Below, piece by piece: positions 1-52,558 of a DNA stretch of 52,558 nucleotides. The position numbers and the translations under genes are program-made. Origin of the DNA: Deltaproteobacteria bacterium (lineage in GTDB: Bacteria > Myxococcota_C > UBA6777); NCBI GenBank assembly GCA_002731275.1, contig PCBK01000024.1, positions 1 through 52,558 of the forward strand. The letters are read 5' to 3'. The notes beneath the pieces were generated by a model. That model was given only the letters and a program-made list of their open reading frames with translations, searched no databases and had not been told where the DNA came from. Numbering within the stretch: the stretch's first letter is position 1; every line of letters begins with the position of its first letter.

Positions 1-112
1 TCGTCGCAGACAATGATGGCAATCTTTACTTTCTAGAACGACGTTCAATACGACGCATCAAAACGAACTGCCAATGCAAGTGAAATAGCAGTCTCCACCA
101 AAGGCCGCCGGA

Positions 113-218
113 TGGTCCTCTCGCGAAAAGGACATACAACATCGAGGTCGGACACAAGGCCCGACCCTACGAAAAAAATGCAACATCATACTCATGCGTT
201 TACTTCGCGAGAGGACCA
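113..218. repeat. MITE-like dispersed repeat, copy 1
   Basis: A 106-bp element bounded by perfect 15-bp terminal inverted repeats (113-127, TGGTCCTCTCGCGAA, and its exact reverse complement at 204-218). Inside is a smaller inverted repeat, GGTCGG/CCGACC, around 146-166. A second diverged copy lies at about 9500-9604. It begins 41 bp beyond the stop of the minus-strand beta-propeller gene. It has no coding capacity, and no T-tract follows the inner hairpin on either strand, so a simple terminator is unlikely. A small non-autonomous transposable element or REP-like sequence fits best. The remaining sequence from 1 to 112 shows no gene I can support. Confidence 0.75.
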
Positions 219-259
219 CTAAAACCCGGTGTTGTAGAACATGACAGGTGTCTTTGACT

Positions 260-3200
260 TCAATCGATCGTCGGGAGGTTCGGGGTGGCAAGAGAGAGCT
301 GGAAGACACCATATTGACCGTCTGAGACAAGAACATTGTCGTTCATAAACGAAACGTGTCCATTGTATCCACGTAGACGCAGAAAATGAGTGGGTTCAGG
401 TGCGCTCATCTTCGCGAGATTGAATATCATCAAACCATCACCAATATCCGCCATGAGGTGGTTCCCCTTCATCCCTAAGAGATCCATCCTTGTGAAAGGC
501 AATGCAAAATCTTTCAGAGATACAAATCCATCTTCGCCAAACACTGCGAGGTGAAGTCTTGGATTCGCGTGATACCCCCACTTATCGTATTCGCCATGTA
601 GCGAAAGATACACCATCGACTCACCACGAAACACCAACTTCTCGGGAAGCTCCTTGAGCGTATGCCATTGGCGTGCAAATGCTTTGTCTCCAGTAAGCTC
701 AAGCCGAATCAAACGCACTTTTGGAGGACAGTAGCCATGTCTATCGGCCGGGCAATCAGGCTGCGCTTGGTTGTCCCAGGTGTACAAGTAAGTCTTCTTT
801 CCGCTTTGGTGAGTGTGGACAAAGTATCCTGGAACATTGACAGGCGTACCTATGACAGCGTCTCCGCTTCCAAAAGTAAGTGACGTGATATAGTGACGAT
901 GTTCCTGAACAATCGAAGTTTCTGTTTCTTGCCCTTTGGTAAGACGTGTCTCCAACCAAAAAGAAGTGTCACTTTGTTTGACAAGCCCTAAATAAGTCGT
1001 GTCCGATCCCTTAGACGCCACAAGCTCCTTGAGGACAGGCTTGCTCGGTGTCCGCAAATCAAGAGTGAGCACTTTGTAGTCAAACTTGTACCTATAGTTT
1101 ATGCTGTAACGATAAGAGCTCTGCAGATGGACCAAACCATGTGCGGTCGTTTGCCAGGATATAGATGTATTGCCATACGTATTCAATGAGCGAGCGTCCG
1201 AACAGGTAGGGCAAGACAACCCATACCTTGAGTAAAAACTTCCGTACCGATACTCGATCTTTGTGCTTGACACACGTTTGGGCTTGGATGGATCGCGCAT
1301 ATCATACACAAGAAACTCAGTCATATCGCGTTTATAGTATGGATAACGATACCGTTCAGAGCGATCCCAATCGAGGATGGCACGAGCAATCACCAGGTAT
1401 TGTTTCCACTTTACAACACCGAACACACGCCCCATTTGAAAAGAGGCGATCTCAGGCCAGCTCTCCATGCCCCCTTTTGCTTGCCGTTTGATACGAAAGA
1501 GATTGTTATCCTTCTTTTTACTGTAGCTCACATGTTCGACGACATACTTCCCAAAGGAGTATGTCCCGGCGGCATATGTTGTGAGTCCAAGAGAAGAGAG
1601 CAGCTTGGGCTGTTGTGGGTCTTCGAGATCAGTGACCGTCATGTGGGTATCGGAGATATTCAGGACATAACGACGTGTCTGTTCACTGTGTTTCATGTCG
1701 AAGATAAGTGTACGTTTGACTTCTCCATATGGGTGATGAATTGTCTTGAGATCGGTCAACACCTTTTGTGACTTCTCATCTTTACTCTCATCGTACTTGC
1801 TCAGATCCCACTGCATTAAACCAACGGACGTCTGCCAATGATACCACCAATAATCCGTGTGACGTATGTTCGCATAATACGTAACAGGGACAGAGACAAA
1901 GTTGAGTCCTCTATGAGAGTACATACCCAGCATCTTGTGTGCTTGATCGCGATTCCAGTTGACGTCGGAGCTGACCCAGTTCGACTGTACGTTGACACAG
2001 CGTCTTTGAATCAGGCGGATTTTGTCGAGTTTCCGCACATCAAACAGACTGACTGCGACCTTTGTCGCGCGCCACCCACTCGTGTCAAAACCAGTGCAGT
2101 GTCCGCTGTTATCAAGTCCAACTCCTAACAAGTACTGTCCACCTCCTACGAGGCGAAAGACATTGACATCACCACTCAATCCATCGATGTCACTGAGGAT
2201 TTTTAGGTCTTTGGGATCGGAGAAGTCGATCGCGTACAGTGGATCAACAGCCTGGATCGCCGTGATCGCATAGAGGACCTTGCGATTGTGATCGAAGAGA
2301 CTCCCACGCACGGTCTCGTTGGGCTTACCAAACTCCAGGGTGTCGAGCACCTGCGGTTTTTGTCCGTCGCTGATATCGATCGACAAGAGCGTGTTTTTGA
2401 CCACACGCGACCAACGATCACAACTCGTCCCCCGCTCATTCCTCGCGAAGATACCGTAGTAAATACCTCTCTTGGTTTTGGGATCGTAGACATATGTCTG
2501 CTTAAATTGATCACCAATACTACCACGAACATGAAAGCGCGTGTGGACGCGGATCTTACCAGTAGGGTCGCTGATGTCGATGAGATTGAGAACGGTCGTG
2601 TTGTAGAACTGACTCCTCCCACAGCCATTCTCATCACTTCCATAGTAAGACCAATTTTCCGCGACCATCAGAGCATTGGAGGTCGCGGTGATGTTGATAC
2701 CGCGAAACGTATAGCGATGCTTCGAGCTGTTATCAGGTAATCGATTTGTGTCGATCAATTCGAGACTCTGGATCTTCTTGACGTTACTGGGATCTGTGAC
2801 ATCAAATGAATAGACCGTCGCACGATCTTTCGTATCCTTTTGGGTAGGTCGACGCCACCCCCAATAGTAATCAGGAGCTTGGTAGGAGACGACATAGATG
2901 GTCTTACCAACTTTTCGAGAGACACCTTCACGTAGTTTACCGAGGATATCGAAGCGACGAAGGATCTTGGGATTGGAGATGTCCTTGATATCGACGATCA
3001 AGAGTTGTGAGACGTAACGCTTCTCAAACTCGAACTTGCCATTGTATTTGCGCAAATACAACGAGTCTCTGACAAGTACATAGGCTCTATCTTTCTCGAA
3101 AAACATCTCGATAGGATATCCGTATATCGGAAGTCGAGCGAGGTGTTTGGGTTTCTTTGGGTCGGCCAACGAGATCACCTGAAGTCCCCGGTAGGTGTTC

Positions 3201-3583
3201 AAGTAAAAGAGGTGATGTCCTGAGAGTCTGTACAGCTCTCCCTCTTCGACCTCATCAGTGCGACCAGACGGAGGGGTATCAGGTGGCTCATCAACAGGTC
3301 CTCCATCTGCCGGGGTTGAAGGACCACTATCGGCGATAGAGCTCCCCGCATCAGCGCTTGTCATTTCGGAAAGCGTGTGTTCAGCCCCCGAACCAGAGCG
3401 GTAGTTTTTGAGATCTTTTGTATAGACAAAAGAAGACTGCCCTTTTTTGAGCTCAGTGGTCGACGTCGGTCCGGGTGTGTTTGTGGGCTCTCCACTCCCT
3501 TCGATCCCTCCACAGCCAACAAAACAAACGTGCCCAATGAGCAACCATGCACACGCTCCTACGATCCAATACAATCTGTTCAT
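260..3583 (-). CDS. Secreted beta-propeller-domain lipoprotein
   Basis: An 1107-residue exported lipoprotein. The N-terminus has a hydrophobic stretch ending in the lipobox FVGC, giving a lipidated Cys24. A Ser/Pro/Gly-rich low-complexity linker follows, to about residue 110. The rest is made of repeated blocks such as LLIVDIKDISNPKILRR, VYSFDVTDPSNVKKIQ and LVYDMRDPSKPKRVS, the D-(I/V)-x-D-P-x-x-P-K signature of the secreted beta-propeller family (Pfam Beta_propel type). The SD AGGAG lies 9 bases before the ATG. It is divergent from the Cys-rich lipoprotein at 3917. The family has no firm enzymatic role; a surface binding or scaffold function is only inferred. The protein is longer than usual for the family, probably with several propeller units. 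Confidence 0.85.
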   Translation of the reverse strand: MNRLYWIVGACAWLLIGHVCFVGCGGIEGSGEPTNTPGPTSTTELKKGQSSFVYTKDLKNYRSGSGAEHTLSEMTSADAGSSIADSGPSTPADGGPVDEPPDTPPSGRTDEVEEGELYRLSGHHLFYLNTYRGLQVISLADPKKPKHLARLPIYGYPIEMFFEKDRAYVLVRDSLYLRKYNGKFEFEKRYVSQLLIVDIKDISNPKILRRFDILGKLREGVSRKVGKTIYVVSYQAPDYYWGWRRPTQKDTKDRATVYSFDVTDPSNVKKIQSLELIDTNRLPDNSSKHRYTFRGINITATSNALMVAENWSYYGSDENGCGRSQFYNTTVLNLIDISDPTGKIRVHTRFHVRGSIGDQFKQTYVYDPKTKRGIYYGIFARNERGTSCDRWSRVVKNTLLSIDISDGQKPQVLDTLEFGKPNETVRGSLFDHNRKVLYAITAIQAVDPLYAIDFSDPKDLKILSDIDGLSGDVNVFRLVGGGQYLLGVGLDNSGHCTGFDTSGWRATKVAVSLFDVRKLDKIRLIQRRCVNVQSNWVSSDVNWNRDQAHKMLGMYSHRGLNFVSVPVTYYANIRHTDYWWYHWQTSVGLMQWDLSKYDESKDEKSQKVLTDLKTIHHPYGEVKRTLIFDMKHSEQTRRYVLNISDTHMTVTDLEDPQQPKLLSSLGLTTYAAGTYSFGKYVVEHVSYSKKKDNNLFRIKRQAKGGMESWPEIASFQMGRVFGVVKWKQYLVIARAILDWDRSERYRYPYYKRDMTEFLVYDMRDPSKPKRVSSTKIEYRYGSFYSRYGLSCPTCSDARSLNTYGNTSISWQTTAHGLVHLQSSYRYSINYRYKFDYKVLTLDLRTPSKPVLKELVASKGSDTTYLGLVKQSDTSFWLETRLTKGQETETSIVQEHRHYITSLTFGSGDAVIGTPVNVPGYFVHTHQSGKKTYLYTWDNQAQPDCPADRHGYCPPKVRLIRLELTGDKAFARQWHTLKELPEKLVFRGESMVYLSLHGEYDKWGYHANPRLHLAVFGEDGFVSLKDFALPFTRMDLLGMKGNHLMADIGDGLMIFNLAKMSAPEPTHFLRLRGYNGHVSFMNDNVLVSDGQYGVFQLSLATPNLPTID

Positions 3584-3916
3584 ACTTTGATTCTCCTACT
3601 TGCACGCATAAAAAAATCTTTGCTTGGTGAGGAGCTTGCAGGCGCACCGTGTGCAAAAGCGTGTGCAGAAAAAAGTCTTCACAACACAAACAGATGAGAC
3701 GTTTTGTGCGGAGGGTTGTCATACATACAGAATGTCTGTACAAACATCCTCTCGCAGATTCGGGTTTGATTGGAAGAGACCACGTGAGGATGGCCCAATT
3801 GTGTAGACAGGATGTGAGAGAACGACCGAAACGACGCCACATTCTTGCGACATGATTTGCATGTGTGATATCGTATCGACAGAAAAAGTTTGGACATACA
3901 AAGACATGGAGTCATC
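3584..3916. other. Divergent intergenic region, no gene
   Basis: A 333-bp region between two divergent lipoprotein genes. The short open frames here have no ribosome-binding site or recognisable product. The one structured element is a perfect palindrome at 3726-3740 (TACAGA, ATG spacer, TCTGTA), a possible operator. I saw no convincing -35/-10 pair. Confidence 0.4.
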
Positions 3917-5065
3917 ATGACACGTGTAAATCGCAGGTTGCTTCTGTTTCTCGCTGTTTCCTTATGGCTCGCTGGAGGTTCATTAAGCTCGTGCACCTCC
4001 CTGAAAACCTCACAAGGTGCCCCTTGTCTTCAGGACACAGATTGTTGGGGTGGTCTCAAGTGCCTCGAAGAAAAGTGTACACAAGGCAGCACAGAGATCT
4101 CCACAAAAGACGCCGGGACAACCGAATGTACGCCAGGAAAAAGCGAAGCGTGCTACACAGGCAAGGCGGGAACAGAAGGTGTGGGTGAGTGCAAAACAGG
4201 CACACGCACATGTACCACAGCCGGGACATGGGGGACTTGCCAGGGACAGGTGATTCCAAAAGACGAAGACTGCAACGGAAAAGATGATGACTGCAACGGC
4301 AAAGTCGATGACAACCTGAGCACGCAAGATTGCTATCCTGATGGAGTCGCAGGGTGCCCTACTGACAAAGATGGCAACCCAATGGACTGTGTAGGCACGT
4401 GTAAGAGAGGGACGAGCACATGCAAAGATGGCAAGTGGGGAGAATGTGTCGGCGCGATCAAACCCAAAGACAAAGAGTGTGTGATCACAGAAGATTATGA
4501 TTGTGATGGCGTCCCAGAGACAACCTGCGGCAACTCATTCTGTCCTCAAACTTGCACTGTCAATCAAGAATGCCAACTCGCAGCCTGTTTACTCAAGCGT
4601 TATTGTATTGGCGGAACTTGTAAAAGAAAATGTCCTGCAACATGCACAAACAATGCAGACTGTACCAACTGTGAGCAAGGAAAGACATGTGTCAACGGCA
4701 CCTGTGGCACGGCCTCACAATGCAACTCTTGCGTGTCGAAAACCGATTGCTCGACGTGCGGGAACAAAACAGATTGTGTTAACGGCACCTGTACGGATCC
4801 CCCAGGCCAATGTCCGGCTTCGTGTACACAGGATGCAGATTGTATGGCCTGCCCAAGAAGTAGAAGTAAGTGTGTAAATGGTAAGTGCGGAGAATGTGTG
4901 GGTGACAGTGATTGCGGTCAAGGAAAACGCTGCCACACTCCCCCAGGAGTCCAAGGCGCCCCAAGCTTCTGCACCTGTACATGTACACCAGGACAGGGTT
5001 GCTCGAACTGTGGTAACTACACGGTTTGTAGTAGAGAGGGCTTCTGCTTGCCTCCGAAACCCTAA
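3917..5065 (+). CDS. Cys-rich lipoprotein with MopE-type metal-binding motif
   Basis: A secreted Cys-rich lipoprotein of 382 residues. A TTG 27 bases upstream is in frame, but the ATG at 3917 has GGAG five bases before it and gives a clean signal peptide with lipobox LSSC (Cys26). Near residue 115 is the Asp/Asn/Cys motif DEDCNGKDDDCNGKVDD, typical of the MopE-like putative metal-binding repeats common in myxobacterial surface proteins. The remainder holds irregular Cys modules of the type C-P-x-x-C-T-x-x-x-D-C and C-V-N-G-x-C. The gene for a duplicated membrane-anchored protein follows 74 bp downstream on the same strand, so co-transcription is likely. Metal or surface-ligand binding is inferred; no enzyme domain is visible. 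Confidence 0.8.
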   Translation: MTRVNRRLLLFLAVSLWLAGGSLSSCTSLKTSQGAPCLQDTDCWGGLKCLEEKCTQGSTEISTKDAGTTECTPGKSEACYTGKAGTEGVGECKTGTRTCTTAGTWGTCQGQVIPKDEDCNGKDDDCNGKVDDNLSTQDCYPDGVAGCPTDKDGNPMDCVGTCKRGTSTCKDGKWGECVGAIKPKDKECVITEDYDCDGVPETTCGNSFCPQTCTVNQECQLAACLLKRYCIGGTCKRKCPATCTNNADCTNCEQGKTCVNGTCGTASQCNSCVSKTDCSTCGNKTDCVNGTCTDPPGQCPASCTQDADCMACPRSRSKCVNGKCGECVGDSDCGQGKRCHTPPGVQGAPSFCTCTCTPGQGCSNCGNYTVCSREGFCLPPKP

Positions 5066-5139
5066 GCGACCAGATTCAAAGAGTCCAAAAAAGGAAACAG
5101 AAAAAGCCCCTACCCACAAGCATTATGAGAGAATTGTTT

Positions 5140-6768
5140 ATGTGCCATCATCAAACCAAACCTCCGACAAGATGGTCTTTGTTTGGTCTCTGTTTGTTTC
5201 TACTGTGTGTTTCTTCTACGCCGGTGTGGGCTTCGACGCCTTGGGCCAAATGTTCCAAGTGGTTGGAGAGCAAAGAGGCTGAGCGTGCGGCGGCCTGTTA
5301 CGAAAAACTCGTCAACGACCCAGCCGCCAAACAAAAAGCCCAGCGCAACCCTATCCAAAAGAAATTGCGTGGGTTTTACATCATCAACGCCGCCAAGCTC
5401 TTCCGCAAAGTCGCAACACAAGAACCCAACGCCCAACAAAAGGCCTATCTTTACGAGCGCGCAAATGTCCTGCTTCGACAGTATCTCCACGAAAAACTCT
5501 GCCTGCAAAAATACAAGTGTGAGGCTGTCAACAAGCAACATGCGGCGACCTCCAACCTCATCCGCTACGCACAACTGCACCTTGTCACAGAGAACAAGAC
5601 CCCTATCACGGTCAAAGTCATAGGGTACAAATACAAAAAGAGTTTCACACTCCCCCCCAACCAAAACACAACACTCCGACCAGGCCCATACAAACTCTTC
5701 GTTTACAGAGAGGGCACCCTCCTACACGAGAAGAGCGTCGAGCTGCTTCCAGAGAAAAACAAGTACATCACGCTCTCCTCCAGCAAGACCAAACGTTGGG
5801 AAGAACAAAAACGTTGTAAAGGATTGTACAAAGAGAGCAAATGGTTGGCGGCCGCGAGCTGCTTTGGGACGCTCGCAAAAAGCCTCAGCAAAGACGAGCG
5901 CGCCCCTCTTCAAAGAGGTACGTTATTGCTGGCCTCTGCCCGCGCGTACTTACGCGCCGCCAAACAAGAGACCATCCCTCTCAAAGCTGCACATTACAAA
6001 GAGAGAGCGCTTCTCCATCAACAAGATATCGTCCAGCAGCAGCTCTGTATCGATGTGGCTGCTTGTACGAACCTGCAACAACAAAACAGACAGCTCGCCA
6101 AACAATTGCACTACGCACAACTCACGCTCCGTTCCACAACGACACAACCTGTCAGCATCTACGTGCAAGGATATCGATACGCCAAACGCTTCACATTCAC
6201 AGGGAGTTGGAAAAAGAACCTGCTCCCAGGACAGTACAAACTGCAGATCACACACAAAGGCCACACAGCCCAAGAGACCAGTCTGTCCCTCAAACCAGAA
6301 GAAACCAAGCGCGTCGTACTTCCACCGCCCACAGAGGCACACAAAGGCCCTCCCAAGACGAGCGTTCAAAAAGGCCCCCTGCCCTGGATCATCAGCGGTG
6401 CAGGGCTCGCGATCGCGATCACAGGTGCGGTCCTTTTGGGGATTGGGAGCGGAAACGTGCAAGACGCCAACACACAAGCAGAGGCTCACATCAAAGATCG
6501 CAACGCTTTGCTTCAAGAGACAGATTGGCGAAATTGGACCCACATCACCTCAAAGTGGTCCACAACGGCCAAAGAGATCACCACCCTCTACGACACTGGG
6601 ACATTTCAGACAGGTGCAGGGATCGCCCTTCTCGGGACAGGAGGCGCGATCCTTTTGACAGGCGCCGTCCTGCTTCTGCTCCCCTCCAACACTAAAAAGA
6701 CCTCTTCACACACAAGCCCCGCGCTCCCGACCCACTCTTTCACAATCCTCCCAAAGACACAGCTCTAG
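5140..6768 (+). CDS. Internally duplicated exported protein with C-terminal membrane segments
   Basis: Family not recognised. Numbered from an upstream ATG at 5125, the protein has a signal peptide (about 17-36) and then two homologous units of about 170 residues (about 43-216 and 231-398). Each has a helical Cys-containing half (C-x-x-W/L...A-A-x-C) followed by a beta-rich half resembling a PEGA-type domain (ITVKVIGYKYKKSFTL versus VSIYVQGYRYAKRFTF; GPYKLFVY versus GQYKLQIT). Hydrophobic segments at about 420-442 and 503-524 could anchor or hairpin into the membrane. GAGAG lies 8 bases before ATG 5140, whereas ATG 5125 lacks an SD. It follows a Cys-rich lipoprotein, and a similar pairing recurs at 29.9 kb. 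Function unknown; probably an envelope protein. Confidence 0.7.
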   Translation: MCHHQTKPPTRWSLFGLCLFLLCVSSTPVWASTPWAKCSKWLESKEAERAAACYEKLVNDPAAKQKAQRNPIQKKLRGFYIINAAKLFRKVATQEPNAQQKAYLYERANVLLRQYLHEKLCLQKYKCEAVNKQHAATSNLIRYAQLHLVTENKTPITVKVIGYKYKKSFTLPPNQNTTLRPGPYKLFVYREGTLLHEKSVELLPEKNKYITLSSSKTKRWEEQKRCKGLYKESKWLAAASCFGTLAKSLSKDERAPLQRGTLLLASARAYLRAAKQETIPLKAAHYKERALLHQQDIVQQQLCIDVAACTNLQQQNRQLAKQLHYAQLTLRSTTTQPVSIYVQGYRYAKRFTFTGSWKKNLLPGQYKLQITHKGHTAQETSLSLKPEETKRVVLPPPTEAHKGPPKTSVQKGPLPWIISGAGLAIAITGAVLLGIGSGNVQDANTQAEAHIKDRNALLQETDWRNWTHITSKWSTTAKEITTLYDTGTFQTGAGIALLGTGGAILLTGAVLLLLPSNTKKTSSHTSPALPTHSFTILPKTQL

Positions 6769-7844
6769 CGCGAAGGACGTCGTCCTTTTCCGGCGAGTTG
6801 GCGTGCGAAGTTGATATAGATGGCGCGCTTGGGAGCACGTTGTAGGGACACACCGATCGCCTCAAGAGCCTCTTTACGCTTGCCTTCTCGATGCAGCACT
6901 TGCGCGAGCAAATAATGCAACCACGCGCTCTGTGGAACTCCCTTCATGACCTGCTTGAGCAACGTCTTAATGTCCGCTGTGGGATATTTATAATGGACCA
7001 TGAAGTCGGCCTTGTACATCAACGGCATGACCTTCTTGGATGCCTTTTTGGCCCACTCATCGAACAAAGCCAACGCCTTCTTATGTTGCCCTAGCTCTTG
7101 ATAGGCTTTGGCCGCCCAATACAAAAAGCCCGACTCATAGGGCGATCCTGCAAAGTGCGTACGTGCGTTCATGAAGTGTGCAACGGCAGGCTTGCTTTTT
7201 CTTTGCACACGTAGCAGCCAGCGCCCCCAGATCCGAAATGCTTGCGCGGCGTAGCGATCCTTGCCCTTCATGAAGGGTTTGAGCAACGCACGACCTTTGT
7301 CGATCTTTCCACGGAAGAGCAGCGCTTGTGCGTACTTCATCTGCACCGCAGGGTCCTTGGGTGAGGCTTTGGCCTGTTTGGCCAAGACCTCTAAAGAAGC
7401 GCGCCCTGCGAGCACGTCCTTCATCGTCTTGAGAAACTCTCTGCGTCCAGGATATCCCTGTATACGCCCAAGCTCCTTCCCTGTTGGTGAGAGGACGAGC
7501 GTCGAAGGCAACCCGATGATCCCGTACTTTGTCGTAAACACTCGCCCCTTCTTGGTCTCAAAGTCGAAGCGCACACCGATCGCCCCCTTGAGCAGCACCT
7601 TCGCGGCTTGCGTAAACAACACCTCATTGGCGAGCTGATTACACGGCGCACACCATCCAGCGTGAATGTTCACGATGAGTGGCTTTTTTCCTTTCGACAA
7701 CTTGATGGCTTTGTCGAGATCGCTGTCAATCCACAAAGAGGACGTCACCTGCGTCGCGAACGTGACTTGTGAGAACAGAAAGACACAGAGACCAAATAAC
7801 CAACACAACGATGAATTGGGAGACATGATAGACCGAGAACACAT
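6765..7844 (-). CDS. Thioredoxin-fold / TPR protein, exported
   Basis: A 359-residue exported protein with a signal peptide (hydrophobic core CWLFGLCVFLFSQ, cut near ATFA). A thioredoxin-like domain follows with active site GWCAPCNQ and a downstream cis-Pro (GLPSTLVLSPTGKELGRIQG), placing it with DsbD-gamma/Thioredoxin_7 proteins. The C-terminal half consists of TPR-like helices. The ATG at 7844 has AGAGGAG 8 bases upstream; the open frame extends 30 codons further without support. It is likely a periplasmic thiol reductase or disulfide-handling factor, which would suit the many Cys-rich exported proteins here; that link is inference. Its last codons overlap by 4 bp the stop of the convergent gene ending at 6768. 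Confidence 0.82.
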   Translation of the reverse strand: MCSRSIMSPNSSLCWLFGLCVFLFSQVTFATQVTSSLWIDSDLDKAIKLSKGKKPLIVNIHAGWCAPCNQLANEVLFTQAAKVLLKGAIGVRFDFETKKGRVFTTKYGIIGLPSTLVLSPTGKELGRIQGYPGRREFLKTMKDVLAGRASLEVLAKQAKASPKDPAVQMKYAQALLFRGKIDKGRALLKPFMKGKDRYAAQAFRIWGRWLLRVQRKSKPAVAHFMNARTHFAGSPYESGFLYWAAKAYQELGQHKKALALFDEWAKKASKKVMPLMYKADFMVHYKYPTADIKTLLKQVMKGVPQSAWLHYLLAQVLHREGKRKEALEAIGVSLQRAPKRAIYINFARQLAGKGRRPSR

Positions 7845-8295
7845 GATGTTCGCTCCTCTTTGAATGGAAAGCTTGTTGAGCACGTCCAAACCTACGAAGC
7901 CCCAGGAGGCGAGAATGAGTAGGACAAAGCCCAAAGGTCACAAAAACGTGCAAAAGATTGGATCGAACCTTTCTTCTGCCTTACATTAAGCAAAAGAGTA
8001 AGGCTGTCGGATGGAAAAAAGCGAAGACAAAAGGGCAGTGGATGGAGCCTCAGGAAAGGCATGAGGAGGAGGCATGGCCACCGCCATGTCGACGACAAAT
8101 CACAAAACCTGTGGCTTCAGCGACAACCTCCTGTCTTCGTCTCATTTTCCGTATCCTTTTTTCCATCCGGCGGCCTCAAGCCGTTGGATACTATTGCATT
8201 CGCAAAAAGGGTACCTTATGATGGGAAAAGAAGCCAAAGAATCTAGCACGCAATCAACAACAGTCCAGAAGAGGCACAAAGGAGCCACGCTTCCG
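7845..8295. other. Divergent intergenic region with long inverted repeats
   Basis: About 450 bp without a supportable gene. It holds a perfect 14-bp inverted repeat (8008-8021 and 8156-8169, CGGATGGAAAAAAG and complement). Directly inside the left arm is an 8-bp arm, CGAAGACA (8022-8029), matched by TGTCTTCG at 8132-8139. Further in is a 6-bp stem with a 4-base loop (8073-8088). This could be a structured leader RNA for the downstream hydrolase or the remains of a small element. Confidence 0.4.
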
Positions 8296-9498
8296 ATGAG
8301 AGACTTGTATTGTATGCACCACCCACCATTTCGCACACTCCGCTTGTGGTTTGTGTACGGCCTCAGCCTTGTTTTGATGCTCTCCTTTGGATGTATCCTT
8401 CCCCACGACGTGGACGCGCTACCGCGCCACAGACGTCTGAAAAAACGCACAAAGAGACGTTGGGTCAAACGACGAAAACGTCGTCGCTATGCAAAAAGTA
8501 GACGTCGTAGAAGAAGACGCCGCAGAAGACGTCGTCGTGTCAGACGCCCCAACAAACGCCGTGTGCTCTCCCACCGCATTCGCCAGACCGCCAAGTGCAG
8601 ACGTCTGCTCAAAAGAAAGTATGCGCTGCACTACGTCGCCATGGGTCGTAGACGTCTCGAAGCAGGGATGAAGCGATACATCGCACAGCTTCGGTATTGT
8701 GGTTACTTGCGCAACTTCGACAAGGTGCGCTTGCTCGTGTACGACTTTCGCAATTGCAAGATCGTCGCGATCAACCAGAACATGCGGACCTCTGCCGCGA
8801 GTCTGATCAAACCCTACGTGATGCTCGCAGTCTACCACAAAGCACACCGCAAAGGCATCCGTCCATCGCGGTTCCCAGCGAGATTGCAACGCCATATCAA
8901 CAAGATGATCCGCGTCAGCAACAACGCCTCGACCAATTACCTCATCCGCTATGTCGGTGGAGGGAGCGCGAAGAGAGGATTGCGATACATCAACCGTCTG
9001 CTCCCCAAATACAACATCACACAGACACGGCTCGTTGAGTTGATCCCCCGCAGTGGTCGAACCTACCGAAACACAACAACCGCGAGAAACTTGAGCATTC
9101 TGTTGTACAAAATTTACCGCAAACAGGCTGTTTCTCCCGGCTATTCGCGAAAGATGCTCAAGGTCCTGATACACAGCCGAGACAACCGTGGCAAAACGCA
9201 CTATCTGCGCTCGCGCTTTGATGTCGTCGCAGCGACCAAAACAGGTTACACACGCAAGACCAACGGCGTCGCAGGGATCGTCCTCAACGGTAAAGGTCTC
9301 CACCACCACGCTTACAACTACGTCGGGATCATCACCCGTCCGCTCGTCAAAGCCAATGAGTGGTACTGGCGTAAGTACTCTTCGACGATGCTCCGACGCT
9401 TCTCCGAGATGACTTACTACTACTACAGCAAAGGACACTCTAACCGAGAGGTCAGACGCTTTGGTGGCCGACGTCCCAAACGCTACTGCCGACGCTAA
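8296..9498 (+). CDS. Class A beta-lactamase/PBP-like serine hydrolase with poly-Arg tract
   Basis: From ATG 8296 (AAAGGAG 11 bases upstream) the protein has a signal peptide ending in SFGC, a possible lipobox. ATG 8218, with AAGGG, is an alternative start but gives a very long n-region. A strongly basic segment follows, including 13 consecutive Arg. The catalytic domain carries the penicillin-recognising triad: SLIK (Ser169/Lys172), SNN (about 208) and KTG (about 315). I could not place the class A deacylating Glu166, so a D,D-peptidase or other serine hydrolase acting on peptidoglycan is as likely as a beta-lactamase. The Arg-rich linker might bind anionic polymers. A MITE-like repeat starts right at the stop codon. 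Confidence 0.8.
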   Translation: MRDLYCMHHPPFRTLRLWFVYGLSLVLMLSFGCILPHDVDALPRHRRLKKRTKRRWVKRRKRRRYAKSRRRRRRRRRRRRRVRRPNKRRVLSHRIRQTAKCRRLLKRKYALHYVAMGRRRLEAGMKRYIAQLRYCGYLRNFDKVRLLVYDFRNCKIVAINQNMRTSAASLIKPYVMLAVYHKAHRKGIRPSRFPARLQRHINKMIRVSNNASTNYLIRYVGGGSAKRGLRYINRLLPKYNITQTRLVELIPRSGRTYRNTTTARNLSILLYKIYRKQAVSPGYSRKMLKVLIHSRDNRGKTHYLRSRFDVVAATKTGYTRKTNGVAGIVLNGKGLHHHAYNYVGIITRPLVKANEWYWRKYSSTMLRRFSEMTYYYYSKGHSNREVRRFGGRRPKRYCRR

Positions 9499-9499
9499 G

Positions 9500-9604
9500 T
9501 GGTCCTCCCACGAAAAGGACATACAACATTGAGGTCAAACACAAAGCCCGACCCTACCGATAAAAAATGCAACATCATCCCCATGCGCCTTCGCTAGAGG
9601 ACCA
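9500..9604. repeat. MITE-like dispersed repeat, copy 2
   Basis: A second copy of the element at 113-218, in the same orientation and colinear along its length with scattered substitutions and short indels. Conserved stretches include AAAGGACATACAACAT and TGCAACATCAT. Its terminal inverted repeat is imperfect here (about 14 of 17 positions over 9498-9606). It abuts the stop codon of the serine hydrolase and occupies most of the leader of the following two-component operon. Confidence 0.7.
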
Positions 9605-9627
9605 CTCACACCTGCCTGGACGTATTC

Positions 9628-10317
9628 ATGGATAACAAGCCCCACATCCTGATCATCGAAGATGACCTCGCGATCGCGACCAACCTCGTCAAAGGACTCC
9701 ACCAGCACAATTTCCACACGACACTAGAGATGGACGGAGAAGCCGGGTTGGAGCGTGCCCTTCAAGAAGAGTTTGATCTGTTACTGCTCGACTTGATGCT
9801 TCCGGGGATCAATGGCATCGAGATCCTCACACAGCTCAAGACACGTACCTCCCTCCCTGTGATCGTGTTGACAGCTCGTACAGATCTAGAAGCCCGCCTC
9901 GAAGTCTTCGAGCAAGGCGCCATCGATTACGTCGCCAAACCATTCTGGATCGAAGAGATTATCGCTCGGATCGAAGCGAGACTCAGACTCGTCAAAGAGA
10001 AACCCAACCGCAAGATCGCCTGGAGTAATGTCATCATCGACCTCGACGCGAGGACCGCGACCAAAGACGAGAGTCTGTGCAAGCTGACACAGCACGAGTT
10101 TAACGTCCTCTCCTACCTGCTAGAGCGACCGGAGCGCGCACTCTCAAGAAGCCAGATCGCCGACGGCGCGCTCTCGCTTCACAGTGAAACCGCCGAACGA
10201 ACCGTCGACAGTCATATCGCAAGGATCCGCAAAAAGCTCGGCAAAGACGCGAGCAAACATATCAAAACCGTCTGGGGGATTGGCTACCAATTTCTCCCCA
10301 CGATCCCAGAGAGCTAA
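9628..10317 (+). CDS. OmpR/PhoB-family response regulator
   Basis: A 229-residue DNA-binding response regulator. The receiver domain (1-120) has the acidic pocket E11-D12-D13, phospho-acceptor Asp55 in LLLLDLMLPG, Thr82 in LTAR and Lys104 in AKPF. The C-terminal half is a winged helix (TQHEFNVLSYLLERP ... TVDSHIARIRKKLG ... IKTVWGIGYQF). The sensor kinase starts 7 bp after its stop, so the two form one transcript. The upstream leader is largely a mobile-looking repeat, which may carry or disturb its promoter. Target genes cannot be told from sequence. Confidence 0.95.
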   Translation: MDNKPHILIIEDDLAIATNLVKGLHQHNFHTTLEMDGEAGLERALQEEFDLLLLDLMLPGINGIEILTQLKTRTSLPVIVLTARTDLEARLEVFEQGAIDYVAKPFWIEEIIARIEARLRLVKEKPNRKIAWSNVIIDLDARTATKDESLCKLTQHEFNVLSYLLERPERALSRSQIADGALSLHSETAERTVDSHIARIRKKLGKDASKHIKTVWGIGYQFLPTIPES

Positions 10318-10323
10318 ATCCAC

Positions 10324-11706
10324 ATGCCCTCCATGCATCTCAAACGCGGTCTGGCCAGACGCATCCTCGTGCTCTCGGCGTTTGTCGCGATCTTCCACGT
10401 CGTCTCACTCGCGCTGACCTTTGGCTACCTCTGGGTCGGTAATATCATCGAACGCGTGCTCAAAATCAGAGAGCGCCATATCTCCGATGAACACAACAAG
10501 TGCACCAAATCTCCATCGACATGGACCATCCAGACCTATCGCATCTCCGCGTATGCCTACGACATCAAGACCATGCGTTCAATGAACCCCAAAGCAGATC
10601 CACCTGATCCAAGCCTCGCCAGACGCATCAGAGCCGGCGAAACCATCGTCTCCCGCACATACATGTGGGGGCGTCATCGAGGTGTCTTGCTTCGTAAGAT
10701 CAGCGACAAAGGTCCATGTAGCCTGCTTCAGGTCAAATGGCACATCATCTCACAAGACAGAGAACGAATCCGTACACTGCTACCTCTCATCGCGCTGATC
10801 GCCACATTGCTCACGATCAGCCTGTCGATGTTCCTCCTCGTACAACCTCTGCTCAAGCGGCTACAGGCCCTCGCTCAGGCTGCCAAACTCGTCGGACATG
10901 AGAAAGGGTACGTCTCCGCAAGTGACAACACGCCTGATGAGATTGGGCAGGTCTCGGCCATCCTCGATGCCGCACACCAACGTATCTGTGAAGACGCAGA
11001 ACAACTCAAGCGACGGCAAAAAGCGCTCGAAACACATCTCGCAAATGTCGCCCATGATCTTCGGACACCGCTGGCTTCAGCCCACATTGCTATCGAGCAA
11101 GAGCTCAACCAACGTGAGAAACAAGACGATAAGGAGCACTTGCTCTCTGCTCTCAACGACATCGTTTATCTCTCAGCGCTCACAGACAACCTCCACCTCG
11201 CTTCGCAACTCGCCGATGGTGCCGATCCTCTGCGCGGGAATCCAACGACTGACCTTACACAACTCGTCGAACGTTCACTCCTGCGCTTCTCACTGCTCGG
11301 GAAGCGAAAAGGGGTCGAGGTCGCAGGAGCCTACCCTGACAGTGCCGTGCATATCACCTGTAACCCCACGATGGCCGAACAAGCCATCAACAACGTCCTA
11401 CAAAATGCCGTCATCCACAACACAGAAGGTGGACATGTCGCGATCATCCTCTCAACCCCGACAGAGGACACCTTCCGCGTAGAGATCGTCGATGATGGCC
11501 CCGGTGTCCCTCCAGAGGTCCTCCCCAAACTCGGCGATCGGACATTCCGCAGCGATGAAGCACGCAAAAGAGACCCCAAAGGGAGCGGACTTGGACTCGC
11601 CATCACATCAGAAGTCTGCCTGCGCGCAGGATTCGACCTGACCTTTGAAGCCCATGAACCACAAGGGCTCAAGGTGATCATCACAGGTAACCTCCACATC
11701 TCCTGA
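10324..11706 (+). CDS. Sensor histidine kinase (HAMP, HisKA, HATPase)
   Basis: A membrane sensor of 460 residues: transmembrane helix 1 (about 13-38), a periplasmic domain of about 110 residues with two Cys (60, 132), and helix 2 (about 151-173). Then come a HAMP linker, an H-box with phospho-acceptor His244 in NVAHDLRTPL, and a GHKL ATPase with N-box NVLQNAVIHN, G1 DDGPGVPP and G2 GSGLGLAI. It partners the response regulator immediately upstream. The two periplasmic Cys raise the possibility of disulfide-dependent sensing, which is inference. The sensory domain was not recognised. Confidence 0.94.
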   Translation: MPSMHLKRGLARRILVLSAFVAIFHVVSLALTFGYLWVGNIIERVLKIRERHISDEHNKCTKSPSTWTIQTYRISAYAYDIKTMRSMNPKADPPDPSLARRIRAGETIVSRTYMWGRHRGVLLRKISDKGPCSLLQVKWHIISQDRERIRTLLPLIALIATLLTISLSMFLLVQPLLKRLQALAQAAKLVGHEKGYVSASDNTPDEIGQVSAILDAAHQRICEDAEQLKRRQKALETHLANVAHDLRTPLASAHIAIEQELNQREKQDDKEHLLSALNDIVYLSALTDNLHLASQLADGADPLRGNPTTDLTQLVERSLLRFSLLGKRKGVEVAGAYPDSAVHITCNPTMAEQAINNVLQNAVIHNTEGGHVAIILSTPTEDTFRVEIVDDGPGVPPEVLPKLGDRTFRSDEARKRDPKGSGLGLAITSEVCLRAGFDLTFEAHEPQGLKVIITGNLHIS

Positions 11707-11914
11707 CGCCCCCAAAGCCAACAGCGCTCGCCTGAGATGAGACCGGCTCTGACACCGCAACAAACCAAGAATCACAACAACTTGCGTGATTTTTTCAACA
11801 CGCTCCACAATTCCTCAACAAATATGTCGTACCTGATACACTGCGCAAATTATTACAAAGAATCATGCGCTGGAAAAGCCCTATGTCACAGACCCACAAG
11901 GAGTATCCAGACCC

Positions 11915-13231
11915 ATGCGTGTCATCACATCATCACTACTGGTCCTCGGATTGGCCCTCTCTATGAGCCTTGGTTGTGCCGATCCCGGAGAAAAGAAATC
12001 AGAGACAGAGCCCCAGGCGCTCACCTACCACAAGGACGTTCGCCCTCTCCTCGAACAACATTGTACGAGTTGTCACGTAAAAGGCGGCCTCGCGCCCTTC
12101 CCGCTGACGAGTTTTAAGCTGCTCGATACCTACAAAGAGAAAGTCGTCACGTCCGTCAAAAATCGCACCATGCCTCCATGGCACGCGGACAAAGCCTGTG
12201 GTGTGGATTACCAACACGACATCTCACTCAGCGACGCAGAGATCCAGACCTTCACAAAGTGGCTCGAAGAGGGTGCCAAAGAAGGCGATGAAAAAGATTA
12301 CAAAGCCCCCACGGCAAAAGAAAATAGCAACCAATTACCACGCGTTGACCTCAAGTTGAAGATCGAGACGCCTTACAACCAAAAGAAATTTCCCGACGAT
12401 TACCATTGCTTTGTGATGGACTGGCCCCATAAGACGACCAAATACGTCACTGGATTCCACGTCGTCCCAGGCAACGAAGCCATCGTCCACCACGTGATCA
12501 TCTATCTCGTCACACCTGAGCAAGTCGCAGCGTACAGCAAACTCGACGCCGCAGAGGATGGCCCTGGATACACCTGTTATGGTGGCAGCGGTGGACCAAG
12601 TCGTGGCTGGCTCGGCGCATGGGCTCCTGGTGGTCCTGCCGCTCCTTACCCTGAAGGCACAGGTATCAAAATTGAACCAGGCTCCAAGATCGTCATGCAA
12701 GTCCACTACAACTCCTTCACACCAAACCCTGACGCCGACCAGACCGTCGTTGAGTTGATGCTCAGTGACAAAGTCGAAAAGGAAGCGCGCATCATCCCAT
12801 TTACCAACCCGGCGTGGCTCGACTCCAAAAAGATGAAGATCGCCGCAAATGACAAAGAAGCCTTCCACGAATTCTCTGTGAAGCTCGCTGCATACGTGAA
12901 AGCAGAGGTCGATATCCACTCGGCCTCTTTGCACCTTCACACACTCGGTAAGTCAGGAAACATCTTTATCGAGAGAGAGGACGGCTCCGAAGAGTGCCTC
13001 CTCAACATCAAACATTGGGACTTCAACTGGCAACGCTCTTATGGCTTCAAGAAAGTACGAACACTTGGCATGAACGACAAGCTAGGTATTCGATGTACGT
13101 GGGATAACTCGCAGGCGAACCAACCCTACGCCAACGGAAAACAAATCGAATCCAAAGACGTCTACTGGGGTGAAGGGACGACGGATGAGATGTGCCTCGG
13201 TGTCCTCTATGTCACGATGAAGTCTAAATAA
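11915..13231 (+). CDS. Lipoprotein fusing a c-type heme domain to a PHM-like copper monooxygenase fold
   Basis: A 438-residue exported protein with lipobox SLGC (Cys21). Residues 37-120 resemble a cytochrome-c-like domain: heme motif CTSCH (50-54) and Met in TMPPWHAD, with the D-V-R-P-L-L-E-x-H-C spacing seen in planctomycete/myxobacterial heme domains. The rest resembles type II ascorbate-dependent copper monooxygenases: VHHVIIY (His192/193), MQVHYNS (His264) and LHLHTLG. Redox coupling of heme and copper sites is plausible; the substrate is unknown. GGAG lies 13 bases before the ATG. It is the first gene after the two-component pair, 208 bp away, and could be a target of it, but nothing in the sequence proves that. 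Confidence 0.8.
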   Translation: MRVITSSLLVLGLALSMSLGCADPGEKKSETEPQALTYHKDVRPLLEQHCTSCHVKGGLAPFPLTSFKLLDTYKEKVVTSVKNRTMPPWHADKACGVDYQHDISLSDAEIQTFTKWLEEGAKEGDEKDYKAPTAKENSNQLPRVDLKLKIETPYNQKKFPDDYHCFVMDWPHKTTKYVTGFHVVPGNEAIVHHVIIYLVTPEQVAAYSKLDAAEDGPGYTCYGGSGGPSRGWLGAWAPGGPAAPYPEGTGIKIEPGSKIVMQVHYNSFTPNPDADQTVVELMLSDKVEKEARIIPFTNPAWLDSKKMKIAANDKEAFHEFSVKLAAYVKAEVDIHSASLHLHTLGKSGNIFIEREDGSEECLLNIKHWDFNWQRSYGFKKVRTLGMNDKLGIRCTWDNSQANQPYANGKQIESKDVYWGEGTTDEMCLGVLYVTMKSK

Positions 13232-13499
13232 TCCCCTCCCTTTTCTCTCCAAACCTCCTCCCAAGCGAACCTCCTGACAGCCTCTTGCGTACTACACAGC
13301 GTCACCTTTCCCATCACAAAAGGAGCGTCCACAAGGCAGTCACGCAAAGATCCAAATGAGGCTTCGCAACATCCATGTCTGTGGAGCCAGACTCTACCAA
13401 CAACAAGCGCTCCTCCTCTCACACTGGAAGAGCCGGTACAAACGACCCACTCAACTCACTTTGGAGATCACAACATGTTCCAACCAAAAGGAGAGAATG

Positions 13500-13802
13500 A
13501 TGAGTTGGGCAAAGTACGCAAAAGAAGCTCTTCGCAGAGGCGAGGAAACCCAGATCAGGCCAAGAGGCCACTCGATGAAGGGAAAGGTGCGCGACGGCGC
13601 ACTCGTCACCCTCAGACCCATCACACCAGCCGATCTACAAACAGGTGCGATCGTCCTTGTCCGCGTAGGTGGTCGGGATTACCTGCACTTGATCAAAGCT
13701 GTACAAGGTGAGCGCTATCTGATCGGGAACAATCGCGGAGGCATCAACGGTTGGGTTGGACCCAACGCGATATACGGTGTCGCGATCGCGATCGAAGCGT
13801 AG
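13500..13802 (+). CDS. Small S24/S26 signal-peptidase-like protein
   Basis: About 100 residues from ATG 13500, six bases after AAGGAG; an ATG at 13497 is too close to it and the longer frame back to 13356 has no support. It has the S24/S26 nucleophile context RGHSMKGKVRDG (Ser25) and a Lys66 in LHLIKAVQG, at the place of the general-base Lys of LexA and type I signal peptidases. There is no transmembrane segment and no DNA-binding domain, so it is a bare catalytic fold. Substrate unknown. It ends 4 bp from the convergent tsaE. Confidence 0.65.
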   Translation: MSWAKYAKEALRRGEETQIRPRGHSMKGKVRDGALVTLRPITPADLQTGAIVLVRVGGRDYLHLIKAVQGERYLIGNNRGGINGWVGPNAIYGVAIAIEA

Positions 13803-13806
13803 CAGC

Positions 13807-14289
13807 TCAAGCAGCATACGCCTCCAACTTCGAAAACCACGAAGGTACAGCTCCCTCCACACGGAAGACAAAGGTCCGCTCTTCCCCTGCCCCAATCTCA
13901 ATCCTGACCTCGATCACATCAGGCGGCATATAGTCTGAAAGCTCGATACGATCAGCCCATTCAACTGCCACGACAGAGACATCATCCAACAAGTCACGCC
14001 ACCCAATCGCTTCCAACTCGTCGATATCAGCGAGGCGATATAGATCGAGATGATGGAGGGATGCGCGTCCTGGATACGTGTCGATCAAGGCAAAGGTCGG
14101 GCTGCGTACATAGATATCATCTGGGACATCGAACCCTTCAGCCAATCCCTGTACAAAGTGTGTCTTCCCGGCACCCAACGTCCCGATCAACGCAAACACC
14201 TCGCCCCCAGAAAGCCAGCGCCCCAAGTCTTTGGCCATCGCACGTGTCTCTTCGACAGATCCAACACGACAAGTGCATTCATTTGACAT
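13807..14289 (-). CDS. tsaE: tRNA threonylcarbamoyladenosine biosynthesis ATPase TsaE
   Basis: The ATPase that works with TsaB-TsaD in forming N6-threonylcarbamoyladenosine on tRNA. It shows a Walker A GTLGAGKT (36-43), the family stretch SPTFALIDTYPG, the acidic H-x-D-x-Y-R (HHLDLYRL), and VVAVEWADR. The ATG at 14289 has GAGG 9 bases upstream, giving 160 residues, normal for the family; the open frame extends 14 codons further. The start overlaps the end of nnrE-nnrD by 11 bp, indicating translational coupling. It is the last gene of a minus-strand unit with the kinase, rng and nnrE-nnrD. Confidence 0.93.
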   Translation of the reverse strand: MSNECTCRVGSVEETRAMAKDLGRWLSGGEVFALIGTLGAGKTHFVQGLAEGFDVPDDIYVRSPTFALIDTYPGRASLHHLDLYRLADIDELEAIGWRDLLDDVSVVAVEWADRIELSDYMPPDVIEVRIEIGAGEERTFVFRVEGAVPSWFSKLEAYAA

Positions 14290-15862
14290 GATTCTTTTCC
14301 TCAAGGTTTTGTGTGGATTCGATGTCCCCAATGAGCCGTGGCCAATACCCGAAGAGATCGGACGCCATTAAGCTCGCCATCCCCTTCTCTTGCGCGATCT
14401 CATCAGCCGCCCATCCATGAAGATACACGCCAAGGCAGGCTGCCCACAACGCATCAACTCCCTGTGCGAGTAGCGCACCGATCAAGCCCGTCAACACATC
14501 ACCGCTGCCTGCCGTTGAGAGTCCAGGGTTCCCCGTTGGGTTCATCCAACAACGACCATCAGGGGCTACGATCAGTGTCCTCGCGCCTTTGAGGACGAGC
14601 ACGACGTTGTGTGTTTGGGCAAACTGCGTCGCCAACTCAAACCGTCTTGCCTGCACCTCTCGCGAAGAGAGTCCCACCAATCGCCCCATCTCACCAGGAT
14701 GAGGGGTCAAGATCGTCGGCGCTTGACGTGTCGCGAGCTGGGACAATCTCGGCACGAGCAGATTCAAACCATCAGCGTCGATCACCATCGGCAAAGTGAC
14801 CTCTGACAGGGCTGTCTCAAGCCACATCCCTTGTCGTGCACCTTGTGAAAGTCCAGGTCCAAAAGCCAACGCCTTCTTCCCTTCACAGAGCGCAAGAAGC
14901 GCGCTCTTTTCGGCCTCGACATCATGAACCGCTGCGTCTCCAATGGACGCACACATCACCTCAGCCACACGGCCTTCGACACGCCTGTGAACGTCCGCGT
15001 CCGTCGCGAGTGTACATAAGCCGACACCACCACGTAGAGCGCTCTCACAGCTCAACAACGCGGCTCCGGATGTTCCAGGAGAGCCAGCGACGACCAACAG
15101 ATGACCAAACGTACCCTTGTGACTGTTGAGCTTCCTTGAAGGCCAATGTTCAACGACATCTTCCTGTTGCAGAATCGTGCAAGCAGTGGGTGCGTCATCT
15201 GCGATTTGGTGGGGGATACCGATATCGATCACCTCAACATCACCGACAAAATCGTGGGCATGAGGAAGAAACAGGCCGAGCTTCGCGAAGGCAAAAGTAT
15301 AGGTTACGTCGGCACGAACAGCGTCAGGACAGGGATGACCAGTATCAGCGTCGAGACCAGAGGGGAGGTCTACAGCACACACAAAGGGTCGCTGAAGCGC
15401 GTTGATGTGTGCAATCAATTCGAGATACAAACCGGAGACATCGCGCGTCAGTCCAGTACCAAGCAGCGCGTCCACAACAGCCACGTATTGCTCCCAGTCG
15501 ATATCATATGAAGCGAGCTGTTCGGAGGAGAGGCAAGGACGAAGTTCGGCGTTCATGTGTGTGAGGATGCGATAATTGACGAGCGCGTCACCACCGATCT
15601 TTTCGGGAGCGACACAGAGATAGACATGGACGCGATAGCCGGCGTTGAGGAGGTGCCGGGCCATGACATAACCATCACCTCCATTATTGCCAGGGCCGGC
15701 AAAGATCGCGATGGTCTTCTTCTCTTTATGCCTGATCGCCTGAATGAGCGCGCGAGTCGCACCAGCGCCTGCGTTCTCCATCAAAAGAACACCGGGCACA
15801 TCAAACGACTCAATGGCGCGTCGATCCAGCGCCCTGACGTCTGCAGCGTGTAATAATCTCAT
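14279..15862 (-). CDS. nnr: Bifunctional NAD(P)H-hydrate epimerase / ADP-dependent dehydratase
   Basis: A metabolite-repair enzyme for NADH and NADPH damaged by hydration. The N-terminal epimerase domain (about 1-215) has GPGNNGGDGYVMARHL; the C-terminal ADP-dependent dehydratase domain (about 225-520) has LLVVAGSPGTSGAALLS, LTPHPGEMGRL and the signature GNPGLSTAGSGDVLTG. The length of 527 residues is normal for the fused form. The gene lies 26 bp after rng and overlaps tsaE, a neighbourhood (nnr-tsaE) common in bacteria. Confidence 0.95.
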   Translation of the reverse strand: MRLLHAADVRALDRRAIESFDVPGVLLMENAGAGATRALIQAIRHKEKKTIAIFAGPGNNGGDGYVMARHLLNAGYRVHVYLCVAPEKIGGDALVNYRILTHMNAELRPCLSSEQLASYDIDWEQYVAVVDALLGTGLTRDVSGLYLELIAHINALQRPFVCAVDLPSGLDADTGHPCPDAVRADVTYTFAFAKLGLFLPHAHDFVGDVEVIDIGIPHQIADDAPTACTILQQEDVVEHWPSRKLNSHKGTFGHLLVVAGSPGTSGAALLSCESALRGGVGLCTLATDADVHRRVEGRVAEVMCASIGDAAVHDVEAEKSALLALCEGKKALAFGPGLSQGARQGMWLETALSEVTLPMVIDADGLNLLVPRLSQLATRQAPTILTPHPGEMGRLVGLSSREVQARRFELATQFAQTHNVVLVLKGARTLIVAPDGRCWMNPTGNPGLSTAGSGDVLTGLIGALLAQGVDALWAACLGVYLHGWAADEIAQEKGMASLMASDLFGYWPRLIGDIESTQNLEEKNHVK

Positions 15863-15888
15863 GGGGGATTGTCTCTTGTAGGCTTGGG

Positions 15889-17355
15889 TCAGCTACTGAT
15901 ACCGAAACGTTCGAGGTGGTAGGATTCGCGGGCACGGATAAGGATACGTTTACCGATCATGTCCTCCATCCAACCGACGACGTCACGTTCCTGGTGATAC
16001 AATTGTTCGACGACGGCGGGATGTGCCATCACCTGTATGGTGCTGCCTTCGATATTTCCGGCGATGAGCCAGATCTCGCGCAAGATCTCATAACAGATCG
16101 TCGTCTTGGACTTCAGGACACCTCGCCCTTCACAGTAAAAGCAAGGTTCGGTGAGTGTACGTCCAAGGCTCTCACGAACGCGTTTACGGGTCATCTCGAC
16201 GAGGCCAAGCTCAGAGATTTTCAACACGTTGGTCTTCGCGCGGTCAGAACGCAAGGCGTTGACGAGCGCCGCACAGACACGTTCTCTGTGCTCGGGCGAC
16301 TCCATGTCGATAAAGTCGATGATGATCAATCCACCGATATTGCGCAATCGCAGTTGGTGGACAACCTCTTGGACAGCTTCGAGGTTGGTTTGGAAGATCG
16401 TGTCTTGCAAACTCTTGCGTCCGACAAAGCGTCCGGTGTTGACATCGATCGCGGTCAACGCTTCGGCCTGATCGATCACGAGATAACCACCGCTCTTGAG
16501 CCAGACTTGTCGGCCAAGGGCGCGAGAGATCTCATGGGAGATACCAAAGATATCGAAGATCGGTTCGTCACCACCGTAATATTTGACGGAGAAGGAGACA
16601 TCAGGCATGTAGGCCTTGAGGAAGCGCTGGATGCGTCCATAATCTTCGAAATTATCGATCTCTACGCGCTCAGTCTCATCGTTACACAGGTCGCGAATGG
16701 AGCGCAAGGTCACGCTGAGGTCGAAGTAAAGCAGCTCAGGAGCCTTGGCGTCGGTCTCGCGACGTTGGATCTCCTGCCACAGACGGGCGAGGAATTCGCG
16801 GTCTTGTTTGAGCTGCTCCTCCGTCGCACCTTCTGCGACAGTCCGGATGATGAAGCCACCATCAGGTCCCCGTAGACCTTCCATGATCGACTTGAGCCGG
16901 TCGCGCTCCTCGGCTGAGGTGATACGACGCGAGACGCCGATATGGGAGAAGCCTGGAAGATAGACGAGATAACGCCCTGGGAGTGTGATGTGTGTGGTTA
17001 AGCGTGCGCCCTTCGTACCGATAGGTTCTTTGGAGACCTGGACGGTGATAGACTGGCCTTCGTAGAGCAGCTGCTCAATACGCCAATCGTCCCTCTCCTC
17101 CCCTCCCTCAGCAGACTCCTGCATCTCCGTGGGCTTGGCTTCGTTAACATAGAGAAAGGCGGCTTTCTCCTGGCCGATATCGACGAAGGCAGCCTGCATA
17201 CCAGGAAGAACGCGTACGACACGGCCGCGGTAGATATTGCCAACGATGCCTTGCTCACGCTCTCGCTCGACATATAGTTCGGCGAGGTGGCCATTTTCCA
17301 GAAGCGCGACACGCACCTCAGGCAACGTTGAATTGATCACGAGCATATTGCCCAT
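15889..17355 (-). CDS. rng: Ribonuclease G/E family endoribonuclease
   Basis: A single-strand-specific endoribonuclease for rRNA maturation and mRNA turnover. It shows an N-terminal S1-like RNA-binding region (GNIYRGRVVRVLPGMQAAFVDIG), the catalytic LTAIDVNTGRFVG with its metal-binding Asp, the second Asp in IIIDFIDM, and the Zn-link CFYCEGRG. It lacks the long C-terminal degradosome scaffold of RNase E, so it is RNase G size (488 residues). ATG 17355 is chosen because GGAG lies six bases upstream; a GTG at 17367 is in frame. It lies 18 bp after the kinase stop. Confidence 0.94.
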   Translation of the reverse strand: MGNMLVINSTLPEVRVALLENGHLAELYVEREREQGIVGNIYRGRVVRVLPGMQAAFVDIGQEKAAFLYVNEAKPTEMQESAEGGEERDDWRIEQLLYEGQSITVQVSKEPIGTKGARLTTHITLPGRYLVYLPGFSHIGVSRRITSAEERDRLKSIMEGLRGPDGGFIIRTVAEGATEEQLKQDREFLARLWQEIQRRETDAKAPELLYFDLSVTLRSIRDLCNDETERVEIDNFEDYGRIQRFLKAYMPDVSFSVKYYGGDEPIFDIFGISHEISRALGRQVWLKSGGYLVIDQAEALTAIDVNTGRFVGRKSLQDTIFQTNLEAVQEVVHQLRLRNIGGLIIIDFIDMESPEHRERVCAALVNALRSDRAKTNVLKISELGLVEMTRKRVRESLGRTLTEPCFYCEGRGVLKSKTTICYEILREIWLIAGNIEGSTIQVMAHPAVVEQLYHQERDVVGWMEDMIGKRILIRARESYHLERFGISS

Positions 17356-17373
17356 CCAAGACTCCACATATTC

Positions 17374-20300
17374 TCATAAGGTTTGTTGCAATCCCCAGAC
17401 ACGACCTTTGTGCTTGTCCAGGAGATAGCGTTCACTTTCGATTTTTGCAAGCATACGACGGTTACCGATCTCGATCGCGAGGTATCTCGCGGCGGTCAGT
17501 TGATCGAGCGCACGTCCTCGTTGGTTGAGCAGGCGGAAGATGTGGCCACTCAAGATCTTGCACAGCAGGATAATCTCCATCGCTTCGATCTCTTCGCTCA
17601 TGTGCATGGTGCGCTCCATCTCTTCGATGGTCTCTTCCGTGTTGCGGTTGTGTAAGACAAACTCCACAACATTGAGAAATCCACGGATCCAGATCTCCGT
17701 GGCATGGTCACCAACATAGACGGTCTTTTGCAGACCTTCCTCCAAGTAGAGGCGCGAGGTGTCATGTTCACCTGTAAAGTAGCAGATCGCGCCTAAGCGG
17801 GCGAGGAACTCTCCTTCGCCACGAATATCACCGAGCTGTTTGGCGTAATCAAGCGCCAGCTCAAATTGTTCTCTTCCTTCGTCGTAGAGTCTTCGATCGG
17901 ATTGAAGTTGTCCGAGAAGCGCGAGCGCTTTGCACTCCATACGACGGTCGCCAAGCTCGCGCGTCAAAGAGATCGCCTTTTCAAATCGCTGCAGAGAGGC
18001 CTTGATGTCGCCTTCGTCAAGCTCCAGCGCACCAATTTTACACAGCGCTCCCGCGACAGCACGGTTATCACCGACCTCTGTTGCGAGGTCAATGGCTTTC
18101 GCAAAGTGATTGCGTGCGGCTTCAAATTCACCACGTTGGTAAAGGACTTGACCGATCAACCCGGAGAGGATCCCTTGCTTGGCCTGATCGTTGCGTGACA
18201 CAGCCCACGCCATCGCCTCTCGATAAGATTCGAGCGCTGCGCTGTATCGTCCTTGTGCGAGTTTGATCTTGCCGCCTTCTTGCAGCAAGTGAAGTCGCTC
18301 TTCGTCCGAGACGTCCCAAGCCAGCGCACGCTCTACACACTCACTCGCCTCCTGATAATGGCCCATGTGCCGAAAAAACACGGCCTGCCACCGCAAGAGC
18401 GCTGACGCTTCCTCATTGCCGGAGATTTGATGAAGGGCAAACTGCGCGAGTTCCAAACCATCGCGATATTGCCCGATGTACTCCATCAACTCCAGATAGG
18501 CTTTGTGGTATCGCCACCACCAGCTCGCCCCCGGCTGAAACAATACATCATCACCCGCACGAAGCAACAACTGTCGACAACGATTGAGCAGATCCCAGGC
18601 AGGACGGTGAGCAAACTCGCGCAAACGCTTCTCAGCAGCGAGTAACAGATACCACGCTCCTTGTCCATCTTCACCAGAGGAGAGAAAGTGCCTCGCGAGC
18701 TGTTCGAATGCCCCATCCCTCGAAGAAGAACGCTTAAGTGCCTGGGCCACCTTGAGGTGGTACTTGCGCCGCGTCATCTCCCCCATCTGTTGGTACAGAG
18801 TCTCACGGATTCCGGGATACGCGAAGAGATAGCGCTCATCTCCGTCTGTCCACTCTTCGACGATGATTTTTTGTTGAAGGAGCTCATCAAGGCAAGCCAT
18901 CAGCTCGCTCTCGGAGAGGCCCGCCAGCTCCAAAAGCAACTCAGAGATCGCCTCTTCTCCAAGCACCGCGATCCACTCAGCGACCAACAAGATCGAAGGA
19001 GAGAGGCGCTTGAGGCGTCGGCTCAAGCGTTTGTGAATGGCTGCAGGGAGGTGCTCGCGCATGCGGCTCTCCCCACCCTCAACGGGACCATTGTTGAGCA
19101 AAAACCATCCCTCTTCCGTCTCGAAGATCTGCCCCTCTTCGTACCAATCTTTGATCAGCTCCTCGACAAAGAAGGGAATCCCCAAAGAGCGCCGCATCAA
19201 AATATCGAGCGAATCATCAGCCGGCGAAGCGTCGATCATAGACTCCGCCAATGCTTTGACATGTTCGAGCGCGAGGGGCTTCAATTCGTAGAGTTTGTAC
19301 AGTCGATCCGGCGCGAGCCGCAACATCAGTTCGTTGAGGGAATGTTGTGTACCGACATCTTCGTTGCGGAAGGCGCCGAGGAACACGAACGGATAGGGGA
19401 GCTTCGCGGCGTACAACTCACGTGCGAGATACTCTGTCAGTTCGAGGGAGATGTCATCGATATACATGACATCATCGAAGCAAAACAGGACCGGTACACG
19501 TTGCAGCACAGACACGAGGATGTGTCTGGCGGCTTCGAAGAGTTTCTTTTTTCCTCCCACGCCTGGTCCAAATTGTCTTGAAGGGAGCGTATCCTCGTTA
19601 TCATCGTCCTGCGCCATACTCGTAAACCAGGAGGCTCCCAGGTCACCCCAAAGAGCTTCTGGTCGGCCAAATCGCATAGAGACATTGACCTTGAGCTGCT
19701 CCATCAACTCCTGGTAGGCTGCGTAGGGGAGATGATCGGGAAAGCACCGAACGGAGGAGCACTCGACATCCTCGACACGTGCGGAGCTGAGAAGCTCTCG
19801 CGCCATTCTGGTTTTTCCGATGCCTGTGTTGCCACTGAGGAACACGATCGGTTCTTTTTGACGAGTGAGACGCTCTTTCAGCGCAGAAAAGACATCTTCG
19901 CGACCGACAAATTGGGGCGCGTGGAGAGAGGTCTTGCTCGCCATCCCTTCACCTGCAATGTCAGGCGTCGCGAGTGCGTGCTGGTTATGGCTGAAGGAGC
20001 GAAGCGCTGCGTGAAGATCTTCGGCGCGTTGGTATCGCTGGGCGGGGTCTTTTTCGAGGAGCTTTAAGACGACGTGTTCAAGGCCTGGATCGATGTATGG
20101 ATTCCACTCTCGAAGTGGCGGCGCTGGTTGATTCAGGTGCATGTAGAGTCGACCGATCGGTTCGGGCGCCATAAAAGGAGGTCGTCCCGCGAGCAACTCG
20201 TACAAAATGACACCGAGAGAGTAGAGATCGGAGCGACCATCGACGTCGAGACACTGGGCTTGCTCGGGGCTGATATACGAAAACGTCCCCATGATGGACT

Positions 20301-20853
20301 GAGCCTGTGAGATCTCGGGCCCACCGAGTCGTTTCGCAATCCCAAAGTCCAACAGCTTGGCGCGGTGATCGGACGTCACGATGATATTCTCGGGTTTCAG
20401 GTCTCTGTGCACGATACCGAAGCTATGGATCCAGGCGAGCGCCTCGCAGATCTGCTGAAAGATGTCGAGCACGGACTCGACCCGTTTGGGTTCGTTGACA
20501 ATGTGGAGGAGTTCTTGTTGTTTGGCTTCGTCTTGCTCGGGGTATTCGTATGGTAAGAAGGCCTTTCGCAGCTCCTTCCCCTCGGCGTACTCCATGACAA
20601 AATAGAGCGAGTCGTTGTGGACACCGGACTCGTAGACTTCGACGATGTGCTTATGTCGAAGCTTGCTCATCGTCATAAACTCGCGTCGAAAGCGGCGGAA
20701 CTCACGCTCTGTAGGAGATAATGAAGGAGATAACAGTTTGAGGGCATAGAGGCTACCAGACTCGGACTCTTCGACGAGATACACGACCCCCATACCACCG
20801 CCACCGAGCACCCGGATGATCCGATACACACCTATTTGCTTTAGCTCGGTCAT
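17374..20853 (-). CDS. Ser/Thr protein kinase with AAA-type ATPase and TPR domains
   Basis: An 1159-residue signalling protein. The Hanks kinase domain (about 8-290) is complete: glycine loop GGGGMG (17-22), Lys39, HRDLKPEN (149-156), DFG (169-171) and SPE. It is followed by an AAA_16-like ATPase with Walker A GNTGIGKT (341-348) and a Walker-B-like VLFCFDDVMYIDD, then winged-helix-like and helical regions. About 12 TPR-like repeats run from about 770 to 1130 (for example ARNHFAKAIDLATEVGDNR, ALEYAKQLGD-type units). There is no transmembrane helix, so it is cytoplasmic. This is the myxobacterial kinase plus MalT/STAND-type arrangement. It heads a tight unit with rng, nnr and tsaE, so all may share one promoter. 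Confidence 0.92.
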   Translation of the reverse strand: MTELKQIGVYRIIRVLGGGGMGVVYLVEESESGSLYALKLLSPSLSPTEREFRRFRREFMTMSKLRHKHIVEVYESGVHNDSLYFVMEYAEGKELRKAFLPYEYPEQDEAKQQELLHIVNEPKRVESVLDIFQQICEALAWIHSFGIVHRDLKPENIIVTSDHRAKLLDFGIAKRLGGPEISQAQSIMGTFSYISPEQAQCLDVDGRSDLYSLGVILYELLAGRPPFMAPEPIGRLYMHLNQPAPPLREWNPYIDPGLEHVVLKLLEKDPAQRYQRAEDLHAALRSFSHNQHALATPDIAGEGMASKTSLHAPQFVGREDVFSALKERLTRQKEPIVFLSGNTGIGKTRMARELLSSARVEDVECSSVRCFPDHLPYAAYQELMEQLKVNVSMRFGRPEALWGDLGASWFTSMAQDDDNEDTLPSRQFGPGVGGKKKLFEAARHILVSVLQRVPVLFCFDDVMYIDDISLELTEYLARELYAAKLPYPFVFLGAFRNEDVGTQHSLNELMLRLAPDRLYKLYELKPLALEHVKALAESMIDASPADDSLDILMRRSLGIPFFVEELIKDWYEEGQIFETEEGWFLLNNGPVEGGESRMREHLPAAIHKRLSRRLKRLSPSILLVAEWIAVLGEEAISELLLELAGLSESELMACLDELLQQKIIVEEWTDGDERYLFAYPGIRETLYQQMGEMTRRKYHLKVAQALKRSSSRDGAFEQLARHFLSSGEDGQGAWYLLLAAEKRLREFAHRPAWDLLNRCRQLLLRAGDDVLFQPGASWWWRYHKAYLELMEYIGQYRDGLELAQFALHQISGNEEASALLRWQAVFFRHMGHYQEASECVERALAWDVSDEERLHLLQEGGKIKLAQGRYSAALESYREAMAWAVSRNDQAKQGILSGLIGQVLYQRGEFEAARNHFAKAIDLATEVGDNRAVAGALCKIGALELDEGDIKASLQRFEKAISLTRELGDRRMECKALALLGQLQSDRRLYDEGREQFELALDYAKQLGDIRGEGEFLARLGAICYFTGEHDTSRLYLEEGLQKTVYVGDHATEIWIRGFLNVVEFVLHNRNTEETIEEMERTMHMSEEIEAMEIILLCKILSGHIFRLLNQRGRALDQLTAARYLAIEIGNRRMLAKIESERYLLDKHKGRVWGLQQTL

Positions 20854-20961
20854 AACGACGTCACAAACTCCTCAGACAAACAACCACAGCGCACTTTTGA
20901 CAACGGAAAGACCTACCCTCTCGGCAAGCTTCTCAACATCACACTCAATCTGTTTAGATTT

Positions 20962-20976
20962 ACCGAATTTTTCGGT
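20962..20976. promoter_or_regulatory. Palindrome between kinase and zwf genes
   Basis: Perfect inverted repeat ACCGAA / TTCGGT with a TTT spacer, in the divergent region upstream of zwf. It could be an operator. A palindrome of this size can arise by chance in a region this long, so confidence is low. Confidence 0.25.
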
Positions 20977-21112
20977 TCAAAGCAAGCCTTAAGGCCACTG
21001 GATGAAAAAAAGACCCTTGAATATTTGTGAACTTGTGTCATCTTACGTGGAACGTATACCCCTCTCACAGGAGGTCCTTCAGCCCTCCACTTCAACACAA
21101 AGGCTGTGTCAG

Positions 21113-22693
21113 ATGCAAAACCAACCAGGTACTCCTCATGTCACCCAGACAGCGCGTACCCACTTTCTGGAAGAAGACATCAAGCTCCGAGATCCTGCCA
21201 CAATTGTGATCTTTGGTGCGAGTGGAGATCTCAGTAAACGCAAGCTCATTCCGGCACTTTGGAAACTTTACGAAGCCGGCCACCTGCCCGACTCCTTTTT
21301 GGTCGTTGGCTTCTCTCGCTCCCCGATGTCCGATCAAGCCTTTCGAGAGCGTATGCTCGAAGAGCTCAAACAGCACACACCAGACCTGACCTGTGAGCAC
21401 CCATTCCTGCGTGCACTCTACTACGTCGCAGGGGACAGCAACAACATCGACTCCTTTCGCGAGCTGTCCAAGCGACTTGCTCAGCTCGAAGAAGCACACA
21501 ACGTCCCAGGTAACCGCCTTTACTACTATGCAGTCGCCCCTCAACTCTTCTCCTTTATCACACAACACCTGCACGAAGCGGGTATGATCACGCAAAAAAA
21601 TGACACCCCCTGGACGAGATTGGTCGTCGAAAAGCCATTCGGCCACGACCTGCAAAGTGCGCACGATCTCAACGAAAAACTACAGCGCTACGTCGATGAG
21701 AGTCAGCTTTACCGCATCGATCACTACCTCGGTAAAGAGACCGTTCAAAATATCCTGGCGTTTCGATTTGGGAACGCGATCTTCGAACCGCTGCTCAACC
21801 AAAAATACGTCGATCATATTCAGATTACAGCTGCCGAGAGCCTGGGGATGGAAGGACGAAGAGGATATTACTACGACCGCTCCGGTGCTCTTCGAGATAT
21901 GGTGCAAAACCACATGATGCAGCTACTCACGCTGATCACGATGGAACCACCAAGTGGGATGGACAGCGACGCCATTCGCGATGAAAAGGTGAAAGTCCTC
22001 CGCTCGATCATGCCGATGCATCCAGATGATGTTGCGCGACACACAGTCCGCGCACAGTACACGACAGTCAAACAGGACGGCAAGACGATCCACGGCTACA
22101 AAAAGGAAGAAGGCGTCGATCCAGAGAGTCAAACAGAGACATACGCCGCCGTCCGTCTGCAAATCGACAACTGGCGATGGGCCGGTGTCCCCATCCTGAT
22201 GCGCACAGGGAAGCGACTGCTCGCACGGCAAACAGAGATCGCGATCACCTTCAAGCTCCCACCACTTCAGTTTTTCCGCAAGGAAACACAGCCCAACGTC
22301 TGCCTACTCTCCAACAAACCCCGACCCAACAGGTTGATCTTTCGCATCCAACCAGACGAAGGAATCAGCCTCTCATTCGGAAGTAAGACTCCCGGAATGC
22401 AGCTGCAAATCGAAGATGTCAAGATGAACTTCTTTTATCCCCAAGCCTTCGAAGAGCGACTCCCCGAAGCCTACGAGCGACTGCTCCTCGATGCACTTCG
22501 AGGCGACACCGCCCTCTTTACGAGAGCTGACGAGGTCGAACTCGCGTGGCGATTTATCAGCTCCATCCACGAAGGATGGCACAATAACGTAACGCCTCTC
22601 TCCCTCTATCCAGCATTTAGCCAGGGTCCGGCAGAAGCCAAATTGCTGACAGAAGACCTGCAAACACAGTGGCGCACGATCAAACAACACTAG
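21113..22693 (+). CDS. zwf: Glucose-6-phosphate 1-dehydrogenase
   Basis: Oxidises glucose-6-phosphate to 6-phosphogluconolactone, giving NADPH, the entry to the oxidative pentose phosphate pathway. It has the nucleotide-binding GASGDLSKRKLIPALW, the active-site RIDHYLGKE, and the conserved DHIQITAAESLGMEGRRGYYD-like region. From ATG 21113 (AAAGG 9 bases before) it has 526 residues, slightly longer than most because of an N-terminal extension; an ATG at 21002 would add 37 poorly conserved-looking residues. pgl starts 12 bp downstream, so the two form an operon for consecutive steps. Confidence 0.96.
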   Translation: MQNQPGTPHVTQTARTHFLEEDIKLRDPATIVIFGASGDLSKRKLIPALWKLYEAGHLPDSFLVVGFSRSPMSDQAFRERMLEELKQHTPDLTCEHPFLRALYYVAGDSNNIDSFRELSKRLAQLEEAHNVPGNRLYYYAVAPQLFSFITQHLHEAGMITQKNDTPWTRLVVEKPFGHDLQSAHDLNEKLQRYVDESQLYRIDHYLGKETVQNILAFRFGNAIFEPLLNQKYVDHIQITAAESLGMEGRRGYYYDRSGALRDMVQNHMMQLLTLITMEPPSGMDSDAIRDEKVKVLRSIMPMHPDDVARHTVRAQYTTVKQDGKTIHGYKKEEGVDPESQTETYAAVRLQIDNWRWAGVPILMRTGKRLLARQTEIAITFKLPPLQFFRKETQPNVCLLSNKPRPNRLIFRIQPDEGISLSFGSKTPGMQLQIEDVKMNFFYPQAFEERLPEAYERLLLDALRGDTALFTRADEVELAWRFISSIHEGWHNNVTPLSLYPAFSQGPAEAKLLTEDLQTQWRTIKQH

Positions 22694-22704
22694 GGAGACA
22701 CACT

Positions 22705-23433
22705 ATGCACATTCATATTGGACAAAACTCCGAAGAAATCGCACAAACAGTGGCGCAAACGCTACAACGTCTCCTCCAACAGCACAACGAGAGCAGACCT
22801 TTTTGTATCGCGCTCGCCGGAGGTTCGACCCCCAAACAGCTCTACGAAGTGCTCGCACAACCTCCCATCGTAGGTGATGTCCCCTGGACACGTGTTGCGT
22901 TCTTTTTTGGCGATGAGCGCGCTGTCCCCCCAGAGCATCAGGACGCCAACTACCACATGGCCCAAACGTCCCTGCTCAAACACATTCCCTCGCGTGCATA
23001 CCGTATGGCGGCAGAAACAGGAGCAGCCGAAGCATACGCTCAGCTTCTCAAGGAACACCTTCCACACAACGCGCAAGGCATCCCCTCTTTTGACCTCGTC
23101 CTCCTCGGGATGGGAACAGACGGACACACTGCGTCACTGTTTCCTGGAACCAAAGCGCTCGATGTACAAGATCAATGGGTCGTGATGAATGACGTTCCCC
23201 AGCTAGAGACGACACGTATGACGTTGACATTCCCAGTGCTCAACGCCAGCCAGAGGATCTGGTGCCTCGTCACAGGCGAGCGCAAGCGCGCTCGTCTGCA
23301 AGAGTGCTTCCATCATCCAGATGCCAATCTCCCGATCCAACGACTCAACCCCACAGAGGGAACACTCACATGGTGGCTCGATCAAGCCGCCGCCCCACAA
23401 ACACTCCCCGACTCAGCGAAAGTCACCAAGTGA
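22705..23433 (+). CDS. pgl: 6-phosphogluconolactonase (DevB type)
   Basis: Hydrolyses the lactone made by Zwf. It has the GlcNAc6P-isomerase/6PGL fold motifs: FCIALAGGSTPKQLYEVL, RVAFFFGDERAVPPEHQDANY and DLVLLGMGTDGHTASLFPG. GGGAG lies in the 12-bp gap after zwf, 8 bases before ATG 22705; the 12 codons in frame upstream overlap zwf and are not needed. 242 residues, normal for the family. Its last 21 bp overlap the end of the convergent gene at 23413. Confidence 0.95.
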   Translation: MHIHIGQNSEEIAQTVAQTLQRLLQQHNESRPFCIALAGGSTPKQLYEVLAQPPIVGDVPWTRVAFFFGDERAVPPEHQDANYHMAQTSLLKHIPSRAYRMAAETGAAEAYAQLLKEHLPHNAQGIPSFDLVLLGMGTDGHTASLFPGTKALDVQDQWVVMNDVPQLETTRMTLTFPVLNASQRIWCLVTGERKRARLQECFHHPDANLPIQRLNPTEGTLTWWLDQAAAPQTLPDSAKVTK

Positions 23434-23991
23434 CACAACACGACGCTTCCCGGTTGTCACCGGAGGTCGTCGTCGAAACGATGCTTTCCACCGTTCACGG
23501 AGAACAACGGTCCTCACGACCCCTCCAATCATCATCGACACGCCTACCACCTGCACCACCCCGATCGTCATAGGAAACGCGAGCCACCCAACACCACCTT
23601 CTTTTCGAGAGAGAACATACGACACGAGAAAAAACGGTCCAGCCACAGGGACAAGCATCTGGAATCCAACCCCCACATCGAACAAGTTGACGGGCAACAT
23701 GATCCCGGCGACCATCATACCTGGGAGCAGCTGCGCGACATACCCTCCGATCCACAAACGTGCGCCAAGCACAGAGATGTCAAAGGCCTCTCTTTTTTGC
23801 CTTTGATAGAGACCATACGAAAATGGTGCCTTGTGTAGCGGCGCAGGCCCTAGGACCTTCCCTCTTGCGGATGGACTTTGTACGATGGGATGGTTTCCTG
23901 CACGTGCTCGCTCTCCCCATAGACCCAACACAGAGAGACACACGAGCAGCATCATAACACGTCGAATAAGAAGGTAATCGCTTACTCTCAT
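23413..23991 (-). CDS. Small exported or membrane protein, unknown function
   Basis: About 192 residues, family not recognised. It has an N-terminal signal or anchor (MMLLVCLSVLGLWGERARA), a short polar segment, then hydrophobic stretches (LWIGGYVAQLLPGMMVAGIML; VAGPFFLVSYVL; AFPMTIGVVQVVGVSMMIGGVV) consistent with three or four membrane helices and a basic C-terminus. ATG 23991 has GGGAG 12 bases upstream. The last 21 bp overlap pgl tail to tail. Similar small membrane proteins are widespread in myxobacterial genomes, but I can give no function. Confidence 0.6.
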   Translation of the reverse strand: MRVSDYLLIRRVMMLLVCLSVLGLWGERARAGNHPIVQSPSARGKVLGPAPLHKAPFSYGLYQRQKREAFDISVLGARLWIGGYVAQLLPGMMVAGIMLPVNLFDVGVGFQMLVPVAGPFFLVSYVLSRKEGGVGWLAFPMTIGVVQVVGVSMMIGGVVRTVVLRERWKASFRRRPPVTTGKRRVVSLGDFR

Positions 23992-24059
23992 CGAAACAAA
24001 CATCTCCCAACACACGGAAACATGGTTATGGTCATCTCTGGCAGTATATCATCCATACC

Positions 24060-24087
24060 TTGACAGACAAGTCCTTTCCTGTACAAA
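24060..24087 (+). promoter_or_regulatory. Candidate sigma-70-type promoter for the PHB-depolymerase-like gene
   Basis: TTGACA at 24060-24065 and TACAAA at 24082-24087, with a 16-bp spacer, about 50 bp before the downstream ATG. The -35 is a perfect match; the -10 is 4 of 6. Confidence 0.45.
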
Positions 24088-24139
24088 GAAAGTACCTCTA
24101 TCATCACGACGCAACGCGTATCTATAAAGGATAATGTAC

Positions 24140-25228
24140 ATGCAACAAAAGAATCTCCTCACCGGGCTCGCTTTTTGTGCCTTGATCTGCTTCTCCACTG
24201 GTCTCATGCACTGTTCTCCACCAGAAACAGGCAAAGAAGGCACAACCACCGAGCAGGCAAAAACAGAGCCTACGACAGAAGCCACCAGCGAACCCAAAGG
24301 CCAAGATGCCGGTAAAGAAGCCACACCAGAGAAAAGCCCTGAGCCGCAAACGGAGTCGCAACCCGAACCACAACCTGAGCCTACCGTTGAGCAAACGCCC
24401 GAGCCAACACCGACAGAACAACCAGTCGATGAGGGACGCACCAAGCTCAAGCTCCCTGCCGACCCAGCCGCGCCAAAAGGATATGCAGGCACCTGTCCGA
24501 CCTTCAAGTCAGGGCTAAACACCATTAAATCGGATGGTCGGGATCGTACGTTCATCTTGCATCTTCCCCCCGAACCCAAAGGTGCCCCGCTGCTCTTTGT
24601 ATGGCACCCCCTCGGCGGTAGCGCACAACAAATGAACAAGGCCTTCGATGCTGCAAATATCGCAGCCTTCTACAAATCGGTCGTGGTCGTCCCCCAAAGC
24701 TGCTGTAGTCAAATCAGTGAATGGACCTACGTAGGCAACACCAAACCAGACACGAGTTTCTTCGACGACATGCTCAGTTGCCTCGATAAGCAATACGACA
24801 TCAACAACAAACGAGTCTACACAACGGGCTTCAGCGCAGGTTCATTGTGGAGCAGTTATCTCATCGTCCATCGCTCAGAATACCTCGCAGCAGCCGCGAT
24901 CTTCAGTGGCGGAGTTGGATTGTTTCCATACATGACGCCTCGCTACCCAACGCCGCTGATTCTCGCGTGGGGTGGAGCTTCAGACCAAATCGCCAGCGGT
25001 TTTATCAACTTCGACACGATGGCCAAAGACTTCGAGAAGGCGCTCAAACAAGACAATCACTATCTCATCTCTTGCAACCATGGCGGCGGACACACAGTGC
25101 CTTCGGGGGCTGCGTCGTGGGGATTCCCATTTATGTTTGACCACACCTTTGGTGACGGAAAGAGCCCTTACACGGATGTCTCAAAACGAAGTAAATTCCC
25201 AAGCTACTGCACATTCCCCACCCCCTAA
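24140..25228 (+). CDS. Exported PHB-depolymerase-like (LpqC) esterase
   Basis: An exported alpha/beta hydrolase of 362 residues. A signal peptide ends near LMHCS, a non-canonical lipobox-like site, followed by a Glu/Pro/Thr/Gln-rich linker of about 80 residues. The catalytic domain then resembles polyhydroxybutyrate depolymerases and feruloyl esterases: FVWHPLGGS (oxyanion region), nucleophile elbow GFSAGS, and a terminal NHGGGHTVPSG carrying the likely catalytic His. Several Cys (CCS, LSC, SCN) suggest disulfides. AGGA is 8 bases before ATG 24140, favouring it over ATG 24134. It likely degrades polyester or ester-linked extracellular polymers; the substrate is inferred. Confidence 0.8.
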   Translation: MQQKNLLTGLAFCALICFSTGLMHCSPPETGKEGTTTEQAKTEPTTEATSEPKGQDAGKEATPEKSPEPQTESQPEPQPEPTVEQTPEPTPTEQPVDEGRTKLKLPADPAAPKGYAGTCPTFKSGLNTIKSDGRDRTFILHLPPEPKGAPLLFVWHPLGGSAQQMNKAFDAANIAAFYKSVVVVPQSCCSQISEWTYVGNTKPDTSFFDDMLSCLDKQYDINNKRVYTTGFSAGSLWSSYLIVHRSEYLAAAAIFSGGVGLFPYMTPRYPTPLILAWGGASDQIASGFINFDTMAKDFEKALKQDNHYLISCNHGGGHTVPSGAASWGFPFMFDHTFGDGKSPYTDVSKRSKFPSYCTFPTP

Positions 25229-25277
25229 CCTGTCCCCGTATATCTCCTCAACGAACAGCTTTCCCCAAAATCCACAC

Positions 25278-26597
25278 TTACTTTTCGAGGGTCGCATCAA
25301 CAAGATCGAGCGCTCGATCGAAGATCGCGAACCCTTCGCGTAATTGCTCCTCAGTGATGCACAGTGGTGGGTTGCACATAAACGCTCCCCAACGAATGTA
25401 CGTATAGAGCCCTTCTTCTAAAAAGAACGCGCGAAGGGTCTCCATGATAGGGGGTGTTTCGTTGTAGGCGGCGAGGTAGTCACCTGCTGCGTTCTTAGCG
25501 AGCTCCACAATCCCAAACAGACCAACGGATCGGACCTCTCGAACAGAAGGATGTTTCTCTGCGAGCTCCTTCAGCAACGCAGCCATCACCGTCCCCATCT
25601 TTTCGGCACGTGCTACGAGGTCTTCCTCCAAGAACACGTTGAGCACCGCTTTTGAAGTCGCAAGTCCCAAGGGGTGAGAGTTATACGTCATCCCTCCCCA
25701 AAACTCGTTCTCCTGATAAAAAGCCGCCACTTTATCGGATACACCCAGCGCACCAAGAGGAAAGTACGAGCTGGTCAACCCTTTTGCCATCGTGACCATA
25801 TCGGGGACGATATCACCGTGTTCAAACGCGAAGCGCTTACCAGTCCGTCCAAAGCCAGACATGACTTCATCACAGATCAGGAGGATGTCGTATTTGTCGA
25901 GGAGCGCACGAAGCCCCTTCAAGTACCCAGCAGGCGGCGGAAGAATCCCATTTGTTCCGGTAACAGACTCGATAATCATCGCGGCGATGTTTTGGGGTCC
26001 TTCGTACATGATGACTTCTTCGAGATAACGAAGGTTCGCCTGTGTTTTTTCGGCATCCGTGCGACCAAAGGAGAAGTGATAGGGTTCGGGGTCCATGACA
26101 TGAACAACACCGGGCATCCCAGGTTCATTGACCCATCGTCTCGGTTCACCTGTAAGCTGCATCGTCGCGTTGGTCCCGCCATGATAGCTGCGATAGCGGC
26201 TGAGTATTTTGTAGCGTCCAGTGTATTGGCGTGCAGCCCGGAGGGCGTGTTCATTTGCGTCAGCCCCTCCAAGGGTAAAAAAGAACGTGTTGATATCGCC
26301 AGGAACAAAAGAGGCGAGCAGTTGACCAAGTTCGGCTCTTTGTCGGGTCGCGGCGCCTGGGTAGATATAGATCAGTTCATCCAGGGCTTGCTTCATGGCG
26401 GCGACAACTTTGGGATGGTTGTGTCCGATATGCACACTCATCAATTGGCTGTTAAAGTCGAGAAAGCGCTTGCCTTCGGGCGTCCAAAAGTACACCCCTT
26501 CAGCGCGCGCAACGGGGAGCGGATCGACGTGATGGCTTGCGCTCCAGTTGTAGAGGGTGTGTTTCTTACATAACTCTATGATCTCGTGGGTTTCCAC
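25278..26597 (-). CDS. Class III aminotransferase (PLP-dependent)
   Basis: A 439-residue fold-type I aminotransferase. It shows the N-terminal ARAEGVYFWTPEGKRFLDFNSQ, FFTLGGADANEHALRAARQYTG, the PLP-contacting ICDEVMSGFGRTGKRFAFEH, and the Schiff-base Lys in MAKGLTSSYFPLGAL. Substrates in this subgroup include omega-amino acids (beta-alanine, taurine, GABA) and pyruvate; I cannot choose among them. The start is a GTG at 26597 with AAGGAG seven bases upstream. It appears monocistronic, facing away from the Cys-rich gene at 26797. Confidence 0.9.
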   Translation of the reverse strand: METHEIIELCKKHTLYNWSASHHVDPLPVARAEGVYFWTPEGKRFLDFNSQLMSVHIGHNHPKVVAAMKQALDELIYIYPGAATRQRAELGQLLASFVPGDINTFFFTLGGADANEHALRAARQYTGRYKILSRYRSYHGGTNATMQLTGEPRRWVNEPGMPGVVHVMDPEPYHFSFGRTDAEKTQANLRYLEEVIMYEGPQNIAAMIIESVTGTNGILPPPAGYLKGLRALLDKYDILLICDEVMSGFGRTGKRFAFEHGDIVPDMVTMAKGLTSSYFPLGALGVSDKVAAFYQENEFWGGMTYNSHPLGLATSKAVLNVFLEEDLVARAEKMGTVMAALLKELAEKHPSVREVRSVGLFGIVELAKNAAGDYLAAYNETPPIMETLRAFFLEEGLYTYIRWGAFMCNPPLCITEEQLREGFAIFDRALDLVDATLEK

Positions 26598-26796
26598 GCT
26601 CTTGCTCCTTCGTGTGTGTAGCCTGGTTCGATCTCATACGAGGCCGACACCAATGAGATGCACACACGATATATCACACACAACCCCAAAACCGAAACTC
26701 TACCTGAAGACACACAAACAAATAGAAGCACACAACACAAGAGAAGTTCCCGACTTCATCTATCCAAAGGCATATATTGTGTCGCGCTTGCTCTCC

Positions 26797-29520
26797 TCAG
26801 TTACAGCTCCCTCCACTACAGGCTTTTCCCGCACCACAGGCGTTGTTGCAACCACCGCAGTGATTATTGTCGCTGCTGGTATTCACACACGAGTTACCAC
26901 ACTTGGTCGAGCCACCACCACATTGCAATGAACAGTTCCCCCCACTGCATACTTCGCCTTGCGCGCAACTCCTTCCACAGCTACCGCAGTTTGTGTTGTC
27001 ACTGTCTGTGTTCACACAGCGACTGCCGCATTTGGTCGAGCCGCCACCACATTGCAACGAGCAACGACCTCCGCTACACACTTCGCCATTGTTGCAGCTT
27101 TTTCCACAGCTTCCGCAGTTTGTGTTGTCACTGTCCGTGTTCACACAACGGCTACCACACTTGGTCGAACCACCGCCACATTGCAATTGACAATTCCCAC
27201 CGCTGCAGACTTCACCATTTGTGCATCGACGTCCACAGCGACCACAGTTGTCATTGTCGCTGTTTGTGCTGACACAGAGCGAACCACACTTGGTGCTTCC
27301 ACTTGGGCAGCTGATTTTACAGGAGCCACCATTACAGACTGAACCGCTACCACATGGATTGCTACACCCTCCGCAATGATCGTTATTACTCTGGGTATCA
27401 ACACAGAGCGAACCACACTTGGTGTTTCCTGTTGGGCAGCTGATTTTGCAAGTACCACTTGAGCACGATTGTCCGCTTTGACAGACTTTGTTACAGCCAC
27501 CACAGTGGGCGTTGTCGCTTTGTGTGTTGACACAGGTGCTGTTGCACTTGGTAAGTCCGGACTGACAGGAGAGTGAACATCGACCGTTGTTGCAGACCTC
27601 GCCGCTTGCGCAGTTCGTTCCGCACGCCCCACAGTTGTTGTTATCGCTCTTGGTGTCGACACAACGACCACCACATTTGGTGCTTCCACTTGGACAGCTG
27701 ACCTTGCAAGAGCCCCCACTACAGACCTCACCACTGTTACACGAGACCCCACATCCACCGCAGTGATTGCGATCTGTTTTTTGGTCCACACACTTCCCAC
27801 TACATTTGGAGAGACCGGCCTGACAGGAGAGACCACAGCTTCCGCCTGTGCAGACAGAGCCAGCATTACACACCCGACCACAACCACCACAATGTTGACG
27901 GTCACTTTGTGTGTTGACACAAATACCACCACAATTTCTCAGGCCAGCCTGACAATCAAGAGAGCAATTTTCGCTTTGGCAGACTTCTCCGGATGGGCAT
28001 GAACGGTTACAACTCCCACAATGACGTCGATCAGTGCGCAAATCGACACACGTGTTACCGCACTTTGTCAACCCCGCCTGACAAGACAATTGACATGTTC
28101 CAGCGCTACATACCCGTCCATTCGGACATTGATTATTGCACTTACCACAGTGTTCGCGGTCTGTGTTTGCGTCGATACATTTCCCACCACAGTTGGTCAA
28201 ACCGGATTGGCAGCTCAACACACATGAACCTTTTTGGCAGACTTGCCCGGCTGGACACTGGAAGCCACACTTCCCACAGTTGGTCAGATTGACGAGCAAA
28301 TCGACACAGATCCCGCTGCAGTTGTCGAGTCCAGACTGGCAGGACAACTCACAAGCTCCTGCGATACACTTTTCCCCGGTCGCGCAAGCAGCACCGCACT
28401 TGCCACAGTGCTCATTATCCAGCTTAAGATCGACGCACTTACCACTACAGTTGTTTAAGCCATTTTGACAAGAGACCCCACAGCTCCCGCCACTACAGAC
28501 TTCACCGTCAGGGCACTTGGTGCCACACTTGCCACAATGTTCGCGGTCGTTCTTCAAGTTGACACATACGCCTTCGCAAATACTGAGACCATCCTGGCAA
28601 GAAACAGAGCAATTACCGGCAGCACAGACCTCTCCATCTTTGCACTTTGTACCACAGAGACCACAATGGTTGCGATCTTCGAGTGTGTTGATGCATTTGT
28701 CGCCACAGTTCGCAAGACCACCATATTCGTCACGAGTGCAATCCCTCCAACGTCCGTCAACACAAACTTTTCGCAAGAGCGGGCATGGTTCGCCTGTTTT
28801 GTCACAGTAGGGGTACACGGGATGACCTGAGGTGCGCAGGCTATCATCTTGCATATCCGTGAGGCCGTCACAATCGTTATCTTTTCCGTCACAGACTTCA
28901 CGCGCGCAGAGTTTGCACGACCCCTGCGCGCTCTGCATTAAGTTTGTCACCTGCCCTTTTGGATCGGACATGGAGAAGTCGATAAAGAATGCGCACTCCC
29001 CCAAGCCAGAATCAAAACAGCTATAGCTCGGTGAATCCATCTTTTTACAGATCGATTTAAGGGTCGCGAGATTCTTGGGATTGGTCAGATCGGTCGTTCC
29101 CCAATTTTCCAGGAAGTACAACCGGAAACGAATGTTTTTGACATCCGACTGTGTAGGATACCGAATGACCGCGGTCTCTGTCCGACCGTCCAGTGGAGCC
29201 AAGTGTTTCAACTCACCTCGTGCGTTGATCTCCACGGGAGTGTAGTAATCTTTCCCCTCCTCAATCTCACGGCCATCCCACAACGTCACAATGCAACCAC
29301 GCTCAACACCGTTCTCCCCAAAACCAAAGAGCTCCTGATAAAGACCCGCAGCGATGTAGCTGCCATTTGGATCGTACTTCAGATGCTTGATAGGGCTACA
29401 GTCTCCAGCCTGTAACTCAAAATGTTCGCCTGGCTGCTTTGAACATCCTTCAAAGATCAGGAACAACAATATGGTACAGAGAAGCAAAGACCAACGTAGA
29501 CGTAAAGTGTTTCGAAACAT
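26797..29520 (-). CDS. Giant Cys-rich lipoprotein, 15 tandem 43-residue modules
   Basis: 907 residues. Signal peptide with lipobox-like FEGC (Cys26). Residues 27-205 form a unique domain almost identical to the paralogue at 31088. Then comes a MopE-type motif CDGKDNDCDGLTD near residue 215, a short Cys segment, and 15 tandem modules from about residue 268 to the end. Each full module is 43 residues with eight Cys spaced C-X6-C-X3-C-X9-C-X2-C-X3-C-X5-C-X4-C, typified by CGGGSTKCGSRCVNTDSDN. The last four are almost identical. No enzyme domain; a disulfide-stiffened stalk or adhesin is inferred. It ends exactly at the final module without a sorting tail. Confidence 0.85.
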   Translation of the reverse strand: MFRNTLRLRWSLLLCTILLFLIFEGCSKQPGEHFELQAGDCSPIKHLKYDPNGSYIAAGLYQELFGFGENGVERGCIVTLWDGREIEEGKDYYTPVEINARGELKHLAPLDGRTETAVIRYPTQSDVKNIRFRLYFLENWGTTDLTNPKNLATLKSICKKMDSPSYSCFDSGLGECAFFIDFSMSDPKGQVTNLMQSAQGSCKLCAREVCDGKDNDCDGLTDMQDDSLRTSGHPVYPYCDKTGEPCPLLRKVCVDGRWRDCTRDEYGGLANCGDKCINTLEDRNHCGLCGTKCKDGEVCAAGNCSVSCQDGLSICEGVCVNLKNDREHCGKCGTKCPDGEVCSGGSCGVSCQNGLNNCSGKCVDLKLDNEHCGKCGAACATGEKCIAGACELSCQSGLDNCSGICVDLLVNLTNCGKCGFQCPAGQVCQKGSCVLSCQSGLTNCGGKCIDANTDREHCGKCNNQCPNGRVCSAGTCQLSCQAGLTKCGNTCVDLRTDRRHCGSCNRSCPSGEVCQSENCSLDCQAGLRNCGGICVNTQSDRQHCGGCGRVCNAGSVCTGGSCGLSCQAGLSKCSGKCVDQKTDRNHCGGCGVSCNSGEVCSGGSCKVSCPSGSTKCGGRCVDTKSDNNNCGACGTNCASGEVCNNGRCSLSCQSGLTKCNSTCVNTQSDNAHCGGCNKVCQSGQSCSSGTCKISCPTGNTKCGSLCVDTQSNNDHCGGCSNPCGSGSVCNGGSCKISCPSGSTKCGSLCVSTNSDNDNCGRCGRRCTNGEVCSGGNCQLQCGGGSTKCGSRCVNTDSDNTNCGSCGKSCNNGEVCSGGRCSLQCGGGSTKCGSRCVNTDSDNTNCGSCGRSCAQGEVCSGGNCSLQCGGGSTKCGNSCVNTSSDNNHCGGCNNACGAGKACSGGSCN
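26800..28719 (-). repeat. Tandem 129-bp coding repeats (15 modules)
   Basis: DNA-level tandem array encoding the 43-residue Cys modules. The copies nearest the 3' end of the gene (about 26800-27190) are close to identical at DNA level, while those toward the N-terminus are diverged, suggesting recent expansion at the C-terminal end by slippage or unequal recombination. The module number could vary between strains. Confidence 0.8.
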
Positions 29521-29854
29521 GTTGACTCATTCCGGGTTTTAGTGGACCAGCTCATTGTTTGTGTTGCACCCAAAGGATGTTACATCCTCCAAGAAACGGA
29601 GTCAAGAGTTGTAACAATCTATTTCCAAAAGGAAAACGACATATTTTCTTGCCTTCGCGAGCGATGATAGGGCATAAGACCGTCTCAAGAGCCTTGAAGA
29701 CCCAGCAAAGAAGGATCTACAGACCCGTACCTTTCGACATCTTCCGCAGTGGACGTCTTCCCCTTGACATCGACCTTGGCTAGCTGTTAACGTCGCGATA
29801 TCATTTGTATCTTTACAGGCAACATATTGTACCGCACATGAAAAAGGATGTCTC
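29521..29854. other. Divergent intergenic region, no gene
   Basis: 334 bp between the Cys-rich gene and the plus-strand membrane protein. It holds a palindrome at 29574-29588 (AGGATGT, T, ACATCCT), 54 bp before the minus-strand start, possibly an operator. No open frame with support was seen. Confidence 0.35.
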
Positions 29855-30760
29855 GTGAAAAAGATAGTATTTTTAATGGTATGTGTCATGCTCATGGTGT
29901 GCGTGTGGAGGCCTTCAGAAGCAACAGCTGCACGCAGTGGAGACTTCGTTTCGACCTACGGCCGCGCGAAGATCATGCTACGTCAGAAGCTGTACTTTGA
30001 TGCGGTGAGGGACTTTACAAGGGCCATCAACACGACCCGTGGACGAACACACTTTGGCGCCCACTATTTCCTCGCGCAGGCGTACTTTTGGCTCCCGGAC
30101 ATTCAGCAGGCCAACCGCTATCTCACCATCGCAAAAGGACTTGCTCGTAACAACAACCAAAAGGCTGCGCTCGTCAGGCTCACCAAAAAGATCGAAGCTC
30201 TTTACGGAAAACTCAAGCTCGAACCCGAAGTGGACCCCGAAGAAGTCGGTCGCCTCAAGATCGTCTTGAAGCCAGCGAGTCCATTCAGCCACAAGCACAA
30301 GGTGCGTTACTCCAAGATTCTCTTCAAACGTCTCGCGACAATCGGTCTCTTACTTGGTGGTCGCTCCATCTACCTCCCAAAGGGTGAATACAAAATCACC
30401 ATCAAACAACCACAATGTCTTGTCTACGGTCTACTCAGGGGTTCCAATTTGGCCAAGGCGATGACCGTAAGCAGCCAGACAACAACGCTGAGAGTTCGCG
30501 CCAAGAGAAGCTGCCAATGTGTCGGTGGGCAAAGGATCTACAAGAAAAACGACAAGCTGTTTTGTGCATGTCCCGAAGGTCTCGGCTGGAACAAAAATGA
30601 ACAACGGTGCGAGAAGGCATTCAACCCTATCCCGTGGGTGATTGCAGGGGCTGGTGTGCTTGTTGTGACAGGCGTCGTTGTGACTCTTGTTGCGACAGCG
30701 CCAGATGGGACAGCCTACGTCACAGTAGGTCCCACCAACACCAAATCGACCGTTTGGTAG
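29855..30760 (+). CDS. Exported TPR-like protein with C-terminal membrane helix
   Basis: 301 residues from a GTG with AAGGATG seven bases upstream. Signal peptide cut near SEATA. Two or three TPR-like helix pairs (AKIMLRQKLYFDAVRDFTRAI; AHYFLAQAYFWLPDIQQANRY) are followed by a beta-rich segment with GRSIYLPKGEYKITIKQP, resembling a PEGA-type domain, a small Cys cluster (SCQCVGG ... FCACPEGLGW), and a C-terminal helix PWVIAGAGVLVVTGVVVTLV with a short tail. The design parallels the protein at 5140: helical repeats, PEGA-like strands, then a P-W-(V/I)-I-x-G-A-G helix. It sits between the two giant Cys-rich genes. Function unknown; an envelope partner of those proteins is inferred. Confidence 0.7.
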   Translation: MKKIVFLMVCVMLMVCVWRPSEATAARSGDFVSTYGRAKIMLRQKLYFDAVRDFTRAINTTRGRTHFGAHYFLAQAYFWLPDIQQANRYLTIAKGLARNNNQKAALVRLTKKIEALYGKLKLEPEVDPEEVGRLKIVLKPASPFSHKHKVRYSKILFKRLATIGLLLGGRSIYLPKGEYKITIKQPQCLVYGLLRGSNLAKAMTVSSQTTTLRVRAKRSCQCVGGQRIYKKNDKLFCACPEGLGWNKNEQRCEKAFNPIPWVIAGAGVLVVTGVVVTLVATAPDGTAYVTVGPTNTKSTVW

Positions 30761-31087
30761 CTTACAACCTGCGATCTTACAACAACCCTCTTCGTCCCCC
30801 TTCGCTCCAGCCAACGCCTCCCTCTCATGTCATCAGCCCACTTGGCTAAAAAACATACGAACTGACTGTCTGTTGTGAGGTTTGTCTTTACAGGGTCAAG
30901 TCCCCACCTTCACAGAACTTGGGAAGGGGCTCGTCGTTCCATTCACGATCGCTAAGAGAACTTCGATGGGATGATACCAGAGGGGGAAATGGTCACGTCG
31001 CTCCCCACAGCTTTCGCGACATCGACAAGTTTGCAAGGCTCGAACACCTCGTGTCCCCCAAGACACCAGACACACCCTCTACAAATA
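30761..31087. other. Convergent intergenic region, no gene
   Basis: About 327 bp between two convergent genes. I found no supportable open frame and no clear hairpin with T-tract; transcription from both sides presumably ends here. Confidence 0.4.
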
Positions 31088-34000
31088 TCAGCTACACGTG
31101 CCGGCGTTACAAGTTTGTCCAGATGGACAACATGTGGAACCACAAACTTGCGTTGTAGGACAACAGCTACCACCCAAACAGGTATCACTGCTGCCACAGC
31201 AAGAGGAGCCACAGACTTTCGCGACATCACAACAGCTACCACCAGAACACACCTGCCCACTGCTACAGCATGTCCCGTTACATGAGCGCGCGGCAGGACA
31301 ACACGAACCGCCGATACAAGAACCTGCACAGCAGGCGTTTCCTGTCGCATCACAACAAGAACAACAGTTCGAACCACACTTCGCGGCTCCACCGCTACAC
31401 TGCAAGGCGCAAGAACCGTTGACACAGACACGTCCACCTGTACAAGGTTGACCACAACCACCGCAGTGATTGGGGTTGACTTGTGTATCAACACACTGCC
31501 CACTACAGTTTGTACTGTTTGAGGAACACTGCAAGATACAAGTGCCACCGACACAGCTCTCTCCCGTTGAACATTGCGTCGTGCAAGAGCCGCAATGATT
31601 GGGGTCGACCTGTGTGTCGAAGCAGCTCGAACCACACTGTGTTAGGTTTGTGCCACAGTTTGCGACACAGGTTCCACTCGCGCACTTTTGTCCAGACGCA
31701 CAAACAGTCCCACAACCTCCACAGTGGTTGGGGTTGGCGTCTGTATCCACACAGACGGAGCCACATTTGGTGTTCCCTGTGGGACAGCTAATCTGACAGA
31801 CACCAGAGACACAGCGCTCACCAGCTTTACAGGCAGTCCCACATCCACCACAGTTCGCATTGTCAGAAGTTTGATCGACGCACTTGCTGCCACACTTGGT
31901 GAGACCTGTCTGGCAGGACAAGGAACACGAGCCAGCATTACAAACCTCGCCAGCTTGGCAGGTCGTACCACATCCACCACAGTGGTTGGGGTTGCTTTGT
32001 GTATTGACACATGAGTTGTTGCACTTTGTGCTTCCTGCAGGACAACTCACATCACACGCACCGTTGTTGCAAACCTCTCCGCTCTTACAGCTACTGTTAC
32101 AGCCATTACAATGGAAGCGATCGGTCTTTGTATTCACACAGGTCCCGCCACAATTGGTGAGCCCTGTTTGGCAACTGAGTGAGCAGGCGCCGTTGACACA
32201 AACTTGTCCGGATGGACAGGCGATCCCACAACCACCACAGTGGTCGCGATCGGTCTTCTGATTGACGCAAGTGCTGTTACATTTGGAGAGCCCGCTAGGA
32301 CAAGAGAGTCCACATTTTCCGTTGACACAAACCTGCCCAGAAGGACACACAATCCCACACGCATTGCAATTAAGTCGATCATTTTGCAAATTGCTGCACA
32401 CGCCACCGCAGTTGGTGAGACCAGCTTGACAAGAGACAGAGCATTTTTCGCTGCTGCAGATCTCACCAGTGGGACAGGCCTTGTTACACTTTCCGCAGTG
32501 TCGACGGTCTGTGTTAAGGTCGACACAAGTGCTTCCACACTCCGTCAAACCAGCTTGGCAAGAGAGCGCGCAGGAGCCATTACTGCAGACCTGACCTCCT
32601 AAACACTTGGCGTTACAACGATTACAATGATCTCGATCGCTTTTAAGATTGACACAGATGCCACCACAGTTTGTGAGACCTGCCTGACATGTCAGTTGAC
32701 ATGTACCACCAACACACGCCTGTCCAGAGGCACACTTGGTCCCACATCCCCCACAGTTGGAATTATCTGTCTTCAAATCGACACAGATGCTGCTACAATT
32801 TGTCAGACCAGATTGACAGGAGAGGCCACATGTACCGTTGTTACAGACCTCACCAGAGGCACATTTTTTGTTGCAAGCACCACAATGTAATGAATAGGTC
32901 TTCAAATCAACACAAGTCCCACCACAGTTCGTCAAGCCAGTTTGGCAATCCAGGCGACAAGCACCGTTGACACATTTTTGCCCAGAAGGACACTGTTGAC
33001 CGCACTTTCCACAGTTAAAAGCGTCCTCTTTTGTGTCCACACACTTTCCGTTACAGTTATCCAGGCCAGTTTGACAATCGAGCTTACAGCTTCCGTTGTT
33101 GCAGACACGTCCAGGAGGACACTTTGTGTTGCATGTCCCGCAATTGTCGCGGTCTGTTTTGGTGTTGACACACACGCCATTGCACTGTGTCAAGCTGTTT
33201 TGGCATGAAACATCACACTTACCGGCGCTACAGACCTCACCAGAGGGACATTTCTTTTGGCATTGACCGCAATGGTCGCGGTCTGTGTTGATGTTGACAC
33301 AAAGTCCACCACAATCGTTGAGACCCGTTTGGCAACTAAGCTGACACTTTCCGGCGATACATTGCTCACCAGAGAGGCAGCGGTTTCCACAAGTTCCGCA
33401 ATTGAGAACGTCTGTCTGCATGTTGACACAGACATTGGCACACTTGGTCAATCCAGCCTGACAGGAGACCCCACACGAACCAGAGCTACAGACCTGACCT
33501 TCTGCACACTTGCCATCACACGCGCCACAGTTTTCGCGGTCATTTTGTAAGTTGACACAGACTCCAGAACAGTTTGTGAGTCCTTTTTGACAGGAGAGGT
33601 CACATTTCCCGTTGTTACAGACCTGTCCAGAGGGACACTTATTGCCACAAGTTCCACAGTTGTTGCGGTCTTTGAGGACATTTGCGCATTCGTTATTGCA
33701 GTTGGTTTGTCCGCCGTATTGGTCCCGATCGCAATCGTTCCAGATCCCATCAGCGCACGTCTTACGCACGAGCGGACAGACCTCACCAGTTTTGTCACAG
33801 TAGGGGAAAATCGGGTGAGCAGCGGTCCGCAAGCTGTCATCTTGGGTGTCCGCTTTACCATCACAGTCGTTGTCTTTCCCGTCGCATACTTCGCGTGCAC
33901 AGAGCTTACATGAGCCCTGTGTGCTCTGCATCAAGTTGGTCACTTTTCCGCTGGGATCGGACATAAAGAAGTCGATGAAGAAAGAACACTCCCCTAAGCC

Positions 34001-34531
34001 AGAGTCAAAGCAGCTATAGCTCGGTGAATCCATCTTTTTACAGATCGATTTAAGGGTCGCGAGATTCTTGGGGTTGGTCAGATCGGTCGTGCCCCAATTT
34101 TCCAGGAAGTACAATCGGAAACGAATGTTTTTGACATCCGACTGCGTAGGATACCGAATGACCGCGGTCTCTGTCCGACCGTCCAGCGGAGCCAAGTGTT
34201 TCAGCTCACCTCGTGCGTTGATCTCCACGGGGGTTACATAGTCTTTCCCCTCTTCAACCTCACGACCATCCCACAACGTCACAATACAACCACGCTCAAC
34301 CCCCTTTTCACCGGGGCCAAAGAGCCCCTGATAGAGCTGCGCGCTCGCATAACTACCGCTCGGGTCATACTTCAAATATTTGACAGGGTTACAATCTCCG
34401 GCTTTCAACTCAAAGTGCTCACTTGGCTGTCTTGAACAACCTTCGGAGAGTACCAAAAATAAGATCACACCGAGCAATAAAAGCCAACGAAAACGTATTG
34501 AATAGGTAGAAAACATTCGACTCATGTTCAT
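31088..34531 (-). CDS. Giant Cys-rich lipoprotein, 18 tandem modules and CC-rich tail
   Basis: About 1147 residues from ATG 34531; ATGs at 34525 and 34516 are equally possible, the last aligning best with the paralogue. Signal peptide with lipobox-like SEGC. The following domain matches the 26797 paralogue over long identical stretches (for example NIRFRLYFLENWGTTDLTN), with a MopE-type CDGKDNDCDGKAD. Then 18 modules of 43 residues with the same eight-Cys spacing, and a distinct tail of about 100 residues rich in CC pairs (GSCCPAARSCNGTCCSSG type), absent from the paralogue. It is likely a long disulfide-bonded surface fibre with a different tip. No enzymatic domain is visible. Confidence 0.85.
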   Translation of the reverse strand: MNMSRMFSTYSIRFRWLLLLGVILFLVLSEGCSRQPSEHFELKAGDCNPVKYLKYDPSGSYASAQLYQGLFGPGEKGVERGCIVTLWDGREVEEGKDYVTPVEINARGELKHLAPLDGRTETAVIRYPTQSDVKNIRFRLYFLENWGTTDLTNPKNLATLKSICKKMDSPSYSCFDSGLGECSFFIDFFMSDPSGKVTNLMQSTQGSCKLCAREVCDGKDNDCDGKADTQDDSLRTAAHPIFPYCDKTGEVCPLVRKTCADGIWNDCDRDQYGGQTNCNNECANVLKDRNNCGTCGNKCPSGQVCNNGKCDLSCQKGLTNCSGVCVNLQNDRENCGACDGKCAEGQVCSSGSCGVSCQAGLTKCANVCVNMQTDVLNCGTCGNRCLSGEQCIAGKCQLSCQTGLNDCGGLCVNINTDRDHCGQCQKKCPSGEVCSAGKCDVSCQNSLTQCNGVCVNTKTDRDNCGTCNTKCPPGRVCNNGSCKLDCQTGLDNCNGKCVDTKEDAFNCGKCGQQCPSGQKCVNGACRLDCQTGLTNCGGTCVDLKTYSLHCGACNKKCASGEVCNNGTCGLSCQSGLTNCSSICVDLKTDNSNCGGCGTKCASGQACVGGTCQLTCQAGLTNCGGICVNLKSDRDHCNRCNAKCLGGQVCSNGSCALSCQAGLTECGSTCVDLNTDRRHCGKCNKACPTGEICSSEKCSVSCQAGLTNCGGVCSNLQNDRLNCNACGIVCPSGQVCVNGKCGLSCPSGLSKCNSTCVNQKTDRDHCGGCGIACPSGQVCVNGACSLSCQTGLTNCGGTCVNTKTDRFHCNGCNSSCKSGEVCNNGACDVSCPAGSTKCNNSCVNTQSNPNHCGGCGTTCQAGEVCNAGSCSLSCQTGLTKCGSKCVDQTSDNANCGGCGTACKAGERCVSGVCQISCPTGNTKCGSVCVDTDANPNHCGGCGTVCASGQKCASGTCVANCGTNLTQCGSSCFDTQVDPNHCGSCTTQCSTGESCVGGTCILQCSSNSTNCSGQCVDTQVNPNHCGGCGQPCTGGRVCVNGSCALQCSGGAAKCGSNCCSCCDATGNACCAGSCIGGSCCPAARSCNGTCCSSGQVCSGGSCCDVAKVCGSSCCGSSDTCLGGSCCPTTQVCGSTCCPSGQTCNAGTCS
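31403..33712 (-). repeat. Tandem 129-bp coding repeats (18 modules)
   Basis: Array encoding the 43-residue Cys modules of the 31088 gene. The modules are more diverged from one another than the last four in the paralogue, so this array looks older. Confidence 0.75.
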
Positions 34532-34558
34532 CCGGTTCCCAATGTTGAATGGACCTGT

Positions 34559-34573
34559 ATATTCTAAGAATAT
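34559..34573. promoter_or_regulatory. Palindrome upstream of the Cys-rich gene
   Basis: Perfect palindrome ATATTCT-A-AGAATAT, 28-43 bp before the possible starts of the 31088 gene. On the minus strand it contains TAGAAT, a -10-like hexamer, so it may be an operator overlapping a promoter. A second palindrome, ACAATCGATTGT, lies at 34592-34603. Confidence 0.3.
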
Positions 34574-34864
34574 CGAAACGTTACAACCAGCACAATCGAT
34601 TGTCAAGCGAGAGACATGCCTCCCACGTATGTACAATGAACTCTGGCCCCGTAGACATCACCAAAGACAAGTCCGGTTTACACAATAAGTGACCTGTACT
34701 TGTCTTGCTTTGTCTCACCGAACCACGTCACGACGACACTCGTCACACGATGACACTGCCTGGACACCATGAGCAGCCACAAGGAACAGGTTGCGTTTCC
34801 TGACAGAAAGGAATATGAGTACATAGATTCGATTTTTTGGATGCCACAGACAAAGGACTTTGAC

Positions 34865-35629
34865 ATGCCCACATTACAGGAACTGTGTTCTTATCTGGAT
34901 GACTACCTTCAACTCGGCATGTACCGGGACATTTCACAAAATGGCTTGCAGGTACAAGGTGCTGAACAAGTCGATCACATCGCCCTCGCAGTGGATGCTC
35001 GCCAAGAGACCTTCCGTCAAGCAGCTGAGCAAGGTGCGCAGATGCTCATCGTCCACCACGGTATTTTTTGGGGTCGTGTCGAGCTTGTGACAGGACATGT
35101 CTATGAACGAATGCGCCTGTTGATCGAAAACAAACTCGCGCTGTACGCTGCCCACCTCCCTCTCGATGCACATATGGAGGTCGGAAACAACGTCCAGCTC
35201 GCGAAAGCGCTGGGACTACAGGAGCTCGAACCTTGGGCTGAGTACAAAAAGCAAGTCATTGGCATACGTGGCGTCCTCCCACAAGAGACCCCCATCAACA
35301 CCCTCAAAGAGAGACTCCAACAAGAACTCTCAAGCGTCGACGGCACCGTCCAACACTTCGGAAAAGGAAAAGAGAACGTCCGCACTGTGGGGATCGTGAC
35401 AGGTGACGCAGCCAACGAGTTGATGTCCGCAGCGAAAGACGGTGTGGATGTTTTGATCACAGGTGAACCGAGCCACGTCTTTGTCCCCTTCGCTGACGAA
35501 TTACAAACCCACCTGCTGTGTGGGGGGCATTATGCCACCGAGACATATGGTGTCAAAGCACTTGGCGCACACCTCGAAGATACCTTTGGCGTCAAAACCA
35601 CATTCCTCCACGTACCAACCTTTGCGTAA
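34865..35629 (+). CDS. Nif3-like dinuclear metal-centre protein (YbgI/NIF3 family)
   Basis: 254 residues, a member of the widespread NIF3/YbgI family (annotated as GTP cyclohydrolase I type 2-like). It shows NGLQVQG near the start, the metal-binding IVHHGIFWG, the His/Asp pair in HLPLDAHMEVGNN, VGIVTGDA, and a C-terminal GGHYATETYG carrying the conserved His and Glu ligands. ATG 34865 has AAAGGA seven bases upstream; the open frame begins 32 codons earlier without support. The molecular function of the family is poorly defined; some members are linked to metal or DNA metabolism. It converges with the Rieske regulator. Confidence 0.9.
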   Translation: MPTLQELCSYLDDYLQLGMYRDISQNGLQVQGAEQVDHIALAVDARQETFRQAAEQGAQMLIVHHGIFWGRVELVTGHVYERMRLLIENKLALYAAHLPLDAHMEVGNNVQLAKALGLQELEPWAEYKKQVIGIRGVLPQETPINTLKERLQQELSSVDGTVQHFGKGKENVRTVGIVTGDAANELMSAAKDGVDVLITGEPSHVFVPFADELQTHLLCGGHYATETYGVKALGAHLEDTFGVKTTFLHVPTFA

Positions 35630-35674
35630 ACATCTCCCCTCAGCGCTCTAGCGAAATCCACCCTTCAACAACCT

Positions 35675-37843
35675 TCAAGGACGCGTTTTGAGCTTGCGCC
35701 ATAACGTCGTGCGGCTGATACCGAGGCGCTGTGCGGCGAGCTGTTGGTTATTGTCCGTCAACATGAGCACCTTCTCGATGAGCTTCCTCTCAAGTGTTGC
35801 GAGCGGATTTTCCGTGTGTAACGCCTCTGTGACGAGATCGTCTTTTGGGGCAAAGAGTTCCGGAGGAAGATGCTCTGCTTCGATGACAGCCCCCTGACAG
35901 AGGACAAAAGCGTGCTCAAGCATGTTCTCCAATTGCCGAACGTTGCCGGGATAATCGAACGCAAGTAACAAACGCAACGCTTCTTCGGAGATACGCTGGA
36001 TCGTCTTGCGTGTCCGAGGGTTGAGCTTGCTGATAAAGGTCTTGAGCAGCAGAGGGATATCATCTTTACGCGCTCGCAACGGAGGGACACGAAGTTGAAC
36101 GACGTTCAATCGATAGTAAAGATCCTCCCGAAAACGCCCTTGGGCAACTTCGCGCTGAAGATCTCGGTGGGTCGCTGCGATCACACGCACATCAATACGA
36201 CGTGTGAGACTGGAGCCCACACGTTCGAATTCTCCCTCTTGGAGAACCCGTAGCAGCTTGACCTGTGTCGCCGGAGACAACTCGCCAATTTCATCGAGAA
36301 AGATCGTACCACCATCGGCGAGCTCGAAGCGCCCTCTCCTTTCGTTGACAGCCCCAGTGAAAGCACCTTTCTCATGACCAAACCACTCCGTTTCGAGCAG
36401 ACTCTCACTGAGGGCACCACAATTGACAGAGATCATCGGCTTATCATGTCGAGCACTTTGTGCGTGGATGGCACGTGCGAACAATTCTTTTCCAGTCCCA
36501 CTCTCTCCAGTGATCAGAACAGTCGTCGGAAGAGGCGCGACCTTCTTTACAAGGTCGTAGAGCGCTAGCATTGCCGCGCTTTTCCCAACGATCGTCCCCA
36601 ACGAATGCTTTTGAGAGAGTTGCTCATTCAGCGCTTTGACCTCTGAGAGGTTGCGCACAAAACCCATCAACGATTGTTGTCCTTGCTGCTCGATCAACGT
36701 CAACCGCAGCTCGATCGGCAGCGGAGAGTGGTCACGTCTCAACAGTGTCGTCTCGAAGATCCTCGAAGCCCCAACGCTCTCTAATTGTCCGACTTCCTCC
36801 AAAAAGGCCTGTTGTGCTTTAGGGGCGATGAGAGACAGTAACGTGCGCGCTTTGAGTGTAGCGACGTCACTCTGAAGCCACCCCGCAAGATTCGGATGGA
36901 AGGTGTCAAAGGCCACATCAGGAGACCGACACACAAACACCCCCTCGTGCAACATCTCAAACAACAACCTGTATCGCTCGTTACTCTGCGCAAGATCACT
37001 GACCCAATGACCCTTTTCGATGGAGATGGCAATCTCTCCTGCGATCTGCTTGAGCATACCAACATGTCTCTCTTTGAACGCGCTCTTCTTTGTGCTGCTA
37101 AAGAAGAGCACCCCTATCGGACTTCCTTGTACAGACAAAGGCAAGGTCAAGTTGGAACGCATCCCTTCATCGATGAGCAGACGGGTCCAAAGTGACGGAC
37201 GACGAGCCTGTATCGACTTCAGATCGTCTAGAATACGCACCGCTCCCTTTTCCAACAGGCGCTTCAAACTTGACCCTTGTATCGACGCAGAGAAACCATC
37301 CCCCAACAAAATGTGCCTCGTAGAATGTGTTTGCACCTGTATTAACTTGTCCGTCTCTCCCTCAAGCAACGCAATCCCTATCCGATCGTGGGGTACAAGT
37401 GTTCGCAAGCCTTCCGCGAGGACCTCTGTCACCTGCTTGAGCGTCTTTGCCACCTGTAGTGCCTCAAGCAAGGCATCAAGAGGAGCCTTCTCTCCATCTT
37501 CCATGTCCTCCTCTCTCGAAGGACTGACGTCTTCCACCCGGACCTCGATCATCCCCTCCCTGACACGGACAGGATATGTTTTGAGTGGCGGCGTCATCAC
37601 AGGACAACCTGTCTTCAGATTGTATTGCCAATCATGCCAGGGACACTTCACAACCTCCCCCACAACCTCTCCTTGTGACAAAGGGCCCCCTTGGTGCGGA
37701 CAGCTGTTGTCCGTCACTCGAAACCCACCCTCCACACGGAACACCGCCAACTGCAGGTCCTCCAATGTGAACATCTTGCTTTGACCTTGCGCCAAAGAGG
37801 ACTCCCTCGCCAATGACACCCAACGCTCCATTTGTTGCTCCAT
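35675..37843 (-). CDS. Rieske-domain sigma-54-dependent activator (Rieske-GAF-PAS-AAA+-Fis)
   Basis: 722 residues. Residues 5-105 form a Rieske [2Fe-2S] domain with all four ligands: Cys48 and His50 in SCPHQGG, Cys67 and His70 in KCPWHDW. A GAF domain (about 125-280) and a PAS-like domain (about 288-400) follow. The sigma-54 interaction AAA+ domain (about 415-645) has Walker A GESGTGKE (446-453), the GAFTGA loop (493-498) and Walker B FLDEIG. A Fis-type HTH (about 685-720, [21 protein letters not shown]) ends the protein. It should thus activate sigma-54 promoters in response to redox or a bound small molecule. ATG 37831, six bases after GGAG, is an alternative start. Two palindromes and a sigma-54 promoter lie in its divergent upstream region. 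Confidence 0.93.
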
Positions 37844-37850
37844 GACGCTG

Positions 37851-37872
37851 CATGTTTCAAATATGAAACATG
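37851..37872. promoter_or_regulatory. Palindromic regulator site 1 (candidate UAS/autoregulatory site)
   Basis: Perfect inverted repeat: 9-bp arms CATGTTTCA and TGAAACATG around AATA. It lies 8-20 bp upstream of the regulator's possible starts, so occupancy should affect the regulator's own expression. The same core recurs at 37950-37969, centre to centre 98 bp. Arms of TGT...ACA type with a short spacer are usual for enhancer sites of sigma-54 activators. Confidence 0.8.
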
Positions 37873-37949
37873 ATTCAAAATTGCAATAAACAAACTTTAT
37901 CTCTGCAACAGTAAGTTATTTTCATACAGAATTCTACTTTAGCAAACAC

Positions 37950-37969
37950 ATGTTTCAATTATGAAACAT
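37950..37969. promoter_or_regulatory. Palindromic regulator site 2 (candidate UAS)
   Basis: Perfect inverted repeat: 8-bp arms ATGTTTCA and TGAAACAT around ATTA, the same core as site 1. Its centre is about 100 bp upstream of the -24 element of the candidate sigma-54 promoter, a normal distance for an enhancer acting through DNA looping. Confidence 0.82.
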
Positions 37970-38056
37970 TCAGCGCAAACACACCCCGACCTGCCCCAGC
38001 AACAAAAACACACGACATTTTGAACACTTAGCACCCCCAATAATACATTCGCAAAG

Positions 38057-38073
38057 CTGGAACATACTTTGCT
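38057..38073 (+). promoter_or_regulatory. Sigma-54 (-24/-12) promoter of the SDR-queA-like operon
   Basis: CTGGAACATACTTTGCT matches the sigma-54 consensus YTGGCACGNNNNTTGCW at 11 of 13 defined positions, with the invariant GG (38059-38060) and GC (38071-38072) exactly 10 bases apart. Transcription should begin near 38084, about 50 bases before the SDR start. It points away from the sigma-54 activator gene and toward the SDR gene. Confidence 0.8.
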
Positions 38074-38135
38074 GAAGAGAGGGCACACAAGGCCAACAGG
38101 GCCAACACACAATGACAACACAAAGAGGTATAGAG

Positions 38136-38861
38136 ATGAACGTAACACAAGAAAAACATTGGAAAGATTCGAGATGGTTGATCACTGGAGGTTCATCGGG
38201 CTTGGGATTGGCATTGGCGCGAGAGCTCGACAGATTGGGCGCAAGGGTTGTGGTGGTCGCACGCAACAAGGGTCGCTTACAGGAGGCGATTCAGGGCAGC
38301 AACATTCACCCTATCACAGCGGACGTCTCGGCAAAGGACGATGTATACAGAGTGATCGGTGAGGCGAGTGCATTTTTGGGCGGCATTGACGTGCTGGTGA
38401 ACAACGCGAGCGCTTTGGGTCCCACCCCCTTACGATTGCTTTCGGATACGGAGTGCGAAGATCTTTCTTTGGTTTTTGAGACCAACCTGATGGGTCCCTT
38501 CCGTTGGACAAAAGCAGCACTCTCGTCGATGTTACTGAGGCAAAAAGGGCTGATCATCAACATCTCAAGTGATGCCGCCCAGAGCGCATACCCAACGTGG
38601 GGCCCCTATAGCGCATCCAAGGCCGCGCTCGACCATTTGACCCGAGTCTGGCAACAAGAACTCAACGCTGAAGGGATCCAATTTGTCGCAGTGGATCCTG
38701 GAGATATGGACACGCCCATGCACCTCGCGGCCATCCCTGACGCCGATCGTACAGCGCTTTATAAGCCCGATGAGGTCGCGACTGACTTGTTGCACTTTCT
38801 GACCACTCTCCCCAAAGAACAACCAGTGCGATATAGCGCAAGTGAGTGGAGGACATCATGA
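38136..38861 (+). CDS. Short-chain dehydrogenase/reductase (SDR)
   Basis: A 241-residue classical SDR: NAD(P)-binding TGGSSGLG near the N-terminus, NNAS, the catalytic Ser in INISSDAA, and YSASK (Tyr/Lys). VDPGDMDTPMH follows the usual P-G motif. ATG 38136 has GAGG seven bases upstream; an ATG at 38112 lacks one. The substrate is unknown. It is first in the operon driven by the sigma-54 promoter, and its TGA overlaps the ATG of the queA-like gene (ATGA), so translation of the two is coupled. It is therefore probably functionally tied to that gene and to the Rieske regulator. Confidence 0.9.
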   Translation: MNVTQEKHWKDSRWLITGGSSGLGLALARELDRLGARVVVVARNKGRLQEAIQGSNIHPITADVSAKDDVYRVIGEASAFLGGIDVLVNNASALGPTPLRLLSDTECEDLSLVFETNLMGPFRWTKAALSSMLLRQKGLIINISSDAAQSAYPTWGPYSASKAALDHLTRVWQQELNAEGIQFVAVDPGDMDTPMHLAAIPDADRTALYKPDEVATDLLHFLTTLPKEQPVRYSASEWRTS

Positions 38862-39910
38862 GTCATCAATTCACCCCATTAACACGAAGCAAGCGACGAA
38901 AAGATGCCCGTTTGCTGGTACTGGAAGGCAGAACACAGCACATTCACCACCGCCATATCGAACATGTCGGTGATTTTCTCAATAAAGGTGATCTACTTGT
39001 TGTAAACGACGCCGCGACGCTTCCTTCGAGCTTCCTAGGGACACACTTACCAAGTGGTAGGCAGATCGAACTTCGTCTCGCATCGAACCTTGGGACGACA
39101 CCTGATGACGTCTCGGAGTGGCTGGCTGTTGTCTTTGGCGAAGGTGATTGGCACATGAAGACAGAAGATCGCCCTGCTCCCCCCCACTGTAGAGCAGGGG
39201 AAAAATTGCACTTTGGAGACGGATTGATTGGTACATTAATGATGGTATCGACACAATCCCCCCGCCTTGTCTCAGTGCGTTTTCGCGCAAAGGACGGCGA
39301 GCTGTGGCGCGCGCTGTACAAGCACGGTAAGCCGATCCAGTACTCGTACCACGAAGAGCCGTTGGAGGTGTGGGATCAGCAGACGATCTTCTCAGGCCCT
39401 CCGATCGCTGTCGAGCCACCTTCTTCGGGCTTCCATTTACGCTGGGAGTGGTTACTCTCCCTGCGCCAAAAGGGCGTACAAATCGCGCCAATCAGCCATG
39501 CGACAGGGCTCTCCACCACAGGAGATGAAGACCTCGACAAACGACTCCCTTTTCCCGAACGTTCCTATATACCGAAATCGACAGCGGTAACCATCAAGCG
39601 AACAAAAGAGACAGGTCGCCATGTTTTTGCCCTTGGTACAGGCGTCACTCGCGCTCTTGAGAGCGCAGTGTTACCAGACCTCTCAGGCGTAACCTCTGGT
39701 GCCTTCGTCAGTCGCGTCAAGTTACACCCAGACTTTCCACGCTTCATCGTCGATGGGTTGTTTACGGGATTACACGACGCAGGCTCCAGTCATATCGAAC
39801 TTCTCAACAGCTTCGTCTCCACTTCGTTGCTCGAACAAGGCTACCAACAAGCCCAGCAGTTAGGGTACTATGGCCACGAATATGGTGACACGTGCCTGAT
39901 CACCGCGTGA
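38858..39910 (+). CDS. Divergent QueA-like protein (S-adenosylmethionine:tRNA ribosyltransferase-isomerase family)
   Basis: 350 residues from ATG 38858 (GGAGG five bases upstream). Overall layout is that of QueA, the epoxyqueuosine-precursor synthase: LLVVNDAATLPSSFLG, ELRLA, FALGTGVTRALESAVL and the C-terminal YGHEYGDTCLI. Motifs that are near-invariant in true QueA are altered: AAPTAGLHF reads AVEPPSSGFHL, HVGxGTFxPV reads SHATGLSTTGD, and DALLTNFHLP reads DGLFTGLHDAG. It is therefore a paralogous subfamily, perhaps with another substrate, rather than the queuosine enzyme itself. No tgt or other queuosine gene is in the window. Confidence 0.8.
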   Translation: MSHQFTPLTRSKRRKDARLLVLEGRTQHIHHRHIEHVGDFLNKGDLLVVNDAATLPSSFLGTHLPSGRQIELRLASNLGTTPDDVSEWLAVVFGEGDWHMKTEDRPAPPHCRAGEKLHFGDGLIGTLMMVSTQSPRLVSVRFRAKDGELWRALYKHGKPIQYSYHEEPLEVWDQQTIFSGPPIAVEPPSSGFHLRWEWLLSLRQKGVQIAPISHATGLSTTGDEDLDKRLPFPERSYIPKSTAVTIKRTKETGRHVFALGTGVTRALESAVLPDLSGVTSGAFVSRVKLHPDFPRFIVDGLFTGLHDAGSSHIELLNSFVSTSLLEQGYQQAQQLGYYGHEYGDTCLITA

Positions 39911-40064
39911 TGCCTACTTTCATCTTACGACCCAACACCCACTTAAAAAGTAAACTCGCCAAAAGCCTCTCATCCATCCACGCTACCAAACAGATACAGA
40001 GTGATGCAAAGCAAAATGACGTTCTCTTTCTCGACAAGTTGTCGCTGTCTCCTAGACAATTCAC

Positions 40065-40093
40065 TTGACAGTCTGCCTTTGTATACGTACATT
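40065..40093 (+). promoter_or_regulatory. Candidate sigma-70-type promoter for the HEAT-like gene
   Basis: TTGACA (40065-40070), 17-bp spacer, TACATT (40088-40093); expected start about 40100, some 68 bases before the GTG. Confidence 0.55.
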
Positions 40094-40167
40094 GCGGTCG
40101 GCATTTGGCCTCGATGATACATACAACCATTCACCAACAACGGCTCCGACCAAAAAGGGAGATCAAA

Positions 40168-40917
40168 GTGGGTATTTTTGACCGCTTTTTTAGTAAAGAA
40201 GCGAGAGAAGAAGGCTTCGTCAAAAAGCACGTCAAACGCATTCTTTCCAAATATTCTCAAAAAGAGTTACGGGAAGAATCGATGTACGCGCTCGCAGAAC
40301 GTGGAAAAAAAGGTAGCGCAGAAGCCATCTACGGCCTCTTGCAGCGATTCACTTACAACCACCCTGAAGCGATCGTTGACGAAAACGAAAAACACAAAGT
40401 GCTCGTCTTGTTAAATCACCTCGGAGCCGAAGCCTGCAGTGAACCACTGCGTCGATACCTGCGAGATCAAAAACAAGCCGAGGTCGCGATGGCGCTCATC
40501 GCACTCGAACAACTCGAAGGCGACGACGCGACGCGCAAAGAGATCATCGTCCTGCTCGAAGAAGGCGATCCCGGTGATGCATGGAGCGCTGAAAGAAAGC
40601 TCCAAATCATCAATCATCTCGATAACTTTAACGAGTCGGATGTCGTCGATGCCCTCATCCCCTACCTGACAGATCTCAACGATGACGTGATCTTCCGTAC
40701 AATCGACTTGCTCGAAAAAGTGGGAGAAGATGAGCAGATCCGCGAGGCGATCTTTGATGTCGCGAAGGATCCAGACACAAGCACACGGATCATCGCCCGT
40801 ATCCTCGACCTCGTAAGAGAGAAGAAGTGGTACATCGGCGACCACAGAGAAGCCATCGAGGCGAACATGCCCGAAGGTTACTTCTTTGACAAGCGCAACA
40901 ACATCAAAAAACGCTGA
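40168..40917 (+). CDS. HEAT-repeat-like soluble protein
   Basis: 249 residues, all helical by composition. Several repeated helix pairs with the HEAT-like pattern are visible (ELREESMYALAERGKKGSAEAIYGLL; VLVLLNHLGAEACSEPLRRYLRD; VVDALIPYLTDLNDDVIFRTIDLLEKVGED). The likely start is GTG 40168 with GGGAG six bases before, giving GIFDRFFSKEAREEG at the N-terminus. No signal peptide. Proteins like this act as adaptor or assembly scaffolds; the partner is unknown. It ends 4 bp from convergent thiL. Confidence 0.75.
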   Translation: MGIFDRFFSKEAREEGFVKKHVKRILSKYSQKELREESMYALAERGKKGSAEAIYGLLQRFTYNHPEAIVDENEKHKVLVLLNHLGAEACSEPLRRYLRDQKQAEVAMALIALEQLEGDDATRKEIIVLLEEGDPGDAWSAERKLQIINHLDNFNESDVVDALIPYLTDLNDDVIFRTIDLLEKVGEDEQIREAIFDVAKDPDTSTRIIARILDLVREKKWYIGDHREAIEANMPEGYFFDKRNNIKKR

Positions 40918-40921
40918 TCCC

Positions 40922-41932
40922 TCAAAAGTGTTTCCAGCCTCGCGGCTCGATCAACTCCCCCTCCCCCTCTTCGTCAAACAACCTTATCCCACGCTCCTCT
41001 GTCAGCTCTCCTATCCAATGAAGCGCAAGACCATCTTCCTCACAGATACGAGAGATCTCTTCGGAAGCCTCTGGTGTTGCGGTCAATAACAACTCGTAAT
41101 CATCACTCGCGCCCATCAAAAAAGAGTCAGCCTCTATCCCCCGCATCTGACAGTAGTCCAACAGCTCCGAGGCGTAGGGAAGCGAATGCCTGAACAAGTT
41201 CGCGCCCACTCCTGATGCTCCCAGAACGTGACCGAGATCGGAGAAGAGTCCATCGCTGATATCGATAAGCGCGTGGGCGAGTGTTCCCAAACGAATCCCC
41301 AGCTCCCAACGCGCAGTGGGGGCGAGATAATGGCGACACAACGCACGCCATCGCTCGTCGTATTGTTCTGTCTCACACTGCCACAATAGACACGACAATG
41401 CGGCGGCAGACGTTCCAGGGAATCCAGTGACACCGATGCGATCCCCAACCTTTGCCCCTCCCCGAAGCCGTGCTTGTCCACGTTCGACTTCACCAGCGAC
41501 GGTCATATCGATAAACATGGGTCCAGACGTTGAGGTGATATTCCCACCGATGATATCGAGTTGGCATGGTTGGCACGCGTCGACGATCGCGCGATACATC
41601 ATCTCGATGTCGTCGACGTTACAATATTTTGGAAGTCCGAGGCTCACGAGCGCAAAGCGGGGTTTTGCCGCCATCGCCGCAAGATCGCTAACATTCACCT
41701 GTACACAGCGGCGTCCAACAGACGTTGCGTCTTGCCATGGGTGTTGATCAAAGGGGAGAAAGTGCCGCCCCTCCACTTGTGTATCACATGAGAAGACGAG
41801 GTCTTTGCCTTCAGCCGGCTGCCAGATCGCACCATCATCCCCGATCCCCAAGGACACCTGCGTCGATGCCTCCCCCACGAGCTGACGTATACGCTCGATC
41901 AATCCAAACTCCCCAATCTCCTCCAAACGCAT
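40922..41932 (-). CDS. thiL: Thiamine-monophosphate kinase
   Basis: Phosphorylates thiamine monophosphate to thiamine pyrophosphate, the last step of TPP synthesis. It has the N-terminal metal/ATP site GIGDDGAIW, the VNVSDLAAMAAKPRFALVSLGLP region and the IDISDGLFSDLGH motif of the AIR-synthase-like fold. 336 residues, normal. GAGGTGAG precedes the ATG by six bases and overlaps the end of the ompA-like gene, 12 bp upstream, so thiL is probably co-transcribed with it. No TPP riboswitch was seen in the short spacer. Confidence 0.95.
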   Translation of the reverse strand: MRLEEIGEFGLIERIRQLVGEASTQVSLGIGDDGAIWQPAEGKDLVFSCDTQVEGRHFLPFDQHPWQDATSVGRRCVQVNVSDLAAMAAKPRFALVSLGLPKYCNVDDIEMMYRAIVDACQPCQLDIIGGNITSTSGPMFIDMTVAGEVERGQARLRGGAKVGDRIGVTGFPGTSAAALSCLLWQCETEQYDERWRALCRHYLAPTARWELGIRLGTLAHALIDISDGLFSDLGHVLGASGVGANLFRHSLPYASELLDYCQMRGIEADSFLMGASDDYELLLTATPEASEEISRICEEDGLALHWIGELTEERGIRLFDEEGEGELIEPRGWKHF

Positions 41933-41944
41933 TCGACACTCACC

Positions 41945-43705
41945 TCAATCGATAATGTGGAACTCCACCCGACGGTTTTCAGCGCGGCCTTTTCGCGTTT
42001 TGTTGCTGGCGATCGGCTTCTCCTCTCCAAATCCTTTGGCGACAAGGCGATTTTCAGCGACTCCCTTTCCTTCGAGATAGCGCTTCACAGAGTCTGTTCG
42101 ACGTTGTGACAGATTCTTGTTATAGCGCGCCGAGCCTCGATCGTCAGTGTGCCCTTCGATGCGAACGCGGATCTTGGGGTTGGAGTTCATCACAGCGACG
42201 ACCTGATCCAACACAGGGTAAGATTTTTTGCGGATCTTGGCGCGCGCTGTCGCGAAGTAGACTTTCTTGAGCAATAAGATCTTGCCGGTCTTTTTGTTGA
42301 CCTTGACGAAGATCTTCAGAGGACACCCTTTGTTACTGACAGGACCAGGAATATCAGGGCAATTATCTTTTCGGTCGACGACCGTATCTTTGTCGCGATC
42401 GAGATCCGGACAACCGTGGTTCTCTTTTGAGCCCGCTCTGTCTGGGCATTGATCCACGTTATCCTTCATCCCATCGCCATCTTTGTCTCCCCACGGGCAA
42501 CCATTGTTGTCAAGTGGGCCAGGTGTGTTGACGCAGTTATCTTCGTTGTCCAAGATCCCATCACCATCAATATCTCCGTACGGACAACCGCGATTGGAGC
42601 GTGGTCCAGGGCGGTCCGGACATTTATCGAGACGATCGATGATACCGTCACGATCGCGGTCAGCAGGGCAACCACGGTTAGAGCGCGGCCCAGGCTGATC
42701 GGGGCAACTGTCATCTTTATCGATGATACCGTCACGATCGCGGTCACTTGGCAAAATTGCTTTACGTGTAAAGGTGATCCCTAAAAAGGCTCGAAACGCC
42801 GGGATACCATATCCCAGGAATGCTCCCCACGCACCGCCCAAGTAAATCGCAAGTGTCGGCTCTGAGAGAGGATAAAACTTCATCCCACCGATCAGCTCAA
42901 GAGGAACATTGGATGCACTAAACGCCCCAAGTGCGATACCTGCCTTCGCCTCTAGCAAGATCTCAAATTTGTCCTTTGAAGGGATCAAGCCAACCCCACC
43001 CTGGAAAATTAACTCCGTCGTCGTCGTCAAATCCAAGAACGTACGCTCAGGACGTGAACGAACCCCCAAGTTCCCTGCCAGTCGTATAAAGTCGAACGTC
43101 TTACTCGCGGCTAGAAAAGCCTGGACAGTCGCCTCGCCTTCGCCACTAAATGCCGAAGTATCTCCTGTCGGCAACTGTACGCCAATAAGCAGTGAGAGCC
43201 CGACACCCTGCCACTTTTCAGCCAGGATACGCCACCGGACAGAGAGAGAGAAATCGCCAAGCGCGGCAGTATCCAAACGATTGACCTGGCAGTCGATACC
43301 GCTGTTTCCACCGCAAGAGATGGTGTTGGGGAATCCACCGGCCATATAAAAAGACCACGGCGCGTCCAAGAAGACATCGATCCCAAGCCACTTCATATCG
43401 AGGATACCAATCCCAAGATCGAGGTTCCCTCCAAGCTGCCAATCGACAAGACTGCGACGCCCCTCACGACCACCGTTGATCACCAAAGGTTGGTAACCAA
43501 AATCAGCCCACAACCCTACAAAAAAGCGGCCTTGCCCGAGAGACTCACCACCGTAGGTGTTAAAGAGACCGTCAGGATCGGAAGATGGCCGAAAACGCTG
43601 CAACACAAATGAGGTGCTGATCTGAGAGTTGGTCTGCGCAAACACCGGACGGGCATCTGCAACCCATAACACACAAAGGAATCCAAACCACCACCATCGT
43701 CGCAT
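41945..43705 (-). CDS. OmpA-family outer membrane protein with thrombospondin type-3 repeats
   Basis: 586 residues. Signal peptide MRRWWWFGFLCVLWVADARPVFA; ATG 43705 has GGAG 9 bases upstream, and the 20 extra upstream codons are unsupported. An N-terminal beta-rich region of about 300 residues is probably a barrel. Then come five calcium-binding TSP3-type repeats (DRDRDGIIDKDDSCPDQPGP pattern) and a C-terminal OmpA peptidoglycan-binding domain (VYFATARAKI ... VRIEGHTDDRGSARYNKNLS ... RAENRRVEF). It links outer membrane and peptidoglycan. It lies 12 bp before thiL. Confidence 0.92.
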   Translation of the reverse strand: MRRWWWFGFLCVLWVADARPVFAQTNSQISTSFVLQRFRPSSDPDGLFNTYGGESLGQGRFFVGLWADFGYQPLVINGGREGRRSLVDWQLGGNLDLGIGILDMKWLGIDVFLDAPWSFYMAGGFPNTISCGGNSGIDCQVNRLDTAALGDFSLSVRWRILAEKWQGVGLSLLIGVQLPTGDTSAFSGEGEATVQAFLAASKTFDFIRLAGNLGVRSRPERTFLDLTTTTELIFQGGVGLIPSKDKFEILLEAKAGIALGAFSASNVPLELIGGMKFYPLSEPTLAIYLGGAWGAFLGYGIPAFRAFLGITFTRKAILPSDRDRDGIIDKDDSCPDQPGPRSNRGCPADRDRDGIIDRLDKCPDRPGPRSNRGCPYGDIDGDGILDNEDNCVNTPGPLDNNGCPWGDKDGDGMKDNVDQCPDRAGSKENHGCPDLDRDKDTVVDRKDNCPDIPGPVSNKGCPLKIFVKVNKKTGKILLLKKVYFATARAKIRKKSYPVLDQVVAVMNSNPKIRVRIEGHTDDRGSARYNKNLSQRRTDSVKRYLEGKGVAENRLVAKGFGEEKPIASNKTRKGRAENRRVEFHIID

Positions 43706-43943
43706 CGTATTCGTCTCCAATCCATACAAAAAGCATCTAGCATACAGCCACTTAGACATCATCACCTCAAACCAAGAGACGCGATATCATGACCTCTTCG
43801 GAGTGATAGCGTGTTTATTACAAAAAACCGCACACACAAGAGCTTTGAGAAGTAGGCTTTCTTGTACAAAGAAATGTTCGCAATTGCAAGCAGCCCCAAA
43901 GAAAAAAGAACCCCCCGAGCACAATCACTCTGAGCACACAGCG

Positions 43944-45755
43944 CTATCCAAGCAGGCTCTCAAGTTCGTCGATCAACGAAGAGAAGACCTTCAAGCTGTC
44001 ACGCACAGGCTCAGGAGTTGTCAAGTCGACGCCAGCGCCTTTCAGGAGATCGAGTGGATACTTTGATCCGCCAGATTTCAAGAAGTTCAGGTAACGCTCA
44101 ACGGCGGACGAACCTTCTTGCAAAATAGCCTGCGTGATGGACGTCGCAGCAGCCATTCCCGTTGCGTACTTGTATACATAGAAGTTGTAGTACATGTGTG
44201 GAATACGCGACCACTCCCAGGAGATCATCTCATCATCTTCATCCCAAGCGATCGTGTCGCCAAAGTACGAGTAGACAACCTCACGGTACTTGGCGTCGAG
44301 TGTTTCAGCGGTCAACGCACCTTCTCCGCTCTCCACCATCTCGTGCATATCGCGTTCAAACTCCGCAAACATCGTTTGACGGAACATCGTGGAGCAGAAG
44401 TCCTTGATGTAGTGGTTAAGCAGATACGCCCGCACCTTGGGATCTTTGTTTTGATCGAGCATGTAGCGGATCAAGAGACCTTCGTTCGTCGTGGAGGCGA
44501 CCTCTGCGACAAAGATTCTGTAGTTGGCTGTTGGGTAGGGCTGAGTACGGTTAGCGAGCTCTGTGTGCATCGAGTGACCGAGCTCGTGCGCGAGTGTGAA
44601 GACCGAGCCCAAGAGACCGTTAAAGTTGTGAAGGATGTACGGCATCGAGTCATAACAGCCAGAGGAGTATGCCCCGGTGCGTTTTCCTTCATTCTCGTAG
44701 CGATCAATCCAGCGATCGGCCAGACCTTTCTTCATGATGTCGCTGTACTCTTTACCGAGTGGGACGAGCGCTTGAGCGATCAGCCCTTCAGCCTCTTCCC
44801 AGGTGTACTTGAGATCGAGATCATCGATGATCGGTACGGAGAGATCGTAAAAGTGTAGCTCATCAAGACCCAACACCTTTTTGCGCAAATTCATGTAACG
44901 TTGGTAATCAGGGAGCTTTTCGTGGATCGCTTCGATCAAACCATCGTACACATCGACAGAGATGTTGTCGTCGAACAACGCAGACTCACGGGCGGATGCG
45001 TAACCACGCACTCTCGACTCAAAGACATGTGCCTTGGTCGAGCCGTCGAGCGCAGCCGCCATCGTGTTGCGGTTGCCTTTAAACTCGCGGTAAAATCCCT
45101 GAAAGGCCCCTCGACGAATATCCCGCTCACGTGCTTGTGTCAGCTTGTAGTACGTGCTGTGTGTCAGCTTCACCTGTTCGCCGTCTTCGTTGGTCACCTC
45201 ACCAAAACGTGCGGGCAGGTCGACGTTGTTGAGCATACTAAAGACTTGATGCCCTGTCGACATCGCCTCTTGCGCCATCGAGATGATGCGCTCCTCCGAA
45301 GGCGAAAGGGTGTGAGGTTTTTGACGCAACAAATCGGACAAAAAGAACTGGTATTCGGCGAGCTGTGGATCTTCCTTCCACGTACGCAAAGTAGACTCAT
45401 CGAGGCCCAAGAGTTCTGGGTTCACGAAGGACGTCGCGGCATCAAATTGAAAATACAACGCGCGCGCCTTGCTGTAGTACTCGTGATATTTGCCTTCGGA
45501 GAGATCTTCATCGTGGCGGAGATGAGCGTAAGTGTAAACTTTTTCAATTTTACGCATGGAGCCAAAGTAAAAATCGAGCGCTTGCTTCAAGACATCGATC
45601 GACTCACCGAGCCGGCCCTTCCAAGCCTCTGCTTGCTCTGGGATCGATTGCAAACTCGCAAACTCAGACGCCCATGCCCCATCGTCAGCATACATCGACT
45701 CCAAATTCCAACGATCACCTTGTGGGACATCTTCGCGTTTTTTGTATTGGACCAT
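43944..45755 (-). CDS. pepF: Oligoendopeptidase F (M3B metallopeptidase)
   Basis: A 603-residue cytoplasmic zinc peptidase for short peptides. It has the HExxH site in TLAHELGHSMH, the third ligand Glu in FVAEVASTTNEGLL, and the C-terminal PHMYYNFYVYKYATGMAAA typical of PepF. The length is standard. A sigma-70-type promoter lies at 45829-45857. It is divergent from serC. Confidence 0.95.
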   Translation of the reverse strand: MVQYKKREDVPQGDRWNLESMYADDGAWASEFASLQSIPEQAEAWKGRLGESIDVLKQALDFYFGSMRKIEKVYTYAHLRHDEDLSEGKYHEYYSKARALYFQFDAATSFVNPELLGLDESTLRTWKEDPQLAEYQFFLSDLLRQKPHTLSPSEERIISMAQEAMSTGHQVFSMLNNVDLPARFGEVTNEDGEQVKLTHSTYYKLTQARERDIRRGAFQGFYREFKGNRNTMAAALDGSTKAHVFESRVRGYASARESALFDDNISVDVYDGLIEAIHEKLPDYQRYMNLRKKVLGLDELHFYDLSVPIIDDLDLKYTWEEAEGLIAQALVPLGKEYSDIMKKGLADRWIDRYENEGKRTGAYSSGCYDSMPYILHNFNGLLGSVFTLAHELGHSMHTELANRTQPYPTANYRIFVAEVASTTNEGLLIRYMLDQNKDPKVRAYLLNHYIKDFCSTMFRQTMFAEFERDMHEMVESGEGALTAETLDAKYREVVYSYFGDTIAWDEDDEMISWEWSRIPHMYYNFYVYKYATGMAAATSITQAILQEGSSAVERYLNFLKSGGSKYPLDLLKGAGVDLTTPEPVRDSLKVFSSLIDELESLLG

Positions 45756-45828
45756 CCGTGTTCTCCTATATACTCGGTCTCTTTATCGGCAAGAAAGATT
45801 TTCGCTTGCTCTACCCTTCAAATCGACT

Positions 45829-45857
45829 ACTATAGGGAAGCATGACCCCACGGTCAA
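45829..45857 (-). promoter_or_regulatory. Candidate sigma-70-type promoter for pepF
   Basis: On the minus strand: TTGACC (45857-45852), 17-bp spacer, TATAGT (45834-45829). Each hexamer matches consensus at five of six positions. Expected start near 45822, about 67 bases before the ATG. Confidence 0.65.
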
Positions 45858-45890
45858 GCGCCCATAAAACGCTAATCCCTCGAAGAATCT

Positions 45891-45904
45891 GGTACAAATG
45901 TACC
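45891..45904. promoter_or_regulatory. Palindrome upstream of serC
   Basis: Perfect inverted repeat GGTACA-AA-TGTACC, 51 bp before the serC ATG in the region divergent from pepF. Possible operator; no regulator is assigned. Confidence 0.35.
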
Positions 45905-45954
45905 CTTTTCTCTCTAACCTACACCGCCCTATGTGCGTAGAGGAGAACCTATAG

Positions 45955-47034
45955 ATGGGACGAAAAAGCAACTTTAACCCTGGTCCTGCCGTCTTACCCG
46001 AAGACGTACTCAAACAAGCACAATCCGACATGATGAACTTTCGAGGCCTTGGCACAGGCATCATGGAGATCAGCCACCGCTCGAAAGAATTTATCGCGCT
46101 GCTCGAACATACCCAAGCCACCCTTCGCCGACTCCTCTCTCTCGATGACTCCACCCACATCCTCTTTTGCCAGGGTGGCGCACGTACGCAGTTCGCGATG
46201 GTTCCCATGAACTTTTTGCACACCAGCGGCGCATACGTGGATACAGGTGTTTGGTCTGACAAGGCGATCGAAGAGTCCCAACGAGTCGGAGACACCAAAG
46301 TCATCGCGACCAGCAAAGAACAAAAGTACAACCACATCCCCCACCCACATTCTTACACGCTCAACGGAGATGAATCCTACCTTCACCTCACCTCCAACAA
46401 CACCATCTACGGCACACAGGTCCACGAATGGCCCGAGACTAACGGCGTCCCACTGATCGTCGATATGTCCTCCGATATCGCCAGCCGCAAGCTCGACTAC
46501 AACCAATTTGATATGGTCTACGCTGGCGCGCAAAAAAACATCGGTACAGCCGGCGTCACTCTCGTACTGCTCAAAGATGAGTTCGCCAAAAAGGCCAAAT
46601 TCGACCACCTCTCCCATATGCTTCGGTACGACACGTTCATCCAGAGTAACTCTCTGTACAACACACCACCTGTCTGGAGCATCTACATCGTCTCACTCGT
46701 CCTCGACTGGCTCGAAGCACAAGGTGGGATCGACAAGGTAGAAGAGAACAACACGAAGAAGGTGGAGCTTTTATACAGCACTGTCGATGAGATGGAGTTC
46801 TACACAGGTACGGCTCAAAAAGACAGCCGCTCCATGATGAACGTGACCTTCCGTCTCCCCACAGAGGAGCTGGATAAACGCTTTGTCGCGGATGGCTTGG
46901 AAGCAGGTTTCATTGGACTCAAAGGACACAGGCTCTCCGGTGGTATTCGCGTCTCTTGTTACAACGCGGTCACAGTCGAAGATGTTGAGAGACTTGTCGA
47001 TTTTATGAAGGACTTCGCCAAAAAGCACGGCTAA
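45955..47034 (+). CDS. serC: Phosphoserine aminotransferase
   Basis: PLP enzyme converting 3-phosphohydroxypyruvate to phosphoserine (serine synthesis; also pyridoxal synthesis in some bacteria). It shows NFNPGPAVLPEDVLKQAQ at the N-terminus, GTGIMEISHRSKEF, the Lys in YAGAQKNIGTAGVTLV, and HRLSGGIRVSCYNAV at the end. 359 residues, normal. GGAG is 9 bases before the ATG. The stop overlaps the stop of the convergent phosphoesterase gene (CTAA, 4 bp). Confidence 0.96.
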   Translation: MGRKSNFNPGPAVLPEDVLKQAQSDMMNFRGLGTGIMEISHRSKEFIALLEHTQATLRRLLSLDDSTHILFCQGGARTQFAMVPMNFLHTSGAYVDTGVWSDKAIEESQRVGDTKVIATSKEQKYNHIPHPHSYTLNGDESYLHLTSNNTIYGTQVHEWPETNGVPLIVDMSSDIASRKLDYNQFDMVYAGAQKNIGTAGVTLVLLKDEFAKKAKFDHLSHMLRYDTFIQSNSLYNTPPVWSIYIVSLVLDWLEAQGGIDKVEENNTKKVELLYSTVDEMEFYTGTAQKDSRSMMNVTFRLPTEELDKRFVADGLEAGFIGLKGHRLSGGIRVSCYNAVTVEDVERLVDFMKDFAKKHG

Positions 47035-47900
47035 GAGAGCACGAGGACGTTGATCTCGGGTCGACAGTTAAAACGTACAGGCAGTCCGATCACGCCGGCC
47101 CCCCGCGAGACAAACACCTGCGTATGTGGCGCAGCGACTAACCCGGCTGCGTATTTTTTCCCATACCGAGAAGGCACGATAGGTGGTCCCACCCACGGAA
47201 TCACAACCTGTCCCCCATGTGTATGACCGCTCAACACAAGCTTCACCCTTGGATCTTTGAGAGATTCGGCGTAGTCGGGGTTGTGAGATAACAAGATCGC
47301 GACGTCATGCTCTTTCGCATCACCCATCGCCCGCTTGAGATCTTGCTTGCCTTCCCACAAGTCGTCAACGCCAGCTAGGCGAAGACGTTGGTTACCTTTC
47401 TTCAGCCAAACCCCTTCATTGTTGAGATCCCCTAACCCGCTCCCCTTAATCGCACGCATTGACTCTTCTGTACTCTCCCAATGGTCGTGATTTCCACATA
47501 CGACGTAGACACCCATCTTTGCCTTCAGATGCCGCAATGCGCGAAAACACGGCGCGATGTACTTTGGACTTTTGTATACAAAGTCACCAGGAATCGCGAT
47601 AATATCGGGTTGAAGAGCGTTCACCTCTCGCACCAACCGCTCGACATAGCCAAGGCTCACAAAAGGACCGTGGTGGATATCCGATATCACGACGACCTTT
47701 GTCCCCACAAACCCCTTGGGGAGTCCAGGAATCGAGACCTTCTTTTGTTCGATGCGAAGCCACCCAGACTCCAACACAGCATATCCCCCACCAGCGACAC
47801 CAACTCCAGCAAGAAGCCCCACGCGCTTGAGAAATGTACGACGTCTCATCGCAGGCCGTTGCTCAACTTGCTCTTCTGGTGTCCTTGTTTTGTCCTCCAA
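47031..47900 (-). CDS. Tat-exported metallophosphoesterase (YkuE-like)
   Basis: 289 residues. A twin-arginine signal RRRTFLKRVGLLAGVGVAGG lies in the first 40 residues. The calcineurin-like phosphoesterase domain is complete: VISDIHHG, PGDFVYK, CGNHDHW, LLSHNPDY and SGHTHGGQ, giving a dinuclear metal site. It is likely a periplasmic or membrane-associated phosphohydrolase of the YkuE/YaeI group, some of which act on lipid phosphates; the substrate here is inferred. It starts 18 bp after the kinase-FGE-like gene on the same strand. Confidence 0.92.
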   Translation of the reverse strand: MEDKTRTPEEQVEQRPAMRRRTFLKRVGLLAGVGVAGGGYAVLESGWLRIEQKKVSIPGLPKGFVGTKVVVISDIHHGPFVSLGYVERLVREVNALQPDIIAIPGDFVYKSPKYIAPCFRALRHLKAKMGVYVVCGNHDHWESTEESMRAIKGSGLGDLNNEGVWLKKGNQRLRLAGVDDLWEGKQDLKRAMGDAKEHDVAILLSHNPDYAESLKDPRVKLVLSGHTHGGQVVIPWVGPPIVPSRYGKKYAAGLVAAPHTQVFVSRGAGVIGLPVRFNCRPEINVLVLS

Positions 47901-47918
47901 CAGAAAACTCCTCTCGTC

Positions 47919-50744
47919 TTACGTTTTATCGGGCTCATCGCGAGAGACGACTCTCACACCGATTCGTTCTGTCCCCATTAACGCGTTAAACCGGAAAGCA
48001 CATCGCACACCACGACCGTGATAACGATAACAACCACCTCGTAATGCCCGGTGAACACGCAAGCCTTCTCTTCCAAGCTCGGAGACAAAGTGAGGCTCCT
48101 TTGGCGCCTCCCCCATCACTTCGAGCCAGTTGATGTTCCATTCATCTGCACACCACTCCCAGACGTTACCACTACAGTCGAGCAAGCCGTACGGACTCAT
48201 ACCATCGGGGTAGTGAGCGACAGGTGTCGTATCTTGGAGCTTGGCCCCCAGAAAATTGCACAGACCGTTATGTGGTTTTTGATTGCCCCAAGGCCAGATC
48301 TGTCCCTCCGTTCCCCGCGCGGCTTTCTCCCACTGTGCCTCTGTCGGCAAGGTCAACTCGTAAAATGAGCAGAACGCCTGTACATCCTCGTAAGAGACGC
48401 ATACAACAGGGTGCTCCAAGCGCTCTTCATCAGGTTGACCGTTCACCCAGTGCTGGAGATAATCAGGGCTCTCACAGTGGTAACCGCTCTCTTCGATAAA
48501 TTTGAGCCAAACTCTATTGGTCAACGGTGTCCGCGCGATCCAATACGTCTCCAACTCCACCTCTCTCTGAGGTGCCTCATTTCGGTATGCCAACATGTCA
48601 TTTTCTTTTGACCCCATCGTAAAGACACCACCGGGAATCTCCACAAAACGCAGCAAAGGCGTCCCATCTTTTGCGCGGAAAATAGACTCACGCACAGGGT
48701 CAGGAACAGCTGGAAGATCGAGTGCATTCCAGATCTTTTTGGGTTGTGGCTTCTCTGCAGGTTTAGAAGAAGTTGTAGCGGCAAGAGGGAGGACACTCTC
48801 CGCCTCCCACTCAACAGCCGAGTGAACGGGTTCGATCGCGCGTTTCTTTTTGGAGGGTGTTAGAGATAAGGAGTCCAGCGAGATCATCTCCTCGTACTCA
48901 AGCAACAGCTGTGGTGTCACAGTCTTCTCGACGACCTGCTTCTCAGGTGATGTGACTGTTGGCTTCTCCACATCTCCACCAGAGCGCGATGGATGGACGA
49001 GTGATAGCGCTGAAGGGTAACGCATCACAGGCTGCTCATCACGCACACTGGCCGCCTCTTCTCCTTGCTTAGCGTGACCTCTTTCCTCTCGCTCTTGAAC
49101 CCCTCCAACACGACGAAGAATCTTTTCTCGAACCGCATTCAGCTCACGTGTTTGCTGAAAATCCATAGGCTCAGGCTGTGGCGGTACAGAAGGTTCAGAT
49201 ATCGCATCTCGCGGAGCAGCCTCCTCCCCCTTCTCTATTTGCTGATACTGCTCGACCAAAACGTCCAGCGCGGACTCGTCTTTGATACCCCAATAAGAAG
49301 TGTTGAAACCTGTATCTTTCGAAGAATGAGTGGAGCGCTCCCTAAACATACGAGCGTGCTGTTCTGAACGCTCCTGCAAAGATATAGGGAGCAAGATCTC
49401 CCGCAACGCGCTCCAAAACGCCCCAGGTGTTTGATAGCGCCGATGTGGCTTTGGATCCATCGCACGCAGGACAACTTCATCGACGGCCTTCGTCCACAAC
49501 ATACACAATTGACTGGGTGGAAAGATCGAACCAATCGGAAGCTCTGTCGTGAACAATTGATACGCGATGACCCCGAGAGAGAACACATCAACGGACTTGC
49601 TCACCTCATCACCACCACGCAATTGTTCGGGGGCCATGTAATAGACAAAGCCACTAAACCCTGTGTGTCGACTTACAGACTCGCCTTCGAGGACTTTGGC
49701 GATACCAAAGTCCATCAGCTTTACGCGACCATCACGTGTGATCATAATATTGGAAGGCTTAAGGTCTCGGTGGATGACACCTTGTGCGTGTGCGTACTCG
49801 AGGATGGGGATCAGCTCATCAAACAACTTGATCACAGATTTCACAGAGAGAGAAGGGAAGATCCCCCGCTCTGCAGAGCGCTCCATCAAGAGGTCAAGGG
49901 TGACACCTTCGACATACTCCATCGTAAAAAAGAGAAAACCGGAGTTTGGATCTTGTTCGAGGGTATATGTTCTGACGATACCGGGATGTGTCAGGCGCTC
50001 GTTCGCTCGTAATTCTTGAAGAAACCGCGTGCGGATTTCGTCGAACTGTGCGAGGTGTGGGTGGATCAACTTGAGGGCATAGCGGCTCTCGCGTACGGTG
50101 TCGTAACACAAGAACACCTGCCCCATCCCTCCTTGGCCCAAGAGTTTTTCCAGGTAGTACCGCCCCAACAGATACTGTTTAACAGAGAGTTCTCGTTGCT
50201 GGTGAGATGGCTGCGCGTGGAAGGTCGAAGGCAAATAGCCAGAAGAAGAACCTCTTGGAGGTTGTGAGGGCACATGCGAAGGTTGCGAAGGTACACGAGA
50301 AGGTTTGGCTTCACCAAACACATTGGACAAACGACTCTTTACGAGTTGTTCGCTGGAGTGAAAATCATCCTCGGAGAGCAGACCAGCGTGAAAAAAGTTT
50401 TGAAGATCGCGCAGGACCTGTTCGATCTCCTCTCGCTCGTTGATAAGCGCCTGTGCGTTACTCTGCCCAAGTCCCCCACCGGGTTCGAGTTCGAGAGCAC
50501 CAACGAGTCCACTTTGTTGTGCAGAGACACTCACAGGAAGGGGGGTCATGGATTCCAGCAGCGCGAGGATCTCAGCAGAGGAAGGAGAGCTTGGTACGGG
50601 AGCCCTGGTATGCCCTCCATCCATTTGGTACATCTCTTTGAGCAGGATCTTTTTGGACTCCTGAAACTCATCTTCGGAGAGCACACCGGTCTGGTAAAAT
50701 GAAACCAGCTCTTTGAGGACTTGGAAGATATCTTCACGATTCAT
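47919..50744 (-). CDS. Ser/Thr protein kinase fused to FGE-sulfatase-like domain
   Basis: 941 residues. Two SHOCT-like short helical motifs (residues 5-36, FYQTGVLSEDEFQESKKILL; and 104-136, FFHAGLLSEDDF) precede a Pro/Ser-rich linker. The kinase domain (about 194-455) has GQGGMG (203-208), Lys225, HRDLKPSN (325-332), DFG (345-347) and APE. A long low-complexity region (455-700) leads to a C-terminal FGE/SUMF1-type domain: IPGGVFTMGSKEND, LPTEAQWEKAARGTEG, GNVWEWCAD, RALRGGCYRYHGRG. The usual RGGS is RGGC here, and the paired catalytic Cys of true formylglycine generators are not evident, so binding rather than catalysis is likely, as in other kinase-FGE fusions. No transmembrane helix is seen. 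Confidence 0.92.
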   Translation of the reverse strand: MNREDIFQVLKELVSFYQTGVLSEDEFQESKKILLKEMYQMDGGHTRAPVPSSPSSAEILALLESMTPLPVSVSAQQSGLVGALELEPGGGLGQSNAQALINEREEIEQVLRDLQNFFHAGLLSEDDFHSSEQLVKSRLSNVFGEAKPSRVPSQPSHVPSQPPRGSSSGYLPSTFHAQPSHQQRELSVKQYLLGRYYLEKLLGQGGMGQVFLCYDTVRESRYALKLIHPHLAQFDEIRTRFLQELRANERLTHPGIVRTYTLEQDPNSGFLFFTMEYVEGVTLDLLMERSAERGIFPSLSVKSVIKLFDELIPILEYAHAQGVIHRDLKPSNIMITRDGRVKLMDFGIAKVLEGESVSRHTGFSGFVYYMAPEQLRGGDEVSKSVDVFSLGVIAYQLFTTELPIGSIFPPSQLCMLWTKAVDEVVLRAMDPKPHRRYQTPGAFWSALREILLPISLQERSEQHARMFRERSTHSSKDTGFNTSYWGIKDESALDVLVEQYQQIEKGEEAAPRDAISEPSVPPQPEPMDFQQTRELNAVREKILRRVGGVQEREERGHAKQGEEAASVRDEQPVMRYPSALSLVHPSRSGGDVEKPTVTSPEKQVVEKTVTPQLLLEYEEMISLDSLSLTPSKKKRAIEPVHSAVEWEAESVLPLAATTSSKPAEKPQPKKIWNALDLPAVPDPVRESIFRAKDGTPLLRFVEIPGGVFTMGSKENDMLAYRNEAPQREVELETYWIARTPLTNRVWLKFIEESGYHCESPDYLQHWVNGQPDEERLEHPVVCVSYEDVQAFCSFYELTLPTEAQWEKAARGTEGQIWPWGNQKPHNGLCNFLGAKLQDTTPVAHYPDGMSPYGLLDCSGNVWEWCADEWNINWLEVMGEAPKEPHFVSELGREGLRVHRALRGGCYRYHGRGVRCAFRFNALMGTERIGVRVVSRDEPDKT

Positions 50745-50894
50745 CAGGGATGCCTTGCCGTTTTGTCCAAGGTAACGAGCGCACGTGGAAAAGCCATGTC
50801 AAACGAACAGCACAAAGTATAGCACAAATTCTTACAAAGGAACACCCCACGATTAGAAGAAACAGAAGTGTGAGCAAAGAGGCAGAGAGAGGGT

Positions 50895-52523
50895 TCAGGA
50901 GGGTTCTTCAACAGGCGCTTCGTCCTTCAAGCTCGCATGTTCTTTTAACAGGATGACACGCGCTCCGAGGTGATCGGTGCGTTCGGAGGCATTGAACCGG
51001 AAGGCACATCGCACGCCACGGCCGTGGTAACGAAAGCATCCTCCACGTATGGAGTACACACCTGAATCATCTGAAAACACAGGGTCCTTGGCGTCCTCTC
51101 CGAGCTCTTCGAGCCAGTTGATGCTCCAGTTGTCCGCGCACCACTCCCAAACATTACCGCTACAATCGAGCAGACCGTAAGGACTCGCCCCACCGAGGAA
51201 GGAAGCAACAGGCGTGGTGTCGTGGAGCCCCGAGCCGAGGAAGTTACACAGGCCGTTATGTGGTTTTTGATTGCCCCAAGGCCAGATCTGTCCCTCCGTT
51301 CCCCGCGCGGCTTTCTCCCACTGTGCCTCTGTCGGCAAGGCCAACTCGTAAAATGAGCAGAACGCCTGTACATCTTCGTACGAGATGTACACAACAGGGT
51401 GCTCAAGACGATCCAGCCGGGGACGTCCTCCCCTCCAGTGTTGAAGGTAATCGGGGCTCTCACAGTGATAGCCGCTCTCTTCGATAAATTTGAGCCAGAC
51501 TCTATTGGTCAACGGTGTCCGCGCAATCCAGTACGTCTCCAACTCCACTTCTCTTTGGGGTTGCTCGTTGTGGTAGGCCAACGAGTCCACTTTGCGAGAG
51601 CCCATCAAAAAAGTGCCCTCAGGCACTTTTGTCATGCGAAAGAGTGGCGTGCCATCTTTTGCGTGGAAGAACTTCTCTTCGAGGTGAGAAGCGACAGGCG
51701 GCAGATCGAGCGCGGAGCGCTGCAAGTCACGCAGTGTTGGACCGACAGGTTCGGCATCAATACGCCCTTGCAAGGATTCATCGATCTCAAGCTCCAACTC
51801 TTGGGCGAGAGGTGTCTCCGGCTTATTCATCAGAGGAAGATCGAGTCCATCAACAGAAGGACTTAAGAGTGCGTCTGACGAGGGCTCTTGCTTTTTTTTG
51901 GGTTTGTTTTGTTTGGGCTTCACTTGATCCAATGAGATCATCTCATCGCCGAGGTCGACCATTTGGGAAGAGAGCACAGGATCGGAGAGTGTTTGGATCT
52001 GGCCAGAGATGCGTTTGATCGGATTCTTATCGAGCGAGAGTGTCGGGTGAGGAGAATACGAAGATGCCCGAAAAGATCGAAATACAGGAAGATTTGGAGA
52101 CGCGAGTCGCTCCGGAAGTTCACCACTTTGACTCTCTTGCTCGGGTTCGGGTGCAGAGTGAACGGTCTTGACTTCACCGGTGAATGTGGGCTGCCCTGGA
52201 ACCATCGTCGGTGGTCCTTCGACAGCCGGTAGATCGGTCGCAGAGCGAAACACCTCAGCCAGCTCATCGCCAGCTTCGTACGCGTCGACCTTAGGCACCC
52301 TTGGTATCTCGGGCGAGGTTTCCTTTTCACCGAATGGATGGGCGTGTGAGAGACTGTCAATATCTCTCGTGGAGAGTTGGAACTCCGGAAGTTCGCGAGT
52401 CTGGTACTTTGGATCGAGCGAGTCGATCAAGGGCAACAGCGCAAATTCACTCTCCATGGCCCAAAGTTTACTGAGCTCTAAACGTCTCGACGCGTCTAGT
52501 AGCACCAGACTAACAACATGCAT
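50895..52523 (-). CDS. FGE-sulfatase-like protein, kinase-less paralogue
   Basis: 542 residues from ATG 52523, which directly follows an in-frame TGA; ATG 52457 is an alternative start. The N-terminal 290 residues are disordered and Pro/Ser/Glu-rich, with DEMISLDQVKPKQNKPKKKQ resembling the linker of the neighbour (YEEMISLDSLSLTPSKKK). The C-terminal 240 residues are an FGE-like domain (MGSRKVDSLAYHNEQPQREVE ... RGGCFRYHGRGVRCAFRFNAS) close to that of the kinase gene, including identical DNA. No kinase or transmembrane segment. It looks like a duplication of the linker-FGE half of the 47919 gene. It lies 150 bp upstream of it on the same strand. Confidence 0.88.
   Translation of the reverse strand: MHVVSLVLLDASRRLELSKLWAMESEFALLPLIDSLDPKYQTRELPEFQLSTRDIDSLSHAHPFGEKETSPEIPRVPKVDAYEAGDELAEVFRSATDLPAVEGPPTMVPGQPTFTGEVKTVHSAPEPEQESQSGELPERLASPNLPVFRSFRASSYSPHPTLSLDKNPIKRISGQIQTLSDPVLSSQMVDLGDEMISLDQVKPKQNKPKKKQEPSSDALLSPSVDGLDLPLMNKPETPLAQELELEIDESLQGRIDAEPVGPTLRDLQRSALDLPPVASHLEEKFFHAKDGTPLFRMTKVPEGTFLMGSRKVDSLAYHNEQPQREVELETYWIARTPLTNRVWLKFIEESGYHCESPDYLQHWRGGRPRLDRLEHPVVYISYEDVQAFCSFYELALPTEAQWEKAARGTEGQIWPWGNQKPHNGLCNFLGSGLHDTTPVASFLGGASPYGLLDCSGNVWEWCADNWSINWLEELGEDAKDPVFSDDSGVYSIRGGCFRYHGRGVRCAFRFNASERTDHLGARVILLKEHASLKDEAPVEEPS
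51253..51340 (-). repeat. 88-bp identical tract shared by the two FGE-like genes (second copy 48265-48352)
   Basis: 88 consecutive identical bases, third codon positions included, within the FGE-like domains of the two neighbouring genes. High but lower identity continues beyond, starting with a single mismatch and then 33 more identical bases. This suggests gene conversion or recent duplication. Confidence 0.85.
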
Positions 52524-52558
52524 TCATTGTGACGTGATGTTGTCATGTTGACTCCCCA

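Follow-up and report, generated by a model that had tools for sequence, protein, structure and literature searches.

A sigma-54 activator headed by a Rieske domain: a probable redox sensor beside an operon whose relatives are linked to soxR

Oxygenases and respiratory complexes are the known settings of Rieske clusters, which act there as electron carriers, and the potential of a Cys2His2 Rieske cluster can be tuned by protonation of its ligands. Among Rieske proteins, the ferredoxin ThnA3 is known to regulate transcription, acting in trans. In the ThnA3/ThnY system of tetralin degradation, the redox state of this ferredoxin governs transcription (PMC4814904). Iron-sulfur clusters are also associated with VnfA, AnfA and NifA. 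These are, like the protein described here, sigma-54 activators with a GAF sensor, and their cysteine motifs are known or presumed to bind Fe-S clusters, leading to oxygen sensitivity (PMC7294313). A further point of reference is SoxR; in S. maltophilia, SoxR has been reported to repress its own gene from a site next to the start codon (PMC4411124). The locus considered here encodes a sigma-54 activator with a Rieske domain of its own, divergent from an operon whose homologues elsewhere are accompanied by soxR.

The activator and its domains

The window (the whole stretch of DNA analysed, 52,558 nucleotides) is one entire contig of a 10.75-Mb draft genome that is 94.7% complete and 5.5% contaminated. 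Open reading frame and Pfam analysis showed the activator to be a single continuous frame with the following features.

35675 to 37843, minus strand: gene for the Rieske-GAF-PAS-AAA+-HTH_8 sigma-54 activator (enhancer-binding protein), 722 amino acids, ATG start
37580 to 37822, minus strand: Rieske [2Fe-2S] domain, residues 8-88 (PF00355)
37694 to 37702, minus strand: Rieske box 1, C48-P-H50
37634 to 37645, minus strand: Rieske box 2, C67-P-W-H70
37016 to 37444, minus strand: GAF domain (GAF_2, PF13185), residues 134-276, E=3.6e-12 in Pfam
36644 to 36994, minus strand: PAS domain, residues 284-400, weak in Pfam, assigned from alignment, model and a match to DhaR(N)
35840 to 36592, minus strand: AAA+ sigma-54 interaction domain and lid, residues 418-668, GAFTGA at 493-498
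35687 to 35803, minus strand: Fis-type HTH_8 (PF02954), residues 681-719, E=5.8e-13 in Pfam

The first-pass annotation had placed this frame correctly, without naming its strand, which is minus. Its domain assignment was right throughout (Rieske, GAF, AAA+ and HTH by Pfam, PAS by alignment, model and DhaR(N)), and the four Rieske ligands it had listed (Cys48, His50, Cys67, His70) are all present in the sequence, as is GAFTGA. The true start may instead be a second in-frame ATG, Met5 at 37831, whose Shine-Dalgarno spacing (GGAG-N6-ATG) is better. Values of GC and GC3 differ little between the two sides of the Rieske/GAF junction and the adjoining genes, and because of this even composition a chimeric assembly of the frame appears unlikely.

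The Rieske, GAF_2, Sigma54_activat, lid and HTH_8 matches all exceed their Pfam cut-offs. Sigma54_activat (PF00158) covers residues 418-584 with E=1.3e-72, and AAA_lid_14 follows at 590-668. The AAA+ motifs are intact, with Walker A GESGTGKE (446), GAFTGA (493) and Walker B GGTIFLDE (511). An AAA+ domain with both Walker motifs and GAFTGA, together with a C-terminal Fis-type HTH, is what defines a sigma-54 enhancer-binding protein, and by every feature of its sequence that was tested the protein is a sigma-54 activator. The top NCBIfam match is NifA, in the AAA+ region only, with 389.4 bits against an equivalog cut-off of 528.85. An identity as NifA or VnfA was rejected since the score is below the cut-off and the cluster lies in a different domain.

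The Rieske match (E=1.5e-17) scores 63.7 bits against a cut-off of 20.3, and the protein has both the C-x-H and the C-x2-H box (C48/H50 and C67/H70) in a Rieske fold. The nearest sequences are ferredoxins of ring-hydroxylating dioxygenases (NdoA, 2qpz, E=9e-14 with phmmer). The model of the domain is confident (pLDDT about 91-97, residues 11-80), and modelled residues 5-104 match NdoA, BphA3 and BphF-type ferredoxins with Z 16.6-18.2 and rmsd about 1.0-1.3 A (for 2qpz, Z 18.2 and rmsd 1.2 A). Judged from sequence and model, the domain would bind a [2Fe-2S] cluster. The disulfide cysteine pair of the bc1/b6f type is absent from its boxes (CPHQGG / CPWH); because of this the domain is expected to be of the low-potential, dioxygenase-ferredoxin type. 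Dioxygenase Rieske ferredoxins have potentials near -110 to -170 mV (PMC4814904), so that a cluster of this kind is expected to be in the reduced form in the cytoplasm of an unstressed cell and to become oxidised under redox stress. The source genome encodes other Rieske proteins as well, among them a stand-alone one (C84) that is 41% identical.

The PAS domain is below the Pfam cut-off (best E=0.017). The region aligns with clear PAS domains, and residues 301-415 are modelled as a confident mixed alpha/beta structure (pLDDT about 89-97). In a fold search the GAF-PAS part of the model matched E. coli DhaR(N), a sigma-54-family regulator. GAF followed by PAS ahead of AAA+ is the order found in DhaR and other GAF-PAS activators, with PAS here assigned by alignment and fold rather than by the Pfam cut-off. 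A fold search with the entire sensory model returned mostly phytochromes; this was put down to the GAF and PAS folds, and photosensing was rejected. In a genome survey that scored the top candidates of each genome, the nearest GAF relatives attached to an activator body were those of two Rieske-free GAF-AAA-HTH activators (L053 and L055), at 37-38% identity. Also among the closest GAF domains are those of a tandem GAF-GAF adenylate/guanylate cyclase (L050, 1293-3380).

The activator is a singleton from one draft genome. About 580 genomes (best candidates per genome) contained no second protein with both Rieske and sigma-54 domains; among 386 diverse genomes and 195 of one further phylum, Rieske domains were fused to many partners but never to sigma-54 domains. 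The larger surveys scored the best 5-12 candidates per genome in a collection of genomes, and their outcome holds among the matches listed; further members of the architecture may exist elsewhere. No such fusion was found in the other four genomes of the window's phylum (five in the collection), where, as in the larger sets, Rieske or GAF matches came separately. A scan of genome contigs for full-length relatives gave an AAA-domain match only, and among fetched stretches with long open Rieske frames there was no other stop-free frame that held both the Rieske boxes and GAFTG. One plasmid tblastn match that seemed to span the full sensory region proved to be two adjacent genes, an AndAb ferredoxin and an oxidoreductase. 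The open-access literature that pairs Rieske with sigma-54, regulator or sensor terms yielded no such protein. The architecture search across bacteria that the first-pass annotation had suggested has been run in those genomes without a second case, and its remark that such an activator was not known to have been studied fits the literature found.

Rieske domains occur in other fusions. A Rieske ferredoxin domain joined to a thiamine-pyrophosphate-type enzyme (L045, L080, L081, L082, L142, L143, L148) recurs in several lineages and on haloarchaeal plasmids, as seen by eye in the sequences and from plasmid annotation. A widespread family of about 530-620 amino acids begins with a Rieske domain, which is followed by a long C-terminal region (L046, L047, L077-L079, L083, L084, L086, L087, L089-L093, L141, L146, L147).

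The divergent intergenic region and the adjoining operon

The activator gene and the SDR gene are separated by a 292-bp, A+T-rich intergenic region (37844-38135) from which both are divergently oriented. This region and the operon beyond it have the following features.

37853 to 37870, no strand: candidate activator site 1, TGTTTCAAATATGAAACA within the 22-bp CATGTTTCAAATATGAAACATG, 10 bp upstream of the activator ATG
37951 to 37968, no strand: candidate activator site 2, TGTTTCAATTATGAAACA, 98 bp from site 1
37931 to 37958, minus strand: sigma-70-like promoter of the activator gene, TTGAAA-N16-TAGAAT, its -35 overlapping site 2
38058 to 38073, plus strand: candidate sigma-54 -24/-12 promoter, TGGAACATACTTTGCT, reading into the SDR gene
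38136 to 38861, plus strand: SDR-family oxidoreductase, likely the first target gene; likely start 38136 with GAGG before it, and an upstream in-frame ATG at 38112
38846 to 39910, plus strand: QueA-like SAM:tRNA ribosyltransferase-isomerase paralogue, overlapping the SDR gene

Both sites are the 18-bp perfect 7-4-7 palindrome TGTTTCAN4TGAAACA. The 10.75-Mb genome has only one exact copy besides these two, and two copies of any one such palindrome were seen in none of 3000 Markov intergenic sequences. A wider palindrome regulon was considered and rejected, as the sole other exact site (on contig C51) had no sigma-54 promoter by eye and was judged to be chance. The putative promoter at 38058-38073 is the only exact match in the window to TGGMACN5TTGCW, with exact -24/-12 spacing; this relaxed pattern, which was picked after the site had been seen, arises by chance in 18 of 20000 Markov intergenic sequences. 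The site has two mismatches to the strict pattern TGGCACGN4TTGCW, a level at which the window holds fewer matches than shuffled sequences do. The palindromes are centred at about -222 (site 1) and -124 (site 2) from the predicted sigma-54 start, positions typical of sigma-54 activator sites. The locus thus has, at a target, both the upstream palindromes (as candidate sites) and the -24/-12 promoter that go with an enhancer-binding protein. RpoN would be present in the cell, to judge from 35 activator-like matches in the source genome.

The sigma-70-like promoter of the activator gene is weak (one found against 0.6 expected in shuffles) and is the only candidate. Because site 1 lies 10 bp before the activator's ATG and site 2 covers its -35, the activator probably represses its own gene through both.

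The second gene of the operon is, on its sequence, not the housekeeping QueA. The canonical QueA of the source genome is encoded separately (C3:114100-115140) and scores 430 bits, against 168 for the paralogue. Close relatives of the QueA-like protein are rare: they were found in one of 385 other genomes surveyed (G369) and on Rhizobium plasmids. No close homologue of either the window's SDR gene or its QueA-like gene was found in genomes of the same phylum.

In five annotated Rhizobium records an SDR gene is followed by a QueA-like gene, with soxR divergent beside the pair, and BLAST found the same soxR-divergent arrangement in three more Rhizobium records and in the distant genome G369. A SoxR box (TCAAGTTNACTTGA) lies between soxR and the SDR gene in all eight Rhizobium records and in G369. 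In one Nonomuraea record the pair is present and soxR was not found beside it. The window's SDR is 49-51% identical to the SoxR-linked SDRs and scores 207-226 bits to these, whereas no other SDR in the comparison exceeds 105 bits. For the QueA-like protein the identity is about 40%. Two of the SoxR proteins were tested, and they pass TIGR01950 with 178 and 193 bits (cut-off 116.9). Clusters of soxR, SDR and QueA-like genes with a SoxR box were recorded at L151 2740-5104, L156 1738-4023, L157 1786-4071, L162 1738-4047 and L155 6972-9307; these derive from Rhizobium plasmids and one distant genome. The SoxR literature found does not describe the pair as a SoxR target; this soxR-linked pair, apparently undescribed, would be a target of redox stress.

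By analogy with these homologous pairs, whose adjacency to soxR and SoxR boxes suggest redox control, the operon in the window is probably redox-responsive. The window itself contains no SoxR box. No SoxR-type protein was found in the source draft genome, where the best match (45.6 bits) is another MerR protein without the cluster cysteines; given the draft quality of the genome, SoxR could also be missing from the assembly.

Other parts of the window encode proteins of separate interest. Two large cysteine-rich repeat proteins near each other (26797-29520 and 31088-34636) have 12 and 18 Stig1 matches, and the latter also scores 548 bits to an MXAN_6577-like model. At 11915-13231 are both domains of a copper type II ascorbate-dependent monooxygenase, an enzyme best known from animals. 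The gene at 47919-50744 encodes a fusion of a protein kinase with an FGE-sulfatase (formylglycine-generating-like) domain and adjoins a gene for a second FGE-sulfatase domain protein at 50895-52523.

Proposed mechanism and alternative readings

The activator probably represents a type of redox sensor that has not been described. In the reading we favour, and consider reasonably likely to be correct, it is a dedicated sensor in which the state of the Rieske cluster sets sigma-54 transcription of the divergent SDR/QueA-like operon. It would be a one-component activator acting locally, with the Rieske [2Fe-2S] domain as its sensor, and by their position both intergenic palindromes (37853-37870 and 37951-37968) would be its binding sites. 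The cluster would change state, most likely on oxidation by redox-cycling compounds or oxygen, and GAF and PAS would relay the change to the AAA+ ring. The ring would then remodel sigma-54 RNA polymerase at 38058-38073, and transcription of the SDR operon would follow; bound at sites 1 and 2, the activator would probably also repress its own gene. In this scheme oxidation rather than reduction would be the activating change, and redox-cycling compounds or oxygen the presumed signal. The earlier proposal of a redox-sensing sigma-54 activator gains support, by analogy, from the SoxR-linked homologues of the adjoining operon and their SoxR boxes, and its activator part also from the two candidate sites and putative sigma-54 promoter in the intergenic region. 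The operon context makes the redox hypothesis a specific one.

In the source genome the activator would hold the place of SoxR on this operon, since the homologous pair is divergent from soxR elsewhere and no SoxR was found in this genome. We give about an even chance to the fuller proposal that the Rieske cluster is a cis-acting redox sensor of a sigma-54 activator that has replaced SoxR on the same operon, with two unrelated [2Fe-2S] regulators having converged. If true, this would be a clear case of regulator replacement, in which two unrelated [2Fe-2S] proteins working with different sigma factors control one operon, and the fusion would add a Cys2His2 cluster to the list of biological Fe-S sensors.

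A different division of labour is possible within the same protein, in which the true signal might come in by way of GAF or PAS. In one such reading GAF binds the true effector, as in FhlA-type activators, and the Rieske domain acts as a gate that sets the threshold by the redox state of the cell. Such a two-input sensor is consistent with the related GAF domains that work without a Rieske domain in L053 and L055, and with DhaR(N), whose comparable GAF-PAS arrangement has been solved in complex with DhaK. The SoxR-linked relatives of the operon suggest instead that redox alone suffices as a signal, and we know of no ligand for this GAF family; we regard the two-input sensor as rather unlikely.

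The Rieske domain could also work as in ThnA3/ThnY, taking electrons from a ferredoxin reductase and reporting on an electron sink, the substrate of an oxygenase. ThnA3 regulates the thn genes through electrons passed to ThnY (PMC4814904), the closest folds of the Rieske domain are dioxygenase ferredoxins, and the genome has its other Rieske proteins, including C84. What makes this improbable is the setting: no Rieske oxygenase or ferredoxin reductase occurs among the window proteins scanned, and the adjoining operon is the SDR/QueA-like pair.

There is a similarly small chance that the palindromes belong to another regulator, such as a repressor of the SDR operon, and that the activator acts elsewhere. 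Site and activator are paired by position, and the C51 palindrome is upstream of a minus-strand gene for an Xre-type-like regulator (by eye), where no sigma-54 site was noticed. Against this, no other regulator gene adjoins the intergenic region, distances of -124 and -222 from a sigma-54 promoter are usual for an activator, and this locus has two of the genome's three exact sites.

It is very improbable that the Rieske domain lacks a cluster and survives as a relic with a structural or docking role, leaving the response to GAF and PAS only: although the architecture is a singleton and cluster binding is read from sequence and model, the domain retains its four ligands and both loop motifs, and the ferredoxin-like model is confident. 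The idea that assembly has wrongly joined a Rieske gene and an activator gene into one frame could appeal to the draft state of the genome and to the want of a second example in the genomes surveyed. It is hardly credible given the continuous frame, the even GC3 at the junction and a position away from the contig ends; the palindromes and promoters, too, are placed as expected for a gene that begins with the Rieske domain.

Comparison with known systems

The favoured reading, a Rieske redox sensor built into a sigma-54 activator, combines parts that are known separately. Residues 5-104 have the fold and ligands of dioxygenase Rieske ferredoxins such as NdoA, CarAc and BphF, which are stand-alone electron carriers and not sensors. 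The GAF(-PAS)-AAA+-HTH body is that of DhaR and of FhlA-like GAF-AAA-HTH activators; unlike the window's activator, none of those seen has a Rieske domain.

The nearest Fe-S activators are VnfA and AnfA, and the nearest regulatory Rieske protein is ThnA3. In VnfA, AnfA and NifA the cluster cysteines are in the GAF domain or an interdomain linker, whereas the window's activator has a separate Rieske head with Cys2His2 ligation. ThnA3 is a catabolic ferredoxin in its own right and exerts its effect by way of ThnY and ThnR, whereas here the Rieske domain is fused to the activator.

An identity as SoxR was rejected, as Pfam finds no MerR domain in the activator, and the likeness is in functional place only. 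That likeness has two parts. SoxR is a [2Fe-2S] redox switch divergent from the homologous SDR/QueA-like operon in rhizobia and G369, and the activator probably represses itself from a site next to its start codon, as is reported for S. maltophilia soxR (PMC4411124). In construction the two differ: SoxR is a MerR-type protein with an all-cysteine cluster that acts between the -35 and -10 motifs, whereas the activator would pair a Rieske cluster with a sigma-54 domain and recognise a different palindrome.

Follow-up and report, generated by a model that had tools for sequence, protein, structure and literature searches.

The gap between a two-gene operon, encoding a short-chain dehydrogenase/reductase (SDR) and a QueA-like protein, and the divergent gene for a sigma-54-dependent activator carries two near-identical interrupted palindromes, which we read with good confidence as tandem upstream activating sequences (UAS) through which the activator, a Rieske-GAF-AAA+-Fis protein, drives the SDR/QueA-like operon. 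The whole stretch of DNA that was analysed, here called the window, is 52,558 nucleotides of a deltaproteobacterial genome (contig PCBK01000024.1). A first-pass annotation of this DNA had described the palindromes as an enhancer pair, and both are exact and lie where it had placed them:

37851-37872, no strand assigned: site 1, an interrupted palindrome of exact sequence, CATGTTTCA-AATA-TGAAACATG, with 9-bp arms; predicted UAS
37950-37969, no strand assigned: site 2, an interrupted palindrome of exact sequence, ATGTTTCA-ATTA-TGAAACAT, with 8-bp arms; predicted UAS

Aligned directly (37851-37872 against 37949-37970), the two copies, CATGTTTCAAATATGAAACATG and CATGTTTCAATTATGAAACATT, share the same letter at 20 of 22 positions when the spacer is counted, and the 4-nt centre of each dyad is not itself symmetric. 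A lone dyad with 7-bp arms is not rare in this 292-bp AT-rich gap, as it arose in 15.5% of order-1 simulations. A second dyad with the same arms and spacer arose in none of 20,000 simulated regions, and the analytic expectation for such a pair is ~1e-6, so that the pair is indeed far beyond chance, as had been claimed. A degenerate third copy at 37871-37888, carrying three mismatches, was dismissed as not significant. The window contains other strong perfect dyads, TTGTATTTGCGCAAATACAA at 3042-3061 and TGTACATCTTCGTACGAGATGTACA at 51367-51391.

The gene that diverges from the operon encodes a protein with the architecture of an enhancer-binding protein:

35675..37843, minus strand: sigma-54-dependent activator, 722 aa, consisting of Rieske, GAF, a segment without Pfam match, AAA+ and HTH_8
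37580..37822, minus strand: Rieske [2Fe-2S] domain, Pfam E 1.5e-17, with the ligand motifs CPH ... CPWH intact
35687..35803, minus strand: Fis-type HTH, the DNA-binding domain of the activator, HTH_8 E 5.8e-13

Pfam matches place the Rieske domain at residues 8-88, GAF_2 at 134-276, Sigma54_activat at 418-584 (E 1.3e-72) and HTH_8 at 681-719, with a lid region between the AAA+ domain and the Fis-type HTH; the segment up to ~405 that lacks a Pfam match may be PAS-like. The GAFTGA and Walker A motifs are visible in the translation, and the C-terminus is the Fis-type HTH by which a sigma-54 enhancer-binding protein is recognised. In alignment with the naphthalene dioxygenase ferredoxin 2qpz, and also with 5bok, the C-x-H and C-x-x-H positions of the Rieske domain are kept. 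The genome also encodes RpoN (Sigma54_DBD E 1.9e-63). Translation of the activator probably starts at ATG 37831, which has GGAG 6 nt upstream. The earlier placement of site 1 just before the regulator start holds for ATG 37843, 8 bp away; measured from the better-supported ATG 37831, site 1 lies ~20-41 bp upstream.

On the other side of the gap lie the two genes of the presumed target:

38136..38861, plus strand: SDR, adh_short E 2.8e-48, starting at ATG 38136 with AGAGG upstream
38858..39910, plus strand: QueA-like SAM-dependent ribosyltransferase-isomerase paralogue, Queuosine_synth E 2.2e-49

ATG 38112 is an alternative start for the SDR, and the QueA-like start overlaps the SDR stop as ATGA. 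The QueA-like protein scores 137.9 bits, far short of the 324 that NCBIfam requires of a QueA equivalog, and carries the C-terminal motif TGLHDAGSSH in place of TNFHxPxST. A second QueA-family gene, at C3:114100, is present in the genome and its product is 28% identical to the QueA-like protein. None of the four further genomes of the phylum has the QueA-like gene.

Two promoter-like elements were found in the gap:

38058..38073, plus strand: predicted sigma-54 promoter TGGAACATACTTTGCT, the -24/-12 box of the SDR/QueA-like operon, TGGAAC-N5-TTGCT, with one mismatch to TGGCAC-N5-TTGCT
37958-37931, minus strand: candidate promoter of sigma-70 type for the activator gene, TTGAAA-16-TAGAAT, 10/12 in a consensus scan

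The -24/-12 box sits between the dyads and the SDR start and is the only match to TGGCAC-N5-TTGCT with at most one mismatch on either strand of the whole window; CTGGNAC-N5-TTGCT matches 11 times genome-wide. The dyad centres are ~99 bp (site 2) and ~197 bp (site 1) from the GG of the -24 element, so both fall within the 80-250 bp upstream of the promoter that is taken to define a UAS. The annotated distance of about 100 bp between site 2 and the -24 box is thus accurate when taken from the centre; edge to edge it is 88 bp. Together, the divergent sigma-54 activator, RpoN, the one-mismatch -24/-12 box and the UAS-type dyads support the enhancer-pair reading at the level of sequence. The sigma-70-like candidate is weak, with 0.5 such matches expected by chance. 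Its -35 falls inside site 2, and the regulator mRNA transcribed from it would carry site 1 in its leader.

These positions bear on whether the dyads act as RNA hairpins, in a leader structure or attenuator, and not as DNA sites. Site 1, in the presumed leader of the regulator, could pair into a 9-bp stem close to the ribosome-binding site. Site 2, however, is upstream of both presumed transcription starts and would not be transcribed, and the two copies have largely the same spacer, which RNA pairing does not require. Most shuffled versions of the leader fold as well as the leader itself (z -1.1), and no terminator was found. An RNA role for the dyads was rejected on these grounds, and we regard it as highly improbable.

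With the dyads as tandem UAS, HTH dimers of the activator would bind both sites and assemble an active AAA+ ring, which would reach the sigma-54 RNA polymerase at the 38058-38073 box via DNA looping. The SDR/QueA-like operon would then be switched on, with a transcript start predicted near 38083. Binding would probably also limit expression of the activator itself, because its likely -35 is covered by site 2 and its leader contains site 1. Autoregulation, which had been suggested from the position of site 1, is plausible from the arrangement of the gap, and site 2 may be as important for it as site 1, since the -35 of the sigma-70-like promoter lies inside site 2.

The activator could also occupy both sites with site 1 serving autoregulation only and site 2 acting as the sole enhancer, without a cooperative pair. 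This arrangement is a variant of the tandem-UAS explanation and the two are not mutually exclusive. It is favoured by the location of site 1, which is near the regulator start and some 200 bp away from the promoter, and by the centre-to-centre distance of 98 bp, which at ~9.3 turns is not exactly in helical phase. This spacing, and a third motif copy upstream of an unrelated gene, are points against the tandem-UAS reading. Conversely, activators of this kind often have several UAS, 100-250 bp upstream (PMC6615313), and the likely -35 of the regulator overlaps site 2 and not site 1. We consider a single enhancer at site 2 rather unlikely.

Exact copies of TGTTTCA-N4-TGAAACA number three in the 10.75-Mb genome (an assembly with an estimated contamination of 5.5%), two of them at the window locus, which is the genome's only close pair. 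In a scan of five genomes from the phylum, the motif was matched exactly just twice outside the window locus. Near matches with at most two mismatches number 45 genome-wide compared with 74 in the reversed control; since they are not enriched, a single target is likeliest for the activator motif. The third exact copy in the genome, at L095:6073-6090 (G000:C51:13072-13089), lies ~30 bp upstream of a gene for a 502-aa, weakly HTH_3-like protein. Another protein could recognise the motif there, or the copy could be due to chance.

This third copy is an argument for assigning the dyads to another DNA-binding protein altogether, such as an XRE-type repressor encoded elsewhere, with the sigma-54 activator binding at other positions or nowhere. 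Symmetric dyads fit many HTH families, and site 2 overlaps the likely -35 of the regulator. Against this, the weakly HTH_3-like gene is missing from the four other family genomes, and nowhere else in the genome do two copies lie close together; here they adjoin the gene for a Fis-HTH activator and have a suitably spaced sigma-54 promoter. An adjacent divergent regulator is also usual in homologous operons, and the gap holds no other dyad pair that could serve the activator. We therefore judge recognition by another protein improbable and retain the activator as the likely ligand of both sites.

Relatives of the activator were sought with its N-terminal 405 aa in ~670 genomes (386 spread, plus 195 and 95 of two phyla), and no orthologue was found; as a consequence, the window motif is without a phylogenetic footprint in the form of an orthologous activator with its own sites. 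The searches returned proteins with either a Rieske or a GAF domain, never with both. None of the long open frames that hold most of nineteen Rieske-match regions contains an AAA+ domain, and a peptide-pattern scan of genome contigs, which detects close relatives only, also gave no orthologue.

The operon itself is widespread. By tblastn against plasmids, the QueA-like protein was detected in rhizobia at ~40% identity, next to an SDR gene and with soxR transcribed divergently, and a profile built from the rhizobial matches yielded 80 further loci in many phyla, for 86 loci in total. The SDR gene adjoins the QueA-like gene in all 86. A divergent SoxR with a SoxR box is present at 25 of the 86 loci (L098-L102, L132, L133, L140, L151 and others, from rhizobia, Acidimicrobiia, Gemmatimonadota and others). 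At 40 loci (within L104-L181, e.g. L126:2704-3303, from Myxococcota, Burkholderiales and Acidobacteriota) the divergent regulator is an XRE HTH_3-cupin protein, the family having been identified on seven members, and many of these loci have a dyad upstream of the SDR gene as the likely operator. The remaining loci were assigned to neither class, among them two from Acidobacteria with a divergent ArsR-like/HTH_20 regulator (L108:633-1304 and L125:797-1468). On plasmid p5 of Rhizobium bangladeshense (L097:5118-5321), the SDR/QueA-like pair has no adjacent soxR and is flanked by genes for a dioxygenase alpha subunit and for a Rieske protein. We found no paper in the literature tying SoxR to the SDR/QueA-like gene pair.

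Across these loci the operator follows the regulator. The SoxR loci carry TTCAAGTTNACTTGAA, exactly in 21 of 25 and within two mismatches in all 25. At the XRE-cupin loci, TTGGCA-N3-TGCCAA was found within two mismatches at 12 of 40 and TGCCAAT-N2-ATTGGCA, at the same tolerance, at 10 of 40. Neither group carries the operator of the other. The window motif has at least four mismatches in every upstream region scored, which comprised the loci with sufficient upstream sequence. Conversely, the gap at the window locus contains neither a SoxR box (best match, 6 mismatches) nor a TTGGCA/TGCCAA dyad (at least 5 mismatches). The window genome also has no clear orthologue of SoxR (best match 30% over 105 aa) or of the XRE-cupin regulator (best match 40% over partial length). 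As the motif is absent at the other loci scored and clear orthologues of both regulators are absent from the genome, the window operon appears to have exchanged its operator along with its regulator. A quick tree places the window QueA-like protein in a set of 31 rows that includes 24 XRE-type and no SoxR-type loci; at least six changes of regulator label are needed, and the exact neighbour of the window protein is uncertain. On this reading, the Rieske sigma-54 activator, with operators of its own, would have replaced a regulator that was probably of the XRE-cupin type.

The proposed arrangement is most similar to the TGT-N10-12-ACA class of UAS, known from NifA, FhlA and 15 clostridial activator groups. 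In Clostridiales, the UAS of these 15 groups consist of inverted TGT/ACA repeats that enclose 10-12 bp; there are often several of them, mostly 100-250 bp upstream, and 65% of the activators control one operon (PMC6615313). The window sites likewise have the form TGT-N12-ACA, are repeated 100-200 bp upstream of a -24/-12 box, and are accompanied by an activator gene that adjoins its single presumed target. The window core differs in being longer and exactly symmetric, TGTTTCA-N4-TGAAACA, and an orthologous motif was not found elsewhere.

Among the other controls of this operon, the SoxR system of Rhizobium, Mesorhizobium, Acidimicrobiia and others has in common with the window a divergent local regulator of [2Fe-2S] type whose dyad operators lie in the gap between the genes. 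SoxR, however, belongs to the MerR family and works from a single box inside a promoter of sigma-70 type, whereas the window combines a Rieske AAA+ activator with a sigma-54 promoter and with two dyads that are distant and unrelated in sequence. The XRE (HTH_3)-cupin system with its TTGGCA/TGCCAA dyads, found on the side of the tree where the window QueA-like protein falls, also combines a divergent local regulator with dyads in the gap, but regulator fold and operator sequence are unrelated to those of the window. The Rieske domain resembles the Rieske ferredoxins of ring-hydroxylating dioxygenases (2qpz, 1vck), with both ligand motifs present; here it is fused to a sigma-54 activator, in a regulatory and not an electron-transfer setting.

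The identity of this domain and the analogy with SoxR suggest redox sensing by the activator. The Rieske domain would be the likely signal input, responding to redox state or to a redox-active compound that reacts with the cluster. Such an input is reasonable because a [2Fe-2S] sensor, SoxR, adjoins the same operon elsewhere; SoxR responds to redox-active metabolites (PMC3534580). The Rieske activator module, operators included, would then stand in for the SoxR or XRE-cupin control used at other loci. We offer only tentatively, as somewhat short of probable, the full proposal that a Rieske-gated AAA+ activator reading redox state or redox-active compounds replaced SoxR or XRE-cupin control and brought its own enhancer pair to an operon that has been repeatedly re-wired.

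Taken alone, the twin sites are nothing unusual as enhancers. The comparison turns them into a test case for the exchange of regulators, in which one two-gene operon is found under SoxR, XRE-cupin, an ArsR-like regulator in some Acidobacteria or, here, a Rieske sigma-54 activator. Should the Rieske domain be the sensor, the protein would be a [2Fe-2S]-gated enhancer-binding protein, a kind without report in the literature searched, where no paper joined a Rieske domain with a sigma-54 activator (most subscription journals lay outside this search), and the little-studied SDR/QueA-like pair would be linked to redox stress. Elsewhere on the minus strand of the window, positions 31088-34636 encode a 1182-aa protein with many Cys-rich repeats (CxxGLTxC...CGxC...) and a lipoprotein-like start.
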